DNA of 41,286 nt from a virus: IMG/VR virus record IMGVR_UViG_3300027969_000183, positions 1 to 41,286 of that record; one strand, written 5' to 3'. A program made the position numbers and the translations under genes. The notes beneath the pieces were generated by a model. It was not told where the DNA came from. It saw nothing but the letters and a program-made list of their open reading frames with translations, and searched no databases. How positions within the stretch are numbered: the stretch's first letter is position 1; every line of letters starts with the position of its first letter. Shown piece after piece: positions 1 to 41,286 of the stretch.

Positions 1-80
1 GTTGGGGTTTGGCTTGTGAGAGGTTGACTTGCTTAGCTTAGGCTGGCTTGGGCCCGGGGTGGGCCCGGTTGAAACAAATC
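1..80. other. Left-end non-coding segment
   Basis: No gene is seen. The octamer GGGCCCGG occurs twice, at 50-57 and 61-68, 11 bp apart. The two GGGCCC units can also pair with each other as a 6-bp hairpin. No T run follows the hairpin on either strand, so it is not an intrinsic terminator. The first bases do not visibly repeat the last bases of the window, so no terminal redundancy is seen inside it. Confidence 0.4.
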
Positions 81-266
81 TTAACCTTGAGCCAGGCTGA
101 GGGCAGCCAGTACCTGGCAACGGGTCCAATCATCCATTGCCTCAGTGGCTAGGCGATGCTTGAGCCAGGCAATGTGGGCGGCGCGGTGTTCGGTCATTGG
201 GCTGGGTGCGGTTGGCTCTTTAATTATGGGCACAAGGTCGGGCAGGTTGGCAAGGTCTGTTAACAA
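81..266 (-). CDS. Small hypothetical protein, last gene after thyX (uncertain)
   Basis: A reading frame of up to 61 residues, not recognised. The first possible start is TTG at 266. GTG at 233 and ATG at 197 are alternatives, and none has a clear Shine-Dalgarno sequence. The C-terminal half (from MTEHRAAHIAW) is helical, with a Trp-Leu-Lys-His segment and a DDW motif, and reads like protein rather than random translation. It stands alone behind a 428-base gene-free stretch. If the window is a whole genome, it sits in the position of T7's last small genes after the terminase. It may equally be a chance frame. Confidence 0.4.
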   Translation of the reverse strand: MLTDLANLPDLVPIIKEPTAPSPMTEHRAAHIAWLKHRLATEAMDDWTRCQVLAALSLAQG

Positions 267-288
267 AGCTTAACAAATGGCAAGGGTG

Positions 289-295
289 AACAGAT
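289..295 (-). promoter_or_regulatory. ATCTGTT, possible class II RNA polymerase pause site
   Basis: On the minus strand this reads ATCTGTT, the conserved core of the T7 class II pause/termination site at the concatemer junction, where polymerase pausing recruits terminase. It lies beyond all recognised late genes in the direction of transcription, as in T7. A 7-mer is expected two or three times per strand by chance in a window this long, so the identification rests on position. Confidence 0.25.
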
Positions 296-400
296 AACAA
301 GAGCATACATACCACACTAACCCCATGTACTTACCGTGGTATTGCCACCTAATCCACACTGCCGAACCGTGGAATAGGCCCATACTGCTGGCCAAAGCCC

Positions 401-427
401 GCGTACCTGTTGTCTTAGCAGGTACGC
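401..427. repeat. Perfect 9-bp inverted repeat
   Basis: GCGTACCTG at 401-409 is exactly complementary to CAGGTACGC at 419-427, leaving a 9-base loop. Neither side is followed by a T run, so an intrinsic terminator is unlikely. A protein-binding or replication/packaging hairpin is possible. Confidence 0.6.
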
Positions 428-457
428 AAGACCCGAGAACCCTTGCTATCACTGGGC

Positions 458-507
458 TGGACAAACAATTGGACACGGATCCGGCACGTTTGGACACGGA
501 TTGGACA
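458..507. repeat. Helically phased TGGACA boxes
   Basis: TGGACA occurs at 458-463, 470-475, 491-496 and 502-507. Start-to-start spacings are 12, 21 and 11, so all boxes fall near the same face of the helix. The second and third belong to a 12-bp direct repeat, TTGGACACGGAT, at 469-480 and 490-501. Such iterons suggest a bound oligomeric protein, for example terminase small subunit or an origin binder. No homologous site is known to me. Confidence 0.5.
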
Positions 508-693
508 TGCCACAGACGCAAGGGGGGCTATGGGGGGTTGGCCGCCGCCGCCAACAAACGTAACCACCTGAGAAATTTCTGTCATTTTTCACAGGACCCA
601 CCTAGGAGCCCCTGGAAGCCCCCTCAGATGAAGGGACCCTCCAAGGACACCCACCAACACCCCCCACAGCCCTTCCTGAGGCTCACAGCCCCC

Positions 694-1368
694 TCACACG
701 TCTATCTCGTGTTCTCCCTGCCACTGCAACTGCGGCCACATCGCGTAAGCAACAGAGGGAAGCTGTTCTTGCATGATTTTGCGGACATCATCGGCAATCA
801 TCCGATGTTCCTTTTGCGTACCATTACCGGACCGCAGGCTGACATAGTGAAGCCAGCTACGGATCGTCCCATTCATGAACAGCTTAGTAGGCGTAGCCAA
901 CGGCAACACCTCTCTGGCACACTCCTTAGCCACACCCATGCTGAGTAGGTCTTGGTAGGTCTTCATGGCAACAGCGATGCTGCTGGCAACAAGCGCATCA
1001 CAGCGACCCACCACCTCAGCACTGAGATCATCGGTACTGTTCTGACGGTTCTTGGTGTCCTGTCGTCTCATCTCTGGCAGCTCTGGCCTTAGGGTTACCT
1101 CGGCATACCGCTGAGAGAACTCTTGGAAGGAGAAGGATCTGTGTCTGAGGATCTGTGCTGCTATGCTACGAGTGGTAGTAACCGAGACCACCATGTTAGC
1201 CATCTCAAAGGGAGACCAGTGGTTGTTGGTGATGCAATACCGTAGCAGCCTAGGTGCTGTGTCGTAGTTCTCCTGGTTCTTAGGATTACTGACTCTGGCA
1301 CAGTAGGCGATGAGTTCTTCTGCTTTTGGTGTGATGCTGATTAGCTTGGCAGTGTGTGTCTGAGACAT
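694..1368 (-). CDS. thyX: Flavin-dependent thymidylate synthase ThyX
   Basis: ThyX makes dTMP from dUMP using methylenetetrahydrofolate, FAD and NADPH. It supplies thymidylate for phage DNA together with the RNR encoded upstream. The family signature RHRxxSxxxxSxR is present as RHRSFSFQEFSQR. A substrate-side Arg/Thr-rich segment (FMNGTIRSWLHYVSLR) follows, as in family members. From ATG at 1368 the protein has 224 residues, normal for ThyX; the frame extends to GTG 1416, but the ATG gives the usual short N-terminus before KLISITPKAEE. No clear Shine-Dalgarno is seen. A long hairpin lies in the leader (1398-1444). The gene sits behind terminase and the GIY-YIG gene, away from the RNR genes, which suggests separate acquisition. 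Confidence 0.95.
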   Translation of the reverse strand: MSQTHTAKLISITPKAEELIAYCARVSNPKNQENYDTAPRLLRYCITNNHWSPFEMANMVVSVTTTRSIAAQILRHRSFSFQEFSQRYAEVTLRPELPEMRRQDTKNRQNSTDDLSAEVVGRCDALVASSIAVAMKTYQDLLSMGVAKECAREVLPLATPTKLFMNGTIRSWLHYVSLRSGNGTQKEHRMIADDVRKIMQEQLPSVAYAMWPQLQWQGEHEIDV

Positions 1369-1397
1369 AAGTGGGGTGATTGTGGTTGGAGTAAGAA

Positions 1398-1444
1398 ACC
1401 ACAGGAATACCAACACCCCATAAGAGTAATGGCATAGCTGTGGT
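1398..1444 (-). terminator. Long hairpin between GIY-YIG gene and thyX
   Basis: In minus-strand RNA a 7-bp stem (ACCACAG/CTGTGGT) and, after a 2x2 internal loop, a 6-bp stem (ATGCCA/TGGTAT, one G-U pair) enclose a 17-base loop. The 3' arm is followed by TTTCTTAC. It may be a weak terminator for the GIY-YIG transcript, a processing site, or a translation element for thyX, whose ATG lies 30 bases further on. Confidence 0.45.
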
Positions 1445-1453
1445 ATCTTTGGC

Positions 1454-1759
1454 CTACAACTGTGAAAACATTTTTAACGCTTCAGTAAGTAAATAGTCTT
1501 GGCGTTTGGTGAAGTTAACTTGACACCAAGCAAAGCCTCTTACAGCAGATACACCATACATTTTCATGTATTTTAATGTTAGCTCTCTTTCAAGGTCATC
1601 GTCATGAACTTCCAACACAGCAACAGGCTTATGCAACTTAGTCCATTTAGAGCCATCATTGTTGAAATGCTGTAGCAGTCTCTTCATCAGATAAGCTGAC
1701 TTACCAACATAGTAGTGGTTATCTTTTAATTGAAGTACATAGGTAGCGTATTCAGACAT
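1454..1759 (-). CDS. GIY-YIG endonuclease (homing type)
   Basis: A 101-residue single-domain GIY-YIG nuclease. The paired strands appear as YVLQLKDNHYYVGKS at residues 7-21, standing for GIY and YIG. They are followed by R27 (KRLLQH), the usual catalytic Arg region, and by a Glu in the ERELTLKY helix (about residue 58). No DNA-binding tail such as a NUMOD or zinc finger is fused, so it is a minimal stand-alone enzyme. Such genes are usually free-standing homing endonucleases that cut DNA of phages lacking the insertion. It lies alone between terminase and thyX, and its AT content is visibly higher than that of the neighbouring terminase 3' half. Confidence 0.8.
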   Translation of the reverse strand: MSEYATYVLQLKDNHYYVGKSAYLMKRLLQHFNNDGSKWTKLHKPVAVLEVHDDDLERELTLKYMKMYGVSAVRGFAWCQVNFTKRQDYLLTEALKMFSQL

Positions 1760-1837
1760 AGCAGTAACATAATTAGTAAAAGGCTGGGTAGTAGTTATCC
1801 ACCAAGGCCTTACCTTACAGCTGTAGCGTGTCGTGAT

Positions 1838-1859
1838 ACGTTTTAGACACGTTTTAGAC
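1838..1859. repeat. Tandem 11-bp repeat ACGTTTTAGAC x2
   Basis: ACGTTTTAGAC occurs twice without a gap (1838-1848 and 1849-1859). One repeat per helical turn suggests tandem protein sites, for example a promoter element or an origin iteron, upstream of the GIY-YIG gene in the direction of transcription. No similarity to a known phage promoter is recognised. Confidence 0.6.
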
Positions 1860-1920
1860 TGCGATTTATTCTGTGTTTTATTTCTTTTTATTACTAGTAG
1901 TAATCACACCCTTATCGTTA

Positions 1921-1972
1921 TCTTCAGTCATTATTGTCTGTGGCTTCGCTGCTAACAATAACTAACTGAAGA
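1921..1972. repeat. 52-base two-part hairpin
   Basis: TCTTCAGT (1921-1928) pairs with ACTGAAGA (1965-1972) and, inside a small asymmetric loop, TTATTGT (1931-1937) pairs with ACAATAA (1955-1961). This gives 15 perfect pairs around a 17-base apical region. No T run follows on either strand, so it is not an intrinsic terminator. A structured RNA, recombination site or packaging element remains possible. Confidence 0.55.
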
Positions 1973-2041
1973 CACGTTAAGGTTGGTGTTTCTTCCTTTT
2001 GTTGTGTGTTTCCCATCCCCCCTCCGTAGGTTCCCCCCTTC

Positions 2042-2062
2042 CCGTAAGATAGTAGACCCCCC
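2042..2062. repeat. 21-bp direct repeat, copy A (behind terminase)
   Basis: This 21-bp segment (begins CCGTAAGATAG, ends TAGACCCCCC) is identical to 38203-38223, which lies inside the RNA polymerase coding sequence. Both copies have the same orientation. Here it begins one base after the terminase stop codon on the transcribed strand. The flanks are not similar, so the match is confined to 21 bp. Confidence 0.7.
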
Positions 2063-2063
2063 G

Positions 2064-3815
2064 CTAGGTCCAGGTGGGGACTGAGTTTTGGTTCTGTCTG
2101 ATGTCCCGGAAGGAGGTGCCTAAGACAAGGGCATCTGTGGCTTCCTGTGGGCTGTCCAGAAAGGCGGTGAGCATGACGTTCCAATCGTCCCGTTTGCGGG
2201 CAATCATGGCCTCCTTAGCACTGATGGCTAGGATGTCAAGGAAGTACTTCACACCAAGGGCCAGGGCGTCGGCACGGTCGTCGTGTCTGACGGCTCCTTT
2301 CTCACGACAGAGGCGGGTAAGCTGGTAGGCCAGCATTCGTGGTAGGCGATCCTCTGGTGCCATGTCCTGGTTGCTCTCATAATCCCAGCTGATGAGTCGC
2401 TGGTCAATGATAAGTTTGTGTTGGTTCAGGACAGGCTCCAGGGTGTCAATGATCCGTGCTTCCTTCATGGTGTTGCTACGGACCTCCTCAAAGGACATAC
2501 CAACCTTCATCTCTTGTGCGTGTCTCTTCAGCAGCTCCACCACCATACCATCACCGAAGTTGCTTTCCACCAGGCAGGTGGTAGCACCGTAGTGCTTGGC
2601 ACGGCGTAGGACTTCTCTGAGGGTGGTATCGGAGTAGCCTTCCTGTGATGCGAAGATGTCACGAAGGAAGATGAAGCCGTTGATCTGGCTGAGGATGACT
2701 GCTACGGTTTCGTCCTTCCCTCGGCCTGAGGGGTCCAGGGCCACGATGGTTTCCCCGTAAGGAACGAACTCAGACACGGCCTTGGGTCTGTGCCACTTGT
2801 CACCAGGCAGGGCAACAGCAGGCAGATCCAACACGGTCTCCTTGTCAGCACCCCAGATGATGTCGCTTGGGCCTTTTGCTAGGTCCAAGGGCAGCACGGA
2901 GAAGTCACTCAGCTTCAGAGGAAACTTCAGGGCATCACTGAGGGTGGTGTCAAGTTGGAACTGAAGGGCGAAGTTGCTGCGAGACATGCTGCCTTCGCGC
3001 TCCAGAAGGGTGATCTCTGAGAAGCGGCTGTCGGTTGGTTTCCAGGCTAGGTTCTCAAGACCTTCTTGTTTGATGTCAGCAAGCAGTTCTTTGGCAAGGA
3101 CATCCTCATAGCCCACCATGCTTTTGGGGTAGCGGGCAGGCCATACCATCGGTTTGTACTTACGCTCGTGGAGGGTTTTGTACACCGTGAAGGTTGATTG
3201 AGGAGTTCCAAGAAATAAGATACGGCTATCTTTTTTAGGGGTTAATACTGATTCAAACTCTGTAATAAGTTGAAGCAATTTCTCTCGCATCATATCTGTA
3301 GCTGAATTTGCGGGCGTCTCAATATCGTCGGCTACTATTAAATCAGCACGAGAACCAGTAAGCATACCTGTGATGCCGACACTTTTTACGGATGGAGATT
3401 GAGAAGGTTTACACCCAGTAATATCAAAAGAAACCCGAGACCACCGCATGTCGCCATCAACCGGCCTCATGTGAGCAAGCCAGTCAATTTCAAGAATACA
3501 CCGTTGACAAAAAATAGAAAAATCATCAGCTCGTTGTTTGCTAGCTGATACAACCATAATCTTTTTGTCTTTGTCAACAAAAAGTGTCCACAAAACAAAA
3601 CCAGCAGTTACCCAACTTTTTCCTAATCCACGAAAACACTGAAGCTGAATGCGGTTTCCCCCATGCTGCAAATAGCGAGCCATTGCTAGTTGAGCACGAG
3701 TAGGCTCTGGTAGTTGTAGTGACTTCCACAATAACCTAAGAAATAAACTAAAATCGTTTTTAAGTTTTTGCTCGATCGAGATATGCGATTGCTTTGAGGA
3801 AACGGTTTCGGTCAT
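2064..3815 (-). CDS. Terminase large subunit (T7 gp19-like DNA maturase B)
   Basis: The ATP-driven packaging motor and nuclease, 583 residues from ATG 3815 (T7 gp19 has 586). Motifs in order: Walker A FRGLGKSW (61-68), Walker B LIVADD (159-164), the conserved SPSVKSVGITG and LTGSRAD blocks, then the nuclease part with VALDPSGRGKDE, ESNFGDGM and the last acidic site DDRADALALG. T7 gp19 aligns from just after this start; the frame continues to 3893, but ATG 3818/3815 fits the family. The first 56 bases overlap the end of the HNH gene upstream. The 5' third (about 3200-3815) is strikingly AT-rich compared with the rest: 19 of 60 bases are G/C at 3241-3300 against 38 of 60 at 2701-2760. Confidence 0.97.
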   Translation of the reverse strand: MTETVSSKQSHISIEQKLKNDFSLFLRLLWKSLQLPEPTRAQLAMARYLQHGGNRIQLQCFRGLGKSWVTAGFVLWTLFVDKDKKIMVVSASKQRADDFSIFCQRCILEIDWLAHMRPVDGDMRWSRVSFDITGCKPSQSPSVKSVGITGMLTGSRADLIVADDIETPANSATDMMREKLLQLITEFESVLTPKKDSRILFLGTPQSTFTVYKTLHERKYKPMVWPARYPKSMVGYEDVLAKELLADIKQEGLENLAWKPTDSRFSEITLLEREGSMSRSNFALQFQLDTTLSDALKFPLKLSDFSVLPLDLAKGPSDIIWGADKETVLDLPAVALPGDKWHRPKAVSEFVPYGETIVALDPSGRGKDETVAVILSQINGFIFLRDIFASQEGYSDTTLREVLRRAKHYGATTCLVESNFGDGMVVELLKRHAQEMKVGMSFEEVRSNTMKEARIIDTLEPVLNQHKLIIDQRLISWDYESNQDMAPEDRLPRMLAYQLTRLCREKGAVRHDDRADALALGVKYFLDILAISAKEAMIARKRDDWNVMLTAFLDSPQEATDALVLGTSFRDIRQNQNSVPTWT

Positions 3816-4233
3816 CATTAAATTTTCCAAGAGTTTGATTGCAGTCTCTACAAAGAAGTCCCCGCACTTTGCCAGTTCTGTGGCAGTGGTCAACGGCTAG
3901 CGATTTTCTGGATGCACATACTGTAGTTCCGCAGATGGCACAGCCTCCGCCTTGGGAGGTCAGCATCTGGTCGTAATCTTTGGACGTAATACCAAAATTG
4001 CGTTTTAGGTGACGATTTCTTTCTTTTTCAAGATACTCGTTGTACCTCAGTGGATCCTGCTTGAGACGTTGGTGGTTTTCTTTGCTTCTGACAGACGTAC
4101 ATGTGCGACAATCATAACTCAAATTGTCCCAACGTTGTTTATTTGAGCAAAACTCAGCAAACGGTAGTATTTGTTGACATGTTGGACATTGTTTTGACTC
4201 CAACGAGGATGGGCTGTGAGGCGTTTTGGTCAT
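3760..4233 (-). CDS. HNH endonuclease, endonuclease VII-like
   Basis: A 157-residue protein with an N-terminal CxxC...CxxC zinc site (CPTC at 16-19, CRTC at 42-45). A C-terminal endonuclease VII-type domain follows: GGCAICG, then AVDHCHRTGKVRGLLCRDCN, holding the DH catalytic pair and the second Cys pair. It is paralogous to the HNH gene at 27529-27975, sharing the order QGG-C-IC, VDHCH-TG-RGLLC-CN, LG. Both are probably free-standing homing endonucleases. This one is wedged directly in front of, and overlapping, the terminase gene, whose adjacent third shares its AT-rich composition. ATG at 4233 follows a 77-base gap behind the DUF6321-like gene. Confidence 0.88.
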   Translation of the reverse strand: MTKTPHSPSSLESKQCPTCQQILPFAEFCSNKQRWDNLSYDCRTCTSVRSKENHQRLKQDPLRYNEYLEKERNRHLKRNFGITSKDYDQMLTSQGGGCAICGTTVCASRKSLAVDHCHRTGKVRGLLCRDCNQTLGKFNDDRNRFLKAIAYLDRAKT

Positions 4234-4310
4234 GAGGGTAGGGGAAGATGCCCGAAAAGGAAGAGAGGCCCATTGCAGAGCCTCCCAGAGGGCTTAGACG
4301 TAACGTATCG

Positions 4311-4568
4311 TCAGCCGCACTTCCAACGACGTAAGGCAAGGGCCTTGCGGGTTGGTTTGCCGTTCTTATCTTTCATCGGGCCTGGGTTACCACCCATCCT
4401 GGCGCAGAAGGACTTCTTGCGAGGTCCTCCTTCCGGCTGAGGGGGCCTGAGGTTGCTGCCAGTAGCAGCGTTGTATTTGGCCATACCCTTTGCAGTGAGG
4501 CCACCCTTAGGGCTTTTCTCACCACGACCCAAAGAAAGGGACACCCCCTTCTTCTTTGCGGGTGCCAT
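4311..4568 (-). CDS. Small basic protein, DUF6321-like
   Basis: 85 residues, Lys/Arg/Gly-rich. It contains the pattern GGLTAKGMAKYNAATGSNL, then PPQPEGG, then KKSFCARMGG, and ends ALALRRWKCG. I recognise this as the family named DUF6321, common in phages and in some large DNA viruses; the role is unknown. ATG 4568 lies one base beyond the preceding stop (TAAG-ATG), so it is translationally linked to the gene before it. The longer frame to 4823 reads through the preceding gene and lacks family similarity. Part of a run of basic small proteins near the terminase genes. Confidence 0.8.
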   Translation of the reverse strand: MAPAKKKGVSLSLGRGEKSPKGGLTAKGMAKYNAATGSNLRPPQPEGGPRKKSFCARMGGNPGPMKDKNGKPTRKALALRRWKCG

Positions 4569-4569
4569 C

Positions 4570-5445
4570 TTACGCCATCTTGGTGTTGTACCGTTTGCCT
4601 TGGAAGGTGAACTCACTCTTGCCTGCTTTGCGGGCAGCAGCGAAAGACTTGTCAAAGGCTTGGGCAATGGTGCCAACCTTTTTGGGGCCAACAACGGGAC
4701 TACCCTTGATGCCCTTGGCCTTGGCCATAGCAGCATCACGAGCACCAGCAAACTTGGAGGTGCTTGCAGCGGGCTTAGCAGCGGGCTTAGCAGCGGGCTT
4801 TGCGCCTTTGGCAGCAGAAGCACCAGTGCCTGCGTTTTTGAACCTAGGGCCGTACTTGCTCGGTTTTTGCGTTGTTAGTGCATCATAGGTTGCACCTCCA
4901 AGTTGGGAAGCACCAAAACCCCCCAAAAGGCCACCAGCAGCAGCACCAGCTGGTCCAAACTTTGCTCCAATTTGAGCACCTTTGGCTGCACCAACAGCAT
5001 ATGTACCAGCATTGGTAAGGGCACCACCCAAAGCCTTGAGGCCACTTTCGCCACGACCAACACGGTTGGCAAATTCGCCAACACCACTGAGGGCCGCACC
5101 AGTCCCTTTGGGTACACCACCTTTGCTAACTTTGGCAACAGTCCTACCAAGTCGATTCAAGGGGTTTTGTGATTGTTGAGCACGAGCTACCGCAGCATTA
5201 ACTCGGTTAGCTCCATACATCCGATTAGCTGCACCGGCTGGTTGTCCCTGGCGAACACCACTTGGTTTGCCAGCAGTGGCTTCGGCAGCGCGTCTTGCTT
5301 GCATACCAGCAACACGAGCTGATTTGACAGCGTTAGCTTGATTACCGCTGGTCTTGCCAGCAGCAGGAAGGCTACGTTGGCCTGCGGGGGGCTTAGGGGC
5401 TGCGCCTGCTTTGCCGCCAGTCTTGGTAAGTTTCTTAGGAGCCAT
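4570..5445 (-). CDS. Ala/Gly/Lys-rich basic protein with conserved C-terminal phage motif
   Basis: 291 residues with low complexity: basic N-terminus, a glycine-zipper stretch (AAKGAQIGAKFGPAGAAAGG, about 152-171) that could be a membrane-active helix, and PAAKPAAKPAA repeats near 217-227. The last 28 residues (FDKSFAAARKAG, then EFTFQGKRYNTKMA) match a short module I know from the ends of many phage proteins of unknown role. The composition suits a DNA- or membrane-associated virion component, but nothing proves this. It lies between a glycine-rich beta protein upstream and the DUF6321-like gene downstream, with only 1-5 base gaps. Confidence 0.75.
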   Translation of the reverse strand: MAPKKLTKTGGKAGAAPKPPAGQRSLPAAGKTSGNQANAVKSARVAGMQARRAAEATAGKPSGVRQGQPAGAANRMYGANRVNAAVARAQQSQNPLNRLGRTVAKVSKGGVPKGTGAALSGVGEFANRVGRGESGLKALGGALTNAGTYAVGAAKGAQIGAKFGPAGAAAGGLLGGFGASQLGGATYDALTTQKPSKYGPRFKNAGTGASAAKGAKPAAKPAAKPAASTSKFAGARDAAMAKAKGIKGSPVVGPKKVGTIAQAFDKSFAAARKAGKSEFTFQGKRYNTKMA

Positions 5446-5450
5446 GATAA

Positions 5451-5990
5451 TTAGCCTTGGGTAATGGTAGCAACAGGAAGAGCGAACAGGGTGCCAGCAC
5501 CAATCAGTTGGCAGGACAGGGTGTCACCCACCACATACCATTGGCCAGGACGCACCAGGGTGGCAGCAGTAACAGCACCAGCGGTCACGGTGATGTCAGC
5601 AGTAGCGCCATAACCAGAACCACCACTCAGGGCAACATTGGTGTAGGTGGCGCTGGTGTAACCAGATCCGTTGACACGGGTGCCAAAGGTAGCAATGGCG
5701 CCAGTCTCCTTACGGGTCACAGTGCCAGTAACCTTGGCGGTAGGCAGGGTGCTAGGGTTGGTGCGGGTACGCCGCACGGTACGGATGGCAGTCTCGGCAG
5801 CATCCACGGTGGCACTAGCAGCCACAGCAGTAGCCGTGGTGCCGTAGGAAGCAGTGATCGTGGTCGTGGTCGTAGTACCACCAGACACGTTGGCCGTGGT
5901 GTGGGCCTTGTTGGTCTGTTGGTTCTCAGTACGCTTGCCAGGTGCGTTACTGATGGAGCCGTAGGTGGTGCTGTCAGCAGTGGTAGTCAT
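5451..5990 (-). CDS. Virion-type beta protein sharing a Gly-rich module with the tail tubular protein B-like protein
   Basis: 179 residues. The N-terminal half is Thr/Ala-rich (a run of Thr at about 39-44). The C-terminal half (about 102-165) has GSGYT..TYTNVALSGGSG, ATADITVTAGAVTAATL and PGQWYVVGDTL. The same pattern occurs inside the gp12-like protein (GGSSYTNGVYTGVTLTGGSG, then PGQGYLATDVL). This kind of module is widespread in phage structural proteins, so a virion decoration or fiber role is likely but unproven. ATG at 5990 follows the HNH gene by 24 bases. Confidence 0.7.
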   Translation of the reverse strand: MTTTADSTTYGSISNAPGKRTENQQTNKAHTTANVSGGTTTTTTITASYGTTATAVAASATVDAAETAIRTVRRTRTNPSTLPTAKVTGTVTRKETGAIATFGTRVNGSGYTSATYTNVALSGGSGYGATADITVTAGAVTAATLVRPGQWYVVGDTLSCQLIGAGTLFALPVATITQG

Positions 5991-6014
5991 GATGATAACT
6001 TAAAAGTTTTTATG

Positions 6015-6329
6015 TTAAGGGCTAGTCCAGGAAAGAATCTTATTGCAACGAGTTTCATCAAAATTGTCGGTACTGAGGAACCAGGATAACCACTGGCTAC
6101 TTCCCTTGGACTGGTTGCAATTACGGCAAGCCGGGACAACATTTGACGTACGATCATTGCCTCCTTTGGTTTTCGGATGGATGTGGTCCAGAGTTAGGTT
6201 ATGATCAGAACCGCAGTAGGCGCAGCGGTTGTCCCACTGTTCCTTGATTGCAGTTCGCCACATCCGTTTGGCATCAGAGGAGTTCATGGCAAGCAAATTG
6301 AAGAGATAATCCGCAGGCGCTTCGAGCAT
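6015..6329 (-). CDS. HNH endonuclease
   Basis: 104 residues. A classic compact HNH domain: CAYCG (37-41), then LTLDHIHPKTKGGND with the DH pair, NVVPACRNCNQSKG with the N and last CxxC. The zinc ligands and metal-binding His are all present. It differs from the two endonuclease VII-like genes by lacking their N-terminal zinc region, and resembles the general phage/intron HNH type. It stands between small basic-protein genes and the Gly-rich virion-type gene, so it is either a free-standing homing enzyme or, as in many tailed phages, an HNH partner of the terminase. Confidence 0.88.
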   Translation of the reverse strand: MLEAPADYLFNLLAMNSSDAKRMWRTAIKEQWDNRCAYCGSDHNLTLDHIHPKTKGGNDRTSNVVPACRNCNQSKGSSQWLSWFLSTDNFDETRCNKILSWTSP

Positions 6330-6353
6330 GAGGTGGGTGCTCAGTGGGTCTTT

Positions 6354-6503
6354 TTACTTCTTCTTTTTGGGGAATCCAGCTTTCATGTTAGCATACGCCT
6401 TTGGAGAGACGGTGCTCTTACTCTTCGGACGACTGGTGCCTGCTGCCTTGCGAGCGTTTAAATTGGCGTAGAGGCCAGGTGGTTTGGCGTTTCCTTTGTT
6501 CAT
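6354..6503 (-). CDS. Small basic protein of 49 residues
   Basis: Reads MNKGNAKPPGLYANLNARKA, then AGTSRPKSKSTVSPKAYANM and ends AGFPKKKK. Start ATG 6503 overlaps the previous stop as ATGA, the coupling used throughout this genome. The PPGLYAN...K motif followed by a basic region and an AY/AF helix is a pattern I know from short unassigned phage proteins, often written PGLWANI. It is very basic and may bind DNA or the capsid. No function is known. Confidence 0.7.
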   Translation of the reverse strand: MNKGNAKPPGLYANLNARKAAGTSRPKSKSTVSPKAYANMKAGFPKKKK

Positions 6504-6769
6504 TTGCGTGTGCTTTTACCATTGGCTCCGTTCCTAGCACGATTGGCCTTGGGTGATTCCAAGACCATCGTCCCCTTCTTCGTGTGGCTAAGATCAGGTC
6601 CTCCTTTGCTAGCAATGCCCCGGCGGCGACGTTCCGTCCATCGCTCCTCCGAGGCATTTTTCACTGTAGGGTCCTTGTTCAGCTTTCGTTGATATGCTGC
6701 TTTCTTTGCTGCTGCCTTTGGGTTCTTGGCATAATAAGCAGCAGAAGCACCGGGCTTAGGGTGTGGCAT
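6500..6769 (-). CDS. Small basic protein (AYYAKNP... SHTKKGTMVLESPKANRARNG)
   Basis: 89 residues from ATG 6769; the frame runs further up to 6802, but this start follows the coupled pattern and overlaps the membrane-protein gene by 14 bases. Features: an N-terminal ASAAYYAKNPKAAAKKAAYQ helix, an ERWTERRRR cluster at about 43-51, and a C-terminal DLSHTKKGTMVLESPKANRA block. I recall this C-terminal block (MSHTKSG...LE...NR) from small proteins of phages and algal viruses. Strongly basic; role unknown, perhaps nucleic-acid binding. Confidence 0.75.
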   Translation of the reverse strand: MPHPKPGASAAYYAKNPKAAAKKAAYQRKLNKDPTVKNASEERWTERRRRGIASKGGPDLSHTKKGTMVLESPKANRARNGANGKSTRK

Positions 6770-6944
6770 TAGGTGGCTCCTTGAAGTACACAAAGTTCTC
6801 AAGACGTTCGATGCGGCTATTGCTAACCGTCATCTGTTCAACAAGAACATCAACAGACTTTGCAATGTTATGAAGGGTAACCAAATGCCAACCAAACAGC
6901 CCAAGTGCAGCAGTGGCAATGGCGTTGCGTACTGTGCTGTCCAT
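6756..6944 (-). CDS. Small membrane protein (i-spanin or holin candidate)
   Basis: 62 residues from ATG 6944, three bases beyond the start of the TerS stop codon. Residues about 5-25 (NAIATAALGLFGWHLVTLHN) form one hydrophobic segment, followed by a helical, coiled-coil-like part (IAKSVDVLVEQMTVSNSRIERLE). T7 places its Rz i-spanin gene (18.5) between small and large terminase, and this gene sits directly behind the small terminase with one N-terminal membrane anchor and a helical rest, though it is far shorter than Rz. The general shape also resembles XhlA-like proteins. The lysis role is inferred from position only. Confidence 0.6.
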   Translation of the reverse strand: MDSTVRNAIATAALGLFGWHLVTLHNIAKSVDVLVEQMTVSNSRIERLENFVYFKEPPNATP

Positions 6945-6945
6945 G

Positions 6946-7176
6946 TCATCGGATTGCGGATTGAACGTCTTCAAGTTCAAGCTCTGGCATACTCGCAAAC
7001 AACGATGCCAGAGGGGACCCGAGGACAGGGACTCCTGTGATGTTGTTCTTGGCAAGCCAGTCCGTCGCGGCCTTAAGGTCTTGCGTTGTTGCGTCACCAT
7101 TCTGAATGCGCTTGATCAGTTCGTTAGTAACCAGACCATGGAGTTCAGAGAAGTCTTCCTCAGTTGCTCGTGTCAT
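6946..7176 (-). CDS. Terminase small subunit (T7 gp18-like DNA maturase A)
   Basis: 76 residues; T7 gp18 has 89. The pattern LHGLVTNELIKRIQNGDATTQDLKAATDWLAKNN matches the small terminase family: a helix, then a turn with xGxAT, then a second helix ending in W-L-x-x-N, then a hydrophobic LASLF segment and an acidic C-terminal tail. It binds concatemeric DNA and hands it to the large subunit. ATG 7176 overlaps the stop of the beta-rich gene by one base. In T7 only one small gene separates gp18 from gp19; here 3.1 kb with seven genes lie between them. Confidence 0.85.
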   Translation of the reverse strand: MTRATEEDFSELHGLVTNELIKRIQNGDATTQDLKAATDWLAKNNITGVPVLGSPLASLFASMPELELEDVQSAIR

Positions 7177-7517
7177 TATTGCACCAGCTCAGAGATGTAC
7201 AAAGTAGTGCTGGCTCCTGTTCCTTGAATGGCAGCAATGTTGGCTTCCATAGGAACAGCAAGAATAACACGTTCTCCTGTCTTCAAATAATGTGAAGAGG
7301 ATGTTGCAGTTTGAGTCCCAACACCAATCTGATAATGACAATGCGTTCCACCACTAGCAATAATGGAAATGAAACGACACGTCGTGGTAAGTGCTAAGTT
7401 AACGCTGGTCACTCCAAGCGTAATGGTACGCGCTGTTCCAACCTCAAACGCAGTCATACCAGAATTGGTCTGGTAAGATCCGGCAGCGGTGCTGCCTCCG
7501 GTAGTAATGCTTGCCAT
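7176..7517 (-). CDS. Beta-rich virion-type protein, unknown
   Basis: 113 residues, Thr/Ser/Gly-rich with alternating hydrophobics, no signal peptide. The middle to C-terminal part (HCHYQIGVGTQTATSSSHYL, then TGERVILAVPMEANIAAIQ and TLYISELVQ) follows the pattern of small phage beta-sandwich proteins in which an IG..PTAT..S stretch precedes a V.P.G..IA.IQ strand. Those proteins often attach to heads or tails. I cannot assign a specific role. It is placed between the endolysin and small terminase, tightly coupled to the latter. Confidence 0.6.
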   Translation of the reverse strand: MASITTGGSTAAGSYQTNSGMTAFEVGTARTITLGVTSVNLALTTTCRFISIIASGGTHCHYQIGVGTQTATSSSHYLKTGERVILAVPMEANIAAIQGTGASTTLYISELVQ

Positions 7518-7538
7518 GAGTAATAATCCTGTGTTTTG

Positions 7539-8099
7539 TTAGTAGTCCCAGCGAACCCTGGGGCGTCCAGCACGAATACCGATGTGAACAAAGCCCCGAT
7601 ACGAGGCCCCATAGCCTATGCTGAAAGGCCATTCCTTGTCACACCACTTCTCGAACTCCAAGCAGCTGGTATTGATTGGGTAAGCATCCACTGCACCACA
7701 ACCAACACCAAAAAGGTGTTCACTATTGGAAGCACCACCCACCGCAGCGTTAACCGCAGCAGGACGGTGACCGGATGTGATCTTCAAAGGGCCAAACTTG
7801 TTCCGTGCTCGCTCCAGAAACTCACAGAGTTCCGTTGCAATGTCACATTGTCCTTGATTCCGAAACCTACGGGCCTCCTCACAGAGGGTAAGCTCACCGT
7901 AGGTGAAGTTGGGGGTGATGTTTTGACCAAAAGGCGAGCTAGGCAAGAGCTTTTTGGCACCAGGAGGCACCTTACGGAAGAGTTCTCCGAAGGTAGCAAT
8001 GATTTCAGGGCTTACTGCCTTCTGCAAGTAGGCCCAAGCCTCCAGTTGTTGGGGTTCACCCTTGTCATACTTGGAGGCATCAGCAAAAAGGATAGTCAC
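7539..8099 (-). CDS. Endolysin, M15 family peptidase
   Basis: 186 residues. A zinc peptidase of the VanY/M15 group that cuts peptidoglycan cross-bridges or D-Ala ends. The zinc site is visible: SGHRP at 109-113, SEH with H128, D138 in GAVDAYP, and H172 in GFVHIGIR. The H-to-D spacing is three longer than in many M15 enzymes because of an inserted GCG. T7 uses an amidase (gp3.5) encoded among replication genes, so this is a different enzyme in a different place. It starts with GTG 8099 overlapping the holin-like stop as GTGA, a typical holin-endolysin pair. No signal peptide is seen, so it depends on a holin. Confidence 0.88.
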   Translation of the reverse strand: MTILFADASKYDKGEPQQLEAWAYLQKAVSPEIIATFGELFRKVPPGAKKLLPSSPFGQNITPNFTYGELTLCEEARRFRNQGQCDIATELCEFLERARNKFGPLKITSGHRPAAVNAAVGGASNSEHLFGVGCGAVDAYPINTSCLEFEKWCDKEWPFSIGYGASYRGFVHIGIRAGRPRVRWDY

Positions 8100-8296
8100 T
8101 TCAGGATGTTTTTTGCTTTTTGGATGGTGTCGTCCTCCTTACGGAATGGTTTCAGGTAGTTGGCTACCCGAAACACCAATCCAAGGACAGAATTGTCTTT
8201 CAACTTTGGGTTAAGACCGATGATCTCAGATGCAAAGAAGAGAACAAAGAAAAAGGCCACCTCGTAGGTAACCTTCAAACCGAAGATGGTAATCAT
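8096..8296 (-). CDS. Small membrane protein, putative holin
   Basis: 66 residues. One strong hydrophobic segment (EVAFFFVLFFASEIIGLNP, about 12-30) is followed by a second, weaker hydrophobic part (VLGLVFRVANYL) and a charged tail with KPFRKEDD. This is the layout of small phage holins or holin-like proteins, and the EIIG.NPKLK.NS pattern is one I know from cyanophages. It sits immediately before, and overlaps, the M15 endolysin, which supports the lysis assignment. Start ATG 8296 overlaps the previous stop (ATGA). The second holin candidate is 6756-6944. Confidence 0.65.
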   Translation of the reverse strand: MITIFGLKVTYEVAFFFVLFFASEIIGLNPKLKDNSVLGLVFRVANYLKPFRKEDDTIQKAKNILK

Positions 8297-8454
8297 TTTT
8301 TCTTACCTTTGTTTGCTTTTGCTTGTTCGGACATCGCAATGGCGATTGCCTGCTTGCGTGAGGTCACCATAGGACCTTTCTTGGAACCAGAATGAAGAGA
8401 ACCGCCTTTGAATTCCTTCATTACCTTGCCAACCTTAGCGTTAGCCTTTTTCAC
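8293..8454 (-). CDS. Small basic protein, DUF6496-like
   Basis: 53 residues translated directly: it begins MKKANAKVGKVMKEFKGGSL, continues HSGSKKGPMVTSRKQAIAIA and ends in a Lys-rich tail. KVMKEFK.G.LHSGSKKGP.V.SRKQAIAIA is a very recognisable signature of the family named DUF6496, found in many phages and bacteria with unknown function. The start is GTG 8454, overlapping the previous stop (GTGA). The end overlaps the holin-like ATG (ATGA), so three genes are coupled in a row. Basic and probably helical. Confidence 0.85.
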   Translation of the reverse strand: MKKANAKVGKVMKEFKGGSLHSGSKKGPMVTSRKQAIAIAMSEQAKANKGKKK

Positions 8455-8585
8455 TTGCCTTGACCTCGTAGTTGTTTGCGGCCATGGTTGGCAAGACTGC
8501 GCTTGCCTTGGCCTTGTTTGGTGCGTTTGGGGGGACCAGCGCGATGGGTAACGGCGCCAGTCCCGATCTTGCTCTTAACAGCCAT
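8451..8585 (-). CDS. Small basic protein of 44 residues
   Basis: Begins MAVKSKIGTGAVTHRAGPPK, continues RTKQGQGKRSLANHGRKQ and ends LRGQGK. It contains two GQGK motifs, one after PPKRTKQ and one after KQLR. ATG 8585 overlaps the preceding stop by one base (TGATG), and its own stop overlaps the next GTG. The PP-K-T/K-QGxGK pattern is familiar from short cyanophage proteins but has no known role. Very basic, no membrane segment; possibly nucleic-acid binding. Confidence 0.7.
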   Translation of the reverse strand: MAVKSKIGTGAVTHRAGPPKRTKQGQGKRSLANHGRKQLRGQGK

Positions 8586-8890
8586 CAGACGGTGACCCAG
8601 GGTAGGCCAGCCGCCTTGGTAGGAGCGGCCTGTTCATCCAGTTGGGCTTGCAGGGCAGCCTCGATCGCAGGCACGTCCAGCTTGGCTTGGGTCCAGCCGA
8701 TCACCAGCTCAGGTGTCAGGTCAGCGTAGGGGATCACGTCGCCTTCGGGCTGCTCTAGGCCGATGGAGCCATAGGCAGAGCTGGCGTAGGTGCCGTCGTT
8801 GGCGGAGAGGGTCCAGTGAGCGTTGAAGACAATGCCGTCCACTGTGGTGTGTTCGAGGTTGGCGATGGCCCAGGAAAATGTGGTGGTCAT
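8585..8890 (-). CDS. Tail-fiber-linked small protein of unknown function
   Basis: 101 residues. The pattern FSWAIANLEHTTVDGIVFNA, HWTLSANDGTYASSAYGSIG, then PYADLTPELVIGWTQAKL and ending LPW belongs to a small family very common beside phage tail genes; I believe NCBI calls it DUF7936, but could not check. It looks like a beta domain followed by a helix. No function is established; a tail-tip or fiber-associated role is plausible from its constant neighbourhood. It follows the tail fiber gene with a 5-base gap. Confidence 0.75.
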   Translation of the reverse strand: MTTTFSWAIANLEHTTVDGIVFNAHWTLSANDGTYASSAYGSIGLEQPEGDVIPYADLTPELVIGWTQAKLDVPAIEAALQAQLDEQAAPTKAAGLPWVTV

Positions 8891-8895
8891 GGTGC

Positions 8896-11385
8896 TTAAC
8901 TCAGGCGATAGGAAACAAAGGTGTTGGCAGCAGTTCGCCGTGAAGCAAACCGCGCTGATGCACCGATGGCAATAGTGCCGCTGCCGACGATGGTATGGTC
9001 AGTGCCAGCGTCAACGGTGCAGATGCCAGCGCCAGTGTTGATTATTGACCATTCAAAAGTCATGTTGGTGTAGATGCCGCTGAAGCCACCCTCGGTTAAG
9101 GTGCCTGTCGGCAGCGTAAGTGTTGCAACAGCGCCGGTGTAAGTGATAATGCCTGTCTTGAGATTAGCAACGGTCAGCGTTGCAGCAGCAGCGTAAGTAG
9201 CAGGAGCTGCTTGGTTGTAACACTGGACTCCATCATTGGTGATGCGGAAACGCTCTGAAGAAGAACTACTACCATCTAAGGTTGTCGAAAAAACAAGCCT
9301 GCCAGGCATGTCGAAAACACCAGGGGTGCCATCAACAACAGAACTTATGGATGCACCTGTTCGATAAGAACTAGCGCCATCTGCGCCAGCAAAATTAATA
9401 ATTCCAAGAGAATCACCACTGGCAACAATTGTAAAGCCGCCTGCGGTTGTACTGCGAGATTTGTAAAGTCCAAGAGAAGGACCAGTGGTACCAGCGGAGA
9501 AGTTGCCTAGATTTAAGTTTGCTTCTGCGCTTGTCCCTGGTGATGCGATATTTATTCGCGCCGATGCTGCGCCTGTCCACTGTGAAGATGTACCATAAAA
9601 AATCCGACTGTTGCCATCAATGCGGGTAACTTCACTGCCGCCCGTGCTGATGGCCACCTGATCAGCACCAGGGCTGTAGATGCCGGTATTGAGGTCACCT
9701 GATACGGCAATGCCCGGCAGTGCTGCGGTGCCTGCTGTGACGGCCAAGACGCCGGTCATGGTGTCACCGGCCTTTAGCACGTTGCTGGATGCCGCTCCAG
9801 TCAGTGCTGCGGTGATGGTGCCTGCGGTGAAGTTACCAGACTCATCACGCGCCACGATCGCGCTTGCCGTGTTGGCGCTGGCGGCTGTGGTGGCTGAGTT
9901 GCTGACCTTACCTGCTGTGGCGATGGTTGCCAATTTGGTGTCAACAATTGCTGCACTTGCATTCACGTCTGCATCAACAATAACCCCAGCAGCAATAGCG
10001 GTTGCATTGCCAACACTGGTAACATCACCGGTTAGGTTGGCGTTGGTGGTAACAGTTGAAGCATTACCGGTTAGGGATGCCGTAATCGTACCAGCACTGA
10101 AGTTACCACTAGCATCCCTTGCGACTATTGCCGATGCAGTGTTAGCGTTGGTTGCAGTAGTAGCACTGTTGCTGACCTTACCAGCGGTGGCGATGGTGGC
10201 TAGTTTGGTGTCAACGATCGCAGCAGATGCGTTGATGTCTCCGTCAAGGATTGTGCCATCAAGAATCATTGTGCTGGTGACAGTGCCAGTATCACCCGTA
10301 GTGACAACGGTGCCAGTAACATTGGGCAGCGTGATGGTGCGATCAGCTGTCGGATCCACCACGGCAAGGGCGGTTTCAAATCCATCAGCAGTGGCTCCTT
10401 CAAACGTAAGGCTGCCCGCAGTGCCGATCTCCAGGTTGCCTGTCATCGTACCCCCCGACTTAGGCAGGGCAGCCGTAGCAGTGTTAGTAGCACTGATGGC
10501 CACATCATAAGCAGCCCTCACCGAGTTAGGGGTGGCTGCCGACGCGGTGCTGGTACTGATCACGCTATCGGTCAACAGCGTGATGCCATAGTTAACAAGT
10601 GTTGCTTGCTGTTGGGCACCAGCAAAAACAATTGCACCGGTCATCGTACCACCGGCCTTAGGCAGGGCTGCGTTGGCGGTGGTGTTGGCCGTGTTGGCAG
10701 TGCTTTGGGCCGCATCAGCAGCGTCCTTAGCCACCTTCACAGCAGCAGGAGTGGCAGCAGTGGTGGTGCTGGTACTGGCAGCACTGTCAGTGAGCTGGAC
10801 AATGTTCTTGGTGCTGGTGGTGGCAGTAGGTTGACCAGCAGCAAACGTGATGTTGCCGGTCATTGTCCCACCAGTCTTTAGCAAAGCCAGTCCTGCTGCG
10901 CCTGCCCCTACGGCATCTACATACTGCTTGGTGGCAGCCTGGAGGTTTGTGGATGGGTCTGCGGGCAGGACGATAGCACCCGTCATGGTGCCGCCTGCCT
11001 TAGGTAGGGCAGCGTTGGCGGTTGCCGTGGTAGCAATACCGGCAATATCTACATCAGTAATGTAATCACCAAGGTCATTATAGACTTCTTGGATAAGATT
11101 AATAGCTTGATTAAAGTTTTCATTCAGATCAGACGACCTGATGGTGGAACCTTGGGAAATCGTCGTTGCAAGTTGAGTATCATCGGTTTCCCGAAAGATG
11201 TCAATGTCTGCTCCATTTGCAGGTGCTGTCAGAAATTGAATCTGATTGCTACTAACAAAAACAAAGGAAGTTGTCAGAGTACCATTGATGGAGGCCCGAA
11301 TCTCTGAGTTCTTAAGAAAGCTGAAGGTGATCGAAAAAATGGACGTAGAACCATTGCCTACATAGGCAGTGCGTGTATTTTCCAT
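8896..11385 (-). CDS. Tail fiber protein (T7 gp17-like N-terminus)
   Basis: 829 residues; binds the host surface. Residues 1 to about 110 match the T7 gp17 N-terminal attachment domain (RTAYVGNGSTSIFSITFSFL, then LTAPANGADIDIFRETDD, then SDLNENFNQAINLIQE). Then come five copies of the fiber repeat GG/GDTMTG (near residues 131, 174, 247, 313 and 540), the first followed by KQYVD. Two copies of a longer unit, NASAAIVDTKLATIATAGK followed by VSNSATT, lie between them. The C-terminal third is unlike T7 and is presumably the receptor-binding part. The repeats make this gene prone to recombination, as expected for host-range evolution. ATG 11385 is 7 bases beyond the previous stop codon. Confidence 0.93.
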   Translation of the reverse strand: MENTRTAYVGNGSTSIFSITFSFLKNSEIRASINGTLTTSFVFVSSNQIQFLTAPANGADIDIFRETDDTQLATTISQGSTIRSSDLNENFNQAINLIQEVYNDLGDYITDVDIAGIATTATANAALPKAGGTMTGAIVLPADPSTNLQAATKQYVDAVGAGAAGLALLKTGGTMTGNITFAAGQPTATTSTKNIVQLTDSAASTSTTTAATPAAVKVAKDAADAAQSTANTANTTANAALPKAGGTMTGAIVFAGAQQQATLVNYGITLLTDSVISTSTASAATPNSVRAAYDVAISATNTATAALPKSGGTMTGNLEIGTAGSLTFEGATADGFETALAVVDPTADRTITLPNVTGTVVTTGDTGTVTSTMILDGTILDGDINASAAIVDTKLATIATAGKVSNSATTATNANTASAIVARDASGNFSAGTITASLTGNASTVTTNANLTGDVTSVGNATAIAAGVIVDADVNASAAIVDTKLATIATAGKVSNSATTAASANTASAIVARDESGNFTAGTITAALTGAASSNVLKAGDTMTGVLAVTAGTAALPGIAVSGDLNTGIYSPGADQVAISTGGSEVTRIDGNSRIFYGTSSQWTGAASARINIASPGTSAEANLNLGNFSAGTTGPSLGLYKSRSTTAGGFTIVASGDSLGIINFAGADGASSYRTGASISSVVDGTPGVFDMPGRLVFSTTLDGSSSSSERFRITNDGVQCYNQAAPATYAAAATLTVANLKTGIITYTGAVATLTLPTGTLTEGGFSGIYTNMTFEWSIINTGAGICTVDAGTDHTIVGSGTIAIGASARFASRRTAANTFVSYRLS

Positions 11386-11391
11386 GTGTTG

Positions 11392-14300
11392 TTACTTGGC
11401 GTATTTAAGAATTTCGGAGAAGTCCTGCTCAGGCTGTTGGGTTTGTGGTTTTTTTGCACTTTGCTGTTGTTGTTTGGCACTGTAGGCGCCCATGTCAATG
11501 TTCTGACCTTCCTTACGAGCCTTGAAGACTGCTTCTGCATAGGCAGCACTGTTGCCTTCAAGTTTGTCGTATGCACGATCACGACTGCTTTGCCAGATGC
11601 GTTGGATCTCCTGGTAGTACCGAGGGGTTTGCTTTGGATTACCATCCACAATCTCTCGATTGCCCCAAGCTTTCACGTCCTCCTTGTACCACGATTGCTT
11701 CCGTAGTGCATCCAACTCTTCCCTAAGGCCATTCTTTGACATCTCCATACGGATGTCATGCTTCCACTGGGCCTTCATCTCAACTCCATTAGGATCCTTC
11801 TTCAAGGTATCACCCCATGTGAAGCGGGCTGCCATCAGCATCCGAGCCACTGGATCCTTGTTGTCAGGAGAGGTTTCAAATGGAATTGAGCTGTTCCAAA
11901 TACCACCCACAGGATTCCTCATGGGTTTGCCGGTGAGAACATCAATGACTTCTGGATATGTATTGCGGATGCCAGGAAGAGCACTTTGCCATACTTTGTC
12001 CAGTTCTGTTTCAAACTCACGAGCATACGGGTCAAAGGCATTGGCAAACTGTTTGCGAATACCAGCAAGACCCAACATGTTGTTTGCTGTGCTGCCAAGG
12101 ATTCTGGTAAGGTTGGCTTCGTTGTAGTTGGAGGTATCAATGAGACCGCCAAGAGCGGCAAGTCCTTGGAAGTAGCTTTTTTCCGTAAGACTACCAGTAA
12201 TGGAAAGCTGAAGTTGACCTTTGAGACGATCCACCATATCAGCAGGAGCCACATTGGCCAGGGCTGACATGTCGGCACAGAACGCTAGGATGTTGGAAAG
12301 AGGCTCCAAGGTGTTGTAGGAGATCCACTTGTCACCAACCTTCAGGGAACGTGACCTGATGCCAGCATCTTGCCAGCGTTTGCGCTCTTTTGGATCAATC
12401 GGTGTGTTGCCAGTGATGTTGCCACTAAGAGCCAAACCAAAACCAGCTGCAACAGTCATCGCTCCGATCGCTTCCCGACCCTCGTATTCAGCCACCCGAA
12501 GGGCATCACCAGAAGCCTTCACAGCTTGGTATTCACCAAGAAAACGTGCAAGGATAGGGGTGTGCTCAAGTTGATAACCAAGGATGTTGGCAGGAGTCCT
12601 TAGGAATGGTACGGCTAACTTTCCTACTTTTGTAAGGGAAAGGAAGCGGTTGAGGGTGTTGATCAGTTCACCAGGATCATTTTGAAAGGTTCCAATCTCA
12701 GCGTAAGTCTGGAGGCCCTTATCAAGAATCTTTCCTGTTTGTGGATCAATGTAGGTGGAATACTTAGCCAGATACTCTTTGGAAAGCTTTTCCACATCCA
12801 AAGGATTCTTGGCTTCCGTCATGGCATGATACATGGACTGCTCAGCAATCCGTTGGCGAGCAATGATGGTTTTGAATCCATCATCCATACTCATCATCAA
12901 TTTGCTTGGATAATCCAATGCTTGTGCAAAGTGATAATGGGCCTTTGCAAAACCAACCGTCAACTCTTCCATGCTGTCTGGCTTAGCCATTTTTCCAAGC
13001 AACTCAAGATTTGCTAGGACTTCTGCGTTTTGCACAACCCGGTGTGGGCTCCAGGAGGCTGGAATGCCTGTTTCCCAAGTCCGTGCTGCTACCTGCCATG
13101 CTTCGTGGGTACTGCCCATGATTGCATGAAAACCGGCCATGCCTGCTCGGAATAGGGCTGGATCACCAGTGAATGCACCTTTCAATGCAATGCTGGTTGG
13201 AGCTTCCACCACCCGATACACAGAACTTAGGTTACGGATGATGGTCTTGGTGTTAGACAAGATGCTGTTGTAAAAGATGCTCATCTGGGTAGTGCCCATA
13301 CTACGCAGGGCTGTTCCCATGAAGGAAGCAGTCTTGGTAGGATCACCACCAGCAAGGACCATGGCTCTCACCATAGCTCTCATCTGATCAATTGCTTCTG
13401 GATCACCCTTTCGATACAATCCTTGAACCTTAGCAGCCCACGCACGAAGGGTGCGAGTGGTTAGCTCATCATCCTCCTCAAACTTCCGCATGACATCTGC
13501 GGCTGTCCCAGGTTCCAACACGGTCTTGAGGTTGATCTTCTGGGCATTAAGACTGCCACCATAGAAGTTGGCACCCCACTTGTGCATCTCCAGAAAGCCA
13601 ACAAGGCGATCCGTCATCCGTTCAAAGGCATTGCCTCCGATCAGATGCTTCATGTCTTGCTCTTCAAAGTCGTTGGCAAGCTTATGGATTTGCTCAGCCG
13701 TATCAACGATGTGTGCTTTCAGGGCAACAAGACCTTCTGCGGTGGGGATGTCCCTGGCAAACTTGTCAGTTCCCAGCGTACCACCAGCAGTCTTCATAAT
13801 GCGTTCAGCAAAATCACCAGGAGTGATCTGAACATCATCAGCAGTCTTCAGTGCGTTGGTGATGGCATCAAACACCACAGCAGCCTTACGTGCAATCTCA
13901 TCCACCGTCATCCCAAGTGCTTTGGAGACGCTGCGGAAATCAATGTCACGTTCTGACTTCTGAACAAGCTTCTTGATACCCAATTCATCTGTTGCCAGAA
14001 TCTTGTGTTGGGCATCCGTCAAACCTCTGGCACCGTTTACCGACACCTTACGACCAGGAACAAAGGGTGAATCATCAAGATGACCAAACCTTGGATCCTC
14101 GGCCATGCCTTGGGTAACGACCTGATCATTGATGTTGCTAGTTTTGTTGCTGGATTCTGTTTCCCAAGTCTCATACTTGGCGGTGTCATCAGCAGACTTC
14201 AGGATGATGTTGTCCAGGTCCTCTTGGCGAGCCATGACATCATCCAGTTCCCCTTGCAGTCCCTTGGCAACTTCATCTTCGGGGTCCAAGCCCTGAAGCC

Positions 14301-15411
14301 TTTGGGTAAGGCTCTGCTCTTTGGTAAGGAGTTGGTTCATCTCAACTTGCCTAGCATCCGTCCAACGAACCCTTTCGGCTTCCTGGGATGCTTTGGATGC
14401 CACAGCTGCTACGTCTGTTTCCTCTTTGAATGTCTTCACACCAGCGGCCAGTGCTTCCTCCTTTGGTTTGCCTACTGAGAGAGCTGCCTGAGCCGCCTTA
14501 CGGGCTGGAATCAGAGCAGCCAGGGCATTGCCTGCAAAGTTCAGAGGACCGCCTTCCAGGGCACTCAGGAGTATGTTCAGGGCGGCTGGGTTTCCTTCCT
14601 TGGTTGCCAGAGCCAACAGCATGTTCTGTTGATACTGGACAGGAACCATACTTTTGATGGCGGCACTCAGGTTACCATCACGAGCATCCGTAAGGAGGAT
14701 GTCTGCAATGGCACCAGGAACCAACCCATCCAAAGCAAGGCGCTTGGTCTGGGCACCAACCTTGGCAAGACCCTTCACACCAGCAGAAATAGGACCACCA
14801 CCAAGCTTACCACCAGGCAGATACTTGGCAGCCATACGCATACCAACGGCAAACGTAAGCAGCTTACTTGCCGCCTGACCTATTTCGGTCTTAGGAGCAG
14901 TGGTGAATGAATAGGCAGCATTGATGTACTCGTCTGGTTTGTTAGGATCTTCTCCTTTTGGAATAGGCTTACCAGTAACCGTCAGAGCTTTTGCCTTGAC
15001 GTAATCACCAAGCAAATCAGCCTTATTGGCTATCTGTTCAGGAATAGCAGACAGGCCCTTTCCAACTACTCGGATGGCCTCGGCACCAAACCCAGTATCA
15101 GCATCAACTTGCTTCTGAAGTTTTTTGTTGAACGTATCAGCCTTTTGTTGTTGGAGTTGTGCTGTTCCCTTTCCACCAATCGCATCAATCAGCGGATCCA
15201 ATGGACGGGCCTTGCTGATGGTGTCAAGCGGATTCACAAAACGTGCATCCTTCTTTGCCTTAGCAGCAGTTTCTGTTGCTTGCTGTTTTTGCTTCTGTTG
15301 CGCTGCTGCTTTGGCTTTGGCATCAGCAGCAGCTTTTTCCGCAGCCTGCTTCTGCTTGACGTAAGCTACGTCATCAAGAGGTGTATCTGGACCCAAGATG
15401 TAATCAGACAT
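11392..15411 (-). CDS. Internal virion protein D (T7 gp16-like)
   Basis: 1339 residues; T7 gp16 has 1318. In T7, gp16 forms the inner core with gp14 and gp15, is ejected first and spans the inner membrane. Here the N-terminus is a Lys/Ala/Gln coiled coil (residues about 18-55), and hydrophobic helical stretches lie in the first third and again around residues 960-1000. The transglycosylase domain of T7 gp16 is not evident at the N-terminus; a lysozyme-like domain occurs instead at the end of the gp15-like protein. The start ATG 15411 has a strong Shine-Dalgarno (GAGGGGG, spacing 7), which can be hidden in an RNA hairpin (15418-15455). Confidence 0.88.
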   Translation of the reverse strand: MSDYILGPDTPLDDVAYVKQKQAAEKAAADAKAKAAAQQKQKQQATETAAKAKKDARFVNPLDTISKARPLDPLIDAIGGKGTAQLQQQKADTFNKKLQKQVDADTGFGAEAIRVVGKGLSAIPEQIANKADLLGDYVKAKALTVTGKPIPKGEDPNKPDEYINAAYSFTTAPKTEIGQAASKLLTFAVGMRMAAKYLPGGKLGGGPISAGVKGLAKVGAQTKRLALDGLVPGAIADILLTDARDGNLSAAIKSMVPVQYQQNMLLALATKEGNPAALNILLSALEGGPLNFAGNALAALIPARKAAQAALSVGKPKEEALAAGVKTFKEETDVAAVASKASQEAERVRWTDARQVEMNQLLTKEQSLTQRLQGLDPEDEVAKGLQGELDDVMARQEDLDNIILKSADDTAKYETWETESSNKTSNINDQVVTQGMAEDPRFGHLDDSPFVPGRKVSVNGARGLTDAQHKILATDELGIKKLVQKSERDIDFRSVSKALGMTVDEIARKAAVVFDAITNALKTADDVQITPGDFAERIMKTAGGTLGTDKFARDIPTAEGLVALKAHIVDTAEQIHKLANDFEEQDMKHLIGGNAFERMTDRLVGFLEMHKWGANFYGGSLNAQKINLKTVLEPGTAADVMRKFEEDDELTTRTLRAWAAKVQGLYRKGDPEAIDQMRAMVRAMVLAGGDPTKTASFMGTALRSMGTTQMSIFYNSILSNTKTIIRNLSSVYRVVEAPTSIALKGAFTGDPALFRAGMAGFHAIMGSTHEAWQVAARTWETGIPASWSPHRVVQNAEVLANLELLGKMAKPDSMEELTVGFAKAHYHFAQALDYPSKLMMSMDDGFKTIIARQRIAEQSMYHAMTEAKNPLDVEKLSKEYLAKYSTYIDPQTGKILDKGLQTYAEIGTFQNDPGELINTLNRFLSLTKVGKLAVPFLRTPANILGYQLEHTPILARFLGEYQAVKASGDALRVAEYEGREAIGAMTVAAGFGLALSGNITGNTPIDPKERKRWQDAGIRSRSLKVGDKWISYNTLEPLSNILAFCADMSALANVAPADMVDRLKGQLQLSITGSLTEKSYFQGLAALGGLIDTSNYNEANLTRILGSTANNMLGLAGIRKQFANAFDPYAREFETELDKVWQSALPGIRNTYPEVIDVLTGKPMRNPVGGIWNSSIPFETSPDNKDPVARMLMAARFTWGDTLKKDPNGVEMKAQWKHDIRMEMSKNGLREELDALRKQSWYKEDVKAWGNREIVDGNPKQTPRYYQEIQRIWQSSRDRAYDKLEGNSAAYAEAVFKARKEGQNIDMGAYSAKQQQQSAKKPQTQQPEQDFSEILKYAK

Positions 15412-15417
15412 GATGTT

Positions 15418-15478
15418 TCCCCCTCAAGGGATATTGTGAATAGTTTTGAGGAGGAACCAACCACGCATGATTAGTTCC
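15418..15478 (-). promoter_or_regulatory. Two competing hairpins over the gp16-like gene's ribosome-binding site
   Basis: In minus-strand RNA, TCCTCCTCAA (15446-15455) pairs along 10 bp with TTGAGGGGGA (15418-15427), which contains the Shine-Dalgarno of the gp16-like gene; the loop has 18 bases. An upstream hairpin, GGAACTAATCA / TGGTTGGTTCC with loop TGCG (15453-15478), gives 11 continuous pairs including two G-U. The hairpins share 15453-15455. The G-U pairs would become A-C mismatches on the opposite strand, so the structure favours the transcribed strand. Confidence 0.6.
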
Positions 15479-15490
15479 TGTGATCCTCGG

Positions 15491-18223
15491 TTAAGGTTGT
15501 TGTCCAGCCATGATAGCCTTACGGGCTGCCATGAGGGCTGCACTGATTTGTCGGTGATCAAGGGAAGCCTTATTTTTCCCAGGTCCACCATCATGTGATC
15601 CTATTCCGTTTGGACCTTTCACAGCCGCCCATTCATTAGCAAGTGCTTGATGTGCTGACCTGAGATCGTTACTCTTACCACTAAGGTAATTCCTGAGAGC
15701 TGGTTGTTTGTTGGTGTTCAGGACATAAGCCCAGAACATTTTTTGTTGATTCTCAGGACTGAAGATGTCATTAGGACCAAGACCAGCAGCCTTGATGGCC
15801 ATATCAAGTTGACCATCAGGCATCCACTGAGCAACACCAACAGCACTCACAGTGCCGTTGCGTTGGAGCTTTTGAACATCTCCAAGGCGCATTTTGCTTA
15901 GGGGACGGGGACCAGTGTTTTGTCCTACAACTCCAGTATTGTAGGAATCGTATCCACCTTCTCCAGATGAGATCAGTTTCAACAGACCACCATAATCATT
16001 GGCACCAGAGATTGAGGATTGGGATGGTTGCTGTTGTTCCCTCCGTCTCCTAGCAGCAATCAGATCCATGTTGGCCTGAATGCGTTGCTCAGGTGTTGAT
16101 CGGGGGTTGACCAACAGACCAGCAGCACGGGCATCTAAGGTTCGGTTGTCATCATAGATCTGCTTGGCTTTGGTTTGTGGGACATAGGTCAGGCCAAACT
16201 TAGGTGCTTGGCTACTGAGGAACGCATCAACCGAAACACCAGAGGTACGGACACGAGCCAGGATGTCATCAGGAAGCTTGCCGCCAGCACTAGCAATCTC
16301 CAACACACTAGCAAATCGGTCTTCGGTGATGTTGAACTTATCGGCGTTGGCAGAGGCAATGACAGGAAGACGGTTGAGAAGGCTGGAAGACATGTCAATG
16401 CCGGATTGACCTTTTCCTCGGGAAAAAGGACGAACTGTATTTGATCCTAGTTGTGGATAAATCAATTCACCCTTTTTTCCAACAGCAACGTGAAAACGAC
16501 CACCAGGACCAAGCATGGCACTTAGTTGTTTTTTCATAAAACCAAGCATGTCTTCGCCTGAGATTTGTTTATTATCTCTTAATGCGTTTCTTGACATTTG
16601 TTCTGCTTCTGCCATCACTTCTAAAACGGCAGGACCGGTAACAATATCAAGTTTCTTTGTCATCAAATTGGTATCTGCACCCTTACCCATGAGGCCACTG
16701 GAAGCAACAGTAAATGCCCACCCTTTTAAGGTATTAGTGTGTTGTGTGATTTCCTTTTTACTATTATCCGACAACAACCTTGACTCATAGGTTTTGTAGG
16801 TCTCAGCGGTAATCAGACCTGCACTTAGATATGCCTGCCCTTCTGCCTGGGTGCGAATGATACCACTTTCAACAGCCTTACCAAAGCGTTCATTGGTGAT
16901 AGCATTGTAGTTGCGACCACGTTCACGCAAACGCACAAGAGCATCTCTGGCACCAGAAACACCTTGATTGGACAAGTCTGTTAGTGCTTTCACACCAGCA
17001 TCAAAGGCAGGTTGACTCTTCTTGATGTCCCCAGTTTCCTGAGCAGTAGCAACTGTTTCAAAAATATCATCCACTTGTTGCTTGTCAGCATCAGCCTTGG
17101 CCTGGGCTGCTTCGCGTTTGGTTCCCTTGATCGTGCCGATAAGGTCACTGAGTTCACCAGGAAAGCGATCAGCAATCGTCCCTAACTTTGGGTTGTCTGG
17201 ATTGATCAGTGTGGCTCCAAGGTTGGTGACCATGGTTGTAGCCAACGTTGGATCTGTCTGACTGACAAACTTGATGGACTTTGAAAGATTGCCAAACACA
17301 AAATCATTGGCTTCTTTGTTATTACCACCATTGCGCTCTTTGGCTTTCTTTTGGTGATAGTTCCAAAGTGCTTGTGTTTGGTTCTGATACGACAAACCTT
17401 TGGCAGCAACACCAATCTCTTGGGAATGCTCTTCGTTGTCATTGTCAAGGCGAACCCTACGAATCTCATCCATCCGATCTGCCAACACCGCCCCCTTGAT
17501 CCTGAGGAGTTGTGGTGTGAGGTGCTCGGCAAGGATGGTGGGGTTGATGTTTCGGATGTTGGATTGTTGGATGAATTGTTGCATCCCCACACTCCAGGCA
17601 GCATTCAGTTCAGGCCCTGAGCGTACCTGACTGGGGGCGCGGAGGGTCGTACCGCCTTTCCCATCAGGAACAGGGATGCTAGGGACGTCTGACTTCAACC
17701 AGTCCTTGAAAAAGCTCATGGCGTTGCCAGCAGCTGCCTGGGCACGGCCTATGGTTCTTCCCTTCTCTCGCCATTGGTTCACAGCAGAACTGCTAACAAC
17801 AATGGTCTCAGCAAGAGGAACGTCTGTCTTGGCAATCTCGTTGGATATCTGGATCTGAGCTGCGGCAGTCCCATCCAGAATCGCTTCCTTTTGCTTGAAT
17901 GTGGCCTTGGCTTCTGGTGTTGGTGTTAGTTCACCATTCAATACATCAGCAATGCCAAGGTTGATCTGGTTCTCCATCCGAACCTTACCCTCATCTACCA
18001 CCATCTTGTTGAGGGTGTCAGAGAACTGGGTAAGTGCCTTCAGGTCACCAGAGTAGGCTTCCAGGTTTGCCTTGCCTATGTTCTCATACTGGGCCAGCTG
18101 ACGGTTCTGTGCAGCTGCAAGTTGATTTGTTGGATCAATGGCCTGAACAGGACGGAACCCACCATCAGTACTGGGACCACCAAGGCTAACTTGTTGTCCC
18201 TGAGGTTGATAAATTTGTGCCAT
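15491..18223 (-). CDS. Internal virion protein C (T7 gp15-like) with C-terminal lysozyme-like domain
   Basis: 910 residues; T7 gp15 has 747. The bulk (1 to about 730) is helical, as expected for a gp15-like core and channel protein. From about residue 736 comes an extra domain: GLLKLISSGEGGYDSYN with candidate catalytic Glu755, then VGVAQWMPDGQLDMA and a helical end. This reads like a lysozyme/transglycosylase-type peptidoglycan enzyme that could open the wall during genome ejection. In T7 that activity is at the start of gp16, so it appears to have moved to the neighbouring core protein. The gene lies between gp14- and gp16-like genes in T7 order. Confidence 0.85.
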   Translation of the reverse strand: MAQIYQPQGQQVSLGGPSTDGGFRPVQAIDPTNQLAAAQNRQLAQYENIGKANLEAYSGDLKALTQFSDTLNKMVVDEGKVRMENQINLGIADVLNGELTPTPEAKATFKQKEAILDGTAAAQIQISNEIAKTDVPLAETIVVSSSAVNQWREKGRTIGRAQAAAGNAMSFFKDWLKSDVPSIPVPDGKGGTTLRAPSQVRSGPELNAAWSVGMQQFIQQSNIRNINPTILAEHLTPQLLRIKGAVLADRMDEIRRVRLDNDNEEHSQEIGVAAKGLSYQNQTQALWNYHQKKAKERNGGNNKEANDFVFGNLSKSIKFVSQTDPTLATTMVTNLGATLINPDNPKLGTIADRFPGELSDLIGTIKGTKREAAQAKADADKQQVDDIFETVATAQETGDIKKSQPAFDAGVKALTDLSNQGVSGARDALVRLRERGRNYNAITNERFGKAVESGIIRTQAEGQAYLSAGLITAETYKTYESRLLSDNSKKEITQHTNTLKGWAFTVASSGLMGKGADTNLMTKKLDIVTGPAVLEVMAEAEQMSRNALRDNKQISGEDMLGFMKKQLSAMLGPGGRFHVAVGKKGELIYPQLGSNTVRPFSRGKGQSGIDMSSSLLNRLPVIASANADKFNITEDRFASVLEIASAGGKLPDDILARVRTSGVSVDAFLSSQAPKFGLTYVPQTKAKQIYDDNRTLDARAAGLLVNPRSTPEQRIQANMDLIAARRRREQQQPSQSSISGANDYGGLLKLISSGEGGYDSYNTGVVGQNTGPRPLSKMRLGDVQKLQRNGTVSAVGVAQWMPDGQLDMAIKAAGLGPNDIFSPENQQKMFWAYVLNTNKQPALRNYLSGKSNDLRSAHQALANEWAAVKGPNGIGSHDGGPGKNKASLDHRQISAALMAARKAIMAGQQP

Positions 18224-18229
18224 AGTTGG

Positions 18230-18853
18230 TTATTCCTTTCCTATTTTTCCACCAAATTGTTTGAAGGTAGTCAGGCCAGACATAGCAGCATTGCCAAAGC
18301 CAGTAACCAAACCAAGGGCACTAGGACCTGGAGCAGCCATGGGGGCTGTTGGTTCAATCATACGGTTGGAGGCTGCGAGGTTGTTGGCACTCATCCAACT
18401 GTTTCTGGCATTGTCCACCGAGTTACCATAGTCCATGTTTGCATAGCCTAGGTTCAAACCAAGGTTAGCAAGGTCACGACCATACTCTCGTTGGGTGTCA
18501 GACACAAGAAGCCCTATGCTCTGTCCAGAACGCCCTGAGGCGAGGATACTGCCTTGGGATTGGAATTGCTTCACGAGGAGCTGCTGGGCATCGTCAGCGG
18601 CCTTCTGGTTGGCTGCTGAAAGCTTCTGCTGCTCTTGGGTGTAAGCCCTGCTGGCAGCCTCAGCATTGAGTGATAGTTGTTGTTGGTAGGCGTTTTGACT
18701 TTGTTGGAATAGTGATTGTTGTTGTTTGAATTGGGCCTGGGCAACAGAGTTGGCATAGGATGCCTGAGCCTGTTGTTCAGAGTAGTTAGCAACGGTGCCG
18801 AGAACAGAAGACGCAATGCTTACTGCGGCAATAATACCAGGACCTATGCACAT
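18230..18853 (-). CDS. Internal virion protein B (T7 gp14-like)
   Basis: 207 residues; T7 gp14 has 196. In T7, gp14 goes into the outer membrane during ejection and forms the outer end of the channel. Here a hydrophobic N-terminus (IIAAVSIASSVLGTVANY, about 7-24) precedes a long Gln/Ala-rich helical region (QAQFKQQQSLFQQ...), then a GRSGQSIGLLVSDTQREYGR stretch like that of gp14 proteins. Position between the gp13-like and gp15-like genes fits exactly. ATG 18853 overlaps the gp13-like stop by 10 bases. Confidence 0.88.
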   Translation of the reverse strand: MCIGPGIIAAVSIASSVLGTVANYSEQQAQASYANSVAQAQFKQQQSLFQQSQNAYQQQLSLNAEAASRAYTQEQQKLSAANQKAADDAQQLLVKQFQSQGSILASGRSGQSIGLLVSDTQREYGRDLANLGLNLGYANMDYGNSVDNARNSWMSANNLAASNRMIEPTAPMAAPGPSALGLVTGFGNAAMSGLTTFKQFGGKIGKE

Positions 18854-19290
18854 AGCTTAGCAAACTCCACATAAGTAAGAGATTTTGGACCAACTACCCG
18901 ATAGCCAAGGCGTTTGAAGCCGAGACGATGAAGTAGTTTCATATGTAAGTGATTTCGTGGATCAGCAATGTTAAATAGGCAGTCATACCCACTCACCTGA
19001 CTGAGCCATTGTTTTGATTGTTTGAAGAAAAGGATAGGATGTTTGGTAACGGCTGTTGTAGTTTGCATCCAAATGGCCCCTGATGTGTCGTGTCTGGACA
19101 CGCCAGCTAGGCCAGCAGGTATCCCATCAGGAGTCATGAAGAGAATTGGATCATCAGCTGTACTGATGGACATAAGAAGGGCTGATACTGGATCAGCACC
19201 AAGCCCCTCAATCTCCATCCGATCAGCATCCTGAAGGTTTGCTGCAATGATAAGAGCATCCTCAATAGTTGCTCTTCGGATCAAACTCAT
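18844..19290 (-). CDS. GNAT-fold protein in the position of T7 gp13
   Basis: 148 residues from ATG 19290, which overlaps the preceding stop as ATGA. The pattern MSLIRRATIEDALIIAANLQ, then GLAGVSRHDTSGAIWMQTTT, and finally NHLHMKLLHRLGFKRLGYRV follows the N-acetyltransferase fold. The A-motif glycines of an active acetyl-CoA site are not obvious. T7 gp13 has the same size and layout (an H-x-x-x-L/F-K-x-G-F block near the end) and is needed for virion morphogenesis. Structural/assembly role by position; enzymatic activity is doubtful. Confidence 0.8.
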   Translation of the reverse strand: MSLIRRATIEDALIIAANLQDADRMEIEGLGADPVSALLMSISTADDPILFMTPDGIPAGLAGVSRHDTSGAIWMQTTTAVTKHPILFFKQSKQWLSQVSGYDCLFNIADPRNHLHMKLLHRLGFKRLGYRVVGPKSLTYVEFAKLCA

Positions 19291-22200
19291 TGACGGGTGA
19301 CTCCTTTGGTTGTGTAACTGCCTTGCCATGTGATGCTTGTGAGATACACAGGAAGTGGGTAGTCAGCCCTGAGGGTGACATCCACCTGAGTACCTTTTGC
19401 CAATACGGGCACAGCATCCTCAGCACTACGGATCATTGGTAGGGTGTTGAAGAAGTAGTCATTGGAACGCATGTGTGAGATTTGTTGAACAAACTCATCA
19501 CGTCCTTCAGACTTCACACTGACTGAGAATGGTCCCGAATCCTTGGACTCCACAAAGAGTCGTTGGATTGTGGGGATGTTTCTGGTGTCAGCCCTGTTCT
19601 CAGACTTGTAGTAGAACTTAGGCATGATGGCCTCAGCCTTCATCCTAACACCCAAGCACCAGCCCTCAGCCGCACGATTGCCACTCAGTACCACGAAGTA
19701 TTTCTGCCCAGCAGGAGCTGCTAGGTTGACCTGCAATGGCAGCTCATAGGACAAACCAGGACTCAGTGGATTGGTACTCACCAACACCGGAGTGTCTGAG
19801 ATGGTTGCAATGCCTGCCTTGAAACAAATCCTTGTTTGATCAGGACCAGAATCATAGTAGGTTGCTGGACTGTAATCATAGAGATCCATCCTCAGATCAA
19901 TGTAGGTATCATCAAACGTCATGGCCCCATTGGAGGAGTCTGACAACGATACTAGCTTGCTGAGAAAGGGGTTTGGTTGTTTGGTCACAAAGAACATCGA
20001 CTCATTGTCATGCTCATGCAACAGCAAATTACCAGGCAGTGTCCACTTGAACCAGCTGGCCATGGTACGTTCATTGCCAGTAGCATTGAACCACCTGAAG
20101 AAATACAACTCATTCAGTTTCTGACTGCTAAGCATACTGAGCATACTTGAAGCAGTGCTACCTTTCATTGAGATGATGTTGCCAGGAATGTAGGAGGGGA
20201 CAATGGTTGTGATGTTAGCAACCAAAGGCCTGGAACCTGCGTCTTGGATGAGCATCTCATAAATACTGGTGTATCGTGTGTTTTGATCCAACACCATTAT
20301 TGTTGTCCCAGCATCCACAGGAGGCACAAAGACATCCTGGCTGTAGTTGGAGATCAAGCTGATCTCAGCAGTGCTGGCACTGAAGGCTTCGGTGGATGTT
20401 TCCAACACATACTGAGCATTGTCTGCACATATGAGCAGACCGCGTGGTTGCTGGATGGCATGACGCAACTCAATGGGTTTGGTTGATCCGCATGAAATAT
20501 CAATTGGATCGCTGTTCACAATGGTGATTACTGTGGTAGCAAAGAAGTCAAAGTAACTTCCAGCCTGACTGCAAATCACATTATCATCACTAAGGAAAAC
20601 CAACCGATTTTTGAAGAAGCTGATACCGGTAACTCTCTTTCCAACAAAGCTTGGATTTGGATTGGTTGTTAGGTCTCCAACCTGTCTCTCTTGCCAGAAG
20701 TTTTTACCAATATCATCAACATAAGTGGTCTTAGATACCACACTGCTGATGGTGAACGTAGCGCCCTTAGGATTGGTAACGATGTTACCGGCTGCATACC
20801 CTTGTCCTGCCCGGATGATATCAACAGCTTGGATTGTGTTGACAAGGTGGGTAACGATACGCATACCAGCAGCAAAAGTGCTTAGGGTGCCTTCTGGAAC
20901 ACCACTAACAACACTGAGCACCCATTCATAAGGATGAACGCTGTAGGTTTTGTTTCCTAAGGAAAAACTATCATCAGTGCTTGTTTCATTAATTTGAACA
21001 CCGTCAACAACCCAACGATAGGTAATTGTCCCAGAAGGACTAACAAACTTGTAAACAAATGTGTAGGTCGGTAGTACTGGATCAAGAGGGTTATCATCAA
21101 TACTGTCAGAGTCTCCAACAGCAGTGACTCGTAGTCTGAGGTTACGACCGGCACCACCTATGACTGAAAAGGTTTCTCCAACCACATAAGTGCCAGAACC
21201 AGTGGTTGTAATCCCAACAACAGAAGGGATGCCCGTTGTGGTTGTGCTGGTAACCGTAGCAGCAGCACTTGCTTCATTCAAGCTGCGATAAGAGAATGTT
21301 CCGTTGGCCTCACGAATGATGGCATGGGGCATGAAATCTGGATCAAGCCCAAGAAGGACATTGGAACCTATTGTTTCTTCCCAGATACCAGCGCCAAAGG
21401 AACCACCATTTGAAGTAACGAACTTCAAGTAGTAGTCGTCCCCTTCGCTCTCATCAGAAGCATTGACGCGAATAACTGCGTTGTGTTTGAATTGCTTAGG
21501 CAATACGGAAGACGATGGCACAGTACCTTTGTATGCCTCCAAGGAGTTGTTGGTGGTGCCACCCTTTGCACTGATATTAAAGTCTGTTGCATCATTCTTA
21601 ACAATGTACAAGACATTGCTAACAGTGGTAACTGTCCAAACTCCACCAGCATTAATAGCTGTCTTAAGGCCTTCGGTAACATCACCTAGGTTAATAGGTG
21701 CGTTGGCAATACCAATGTCAGATACGGTGGTGCTTGCACCAGACCCTGCCCCTCCAACCTCAGCAGTAAGTGGCACGAGTACGTCAGTAGCTAGGTATCC
21801 TTGTCCAGGAGAGGTGATGCTGATGGAGGTTACCACATTGCCCGCAATTACCACAGTGCCCTTGGCGCCTGTCCCTGAGCCACCTGTGAGGGTAACACCA
21901 GTGTAAACCCCATTGGTGTAGGAACTACCACCTGTTACGGCACCAACCTTCAGGATGGCTCCTGTGACTGTTCCAGGACTGGTGAAAGCATACTCTGTGG
22001 AATTAAGAATGATGGCATACCTTGTGCTACTTGCCAAGGTGTTAATCAATACAAATGCGTAGTAAGGTGTGGTTGGACTGGAACTACCACTGGCAGCAAC
22101 AATGGTCTTGCGATTCAATACAAAGTAATAATCATTGACCTGAAGGATCCCAAGATCACTACTATTAATATGGGTTGCATAAGTAATAGATCCAGCACTT

Positions 22201-22499
22201 TGAGTGTTCACTATCTGTGCTTGTCCACTCTCAGCATCCCACATCTTCAATACGCCAGCCTTGCTAAACTGAATGATGTAGCGTTCTTGGTCATCACGGA
22301 TTGCCATGAACCATGTGCCATCAGCAGCTGCTCCAGTCAGTTCACCAATGGCCCTCATGCCAGGCCTCTTAGCAAGACCAAGGGTAGGGTCTGGCAGGAA
22401 GTTGGTACAAGACCTGAACTGTCCTACTTTCTTTGAGGAATCAGCTTCCTGAGAAACACCATTTGTCAGTGGTGTGATCTTCTGAGATATGATAGTCAT
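19287..22499 (-). CDS. Tail tubular protein B (T7 gp12-like), enlarged
   Basis: 1070 residues; T7 gp12 has 794. It forms the tail nozzle below gp11. The N-terminus (LTNGVSQEADSSKKVGQFRS, then FLPDPTLGLAKRPG) is the standard gp12 start, and later blocks such as LVFLSDDNVICSQAGSYFDF and the beta-rich C-terminal half also fit. The extra length includes Gly-rich modules: one at about 185-265 (TGGSSYTNGVYTGVTLTGGSG, then PGQGYLATDVLVPL), and shorter copies at about 425-455 (GSGTYVVGETFSVIGGAG) and 560-590 (RAGQGYAAGN). The same module is found in the protein at 5451-5990. ATG 22499 overlaps the gp11-like stop by one base. Confidence 0.93.
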   Translation of the reverse strand: MTIISQKITPLTNGVSQEADSSKKVGQFRSCTNFLPDPTLGLAKRPGMRAIGELTGAAADGTWFMAIRDDQERYIIQFSKAGVLKMWDAESGQAQIVNTQSAGSITYATHINSSDLGILQVNDYYFVLNRKTIVAASGSSSPTTPYYAFVLINTLASSTRYAIILNSTEYAFTSPGTVTGAILKVGAVTGGSSYTNGVYTGVTLTGGSGTGAKGTVVIAGNVVTSISITSPGQGYLATDVLVPLTAEVGGAGSGASTTVSDIGIANAPINLGDVTEGLKTAINAGGVWTVTTVSNVLYIVKNDATDFNISAKGGTTNNSLEAYKGTVPSSSVLPKQFKHNAVIRVNASDESEGDDYYLKFVTSNGGSFGAGIWEETIGSNVLLGLDPDFMPHAIIREANGTFSYRSLNEASAAATVTSTTTTGIPSVVGITTTGSGTYVVGETFSVIGGAGRNLRLRVTAVGDSDSIDDNPLDPVLPTYTFVYKFVSPSGTITYRWVVDGVQINETSTDDSFSLGNKTYSVHPYEWVLSVVSGVPEGTLSTFAAGMRIVTHLVNTIQAVDIIRAGQGYAAGNIVTNPKGATFTISSVVSKTTYVDDIGKNFWQERQVGDLTTNPNPSFVGKRVTGISFFKNRLVFLSDDNVICSQAGSYFDFFATTVITIVNSDPIDISCGSTKPIELRHAIQQPRGLLICADNAQYVLETSTEAFSASTAEISLISNYSQDVFVPPVDAGTTIMVLDQNTRYTSIYEMLIQDAGSRPLVANITTIVPSYIPGNIISMKGSTASSMLSMLSSQKLNELYFFRWFNATGNERTMASWFKWTLPGNLLLHEHDNESMFFVTKQPNPFLSKLVSLSDSSNGAMTFDDTYIDLRMDLYDYSPATYYDSGPDQTRICFKAGIATISDTPVLVSTNPLSPGLSYELPLQVNLAAPAGQKYFVVLSGNRAAEGWCLGVRMKAEAIMPKFYYKSENRADTRNIPTIQRLFVESKDSGPFSVSVKSEGRDEFVQQISHMRSNDYFFNTLPMIRSAEDAVPVLAKGTQVDVTLRADYPLPVYLTSITWQGSYTTKGVTRQ

Positions 22500-23113
22500 T
22501 ATCGTGCAATCGCTCGGAATGGGGTGTAGGAGATGTAGAAGTTCTGACCAGACTCAACACCAAAGATGTTGGGTTCTGCGGTCTGGGTATCATACGCAAG
22601 ACAGTTGGCCCTTAGGTAGGCTTCGTCTTGGGTGAGGACCTTGAACTTCACAGCATCAATACTGCCAGCAGTCCGATCATACATCACTCTGGTAGCACGG
22701 ATGGTGACGTAATCCTTGAACACTTGGGGAAGATCATTGAAGTCTTCCATCCAGATCACATCACAGGAGATTGCTGTGCCAATCGGAAAGGTGAAGCTGT
22801 GTGAAATCTTATCATAAAGCTTGCCGCCACGCAATACGGTCTGGTATTTTTGCACATTGGAAATCTTATTGTCAGACAATTGAAGAACATTGTCGGGAAC
22901 AATAATGTTTCCAGAAGCATCAGGCATGAATGGGTAATTAATTTCAGTATTGAAGGACCAGCCTTCTCCTTGAACTTCCCGATTCACAGCATTCAAGATG
23001 CTAAGTGCGGTGGCAATTTCTGGATTGGATTCATCAAGAGACGACACCGGAGCCTGTCCGATGCCTGTCATCATTTGGTTGACAGCATCAAGCTGCGTAG
23101 TGGAGAAAGACAT
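22499..23113 (-). CDS. Tail tubular protein A (T7 gp11-like)
   Basis: 204 residues; T7 gp11 has 196. It forms the gatekeeper ring between portal and nozzle. The family pattern is clear: LDAVNQMMTGIGQAPVSSLD, then ALSILNAVNREVQGEGWSFN, then IIVPDNVLQL and a C-terminal half with YVTIRATRVMYDRTAGS. It is the first gene behind the capsid terminator; no Shine-Dalgarno is obvious before ATG 23113. The next gene (gp12-like) starts on its stop codon. Confidence 0.95.
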   Translation of the reverse strand: MSFSTTQLDAVNQMMTGIGQAPVSSLDESNPEIATALSILNAVNREVQGEGWSFNTEINYPFMPDASGNIIVPDNVLQLSDNKISNVQKYQTVLRGGKLYDKISHSFTFPIGTAISCDVIWMEDFNDLPQVFKDYVTIRATRVMYDRTAGSIDAVKFKVLTQDEAYLRANCLAYDTQTAEPNIFGVESGQNFYISYTPFRAIAR

Positions 23114-23130
23114 GGGACAAACACGGTATT

Positions 23131-23166
23131 GAAAGAAAAGGACCCAACCCTTAATAGGCTGAGTCC
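23131..23166 (-). terminator. Intrinsic terminator behind the capsid gene
   Basis: In minus-strand RNA, GGACTCAGCC pairs with GGTTGGGTCC along 10 bp (two G-U pairs) around a 7-base loop and is followed by TTTTCTTTC. It lies 40 bases behind the capsid stop, the place of T7's T-phi, which lowers transcription of tail genes relative to capsid. Confidence 0.8.
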
Positions 23167-23184
23167 TAATGAAAGCCTAATTTG

Positions 23185-23198
23185 CTCCTAATTAGGAG
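23185..23198. repeat. 14-bp perfect palindrome behind capsid stop
   Basis: CTCCTAATTAGGAG, fully self-complementary, between the capsid stop codon and the terminator. Without a loop it is more likely a dimer-binding site or chance than an RNA hairpin. Confidence 0.5.
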
Positions 23199-23205
23199 TT
23201 GGTTA

Positions 23206-24204
23206 TCAGGTGTTACGGAAGGCACCAGCAACGCCAACGCGCACAGCGCCAGCACCGTAGGCCAGACGGCCCACGATCACGTCGCCCTGATAAATCACCT
23301 TGGTGTCAGCACCCGTGGTCTGAACCGAAGGACCGATGGCTTCCACAACGCCAGCAGCGTCACGGTGGAAGATCAGGCCGCAGCTGTTGGTGAAGTTGGA
23401 AGCAATGCCGTAGGAGTTGTTCTCGCCGGTCACAGCAGCAGCATCAATGGCAGCGCCAGAGGCGGAACCATACTTGCCCAGGAAGGGGATGTTGTTGGAC
23501 TTCTTGATGCTGATACCAGCGATCTCATACAGGCCATCACCGGAGTTCATGGAACCCTGGTTGTTGCCGTACTCACGGTACAGGATGTTGGTGTCAACCT
23601 GGCTGATCAGAGCGTAGTACTGACGGGGGGACAGCACGGCCACACGACCATCCTTAGGAGCGGCGACCTCGTCAAGACGGGCAGCAGCTTCAAAGAAGCC
23701 GTCAACCAGGGCTTGGGCATCATACTCCTTGGAAGCACCCAGGTTGATCTGGAAACCACCAGGCTCGCCGGTCACGGCAGCAGAGGCAGAGGAGGCACGA
23801 TCGAGCACACGGAAGATGCGACGATCATAGAACTCAGCCAGGCTCTGGCCGATCTGACGGGCGATAGGGCCACGGATGTCATACTGGCTCATCACCTCGT
23901 CGAGGTTGTCCACGAAGGCGCTGGCGACCAGCAGGTCGTCCATTGCGATGGTGGTCTCGGCAGCAGGAGGGTTGCCAGCGCCCAGGATGGGCACACCGGG
24001 GGTGTGGTAACCAGCCGAGATACGGCCAGTGTGGATGAACTGGGCTTGCTTGCCACCACGGAGGGTCCGGTTCATGACCAGATCCTTGGCGATGGTGCTG
24101 TTACGGAAGGCTTCGTAGACTTCGCCAGTGAACAGCTTCAGGAAAAGAGCGGTAGTGCTGCCAGCTTTGTTAGCCTGGCCAAGATAGGTAGGTGTTGCAG
24201 ACAT
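23206..24204 (-). CDS. Major capsid protein (T7 gp10-like)
   Basis: 332 residues; T7 gp10A has 344. HK97-fold shell protein. Family patterns: LFLKLFTGEVYEAFRNSTIA, then RTLRGGKQAQFIHTGRISAG, FVDNLDEVMSQYDIRGPIAR (the long spine helix), VLSPRQYYALISQ, and a C-terminal GDVIVGRLAYGAGAVRVGVAG. The base composition is GC-richer and more even than its neighbours, as expected for a highly expressed gene. A 222-base leader with palindromes precedes it and a strong terminator follows, so it is set up as its own strong unit. No slippage site like that of T7 gp10B was looked for beyond the stop. Confidence 0.97.
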   Translation of the reverse strand: MSATPTYLGQANKAGSTTALFLKLFTGEVYEAFRNSTIAKDLVMNRTLRGGKQAQFIHTGRISAGYHTPGVPILGAGNPPAAETTIAMDDLLVASAFVDNLDEVMSQYDIRGPIARQIGQSLAEFYDRRIFRVLDRASSASAAVTGEPGGFQINLGASKEYDAQALVDGFFEAAARLDEVAAPKDGRVAVLSPRQYYALISQVDTNILYREYGNNQGSMNSGDGLYEIAGISIKKSNNIPFLGKYGSASGAAIDAAAVTGENNSYGIASNFTNSCGLIFHRDAAGVVEAIGPSVQTTGADTKVIYQGDVIVGRLAYGAGAVRVGVAGAFRNT

Positions 24205-24426
24205 TGGTCTTAGTAGGTAGGGTTGTTATGACAGTTCCCAAACGTTTGGATTTTCCTAGGAGGTATTATTCGGTTGTTAGGCAGAGTCGTGTCATATTGG
24301 GTGTCCACCGCAGCGGGCCAATACTCCAGTCATGACTGGGTTTTTTTAATGAGGCCCAAACCTCAAGAGAAATGGGGGTCCGACACTGAGGTGCCCCCAA
24401 ATCCGGCATTGGATTGTCCGTTTTTC
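24205..24426. other. Capsid leader region (222 bases), palindrome-rich
   Basis: No gene. It contains CCAAACGTTTGG (24238-24249), the hairpin half-sites GGTG/CACC near 24300, CCAGTCATGACTGG (24326-24339) followed on the plus strand by seven T, and TGGGGG/CCCCCA arms (near 24373 and 24394). It is the largest gap in the structural block and most likely carries the late promoter for the capsid. A match to the published Syn5 promoter (ATTGGGCACCCGTAA) is not seen; only ATTGG followed by CCCG occurs, at about 24308-24322 on the minus strand. Confidence 0.5.
24326..24347 (+). terminator. Terminator-like element facing against all genes
   Basis: CCAGTCATGACTGG followed by G and seven T on the plus strand. 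It would stop antisense transcripts coming from the capsid gene. The stem is only 5 bp with a CATG loop, so strength is uncertain, and the palindrome may instead be a protein site. Confidence 0.35.
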
Positions 24427-25281
24427 CTACATCAGATCATTGCTACGCGAAAGTTTCTGCTCTACGTCATACCGATAGGCAGGGTCATTGCGGTAGCGTG
24501 GATCCGAAATAGCACGAGCCAATTCGGCCTGGCTACGGAAACCCGGTTCTTGGCGAGGTGCCCGATTGCCACTCAGACGATTGCCTTCAAAGCCCACAGC
24601 ATCCTTGTAACGATTGTTCAAAGACTGCACAGCAAAGAAGATTGCATCCTTGTTACCACCATTCATCACATTGTCATAGGCTGCAACTTCCTCAGGTTTG
24701 AGGTTGTCAGAAGCCCATGCAAGGGTTTCATTGTAAGCATCTTGCCCGCCCACGGAAGTAACGATGGACTGGGCATCAACATCAGACAAAGGCTGAGCAG
24801 TAGCAACTGGGTTGTTCTTTTGAAACTCCATGTAGGCTTCAATGAGCTGCTCAGATGGCATCTCCTTGAGCTTTTGAAGCGTTTCAGGTTTCAGAGCATT
24901 ACCATTTGCATAGTACTCTTCCGAAGCATCCTTCAGTAACTGAACTTTTTCAGTAACCTGTGGTTCGGTTTCTGGTTCAGTTTCTTCAGTAGGTTCTTCG
25001 GCAGTCTCCTCTGTTGATTCCTCATCTGCTGATTCTGATTCCTTGGATCCAAGCTTCTTCTGTAGTTCCAGATAAGCCTTTTCAAGGTCCTCAGCAGACT
25101 TGAACTTTCCAGCATACTGACCAGCATCCTCGGAATCAGTTTGACTGCGACGATACTGTTCTTCATTTGCTGCTTCCTGGGCCTCAATAATCTTGCTACC
25201 AGTCTCCAGACTTTTTGCTTCTGCTGCCTCTCGGCTGGCAGTAACATCTGGATCGGTGCCATCAAAAATGATTTCAGACAT
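24427..25281 (-). CDS. Scaffolding protein (T7 gp9-like)
   Basis: 284 residues; T7 gp9 has 307. It is very acidic, with an EESTEETAEEPTEETEPETE tract (about 86-106), a helical middle and a C-terminus with basic residues (DPRYRNDPAYRYDVEQKLSR), the part that usually contacts the coat. It guides procapsid assembly and leaves before packaging. Its place between portal and capsid is exactly that of T7. ATG 25281 has no clear Shine-Dalgarno and lies 6 bases behind the small upstream frame. Confidence 0.92.
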   Translation of the reverse strand: MSEIIFDGTDPDVTASREAAEAKSLETGSKIIEAQEAANEEQYRRSQTDSEDAGQYAGKFKSAEDLEKAYLELQKKLGSKESESADEESTEETAEEPTEETEPETEPQVTEKVQLLKDASEEYYANGNALKPETLQKLKEMPSEQLIEAYMEFQKNNPVATAQPLSDVDAQSIVTSVGGQDAYNETLAWASDNLKPEEVAAYDNVMNGGNKDAIFFAVQSLNNRYKDAVGFEGNRLSGNRAPRQEPGFRSQAELARAISDPRYRNDPAYRYDVEQKLSRSNDLM

Positions 25282-25287
25282 TGAGGG

Positions 25288-25527
25288 TTAATGGATTACA
25301 ATGGTAACTTTGCCAACGCCAGGTGCGGTCACCTTGGCATCACCATACTTGAATTGTTCCTTAGGACCAGAAGCAGAGGGAATGTTGACAGGAGTGGGAA
25401 TTGCGGAAGGCAACTCGTTACTGGAGGGGTTCGGTAGGTTGTCCTGCTGGAGCTGCAACGGGTTGTCCCCCTGTTGCTCCACCACCGAATTGGCCTTGGA
25501 GGCCCTGAAGGGTTTTGCTAATGCCAT
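25288..25527 (-). CDS. Small protein overlapping the portal 3' end (uncertain)
   Basis: 79 residues from ATG 25527. The first 110 bases overlap the portal gene in another frame; the last 130 are free. The C-terminus (QFKYGDAKVTAPGVGKVTIV) has the look of a real short protein, and the gap between portal and scaffold would otherwise be empty. The Pro/Ser/Gln-rich N-terminal part may be a by-product of the overlap; GTG near 25485 is an alternative start. Not recognised; no Shine-Dalgarno seen. Confidence 0.5.
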   Translation of the reverse strand: MALAKPFRASKANSVVEQQGDNPLQLQQDNLPNPSSNELPSAIPTPVNIPSASGPKEQFKYGDAKVTAPGVGKVTIVIH

Positions 25528-27100
25528 CGAGTGCTTGAGGGTTTTTGGACGGATCCATCATAGGAGAACCGGCCAGCTGTCCAGCCTGACTGGTCAGGGA
25601 CTGGGAAATGGCCTGTTGTTGAGCAAGGCGGATCTCATTGGCTTGCTCGTCCTTGGTCTTAACAAGGTTCAAGGTATCAATACCCTGGGCAGCAGCAAGA
25701 CGTTTCACTGCTTCGTCGGGGTTGATGAACTTCATCATTGCCTCAGGACCAAGACTCTGAGAGATGGTAGTGAGGAACATCATGAGGGCATCACGATCTT
25801 GGCCACGACCAACGCCTTCAAGACCTGCAACAACAGTAGGAAAGATAACACCCTTGGGTAGCTTGGTAATGTCATTGCTACGCTGGAGAAGGAAGAGTTT
25901 GCGCTGGAGGTAGGGACGCAAAAGCTCCACGGTGAGGTTGCCGTAGATGCCACCAAGCTGTTCGTTGAGTTCCTGTTGGGTGGCTCTGATCTCCTCCGCT
26001 GTGGTCCTTTCGGATTGACGGACGGTGAGGATCAGGAATGCTTCTGACAGCCTTTGGGTGAGGCTGGTGATCATTTGGTAGGCGGTGCTGAAGTCCTGTG
26101 CCTTCCCAACCTGAACAACGGTCACGTCTTCAGGACGACCCTGAATGATGGCCCCATTGCCCGCCTTGGCCAGCTGCATGGGCTTGATGGTGGCCGATGG
26201 GCTAACCAGGAAGACTACCTTGGCAGAGGCAGCAGAGCCCTCAACCATGGCTTGCATGAGGGCCTCAAGAGACTTCAGGTCCCCAAGGAACTCCTCAATC
26301 CTGCCACGTCCATAGTCTTCGGAATCAACAACATTGAACCGAAGCGGAAGCCAGGGGGTTACATTCTTTGGAGACTTCCCAAACGAATCAGGAACAATCT
26401 CACCATCAACTTCTTGTCTCCATCGCCATTGACCATCCTTCAGTTTGGCCCATGTGAAGACTGCAACTTCATCTTCCCCTAAGACCACATCGGTGCTAGG
26501 GGTGCTGGAGTTGTCGGCAACATCGTTGACGTTCTTTGCCTTGTTCTGTTGGAGTGCTGGTGGTAGGAACTGACGATCAATTGCCTCAACAGTAATGATT
26601 TCAGTTGGGATACCTTCACCATCACGCACTACAACATAGCGATCAAGAGGATACAACTTGACACCATTGGAACCCATGAAGACAAGGGCATTCCCCGTAA
26701 CAATGAGGTGTTTCATTGCTTGGTGGAGAATTACCCTGTCTTGTGATTCTGCAATGTTTTGCATGACCACCCGTTCCATCTTTGACAAGCTTATGTCAAT
26801 CTCTGATCTGATCTTGGCATTGAGTACCTGATCTTTGGCCAACTGGCCATCGTTGATTTGAAGCTTGAAGAAGGTGGTGTTGACTGGGAAGAGACTCAGC
26901 ATCAGTTTGGATGCCATAGCATTGGCACCCTTTGCTCCAATACTCTGCCAAGGAGTAGGAAGCTTCTGTCCACTTGCTAACCCAGATGGGGCAAGCAGAA
27001 AGGGAAGGCTGAGTTCTGCACAGTCACGAGCAGTGTCAAGAAACGTCGTCCTGTCGCTTGCTAGTTTTGCATACCTAGAAGCAGCAGTTTGCGTTTCCAT
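25418..27100 (-). CDS. Portal protein (T7 gp8-like head-tail connector)
   Basis: 560 residues; T7 gp8 has 536. Forms the dodecameric DNA gate. Family patterns: LFPVNTTFFKLQIND, HLIVTGNALVFMGSNGVKLY, then the stem helix region LEALMQAMVEGSAASAKVVF, and RTTAEEIRATQQELNEQLGG, the most conserved portal block of this group. The C-terminal Gly/Gln/Pro-rich tail (about 515-560) is where the small gene at 25288-25527 overlaps. ATG 27100 lies 3 bases behind the preceding stop codon. Confidence 0.96.
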   Translation of the reverse strand: METQTAASRYAKLASDRTTFLDTARDCAELSLPFLLAPSGLASGQKLPTPWQSIGAKGANAMASKLMLSLFPVNTTFFKLQINDGQLAKDQVLNAKIRSEIDISLSKMERVVMQNIAESQDRVILHQAMKHLIVTGNALVFMGSNGVKLYPLDRYVVVRDGEGIPTEIITVEAIDRQFLPPALQQNKAKNVNDVADNSSTPSTDVVLGEDEVAVFTWAKLKDGQWRWRQEVDGEIVPDSFGKSPKNVTPWLPLRFNVVDSEDYGRGRIEEFLGDLKSLEALMQAMVEGSAASAKVVFLVSPSATIKPMQLAKAGNGAIIQGRPEDVTVVQVGKAQDFSTAYQMITSLTQRLSEAFLILTVRQSERTTAEEIRATQQELNEQLGGIYGNLTVELLRPYLQRKLFLLQRSNDITKLPKGVIFPTVVAGLEGVGRGQDRDALMMFLTTISQSLGPEAMMKFINPDEAVKRLAAAQGIDTLNLVKTKDEQANEIRLAQQQAISQSLTSQAGQLAGSPMMDPSKNPQALDGISKTLQGLQGQFGGGATGGQPVAAPAGQPTEPLQ

Positions 27101-27102
27101 TG

Positions 27103-27330
27103 TTACTTACCAATGGAAAGACTGGAGGTACCACCAACAGGCCCAGTCTTCAAAGAGCCAGTACCCATACGGGCATTACGCAAAGAAGAACGTTGGGACT
27201 GAGTAGCTTTCACTTTGGCAGCACCAGAAGGACTGGTAACAGAAACAGGAGCTGCTGGAATCGGAGGTGGAGGTTCGGGCATTTTGATCTCCGGCATAGG
27301 GGGCGGAGAAGGAGGTGATCCTAGGCACAT
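27103..27330 (-). CDS. Proline-rich small protein, position of T7 gp7.3
   Basis: 75 residues from ATG 27330. The Pro-rich N-terminus (GSPPSPPPMPEIKMPEPPPP) is followed by a basic Ser/Gly-rich tail (SQRSSLRNARMGTGSLKTG, ending SSLSIGK). Small proteins with this two-part layout precede the portal gene in many T7-like phages; T7 gp7.3, a tail assembly/virion protein, ends in a similar Ser/Gly/basic tail. Assignment is by layout and position only. The preceding stop codon lies 3-5 bases upstream of the ATG. Confidence 0.65.
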   Translation of the reverse strand: MCLGSPPSPPPMPEIKMPEPPPPIPAAPVSVTSPSGAAKVKATQSQRSSLRNARMGTGSLKTGPVGGTSSLSIGK

Positions 27331-27332
27331 GA

Positions 27333-27536
27333 TTACGGATTGCGTTTTGACTTGATGTAGCGAATAACAGCAAGGGCTCCAGACATCCGTCCTGCTTCCC
27401 ACGGAGTCATCTCGTGGTCAGGATAGTTGTCTGGATACCTCTGGTCAAGATCCTCAATGAGAAGATCAAGATCCACACGTCCCCCCACCACGTCTGTGAG
27501 GGGAATCTCGGTGGCATCAAAGTAGGAATTAGCCAT
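27333..27536 (-). CDS. Small hypothetical protein
   Basis: 67 residues from ATG 27536, acidic first half and a C-terminal helix (TPWEAGRMSGALAVIRYIKS). The start overlaps the HNH stop by 8 bases, so the HNH gene may have been inserted directly in front of it. Not recognised. Position between RNR beta and the gp7.3-like gene corresponds to the small virion or unknown genes 6.7-7 of T7. Confidence 0.65.
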   Translation of the reverse strand: MANSYFDATEIPLTDVVGGRVDLDLLIEDLDQRYPDNYPDHEMTPWEAGRMSGALAVIRYIKSKRNP

Positions 27537-27975
27537 AATTGTTGAGGTAATCAATAGCAGCTTGTAGGGTTACAGTGGAATCCTTAGCATGACCCAATAG
27601 TAAGTTGCAATGATGACATAACAATCCCCTAATAGTTCCTGTAGAATGGCAGTGATCTACAACAAATTGACCTGAGTTGTGATACGGAGCAGTGCTTTCG
27701 CATATCAAACATTTACCGCCCTGAGAACTAAGCATTTCTTTGTATTGTAACAAACTAATACCGTAGGAACGCTTAAGTTTTTTATCTCTTTCAGCGGTTG
27801 GGCAATAGTTTTCCTTGCGACGTGCCAAAACTGAATCTTGATTCTTCTCATAGGAATTCGCAGCAGCAGCCTTATGGCAGGACTTACACTTGCGTTGGTA
27901 GCCTCGTTTAGTGCGAGCCTCTTTGTAGAAATCTGATTCTGGAAAGCTCTGTAAGCAAGAATAACAATCAAGCAT
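27529..27975 (-). CDS. HNH endonuclease, endonuclease VII-like
   Basis: 148 residues. N-terminal zinc site (CYSC at 4-7, CKSC at 30-33), a basic linker, then the endonuclease VII domain: YGISLLQYKEMLSSQGGKCL, CE..., VVDHCHSTGTIRGLLCHHCN and LLGHAKDS. The catalytic DH pair and four Cys are present. It is a paralogue of 3760-4233 with the same domain order. AT-richer than the RNR genes beside it. It lies between RNR beta and a small gene, touching both (6-base gap, 8-base overlap), as free-standing homing endonucleases often do next to RNR genes. Confidence 0.88.
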   Translation of the reverse strand: MLDCYSCLQSFPESDFYKEARTKRGYQRKCKSCHKAAAANSYEKNQDSVLARRKENYCPTAERDKKLKRSYGISLLQYKEMLSSQGGKCLICESTAPYHNSGQFVVDHCHSTGTIRGLLCHHCNLLLGHAKDSTVTLQAAIDYLNNYG

Positions 27976-27983
27976 AGTAAACG

Positions 27984-28715
27984 TCAGCCGTATTGAGGTA
28001 AGTCAACATTGCTTGCCTCAAAAAAACAGGGCATCCTTGCACGTTGTGTGTCAGAAAGACCAGGGGCCTTGCCACGTTCGTACAGGGAATCAGACTGGCT
28101 GATCCAGAAGTCCTTGCTGAGGTACTTGTTGGTGGTACTGGTAAGACCATCCATCATCCATCCAACAGTAGCACGGCGTAATCGGTTAAGGCTTTGCGTT
28201 GACCGCAGGCCAAGCTCGGAGCAGACCATGCTATGAATAGCGACGTGGGTTTGCTCATCTCGGCTGATGTCTGCTGCTGTGGTTCGTACTCCGATGTCTC
28301 CGTTGAATCGGTAGAAGGGCAGTAGAACAAAGAAAACACTCCTCTCAAGAATAGCTGCCTTAAGGATCGGATGTTCCGGTGCCTCAAGCCAGGTCCTTAG
28401 GATGTGACTTCCTTCTGCCTCTGCTTTTGGATCAGAACCATGAGCAGCGACAACATAACGGAAGGCCTGGTCATGGCGTTCTTCATCTTGGATGTTTGAG
28501 GTAAGAGCCTCAACAACACCAGCAGTCTTGGGAAGTTCCTTTTCAAGACCCTGCCGAAGGAAATCAGCGACAGGCAACTCCAGATGACGCAGAGCAAGAG
28601 CACGAAAGAAGGCATCTTCGGAACCAGAAACTAGGTCACCCTTGCGAACGGCAACTGGCGTCCACTTGCGTTTGCGAAAGATGACCTGATCATAGGGCGA
28701 AACGGTAGTTGTCAT
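27984..28715 (-). CDS. nrdB: Ribonucleotide reductase beta-like subunit (class I, ferritin-like)
   Basis: 243 residues, shorter than the usual 320-400. The ferritin-like metal ligands can be traced: E46 in LELPVA, E78xxH81 in QDEERHD, E124 in LERSVF and E154xxH157 in SRDEQTHVAIH. In E. coli NrdB the radical Tyr lies four residues after the first ExxH; here that position is Phe85, so a classical tyrosyl radical is not expected. A class Ic-like or other tyrosine-free cofactor is possible. It pairs with the alpha subunit two genes upstream. I recall that the RNR of the cyanopodovirus P-SSP7 was reannotated from class II to class I with a similar small beta gene. ATG 28715 overlaps the preceding stop (ATGA). 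Confidence 0.8.
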   Translation of the reverse strand: MTTTVSPYDQVIFRKRKWTPVAVRKGDLVSGSEDAFFRALALRHLELPVADFLRQGLEKELPKTAGVVEALTSNIQDEERHDQAFRYVVAAHGSDPKAEAEGSHILRTWLEAPEHPILKAAILERSVFFVLLPFYRFNGDIGVRTTAADISRDEQTHVAIHSMVCSELGLRSTQSLNRLRRATVGWMMDGLTSTTNKYLSKDFWISQSDSLYERGKAPGLSDTQRARMPCFFEASNVDLPQYG

Positions 28716-29086
28716 TTTCCGTACAATTTGGCTTGATCTTCATGAAGACGTATGGCAGCAGCCTCAGCATCTTTTAATGTTTTATGAATACCTAAGTGTT
28801 CTTTGGTGTTGTAATACGCTTCCCTAACCATCTGTTCACCCTTTCGTCCATCAGGTACCTTGAAGTATTTTCCATTTTTATCCTTGATGACTCCAGGAGC
28901 ATTCACCCAAGGACTATTGGGATTGTTTTCATCAAGTGGAAATGTATGTGTAAATACAGTGCTGTATGATCCATCAGGATTTCTAACCTTTGGTCGTTTC
29001 TGTAAATCAATGTTTCCTGGGGTAATCAGAGATTGATTGATTTTAAGATTAGGTTTTGTTGGTACTGGAATGTTGAGGTTTGGCAT
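28712..29086 (-). CDS. Unknown protein with a module known from phage virion proteins
   Basis: 124 residues from ATG 29086, with GGAG of the RNR 3' end as Shine-Dalgarno. The region IDLQKRPKVRNPDGSYSTV, then PGVIKDKNGKYFKVPDGRKG and the ending HKTLKDAEAAAIRLHEDQAK resembles a module (L..RP.V.NPDGS.STV ... GKHLG.F....A..YA..LH..Q) that I know from large internal virion proteins and stand-alone proteins of podoviruses. Function unknown. It is AT-rich compared with both RNR genes and separates the two subunits, so it may be a later insertion. Confidence 0.7.
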   Translation of the reverse strand: MPNLNIPVPTKPNLKINQSLITPGNIDLQKRPKVRNPDGSYSTVFTHTFPLDENNPNSPWVNAPGVIKDKNGKYFKVPDGRKGEQMVREAYYNTKEHLGIHKTLKDAEAAAIRLHEDQAKLYGK

Positions 29087-29088
29087 GA

Positions 29089-30492
29089 CTATTCTCCACA
29101 GGGAATACAACGATCATCAGACGGAGGGACTTCCTCAAGAGGATCCTCATCAAACTTGAAGAACTCATGAAACTCCTCATCAAGGGCAGTCATCGCATCA
29201 TCCTTGGCTTGCACATCAGGCATCACCTGAAGGGAATAGTAAAGCGACGTTTGTGGCGAGTTGAGCCACTTTTGAATGAACGATTCGTCGTAGGTGACGA
29301 CATCACTCCAGCTGTTGTAGGAGTAGCCATGGAATAACATGGTGTTGCGGAACAGCGATACCATACCATCCACCACCTTGTTGTAGGTTTCCCAGCCAAC
29401 CTCAGCAGCAATCTCCATATCAGGAGGATACTGGTAGGCATCAACACCGAAGGTGCCGCTGTCACGATCCACGTTGCGTGAGATGGGTGGGGCAATCTCA
29501 GGAGCTGTGGTGTAGCCCCTCAGATCCACGTTGTTGTAGGAGCAGGAGGCAGTAGGGGCAATGGCAAAGGCACGGACCATACCGGCCTTACGGGCGATGA
29601 TGGCAGCCTTCTCAATGCCTAGTGCCAGCTGAGATACCAGGCGATAGGCAGTGGTGTTTGTTGGTGAATTGCCTAGGTACAATTCTAGGGCATCACCAAA
29701 CTGTTCATAAGTGATGTGGTGGTAGGCAAGGAAGTTTGCCAGACCCAACACACCGAGACCAACCTGACGGTCAAACTCAGGTGTCAGATACTCACCAGTA
29801 TCACCAACACCAGTCTTGCCGTGAAGAAGAACCAGGCTGGTCATGCCCTCCTCAAAGGCCCCTACGATGTTGTCCTTGGTGCAAGCACCTAGGTTCACAT
29901 GCTGAAGCAGGCAGGTACCACGGCTCTTCAGATACACCTCCAGACAGACGTTGCCATAGATCCGCTGGTGATTGCTGTCGCAGCGAATCTTGTTCAGCCA
30001 GATGTCACCACGCTTGATGCCTTCAATGGTGGCAGCAATCAGTTCAGTACTGGCAACGAATAGGAAGGAGTCGTCAACATCCAGGCAACGCTTCACCCAA
30101 GGCAGTTCTGCCCGGCTGGCATTAACAAACTCAAGAGCATCAGGATGATCGTAATCCAGGTGGATCACAACCGCCCCATTCTTGTAATGACCACCCCTAC
30201 GAAGGGTCTCGTTGAGGGTGGAATAGATCTTGGCAAAGGAGACTGGACCGGAAGCCGTCAGGCCCTTTCCATTCTCATCACCTTTGGGACGTAGGTTGCT
30301 GAGGTGAACAGCAACACCAGCACCATTGCGGAGGGCATGGGAAACAAAGCGCCAAGACGATTCAATTCCATCAAGTCCCTCCATACTATCCTGAACCACA
30401 AACACTGTGCAAGACACAGGAAGTCGGGAAGTAGGATCCGTGATCCAGTTTTGAACTCGTCCTGTGCGAGCAATAATGTTCGGCGTTTTCAT
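29089..30492 (-). CDS. nrdA: Ribonucleotide reductase alpha subunit, small class I type
   Basis: 467 residues, much shorter than cellular NrdA (about 760), without an ATP-cone. It converts ribonucleotides to deoxyribonucleotides. Active-site residues are visible: C28 and C194 as the redox pair, N181-x-C183-x-E185 as the thiyl/Asn/Glu triad (NVCLE), PTASCS as the phosphate loop, and a C-terminal CIPC (462-465) for re-reduction. A Tyr-Tyr pair at 418-419 (TSLYYSLQ) matches the E. coli Y730-Y731 dyad that relays the radical from NrdB, which argues for class I and against a B12-dependent class II enzyme. The beta-like gene is two genes downstream. Confidence 0.9.
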   Translation of the reverse strand: MKTPNIIARTGRVQNWITDPTSRLPVSCTVFVVQDSMEGLDGIESSWRFVSHALRNGAGVAVHLSNLRPKGDENGKGLTASGPVSFAKIYSTLNETLRRGGHYKNGAVVIHLDYDHPDALEFVNASRAELPWVKRCLDVDDSFLFVASTELIAATIEGIKRGDIWLNKIRCDSNHQRIYGNVCLEVYLKSRGTCLLQHVNLGACTKDNIVGAFEEGMTSLVLLHGKTGVGDTGEYLTPEFDRQVGLGVLGLANFLAYHHITYEQFGDALELYLGNSPTNTTAYRLVSQLALGIEKAAIIARKAGMVRAFAIAPTASCSYNNVDLRGYTTAPEIAPPISRNVDRDSGTFGVDAYQYPPDMEIAAEVGWETYNKVVDGMVSLFRNTMLFHGYSYNSWSDVVTYDESFIQKWLNSPQTSLYYSLQVMPDVQAKDDAMTALDEEFHEFFKFDEDPLEEVPPSDDRCIPCGE

Positions 30493-30494
30493 AA

Positions 30495-30920
30495 TCAGAG
30501 GAGATCCTCAAGGATGGGTGGTTCGTAGTTTGGCCCCTTCATGATCTTACCATCATCGCGGCGGAGGGGTTTGCCATCCACGAGTTTGCTCATGTTGGAG
30601 CGGAAGACACGGTTCATTGCCGAGTCAAGGTCCCAGCCACGGGCAGCGGCATATTGGTAGCAGACAAAGACAAGATCTGCTAGTTCTTTGAGTTGATCTT
30701 CAAGAGAAATCTTCCCATCAAACTCACCAGAAAAGGCTTCATCAAACTCACCATACTCCTCACGAATCAGTCCAAATTGAAGTTCATGGACAATTTCATC
30801 AGGTGTGGAAATGGGCTGCTCCATCGCCTGTCGGAACAGGATAGCCTGAGTGAGGAGGCTGGGCGTCACTGATGGCTCTGATTTTTCGTTCAACGTAGGC
30901 ACGGACCTTGAGCCAGTCAT
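30495..30920 (-). CDS. MazG-like/PRA-PH nucleotide pyrophosphohydrolase
   Basis: About 141 residues from ATG 30920; the conserved part begins near LLTQAILFRQAMEQPISTPD. The all-alpha NTP pyrophosphatase metal motif appears as IREEYGEFDEAF (ExxE) with ELADLVFVCYQYAAARGWDL (ExxD) and the closing FRSNMSKL, DGKIMKGPNYEPP. This matches the HisE/MazG-like family of phages, thought to clean up NTPs or alter the ppGpp pool. Start is uncertain: ATG 30920 overlaps the DUF3310 gene by 122 bases, GTG at about 30869 and ATG 30824 are alternatives; 30824 would cut into the conserved N-terminus. Confidence 0.82.
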   Translation of the reverse strand: MTGSRSVPTLNEKSEPSVTPSLLTQAILFRQAMEQPISTPDEIVHELQFGLIREEYGEFDEAFSGEFDGKISLEDQLKELADLVFVCYQYAAARGWDLDSAMNRVFRSNMSKLVDGKPLRRDDGKIMKGPNYEPPILEDLL

Positions 30921-31065
30921 CGAGTTCAGTTTCTTGGGGTTTGTAGCCTGCTCGGCAAATGTATTTGATGATGTTACCAGACAGGAAGTCAAGATCTTGG
31001 TCAACAATGAAGTCCCAAACCTGAATCTTGCCTTGCTGGTAATGGGCTGGATCGTGCTTACTCAT
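30799..31065 (-). CDS. DUF3310 protein (T7 gp1.7-related domain)
   Basis: 88 residues from ATG 31065, overlapping the exonuclease stop by 8 bases. DPAHYQQGKIQVWDFIVDQD, then FLSGNIIKYICRAGYKP, then WLKVRAYVERKI is the DUF3310 signature. The domain occurs in T7 gp1.7, a dGMP/dTMP kinase that makes T7 sensitive to dideoxythymidine. This short form has only the domain itself, so kinase activity cannot be assumed. The neighbouring MazG-like and RNR genes place it in a nucleotide-metabolism block. Confidence 0.85.
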   Translation of the reverse strand: MSKHDPAHYQQGKIQVWDFIVDQDLDFLSGNIIKYICRAGYKPQETELDDWLKVRAYVERKIRAISDAQPPHSGYPVPTGDGAAHFHT

Positions 31066-31897
31066 TGGTTGGTGGGTTCCACAGGATGGGTTGTTTGGTT
31101 GTGAAGTTGTACTCGTTTGGGCGGAGGATCCTGGCAAGCCTAGCATTGCGGAGGGCATCCTCCTCGGTCAGACCTGCCTTCTCATAAGCACCTCTGATCA
31201 CCTCCCACTCTGTGCCCTGTGCCCCTGCAAGGAGCTTCTCAGCACCCTTGGCACCAACACCAGGCACACCTTTGTAGCCGTCCACAGGGTCTCCTGTGAG
31301 GCACTGGGTCCAGAACCAGTAGTCGGCCTGTTCTTTGGTGGTGGTGACCTCTTCCTTTCCATTGAACAACCGACAAGCGATCTGCTTCATGTCTTTGTCG
31401 GGACTGACCAGAACAAAGTGAGAAGGATCATTGTGGCAATGAATGCCAAGAGCATCATCAGCTTCAAGGTGGGGAATGGTTACGGTGTCATAGTTCTGCC
31501 GACACCACCCTAGCAACTTGCGATAGCCAACAGGCTTACGCTTTGTTCGGTTGCCCTTGTACTCGGGGTCAACCGTCTTCCTGAAGTTCTTGGTGTCAGA
31601 AAAGTACAGGGTGACATTGGTGGTGTCATACTGTGACCTGAGGTTGCTGATGTCCTGCTCAAAAGTTCGGATGACCTCTTTCAGATTGCTAACAATTGTG
31701 ATGAGATCTTCACCCCAATCAAGTTCCTCCTCGTTGACCTGACAGGAACGGTAAGCGTAGAAGTCTGCATCAACCCGCAAGCTAATGGCAGTCTGCCCAC
31801 GATGCCCCTTCTTTCGCTTCGGAGGCGAGTGGGACTCGGAGGTTGTAGTACTCTCCTGCTTGGACGATTGCCCATTCGAGATTGAACTTGAAGTCAT
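31058..31897 (-). CDS. 5'-3' exonuclease (T7 gp6-like, flap nuclease family)
   Basis: 279 residues from ATG 31897; T7 gp6 has 300. It removes primers and degrades host DNA. Motifs: RVDADFYAYR (41-50), PEYKGNRTKRKPVGY (111-125), LEADDALG (144-151), SPDKDM (165-170) and TGDPVDGYKGVPGVGAKGA (201-219), i.e. the acidic metal sites and the helix-hairpin-helix of the family. MTEEDA..ARILR..EYNF near the end matches T7 gp6. The first 38 residues are Ser/Thr/Lys-rich, coded in a second frame of the DNA polymerase 3' end (116-base overlap). A TTG two codons before the ATG is another possible start. Confidence 0.93.
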   Translation of the reverse strand: MTSSSISNGQSSKQESTTTSESHSPPKRKKGHRGQTAISLRVDADFYAYRSCQVNEEELDWGEDLITIVSNLKEVIRTFEQDISNLRSQYDTTNVTLYFSDTKNFRKTVDPEYKGNRTKRKPVGYRKLLGWCRQNYDTVTIPHLEADDALGIHCHNDPSHFVLVSPDKDMKQIACRLFNGKEEVTTTKEQADYWFWTQCLTGDPVDGYKGVPGVGAKGAEKLLAGAQGTEWEVIRGAYEKAGLTEEDALRNARLARILRPNEYNFTTKQPILWNPPTNE

Positions 31898-33566
31898 TGA
31901 CAAGGTGTGGGAGGACAGCTAATTGAATTTCATCATGGATCCAACCAAGCCATTGGTAGTCAATGTCCCACTTGTATCCTAGTTTGGTAAGTGACTCATA
32001 GGCAATCACGTTCCATCTCTTGCAAACGATAGCACCAGCAGACTGAAGCAGATAGTTCAGGGCAGCATGTTTCTTGCCTTGGAGACGGATGGGACGACCA
32101 TCAAGACCCCTAAGCACATCACCCTCTGCCTTCTGTTTGACGGCAGTCAGGAGATCATCAAGTCCAGGAATAGCAGCAAGGAACTTCTTGCGAATGTCTT
32201 TGCCCAACCTTAAGGCTTCCGCATCCCCCAGACTTTTGTCCATAGTGAGCCCGATCTTCTTGTCGGAAGCACCGTAAATGAATGCGTAAGTGAGAGACTT
32301 GACAGCCTTTCTCGTGCAGCCGACTCTGTCTGCATTCTGTTGATGAATGTCGCCATTAACAACAACGTCAGCAAAAGACCCCCCGTCAAAGAAAGCGAGG
32401 TAATGACCAAGCATCCTAAGTTCAAGGCCAGAAGCATCAGCACCGACCTGTCGCATCCCCTTACCAGGCAAGAAAAGAGCGCGGCAACGTGGATCACTAC
32501 TTACCTGTCCAAGGTTTGGTTTGCTATGGGCATTGCGACCTGTGTTGGTTGCAAGCATACACTGGTGATGGATACGACCCTGAGGTGTAACCATCTTCAG
32601 CCATGCGTTTGCCCCGTCACTGAGTTGTCCTACCCCTTTCTGGAGTTCCAAGATACGAGCAAAGGTGGTTGCCTCTGTGGTATCAAGACCCATCAGGATT
32701 CCTTCATCAATCTTAGGGATGCCAGTGTCAGTGAACTGATCTGGTTTCCATCCTCGCCAGGTCATGAAGGCCCAGCCAATGTGATGACGGCTGGTGGGAT
32801 TGAACTCCTTGAGTTTGGTGAATGGTGCATCTTTGATGTAGCCCTTGGTTTGGTTGGGACGTTTGGGAATCATCTGACCACCATCCACATAAGGGAAGAT
32901 GCTTCTCATCCCATCAGCCAACTGATCCATCTCTGTTCGGAGAGTTGATTCGAGTTGCTGACCTGCCCTCACATCGAAGGGCCATCCTGATGTTTCCTGC
33001 TTGGCCATGATCCTGGCAAGGTCATGTTCCAGTCGAATGGAATCTGTGCAGTCGTTCAGCTTAGGGGTGAACAGCTGCACTAATTCATGACTGACGTGGA
33101 CATCCTGCTCGCAGTAATCCTCCATCTCCTGTGACCAGTCCTTCCAGTCTGTGGTCTTGCCGAACTCACCCTTGTATTCGGTGAGACGGTAGCCCCAGGC
33201 CTCCAGACTGTGACGTCCGAAGAGCTGCCCAGGCATTGCTGCTGGGCGTTTCCGCACATCACGAGCAAGGATGTCAGAAAAGAACATCCGAGACATGATT
33301 AGGGTGTCAAAGGTGGCGGCCTTTGGCTGGAAGAAGGGATAGATCTGTTGAAGGGCTGGGATGTCGTAGCCAACAATGTTGTGGCCCCACAACTCATCTG
33401 CCTCCATGAGAAGGGTGACTCCTTCGGTGACACTGTGCTCACCACCCTGATCGTTGAAACGAAAGACCTGCTTGGTGTCAAGGTCCATTGCAACGATACA
33501 GTGAACCACACTCAGCTTCCGAAGAAGCCCATCTGATTCAATGTCGAACAGCAGTCTCAATCCCAC
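31782..33566 (-). CDS. DNA polymerase, family A (T7 gp5-like)
   Basis: 594 residues; T7 gp5 has 704. 3'-5' exonuclease: D8 and E10 (FDIESDG), D68 (HNIVGYDIP), D155 (YCEQDVHVS). Polymerase: motif A GADASGLELR (375-384, catalytic D377), motif B with R419, K423, Y427, Y431 (T7 R518, K522, Y526, Y530), LLQSAGA, and motif C HDE (544-546). Tyr427 is the position that in T7 makes the enzyme accept dideoxynucleotides. Shorter mainly in the thumb/linker. The start is GTG 33566 with AGGAAGG upstream; it overlaps the zinc-ribbon gene by 10 bases. Confidence 0.97.
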   Translation of the reverse strand: MGLRLLFDIESDGLLRKLSVVHCIVAMDLDTKQVFRFNDQGGEHSVTEGVTLLMEADELWGHNIVGYDIPALQQIYPFFQPKAATFDTLIMSRMFFSDILARDVRKRPAAMPGQLFGRHSLEAWGYRLTEYKGEFGKTTDWKDWSQEMEDYCEQDVHVSHELVQLFTPKLNDCTDSIRLEHDLARIMAKQETSGWPFDVRAGQQLESTLRTEMDQLADGMRSIFPYVDGGQMIPKRPNQTKGYIKDAPFTKLKEFNPTSRHHIGWAFMTWRGWKPDQFTDTGIPKIDEGILMGLDTTEATTFARILELQKGVGQLSDGANAWLKMVTPQGRIHHQCMLATNTGRNAHSKPNLGQVSSDPRCRALFLPGKGMRQVGADASGLELRMLGHYLAFFDGGSFADVVVNGDIHQQNADRVGCTRKAVKSLTYAFIYGASDKKIGLTMDKSLGDAEALRLGKDIRKKFLAAIPGLDDLLTAVKQKAEGDVLRGLDGRPIRLQGKKHAALNYLLQSAGAIVCKRWNVIAYESLTKLGYKWDIDYQWLGWIHDEIQLAVLPHLVNDFKFNLEWAIVQAGEYYNLRVPLASEAKEGASWADCH

Positions 33567-33736
33567 GGACCTTCCTCAGCTGCAAAGGTGGTCTCAGTAA
33601 TCACATCAGGACGACCACAACTGGAACAGAAGTTGCCAGTGGGAATCATCTTGCTGAAGAAGAACTCCTCACTGTCACATGTCAAACATCGAACGGTGTT
33701 GTGATAGCCGATTTTAAGTTGTCGTTCAGAAGTCAT
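33557..33736 (-). CDS. Small zinc-ribbon protein
   Basis: 59 residues from ATG 33736. Two Cys pairs (CLTC and, about 19 residues later, CSSC) form a treble-clef/zinc-ribbon-like unit followed by an acidic end (AAEEGPWD). It overlaps the helicase stop by 11 bases and the polymerase start by 10, so it is locked into the replication operon. The frame extends upstream to 33853, but that part is helicase out of frame. Small zinc proteins between helicase and polymerase are known in cyanopodoviruses without assigned function; a replisome accessory role is a guess. Confidence 0.75.
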   Translation of the reverse strand: MTSERQLKIGYHNTVRCLTCDSEEFFFSKMIPTGNFCSSCGRPDVITETTFAAEEGPWD

Positions 33737-35336
33737 AGTTGTCTGGGGTTGTGGCATGGGTGTCTCGTTGTTTGAACATTGGAGTAACGTCTTCCAACAT
33801 GCGACCTGTGTCTCCGTTGTAGCTAACAAATCCAGCAGGTCCTGTCTTTCCATTGAATCGGTTCTTCAATACAACCAGCTCTGAGTGACTCTCTCCAGCA
33901 CTGAGGTTTCGCTGAATAGCGATGACCAGATCAGATAGCTGGACAATGGCATGGGAACCCCTGAGTTGTCCGAGGGAAACCTTTCCTCCGTCTTCGTGTC
34001 CTTTGTCATTCTGTGGTCGGCGTAGGTGGCTGATGAGAATCATACCAATACCAGTCTCCTCAACAAAGCTGCGGAGCTTGGTCATGGTAACGTCAATGAG
34101 CTTGCGCTCGTCCCCCGAATCATTGCCAGACAGAAGGATGCTGAGGTGATCAAGGATGACCCACCTAATACCCTTTGCCATCGTCATGAATCGGATGTCA
34201 CTCAGAATAGCCTCAGGATCCACGGAACCAAAGCCGTCACGAAGAAAAACATGGCCAGAGCCAACGGAAGCATCAAACGCTTGGCGGAAATCCTCTTGTG
34301 GGATGTCATTGCTGATGTGGAGTGGTTTGTTGGCCTTGACGGACATGAGACGTAAGGCGGTCCGTTGAAGGCCCTCCTCCAGTCCAATGTAGCCCACCTT
34401 ATGACCCTGGTCAACCAACCCCTGTGCTACCTCTCCGCAGAGTGTGCTTTTGCCGACACCTGAGCCTGCTGTGACTGTGACCAGTTCTCTGAGTCTAAGA
34501 CCACCAGTGACGGCGTTAAGACTGTCAAAAGGCCAATCAGCGTCCCGCCCAGCCAGGGGACGACTAGCGATCTCAAAGAGATCAGTTCCATCGATGACGG
34601 TCTTTGGGGCAAACTGTCGTTTGTTCCAGATGGCTTGCCTGATGGCGTCTGTGTCCTTTGCAACTAATGCTTCATTTGCATCCTTGTATTGGTCAGTGCG
34701 GGCGATGAACACCCGCTCATGTGGGAAGAGGGAAGCACACGATTGTGCTGCCTCCTGGCCAGGACCATCGTTGTCAAAGAACAGGATGATCTCATCAAAC
34801 TCCAGCACCCACTTCAGCTGCTTCTCCAGTGACTTCCTGGCACCGTTGGCACCATTGGGAACACTGACAACTGGCCAATTAGGACGGGCCTGCCAGACGC
34901 TCATGGCGTCCTCCTCGCCCTCGGTAATGACAAGAGTCTTGCCACCACCAAATAGCTGCTGGCCAAACAGTTGATGTTCTTCGTTCTTGCCCTTCCAAGT
35001 GATGTCCTTGGCAGCAGTCTTTTCCTTGAACGCAATCACCTGTCCTGAGGAGTTGCAGTAAGGAAACCGAAGGGTTTGATTCTCAGCAGAGAACCGAACG
35101 TTGAACTTCTTGCATGTGTCTTCTTGGATGTTTCTGGTGCGGAGAGGAATGATATCTCCTGAGTAATCCATGCGGTTGCGAGGCTTGTGGGAAAGGGGAA
35201 CATCACCATCGCCATGTTCGTAGTACCCACAGGAGAAGCAATACGCATCGCCCGCTTGGTAACGAGCGAGCGCATCACTACTACGACATGAGGGACAGGG
35301 TTCGTGACGAACAAACACTGACTCAGAGTCTTTCAT
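33726..35336 (-). CDS. Primase-helicase (T7 gp4-like)
   Basis: 536 residues; T7 gp4A has 566. Zinc-binding primase site with C14, C17, C33 and C36 (CPSC, CFSC). TOPRIM with TEGEEDA (138-144) and FFDNDGPG (186-193). Then the DnaB-like helicase: Walker A GSGVGKST (291-298), E320 in GLEEGLQR, Walker B VILDH (393-397), ISHLRRP (435-441) and the Arg-finger block QLRGSHAIVQLSD. The tail ends acidic with a terminal Phe (DNYDF), as in T7, where it docks the polymerase. ATG 35336 overlaps the endonuclease stop as ATGA. Confidence 0.97.
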   Translation of the reverse strand: MKDSESVFVRHEPCPSCRSSDALARYQAGDAYCFSCGYYEHGDGDVPLSHKPRNRMDYSGDIIPLRTRNIQEDTCKKFNVRFSAENQTLRFPYCNSSGQVIAFKEKTAAKDITWKGKNEEHQLFGQQLFGGGKTLVITEGEEDAMSVWQARPNWPVVSVPNGANGARKSLEKQLKWVLEFDEIILFFDNDGPGQEAAQSCASLFPHERVFIARTDQYKDANEALVAKDTDAIRQAIWNKRQFAPKTVIDGTDLFEIASRPLAGRDADWPFDSLNAVTGGLRLRELVTVTAGSGVGKSTLCGEVAQGLVDQGHKVGYIGLEEGLQRTALRLMSVKANKPLHISNDIPQEDFRQAFDASVGSGHVFLRDGFGSVDPEAILSDIRFMTMAKGIRWVILDHLSILLSGNDSGDERKLIDVTMTKLRSFVEETGIGMILISHLRRPQNDKGHEDGGKVSLGQLRGSHAIVQLSDLVIAIQRNLSAGESHSELVVLKNRFNGKTGPAGFVSYNGDTGRMLEDVTPMFKQRDTHATTPDNYDF

Positions 35337-35689
35337 TCAATCCAAGAGAGGGGAATATCAGAAGAGGAACACCACTTGAAACCGTTCTTGTCGGCCCACA
35401 TAGCATAGGTGGTTTTGCTTTCCTTGGAAAGTGTGTTGTGTGGGGCTTGAAAGACAAAACGGATGTCAAGCTCAGGGTTATCATGTTTCACTGCTAACAT
35501 CTTGCGACGATCAACAGGCTTGAAGTAACCCTTTGCCTCCAGTATCACTCCATTGGGAAGAACAAAGTCTGGGGTGTACTTTGCGGTGATAGTGTAAGAG
35601 AGCTTAAGAGTTTCATACTCAAACGAAACATCATTAAGCTCCAACCACCGGGCCAACCTTTCTTCAAGGCGGCTCCGGTAGCCCGCCAT
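35333..35689 (-). CDS. Endonuclease I, Holliday junction resolvase (T7 gp3-like)
   Basis: 118 residues; T7 gp3 has 149. It resolves branched DNA and helps break host DNA. RSRLEERL, FEYETLKLSYTI, YTPDFVLPNGVILEAKG and HNPELDIRF-type blocks align with T7. Catalytic residues E9, D41, E51 and K53 correspond to T7 E20, D55, E65 and K67. The C-terminus closes with IPLSWIE like the T7 IPAEWIK. It is shorter than T7 only at the N-terminus. The start ATG overlaps the SSB stop by one base. Confidence 0.96.
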   Translation of the reverse strand: MAGYRSRLEERLARWLELNDVSFEYETLKLSYTITAKYTPDFVLPNGVILEAKGYFKPVDRRKMLAVKHDNPELDIRFVFQAPHNTLSKESKTTYAMWADKNGFKWCSSSDIPLSWIE

Positions 35690-36246
35690 CAGAAGGGAAG
35701 ATCGTCAGCTGTTTCCGTAGGAGCAGGCTGGAAGTTGGGACTACCTACCTTGAACCCATCAACGGAACCAAAGATAGCAACCACATCATCATCGCTGATG
35801 TCACCAGAGTCATACCCATTCCCTGAGGATAAGGAGATGATCTGGGCACCCTTGACTTTGAACGAGAGGCCGATCTTGGTGGTGAAGACATAGGGCTTAA
35901 CATCAACAATGAGGCGAACCTTCGTACCCTTCCAAATCTGAGTGGTCAGAGGAATGGGTTGACCATCCGTATCCACCCAAGGGAACATCGGGTTGTTGCT
36001 GTCACCACCATAGCTCAGCTTCACATAGCCAGACTCATCCCATTTGGGAAGTTCTGCTGTGCTGCGCTTTCCAGCTAGCTTGTTCTTGCCCCACTCCAAG
36101 GCATTCTCATACTGCTTGTCAAACTCAGGAATGAGTTCATCAGGAATACGGAAGCCAATGGAGCAGCTGTTGAACCTACCACTGGGAACCAAGGCGTTGA
36201 TGTAGCCTTCGAGCGTGGTGGCAAAGACGAAACGGTTGTCGCTCAT
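35689..36246 (-). CDS. Single-stranded DNA-binding protein (T7 gp2.5-like)
   Basis: 185 residues; T7 gp2.5 has 232. The OB-fold region spans VFATTLEGYINALV, WKGTKVRLIVDVKPYVF and GLSFKVKGAQIISL. The last 30 residues are acidic and end ETADDLPF with a terminal Phe, the tail that in T7 touches polymerase and helicase. The position between RNA polymerase-proximal small genes and endonuclease I is the T7 one. ATG 36246 overlaps the previous stop as ATGA. Confidence 0.92.
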   Translation of the reverse strand: MSDNRFVFATTLEGYINALVPSGRFNSCSIGFRIPDELIPEFDKQYENALEWGKNKLAGKRSTAELPKWDESGYVKLSYGGDSNNPMFPWVDTDGQPIPLTTQIWKGTKVRLIVDVKPYVFTTKIGLSFKVKGAQIISLSSGNGYDSGDISDDDVVAIFGSVDGFKVGSPNFQPAPTETADDLPF

Positions 36247-36455
36247 GTGATGGGAAGAAGGGTGGTGAGTTTGGTGCTGGCCACAAGGTCCTCATGCTCT
36301 CGGAAGAGGGCAAGGAGGCTCTCAGGGGTGTCCCCGAGGTCTTCATCAAACCACTTCAGGATCTCCATGGCTTCCTCATAGGAGTAGCCATAGGTAGCGA
36401 TCACCTGTTCAAGAGAGGCGAGAGAGGCATCGCTCATCTGTTCAAGATTGATCAT
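36243..36455 (-). CDS. Small acidic hypothetical protein
   Basis: 70 residues, acidic, with helices resembling a UBA/CUE-like three-helix layout (MSDASLASLEQVIATYGYSY, then EEAMEILKWFDEDLGDTPES, then LLALF). That resemblance is weak. The start ATG overlaps the preceding stop and the stop overlaps the SSB ATG (ATGA on both sides), so expression is coupled to SSB. Small acidic proteins in this place in T7 (gp2 and others) inhibit host RNA polymerase, but nothing in this sequence shows that. Confidence 0.7.
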   Translation of the reverse strand: MINLEQMSDASLASLEQVIATYGYSYEEAMEILKWFDEDLGDTPESLLALFREHEDLVASTKLTTLLPIT

Positions 36456-36700
36456 TCAAATGCCTCAAGCACTTGCTCAGCAGCTTCGGTACATTCCTGA
36501 ACACCACCACCAGAGGCAGCACAGCACATCCAAGCAGCTGCTGTGAACTCATCCTTGATGAACTCTTCAAAGGTCAGCTCAGGCTCTTCCTTGACATACT
36601 CAGAGTACTGTTCAAACAGCACACCAGTGATCTCAAGGTCCAGTTCGTAATCAGCAGCAACCTCTGCAACGTAGGCCAGAGATTCTTCAGAAGTGATCAT
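36452..36700 (-). CDS. Small acidic, Cys-containing hypothetical protein
   Basis: 82 residues, strongly acidic (EEPELTFEEFIKDEF) with three Cys near the C-terminus (MCCAASGGGVQEC). Helical by composition. It is the first gene after RNA polymerase, separated by 2 bases, and its stop overlaps the next ATG. T7 places gp2, an acidic inhibitor of host RNA polymerase, close by, so an acidic DNA-mimic or polymerase-binding role is conceivable. No similarity is recognised. Confidence 0.7.
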   Translation of the reverse strand: MITSEESLAYVAEVAADYELDLEITGVLFEQYSEYVKEEPELTFEEFIKDEFTAAAWMCCAASGGGVQECTEAAEQVLEAFE

Positions 36701-36702
36701 GG

Positions 36703-39036
36703 TTAACAGAAGAAGTAGGGGGAAGCTTGAACATCATTGATGTCCAAAGTGTTTTTCATGATGCTCTCATCAAAGACAGCACCAATCTGATCAGCCCAAT
36801 TCCTAAGAACAGGCTGGCTGTAAATCGACACGAACTCATTCCTGACTGCCTTAGCAATCAGATCCATGTCACAGGAACGTCCTAACACACAGTCATGGAT
36901 GACAGTGAAAGGTCCCTTCCAATCAGCAAACACACAATGCAACAACGCAGCATCCAGGGAATGGATCACGTTAGGAGCCGAAGCACTGACATGATGATCA
37001 ATGTCCACTGGTCCTGGTTCTTGCTTAGCAATGTTTGCGGTGAGTGTTGTGCCAAGCAACTTGGTGGCAATCCGTTCTGTTTGTGTGATCCTTAGGTTTT
37101 GAACCACAGGGAATCCAGAAGGTGTCACCCATTCAATAACCTCTTTGCCAGACTTGATCTGCTCCTTCACTGCCCCTTGGATGAAATTCATACAAAGCAC
37201 AGGACCAGAGAAGATCTCCTTAACACCGAAGTCATAGATTGCCTTGACAATCTCGGTGAGTTCACCTTTCTCAAGAGACACACCACGAAGCTCTTGTCGG
37301 ATGTAATCACGAGCAGAGTGACGAGTCACACCATAGGGTGTTGTCATCACGGTCCTCTTGGTTACCTTCCTGGTGATGTGTTGATGAAGATGCTCTGGTA
37401 TCTTCTCCTTGGCCTTGTTAGCCACAATCAGATAGCCATCAGAGGGCTTGGCTGTTGGGACAACATTGACCATCTCAGCTGCCGTGCGGTCAAGCGTAAG
37501 GGCAGAGAGGTGTTGAAGACCAGAACAAGTAGCATCAACAGCAATAGGAAGACCGGAAGTCTTCTTATCACCAACAATCACACAGGAATGATACTCAAGA
37601 CACGCAGCTAAGAAACACCAGGGTTCCTCTGCTACGGACCACTCATTGATCATGCCTTTTGGATCACTAGCAATCTTGCTGATTAGGGCATGATTGGCAT
37701 AGGTCCAAGTCAGACGATCATCCATCGTAGCCTTATCCAATCCATAGGTAGTAGCAACCTGAAAGGCTAGCCACCACTGAACCACTAAGCCTTCTTCCTC
37801 AAAGAGAAACAAACTCTTTTCAAAGTCAGTTCCCTGTGGGCTGAGGCTTGTGGGAATTGGATAGCATCGTCCACGGTAGTCGAAACTCCATGGAATCCAA
37901 AACGGATCACCCTGATACTTGTTCGCAACAAACAAGCACTCTATTGTTCGGTAGTTATTCTGTGCCAGAAACGAGTTCCTATCTTCGATCTCAGTACGAG
38001 CTTTCCGATAGGCTAACTTGTCTTCCTCAGAAGCAGTCTCCCAAGGCTCTGGCTTTGGCGGTGGAGGTGTTGGATCCTCCGCTCGGAACTTACCCACACT
38101 GATGCGGTGTTCCATACAGAAATTGGCTACGCTCAGAACAACAGGATTGATCCGATACGGCACCCGTTGTAGGGTGTTCAGCATGGCGAGGGCCTTGCTG
38201 TTCCGTAAGATAGTAGACCCCCCATAGTCTCGTACCCGTACCAGGCGACTCAGTTTGCGAATGTCGTTGGTGAGGTATCCACCCGAATGCTGGTCGGTCC
38301 AGTCATTGGGCTCACACAGCATGGGCCACAGGCACCCACAATAGGCCTGAGCCTGCAACAGGAGGGCCTCCTGTGCCCTCAGGAACTCTGGCTGGTAGGT
38401 GAGCACCGAACTCTTCTTGCCCTGTTTGTAGGTCACCTTGGAGCTGATCCAGCCCGTTGCCTTGGCAAGACGGTCAACCAACCACGCACCAACCTTATGG
38501 CGGATCGTAGGGGTCCACAGCTGCCACTCAATGTCGTTCTTTCTCATGGCAGCACGATACCGCTGGACCTTGTACCCATAGCCCTTGTGGGCATGGATGT
38601 TGTCAGCAGTGTTGCGGAAGAGATCCTTGTTCTGTGCCTCAAAGCTGTCCAGCATCAGCTGCTGTTCCACCCTGGTGCCAATCATGGTGGTGATACTGAC
38701 GTAGGTAGGATCAGCAGACCCACGACACTTACCAAGACCATCAATGAGTGTCTTGGCAGTGATGACAGCCAGCACACCAGGATCAGTCTCCTTGATCAGG
38801 ACCACAGCCTCTGCATAGGCAGCTGCTTGTCCATTATCAATCAGAGCAACCTTGTCACCAATCTCCTTAGCAATAGCACCAAGGCCATGCTTAATCAGAC
38901 TGGTTCCGTACACCGTGCTGCTGGCATAACTCCTGTCCTCGGCTGCCCTTGTGCGTTCAGCCAGCCTTGTCATGCCTTCTTGCTTTGCTTCAAGTTCCCG
39001 ACGAAACTGTCTATCGAGTTGCTCACTTGTTGCCAT
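36703..39036 (-). CDS. Single-subunit DNA-directed RNA polymerase (T7 gp1-like)
   Basis: 777 residues; T7 has 883. It transcribes middle and late phage genes. Catalytic blocks: FDYRGRCYPI (385-394), DATCSGLQHLSAL with D501 (T7 D537), VTKRTVMTTPYGVTRHS with K560 and Y568 (T7 K631, Y639), SASAPNVIHSLDAALL and VIHDCV with D715 (T7 D812). The C-terminus is YFFC rather than T7's FAFA, keeping the aromatic foot. The T7 Ala before the catalytic Tyr is Pro here (TTPYG). Codons for residues 272-278 (GGSTILR) form the second copy of the 21-bp repeat. ATG 39036 overlaps the preceding stop by one base. Confidence 0.97.
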   Translation of the reverse strand: MATSEQLDRQFRRELEAKQEGMTRLAERTRAAEDRSYASSTVYGTSLIKHGLGAIAKEIGDKVALIDNGQAAAYAEAVVLIKETDPGVLAVITAKTLIDGLGKCRGSADPTYVSITTMIGTRVEQQLMLDSFEAQNKDLFRNTADNIHAHKGYGYKVQRYRAAMRKNDIEWQLWTPTIRHKVGAWLVDRLAKATGWISSKVTYKQGKKSSVLTYQPEFLRAQEALLLQAQAYCGCLWPMLCEPNDWTDQHSGGYLTNDIRKLSRLVRVRDYGGSTILRNSKALAMLNTLQRVPYRINPVVLSVANFCMEHRISVGKFRAEDPTPPPPKPEPWETASEEDKLAYRKARTEIEDRNSFLAQNNYRTIECLFVANKYQGDPFWIPWSFDYRGRCYPIPTSLSPQGTDFEKSLFLFEEEGLVVQWWLAFQVATTYGLDKATMDDRLTWTYANHALISKIASDPKGMINEWSVAEEPWCFLAACLEYHSCVIVGDKKTSGLPIAVDATCSGLQHLSALTLDRTAAEMVNVVPTAKPSDGYLIVANKAKEKIPEHLHQHITRKVTKRTVMTTPYGVTRHSARDYIRQELRGVSLEKGELTEIVKAIYDFGVKEIFSGPVLCMNFIQGAVKEQIKSGKEVIEWVTPSGFPVVQNLRITQTERIATKLLGTTLTANIAKQEPGPVDIDHHVSASAPNVIHSLDAALLHCVFADWKGPFTVIHDCVLGRSCDMDLIAKAVRNEFVSIYSQPVLRNWADQIGAVFDESIMKNTLDINDVQASPYFFC
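38203..38223. repeat. 21-bp direct repeat, copy B (inside RNA polymerase gene)
   Basis: Identical over 21 bp and in the same orientation to 2042-2062. Here it encodes residues 272-278 (GGSTILR) of RNA polymerase, in frame. Neighbouring sequence differs between copies. Confidence 0.7.
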
Positions 39037-39368
39037 CAGTCAGTGTTCTCCGGGGTAATGGAAAGAGAATCAAACACACAGTAACGAGCCTTGCGGATCG
39101 TGATGATGTTGCTGATAACGCTGATCAGCTTTTGAATCAGTTCAACCTCATCCTCAGCCCCCTCAAGGCCCAGCTGTGCCCTTAGTAGCTTAGCAGGGTG
39201 GACATCAGGAGTAGGGGTTTCATTCCCATCCTCATCCACATCAGCCATGCTCAGCACATCAATGTGGGCATTGATCTTACCACCAAGTTCGGTGCAATAA
39301 TCAACCGAGAGAAGTTGAAGTTCTCTCAGCAGATCATCATACCTTAGTGCGCTTACGGTTGGAAACAT
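39036..39368 (-). CDS. Early hypothetical protein
   Basis: 110 residues from ATG 39368 (MFPTVSALRYDDLLREL); the frame reaches TTG 39407, but the ATG is a better start. It overlaps the preceding gene by 32 bases. Acidic middle (MADVDEDGNETPTPDVHP) and helical ends (DEVELIQKLISVISNIITIR). Not recognised. It directly precedes RNA polymerase and shares a base with its start, so it is probably co-translated with it. Confidence 0.65.
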   Translation of the reverse strand: MFPTVSALRYDDLLRELQLLSVDYCTELGGKINAHIDVLSMADVDEDGNETPTPDVHPAKLLRAQLGLEGAEDEVELIQKLISVISNIITIRKARYCVFDSLSITPENTD

Positions 39369-39564
39369 GGTGTTTGCGTGAGAGTTTGTTGAGCATGTCA
39401 AGAGCAATGATCATAGCCATCTCATCCTTTGTAAGATAGCTGTATTGTCTGATCCGGTGGTGCTTGCATAGCCTACGCATCTGCCGGAAGGTGAGCAAAC
39501 CACGAAGCTCAGAAGCCACTGCCAGACTGGTTTTGAGGCTTGTGGAAGGGGAAGCATTACTCAT
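39337..39564 (-). CDS. Small basic protein with a Rho_N/SAP-like motif
   Basis: 75 residues from ATG 39564, which overlaps the previous stop as ATGA; GTG 39573 is an alternative. Residues about 21-56 (LRGLLTFRQMRRLCKHHRIR, then QYSYLTKDEMAMIIALDML) follow the Rho N-terminal/SAP-like helix-extended-helix pattern (L....LR.LAK..GI..YS.L.K.EL...L). That fold binds nucleic acid, so an early regulator or DNA/RNA-binding role is likely. The rest is Lys/Arg-rich (SRKHHVSNRKRTK). It sits two genes before RNA polymerase. Confidence 0.7.
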   Translation of the reverse strand: MSNASPSTSLKTSLAVASELRGLLTFRQMRRLCKHHRIRQYSYLTKDEMAMIIALDMLNKLSRKHHVSNRKRTKV

Positions 39565-39839
39565 TTCCCCCACCTCTCAAGGGCGGCGCGAACTAGGTCG
39601 ATCTGGCCAAGCCCGGCTTCCTCGATCTCACCGGAAAGATCAAGTATCTCCATCACCGTAGGCGGCTTCGGCGGTGGGGTGGCTAGGGCGGCAGCAGTTG
39701 CAGCCATAGCGTCCATAAGTTTTCCCGTTATCTCAACGGATGACATTTCGCTAGCGGCTGGGTGCCTCAGCCCTGTGTAGAGCTGAATTGCCACCAGCAG
39801 ATCCGCGCTCAATGCGCGAAAGTCGGGGGTGGTTGTCAT
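39561..39839 (-). CDS. Early hypothetical protein, helical
   Basis: 92 residues from ATG 39839, with GGAGGG six bases upstream and ATGA overlap with the preceding stop; the frame continues to 39893 without a good site. Ala-rich helices (SVEITGKLMDAMAATAAALA), a Pro run (PPPKPPT), then IEEAGLGQIDLVRAALERW. Not recognised; the C-terminal helix has a winged-helix-like look too weak to claim. Part of the coupled early gene string. Confidence 0.65.
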   Translation of the reverse strand: MTTTPDFRALSADLLVAIQLYTGLRHPAASEMSSVEITGKLMDAMAATAAALATPPPKPPTVMEILDLSGEIEEAGLGQIDLVRAALERWGK

Positions 39840-40090
39840 GATTGGCCCTCCAGTTCGGTGGCGATGGCGTGAAACTCTTGGTGAAGCTCCCACATTTCAA
39901 CGCTCCATTCAACGTTAATTAGTTGATCCGCAGCAGCACGAAGGGCGGCGGCTAGTGCTTCACGTTCCGGGTCGTGGGTCAGGCACGTCACCATTGGATT
40001 CAGCTTGGCGTCCCAAGCATCTAACACCGCCTGAGCAGCGGGTGATAGCGGCGTAGGCATTGGAAGGTTGTTGGGGGTGGGGTCAGTCAT
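39836..40090 (-). CDS. Early hypothetical protein, helical
   Basis: 84 residues; Shine-Dalgarno GGAGG before ATG 40090, which overlaps the preceding stop (ATGA). Pattern LSPAAQAVLDAWDAKLN, then EREALAAALRAAADQLINVE and ELHQEFHAIATELEGQ. Short proteins with AAQAVLDA...E..ALAAALRAAADQ are frequent in Synechococcus/Cyanobium-type cyanophages and hosts, with no known role; I recognise only the pattern. Confidence 0.65.
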   Translation of the reverse strand: MTDPTPNNLPMPTPLSPAAQAVLDAWDAKLNPMVTCLTHDPEREALAAALRAAADQLINVEWSVEMWELHQEFHAIATELEGQS

Positions 40091-40590
40091 CGCCCTGCCT
40101 CCTGCTCAAGGAGATCGGCGGCTCCTATCCAGCCCTGTTTACGCAGCCACGTTGCCACCTCAAGAATGGCGACGTGGGCTTCGGTCGTAGCCCACTGCGA
40201 TCCTGTTTCGCTGGTAATCGCGTCTGCCACCCGCACTACCAATCCCCCCGCCACTGGCGCCGGTTCCGCCACCTCCCGGCTGCTGGCCTGGCCGTGGGCT
40301 ACGCCGAAGTTGTAAACGGCGCGAATAGCAGGTTCAAAGCCATGCCCTGGACCGTCGTCGTAGACCCTTAACAGCTCCTCATCCGTCACCACCGGGGGCG
40401 GGACCATTTTCGTGGGGTTGGCCTGGGCCTCAAGTGCCTCCACGCGGGCGCGAAGCTCAAGGATGCAACGAAATGCGGAATCGTTGTCCATTGCTTCGGT
40501 GTCAGCCTTGCTCCAGTCGTGCTTGTCAGCCTTCCACTGCTCAGGTGTTGCTTTGTGGTTGTTCATAGTTTGGCTTGTGGTGTTTGTCAT
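40087..40590 (-). CDS. Early hypothetical protein with coiled coil
   Basis: 167 residues. N-terminal KATPEQWKADKHD segment, then a coiled coil (CILELRARVEALEAQ, about 42-56), a motif VVTDEELLRVYDDGPGHGFE and a C-terminal helical part that reads WATTEAHVAILEVATWLRKQ. Such ATPEQW + coiled coil + DEEL proteins are common as unnamed proteins in cyanophages. Perhaps a composite of two short modules. No enzymatic motif is visible. ATG 40590 follows the RlpA-like stop by one base. Confidence 0.7.
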   Translation of the reverse strand: MTNTTSQTMNNHKATPEQWKADKHDWSKADTEAMDNDSAFRCILELRARVEALEAQANPTKMVPPPVVTDEELLRVYDDGPGHGFEPAIRAVYNFGVAHGQASSREVAEPAPVAGGLVVRVADAITSETGSQWATTEAHVAILEVATWLRKQGWIGAADLLEQEAGR

Positions 40591-40591
40591 C

Positions 40592-40936
40592 TCAGTAAGA
40601 AATCCTCACACGAGCAATACCATCAGTCGGAACACCAAGCAACACAGCTGCCCGGTAACTCAGATCAAGAGAAGAACACGCACACCTGTCTGTGATACGA
40701 ACCAAGAGGTTCTTGCCCGTTCTTGGGTTAGTAACCGAGACCTTGGTTCCACATCTCAGGTAGGCATGTGCAGCACTCACCACTGAGTCACGGTAAATTG
40801 TGCCACAGGCATCAGGACGACCATTGTACCACTGGTGATACACGGTTGCAGTGATGTTCTCAGCCTTAGCAGGACTAGGCAGATGAGCAGCCAACCACAC
40901 AATCGTGGCAGTGAGGAATCGTTTGGAAAAAGTCAT
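40592..40936 (-). CDS. Secreted RlpA-like double-psi beta-barrel protein
   Basis: 114 residues from ATG 40936 (TTG 40945 possible). A signal peptide is clear: basic start, FLTATIVWLAAHLPSPA and a likely cut after AKA (about residue 25). The mature part follows the RlpA/DPBB pattern: ACGTIYRDSVVSAAHAYLRC, GTKVSVTNPRTGKNLLVRIT, DR, then LDLSYRAAVLLGVPTDGIAR. The Asp of the ITDR motif, important in lytic transglycosylase members, is present. There is no lipobox and no SPOR domain. Several Cys (ACG, RCG, DRCAC) suit disulfides outside the cytoplasm. An exported cell-wall protein in the early region is unusual: it might modify the envelope or prevent superinfection. Confidence 0.8.
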   Translation of the reverse strand: MTFSKRFLTATIVWLAAHLPSPAKAENITATVYHQWYNGRPDACGTIYRDSVVSAAHAYLRCGTKVSVTNPRTGKNLLVRITDRCACSSLDLSYRAAVLLGVPTDGIARVRISY

Positions 40937-40945
40937 AAGAAACAA

Positions 40946-41191
40946 TCAAAGGGTATTTGGAAGACGATAACAATACTCAAGATGAGCACAGGTGATCTCG
41001 TCTTTCAGTTTGATGATCCGCCTGTCAGCAGTGATGGCTGCTGCCCGGAAGATCTCAACCACAGCAAGCCGTTCGGCAGTGCTGAGGGCATCGCTGCCCC
41101 CATACTTGATCTTAGCAAGGATCCTGCCAAACATGACCTGGCGAGGGTCACTGTCCCCGTTGTCGGGGCGGTCCTTGGTCTGGGTGGTCAC
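40946..41191 (-). CDS. First early gene, hypothetical
   Basis: 81 residues from GTG 41191, with GAGGA as Shine-Dalgarno 8-9 bases upstream. Basic-acidic mixed helical protein (VMFGRILAKIKYGGSDALST, then AERLAVVEIFRAAAITADRR). Not recognised. It is the first gene behind the host-type promoter at 41227-41235, so it should be expressed immediately after infection; early T7 products in this place act against host defences or host polymerase, but no such signature is visible. Confidence 0.7.
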   Translation of the reverse strand: MTTQTKDRPDNGDSDPRQVMFGRILAKIKYGGSDALSTAERLAVVEIFRAAAITADRRIIKLKDEITCAHLEYCYRLPNTL

Positions 41192-41226
41192 AATGGTGAT
41201 TCCTCAGTTGGGTGGTGGGCTTTGGA

Positions 41227-41257
41227 ATCATAGCACAGCCCAGGTCATTTTGGCCAA
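41227..41257 (-). promoter_or_regulatory. Extended -10 host sigma70-type early promoter
   Basis: On the minus strand TGC-TATGAT (41235 down to 41227) is an extended -10 element. A partial -35, TTGGCC, ends 19 bases upstream (41252-41257), a long spacer typical of extended -10 promoters. It lies about 36 bases before the first early gene and would be used by the cyanobacterial RNA polymerase before phage polymerase is made. Confidence 0.6.
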
Positions 41258-41286
41258 AGTCGTCTCGCAGGGTTTCAGGGGAGGCT

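Follow-up and report, generated by a model that had tools for sequence, protein, structure and literature searches.

A putative class Ø ribonucleotide reductase with phenylalanine at the radical-tyrosine site, encoded by a virus with the gene layout of T7-like cyanophages

The window analyzed here is the whole virus record IMGVR_UViG_3300027969_000183, a stretch of 41,286 bases. According to the list of open reading frames (ORFs), both subunit genes of a ribonucleotide reductase (RNR) reside on its minus strand, the alpha gene lying 5′ of the beta gene, with another ORF between them:

29089..30492, minus strand: RNR catalytic subunit alpha (class Ø / Cyano SP), 467 aa, assigned by ORF, Pfam and phmmer
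28712..29086, minus strand: inserted ORF of 124 aa between alpha and beta, recognized by gene spacing, GC content and similarity
27984..28715, minus strand: RNR radical-generating subunit beta (R2-like, class Ø), 243 aa, assigned by ORF, PHROG and fold

The first-pass annotation had placed alpha and beta within 27984-30492, and both ORFs were confirmed there, on the minus strand; the 124-aa ORF was missing from its account of the locus. In the gene annotation of the record, the RNR genes are flanked by two blocks, one for replication (RNA polymerase, primase-helicase, DNA polymerase, exonuclease and MazG-like proteins) and one for structural proteins (head-tail adaptor, head assembly protein and major head protein). 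Terminase, thymidylate synthase and endolysin are encoded at the far end. This layout matches that of T7-like cyanophages, e.g. P-SSP7; psbA was not found in the record. The phage also harbors two separate endonuclease VII-like genes (27529-27975 and 3760-4233, minus strand). Members of the thioredoxin, glutaredoxin and NrdI families gave no match in the record, which is possibly incomplete, so that the absence of these helper genes carries little weight.

The alpha protein matched the PF02867 barrel of Pfam (1.4e-21) and, with residues 5-467, chain A of 7URG (phmmer, 7e-199), the cryo-EM alpha structure of Synechococcus phage S-CBP4 (Burnim et al. 2022, PMC9531940). Across residues 6-437 it is 69% identical to S-CBP4 alpha. 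An ATP cone was not detected by Pfam in its 467 aa, and the protein has the size typical of class Ø / Cyano SP (minimal, about 412-470 aa, without ATP cone). The following sites were located in the gene:

29944..29946, minus strand: codon of Cys183, the predicted thiyl-radical cysteine, by conservation and match to C185 of S-CBP4
29236..29241, minus strand: codons of Tyr418-Tyr419, the predicted radical-transfer dyad, in the context TSL-Y418-Y419-SLQ
29098..29109, minus strand: CIPC, Cys462-Cys465, CXXC reduction motif at the C terminus

Cys183, Cys28 and Cys194 correspond to C185, C30 and C196 of S-CBP4, Cys28 and Cys194 forming the redox pair, and in 7URG the counterparts of Tyr418-Tyr419 (Y420-Y421) form a stack adjoining the catalytic Cys (PMC9531940). 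The Tyr-Tyr relay (Tyr418-419), the thiyl triad (Cys28/183/194) and the C-terminal CIPC (Cys462-465), which had been read from the letters of the sequence before, are all present. Cys183 was kept in 130/130 alpha relatives, as was the first Tyr of the dyad; the second Tyr was found in 129 of them, the remaining one having an X. The C-terminal ends were of the CXXC type in 126 and of the CXC type in 12 of 139 relatives.

The best model score of alpha was obtained with the class II model NrdJ_Z (9.7e-21), and the P-SSP7 alpha still carries an nrdJ class II label, which bears out the earlier remark that such RNRs have been annotated as class II. Both points would suit a B12-dependent class II reductase accompanied by a ferritin-like gene with some other role. 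We consider this very improbable: the class II scores lie far under the NCBI cut-offs, and the YY dyad, kept in practically all alpha relatives, stacks in 7URG by the catalytic Cys at the site which in class II is the adenosyl pocket (PMC9531940). Furthermore, in most of 139 loci alpha is adjoined by a beta gene with invariant metal ligands and a C-terminal Tyr.

By PHROG, the beta protein was assigned at 2e-111 to family 6799, 'ribonucleotide reductase class Ia beta subunit'. Proteins sharing 49-64% identity with it came from 55 records (Prochlorococcus, Synechococcus and uncultured marine phages), and a protein of Microcystis phage Mic1 shared 33%. Neither a Pfam or NCBIfam match nor a significant sequence match in the PDB was obtained. 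The first PDB fold matches of its AlphaFold2 model (pLDDT 84) were RNR R2 chains, the Mn/Fe NrdB of C. trachomatis being among the matches; other ferritin-like enzymes ranked after the R2 chains. The residues discussed below are encoded as follows:

28662..28664, minus strand: codon of Trp18, at the position of E. coli Trp48, aligned to the NrdB Trp in FFWRPEEV
28578..28580, minus strand: codon of Glu46, predicted metal ligand, in 293/293 relatives, E42 of P-SSP7 (PMC6370689)
28473..28484, minus strand: first ExxH, Glu78-Glu79-Arg80-His81, Glu78 and His81 in 293/293
28461..28463, minus strand: codon of Phe85, at the E. coli Tyr122 site of the NrdB/NrdF alignment
28344..28346, minus strand: codon of Glu124, predicted metal ligand, in 293/293, E117 of P-SSP7 (PMC6370689)
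28311..28313, minus strand: codon of Tyr135, found in every Phe85 relative
28245..28256, minus strand: second ExxH, Glu154-Gln155-Thr156-His157, Glu154 and His157 in 293/293
27990..27992, minus strand: codon of Tyr242, C-terminal Tyr with the presumed role of E. coli Tyr356, Y239 in PMC9531940

Phe85 lies four residues past His81 in the radical-Tyr column of the alignment with E. coli NrdB and NrdF, and is followed two residues later by Tyr87. The ORF and this alignment confirmed what had been proposed initially, a pair of ExxH motifs with Phe85 standing at the position of E. coli Tyr122; the radical Tyr at His+4, by which classes Ia and Ib are recognized, is replaced. A local match of the beta profile to E. 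coli NrdB by hhalign was meaningless and was discarded, so the register was taken from the ExxH+4 spacing, the multiple alignment and the fold match. A third ExxH at residues 101-104 occurs by chance. Glu124 aligns with Glu204 of E. coli NrdB, and Asp153 directly precedes the second ExxH. The ligand set E46, E78, H81, E124, E154 and H157 with D77 and D153 in the second sphere is the pattern of class Ø / Cyano SP; the first ligand position is Glu in Ic, Id and Cyano SP and Asp in Ia and Ib (PMC6370689). As in this group, the protein ends one residue past its last Tyr (...LPQ-Y242-G243, stop). Its length of 243 aa is indeed well below normal size, as had been pointed out, which agrees with the sequence, the 293 relatives and the literature (PMC6370689, PMC9531940).

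Viral contigs, genome contigs and phage records supplied 293 distinct full-length beta sequences, in which conservation was surveyed. Glu46, Glu78, His81, Glu124, Glu154, His157, Asp77, Asp153, Phe128 and Phe129 were invariant (293/293). Trp18 was found in 292/292 relatives, and Trp186 was invariant as well. Tyr242, present in all 290 proteins with complete ends, is the sole strictly invariant tyrosine. Thus, a storage tyrosine near the metals is not conserved, whereas the residues carrying the radical to alpha are. Site 85 was occupied by Leu in 250 proteins, by Phe in 43 and by Tyr in none; hence the usual residue of the family is Leu rather than Phe. E. coli NrdB possesses another tyrosine close to the cluster, Tyr209, which aligns with the invariant Phe129. 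On the basis of these alignments, the conservation speaks against another Tyr serving near the metals. Since the alpha dyad, Cys183 and the six beta ligands are conserved across the relatives, the observed motifs are not due to chance. The survey limits the residues open to any mechanism to Trp18, Asp153, Tyr242 and the six ligands, with no conserved Tyr at the metals.

The same data bear on the question of whether beta is a reductase subunit at all. An aldehyde-deformylating oxygenase and R2lox also match the beta model, and beta is devoid of an R2 Pfam match, as might be expected of an R2-like oxidase or another ferritin-like protein. However, RNR R2 chains were the top fold matches, the invariance of Trp18, Asp153 and Tyr242 is what a radical chain would demand, and beta is constantly linked to alpha. 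That the protein is something other than a reductase subunit is therefore highly unlikely.

Within the beta family, site 85 varies together with residue 135. All 43 Phe85 proteins have Tyr135, and in the Leu85 proteins this residue is Phe (199), Asn (35), Tyr (10), Leu (5) or Met (1). Column 135 was the one best coupled to site 85 among the 293 proteins (phi 0.88; next column, 0.58). According to the tree, Phe85 has a small number of separate origins, Tyr135 being present each time, and the Leu85/Tyr135 relatives adjoining the clade of the window look like an intermediate state. When tested against the phylogeny, the coupling had roughly three independent, supported pairs; these all pointed the same way and are too few for significance. 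A tyrosyl radical might be used after all in this lineage, on a relocated Tyr such as Tyr135, with its about three independent joint changes, or Tyr87, which is present in 271 of the 293 relatives. We regard this as improbable. Family-wide, residue 135 is mostly Phe or Asn, also Leu or Met, and Tyr87 is replaced by Phe, Leu, Met or Asn in 22 proteins; because both positions vary across the family, neither tyrosine is required for the reaction. Moreover, residue 135 is located 11 residues past Glu124 on one helix, i.e. approximately 16 Å away as estimated by helix geometry, and is probably too far off for metal contact, and the three Phe85/Tyr135 pairs fall short of significance. The plain reading of the coupling is packing between neighboring side chains. 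It is unlikely, though conceivable, that in the Phe85 lineages Tyr135 is a redox-active second-layer tyrosine tuning or briefly holding the radical, in which case the cofactor site of class Ø would come in two forms, one with Leu85/Phe135 and the other with Phe85/Tyr135. The analysis singles out these two residues as a variable pair of class Ø beta.

The 124-aa ORF begins 2 bases past the alpha stop codon; its end and the beta start overlap in an ATGA. It has a GC content of 38%, versus 51-52%. Structural and 'IVP-C-like' proteins of phages share 33-37% identity with it, and it is apparently akin to a domain found in virion or internal virion proteins of phages. The ORF was absent at the alpha-beta junction in all relatives examined. 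In all complete operons of PMC9531940 the ferritin-like gene lies directly downstream of alpha; here the 124-aa ORF interrupts this adjacency, with order and strand kept. A gap of more than 300 bases between alpha and beta was observed in 7 of the 139 loci (the window, L009, L102, L121, L139, L146 and L060), so that adjacency is not a strict criterion of class Ø. The gap amounts to 12 kb in Mic1 (L060). The ORFs within the gaps differ between loci: inspected by eye, L009 and L121 each carry an endonuclease VII-like ORF, and L146 has one resembling a 2OG-oxygenase. Insertions seem to recur at the alpha-beta junction.

Matches in the GTDB resided mostly on short MAG contigs, and three contigs inspected (L143, L153, L155) revealed phage-like neighbors (DNA polymerase A or head-tail connector). 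The Limnothrix and Calothrix relatives have neighbors of the chromosomal type. Class Ø beta occurred in Limnothrix and one other of 291 sampled cyanobacterial genomes (L157, L400, L401); the Limnothrix beta is accompanied by alpha and adjoins a cobalamin-independent methionine synthase gene. In Calothrix membranacea, a class Ø-like beta gene (L152:7872-8717) lies beside genes for a NACHT protein and a histidine kinase; a whole-genome search did not disclose an alpha relative, and no plasmid with a relative of the Calothrix beta was found.

Taken together, we think it likely that the phage encodes its own oxygen-dependent RNR of the Cyano SP / class Ø type, with a metal-cluster oxidant and a radical route via Trp18, Tyr242 and the YY dyad. 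On its ferritin-like helical core, beta has six carboxylate/His ligands for a two-metal site and no conserved tyrosine beside the metals. In sequence, Trp18 - Asp153/His81 - Tyr242 match the radical-transfer chain of class I R2, and alpha retains the receiving Tyr419-Tyr418 dyad, Cys183 and the pairs Cys28/Cys194 and Cys462/Cys465. Oxygen or superoxide would oxidize the beta metals to a high-valent cluster, the stored oxidant, and the electron would travel from Cys183 via Tyr418, Tyr419, the subunit interface, Tyr242 and Trp18 to the metals. Re-reduction may be accomplished by thioredoxin or glutaredoxin; as the record has no match to these families or to NrdI, the host is the expected source of reductant. 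Points against this scheme are the lack of a Pfam match and of a significant PDB sequence match for beta, and a beta C terminus that does not have the extension by which class I beta binds alpha (PMC9531940).

The initial proposal that catalysis starts without a tyrosyl radical was supported by the sequence, the 293 relatives and two published studies (PMC6370689, PMC9531940). The oxidant is probably a metal-centered, Mn-containing cluster. Glu46 in place of Asp together with the absence of a Tyr at the site constitutes a resemblance to class Ic, and our guess is that Mn/Fe (as in Ic) or Mn2 (as in Id) is more likely than Fe2. Of the suggestion that such enzymes use other cofactors, for example the Mn/Fe of class Ic, the tyrosine-free class I-like chemistry held up, but Ic serves only as an analogy, since metal-ligand pattern and trees place Cyano SP outside this subclass (PMC6370689).

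Sequence comparison assigns the pair to the clade 'Cyano II / Cyano SP', i.e. class (clade) Ø, as a new member with minor variations. Harrison et al. reclassified the P-SSP7 enzyme, formerly class II, as class I, identified its missing beta, described the lack of the Tyr and the ligands E,E,H,E,E,H plus second-sphere D,D, and in 2019 proposed Cyano SP as subclass If (PMC6370689). Burnim et al. renamed the clade class Ø in 2022, proposing it to be ancestral to classes I and II, and described its ferritin-like proteins as about 240 residues long, with a C-terminal Tyr and with the Tyr site occupied by Phe or Leu (PMC9531940). The group still awaits biochemical characterization (2026 preprint PMC12918982; also PMC9531940). 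The missing Tyr, the small beta, the YY dyad and the class II mis-annotation are thus all already published for the family; the absence of the Tyr has been on record since 2019 and Phe/Leu at the site since 2022, so this observation is not new. Our analysis makes two small additions to the descriptions in the cited papers, the co-occurrence of Phe85 and Tyr135 and the insertion point at the junction. The enzyme of this phage is ordinary within the class Ø family, whose interest lies in its proposed ancestral position relative to the RNRs of classes I and II.

Compared with known systems, the enzyme shares with S-CBP4 an alpha of about 470 aa without ATP cone, the YY dyad and the Cys triad, beta being about 240 aa in the family. 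It differs from S-CBP4 by the alpha end (CXXC, CIPC, instead of CXC), by Phe85 and Tyr135 in beta instead of Leu and Phe, and by the 124-aa ORF between the two genes. With P-SSP7 it has in common the ligands E,E,H,E,E,H and D,D, the missing Tyr and a former class II annotation, whereas P-SSP7 beta, 52% identical to the protein studied here, has Leu at the Tyr site. The class Ic NrdB of C. trachomatis likewise has Glu as first ligand (PMC6370689) and Phe in place of the radical Tyr, in a Phe-x-Tyr layout (ExxHTHTFLY, ExxHDQAFRY here); it matched the beta model by fold, its sequence match was not significant (E 0.55), and the beta protein of the window is about 100 residues shorter. Finally, the class Ia NrdB of E. 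coli has the same six-ligand dimetal site, and its Trp48/Asp237 chain positions align, but identity is 17%, its Tyr122 is replaced by Phe85 and its first ligand Asp by Glu46.
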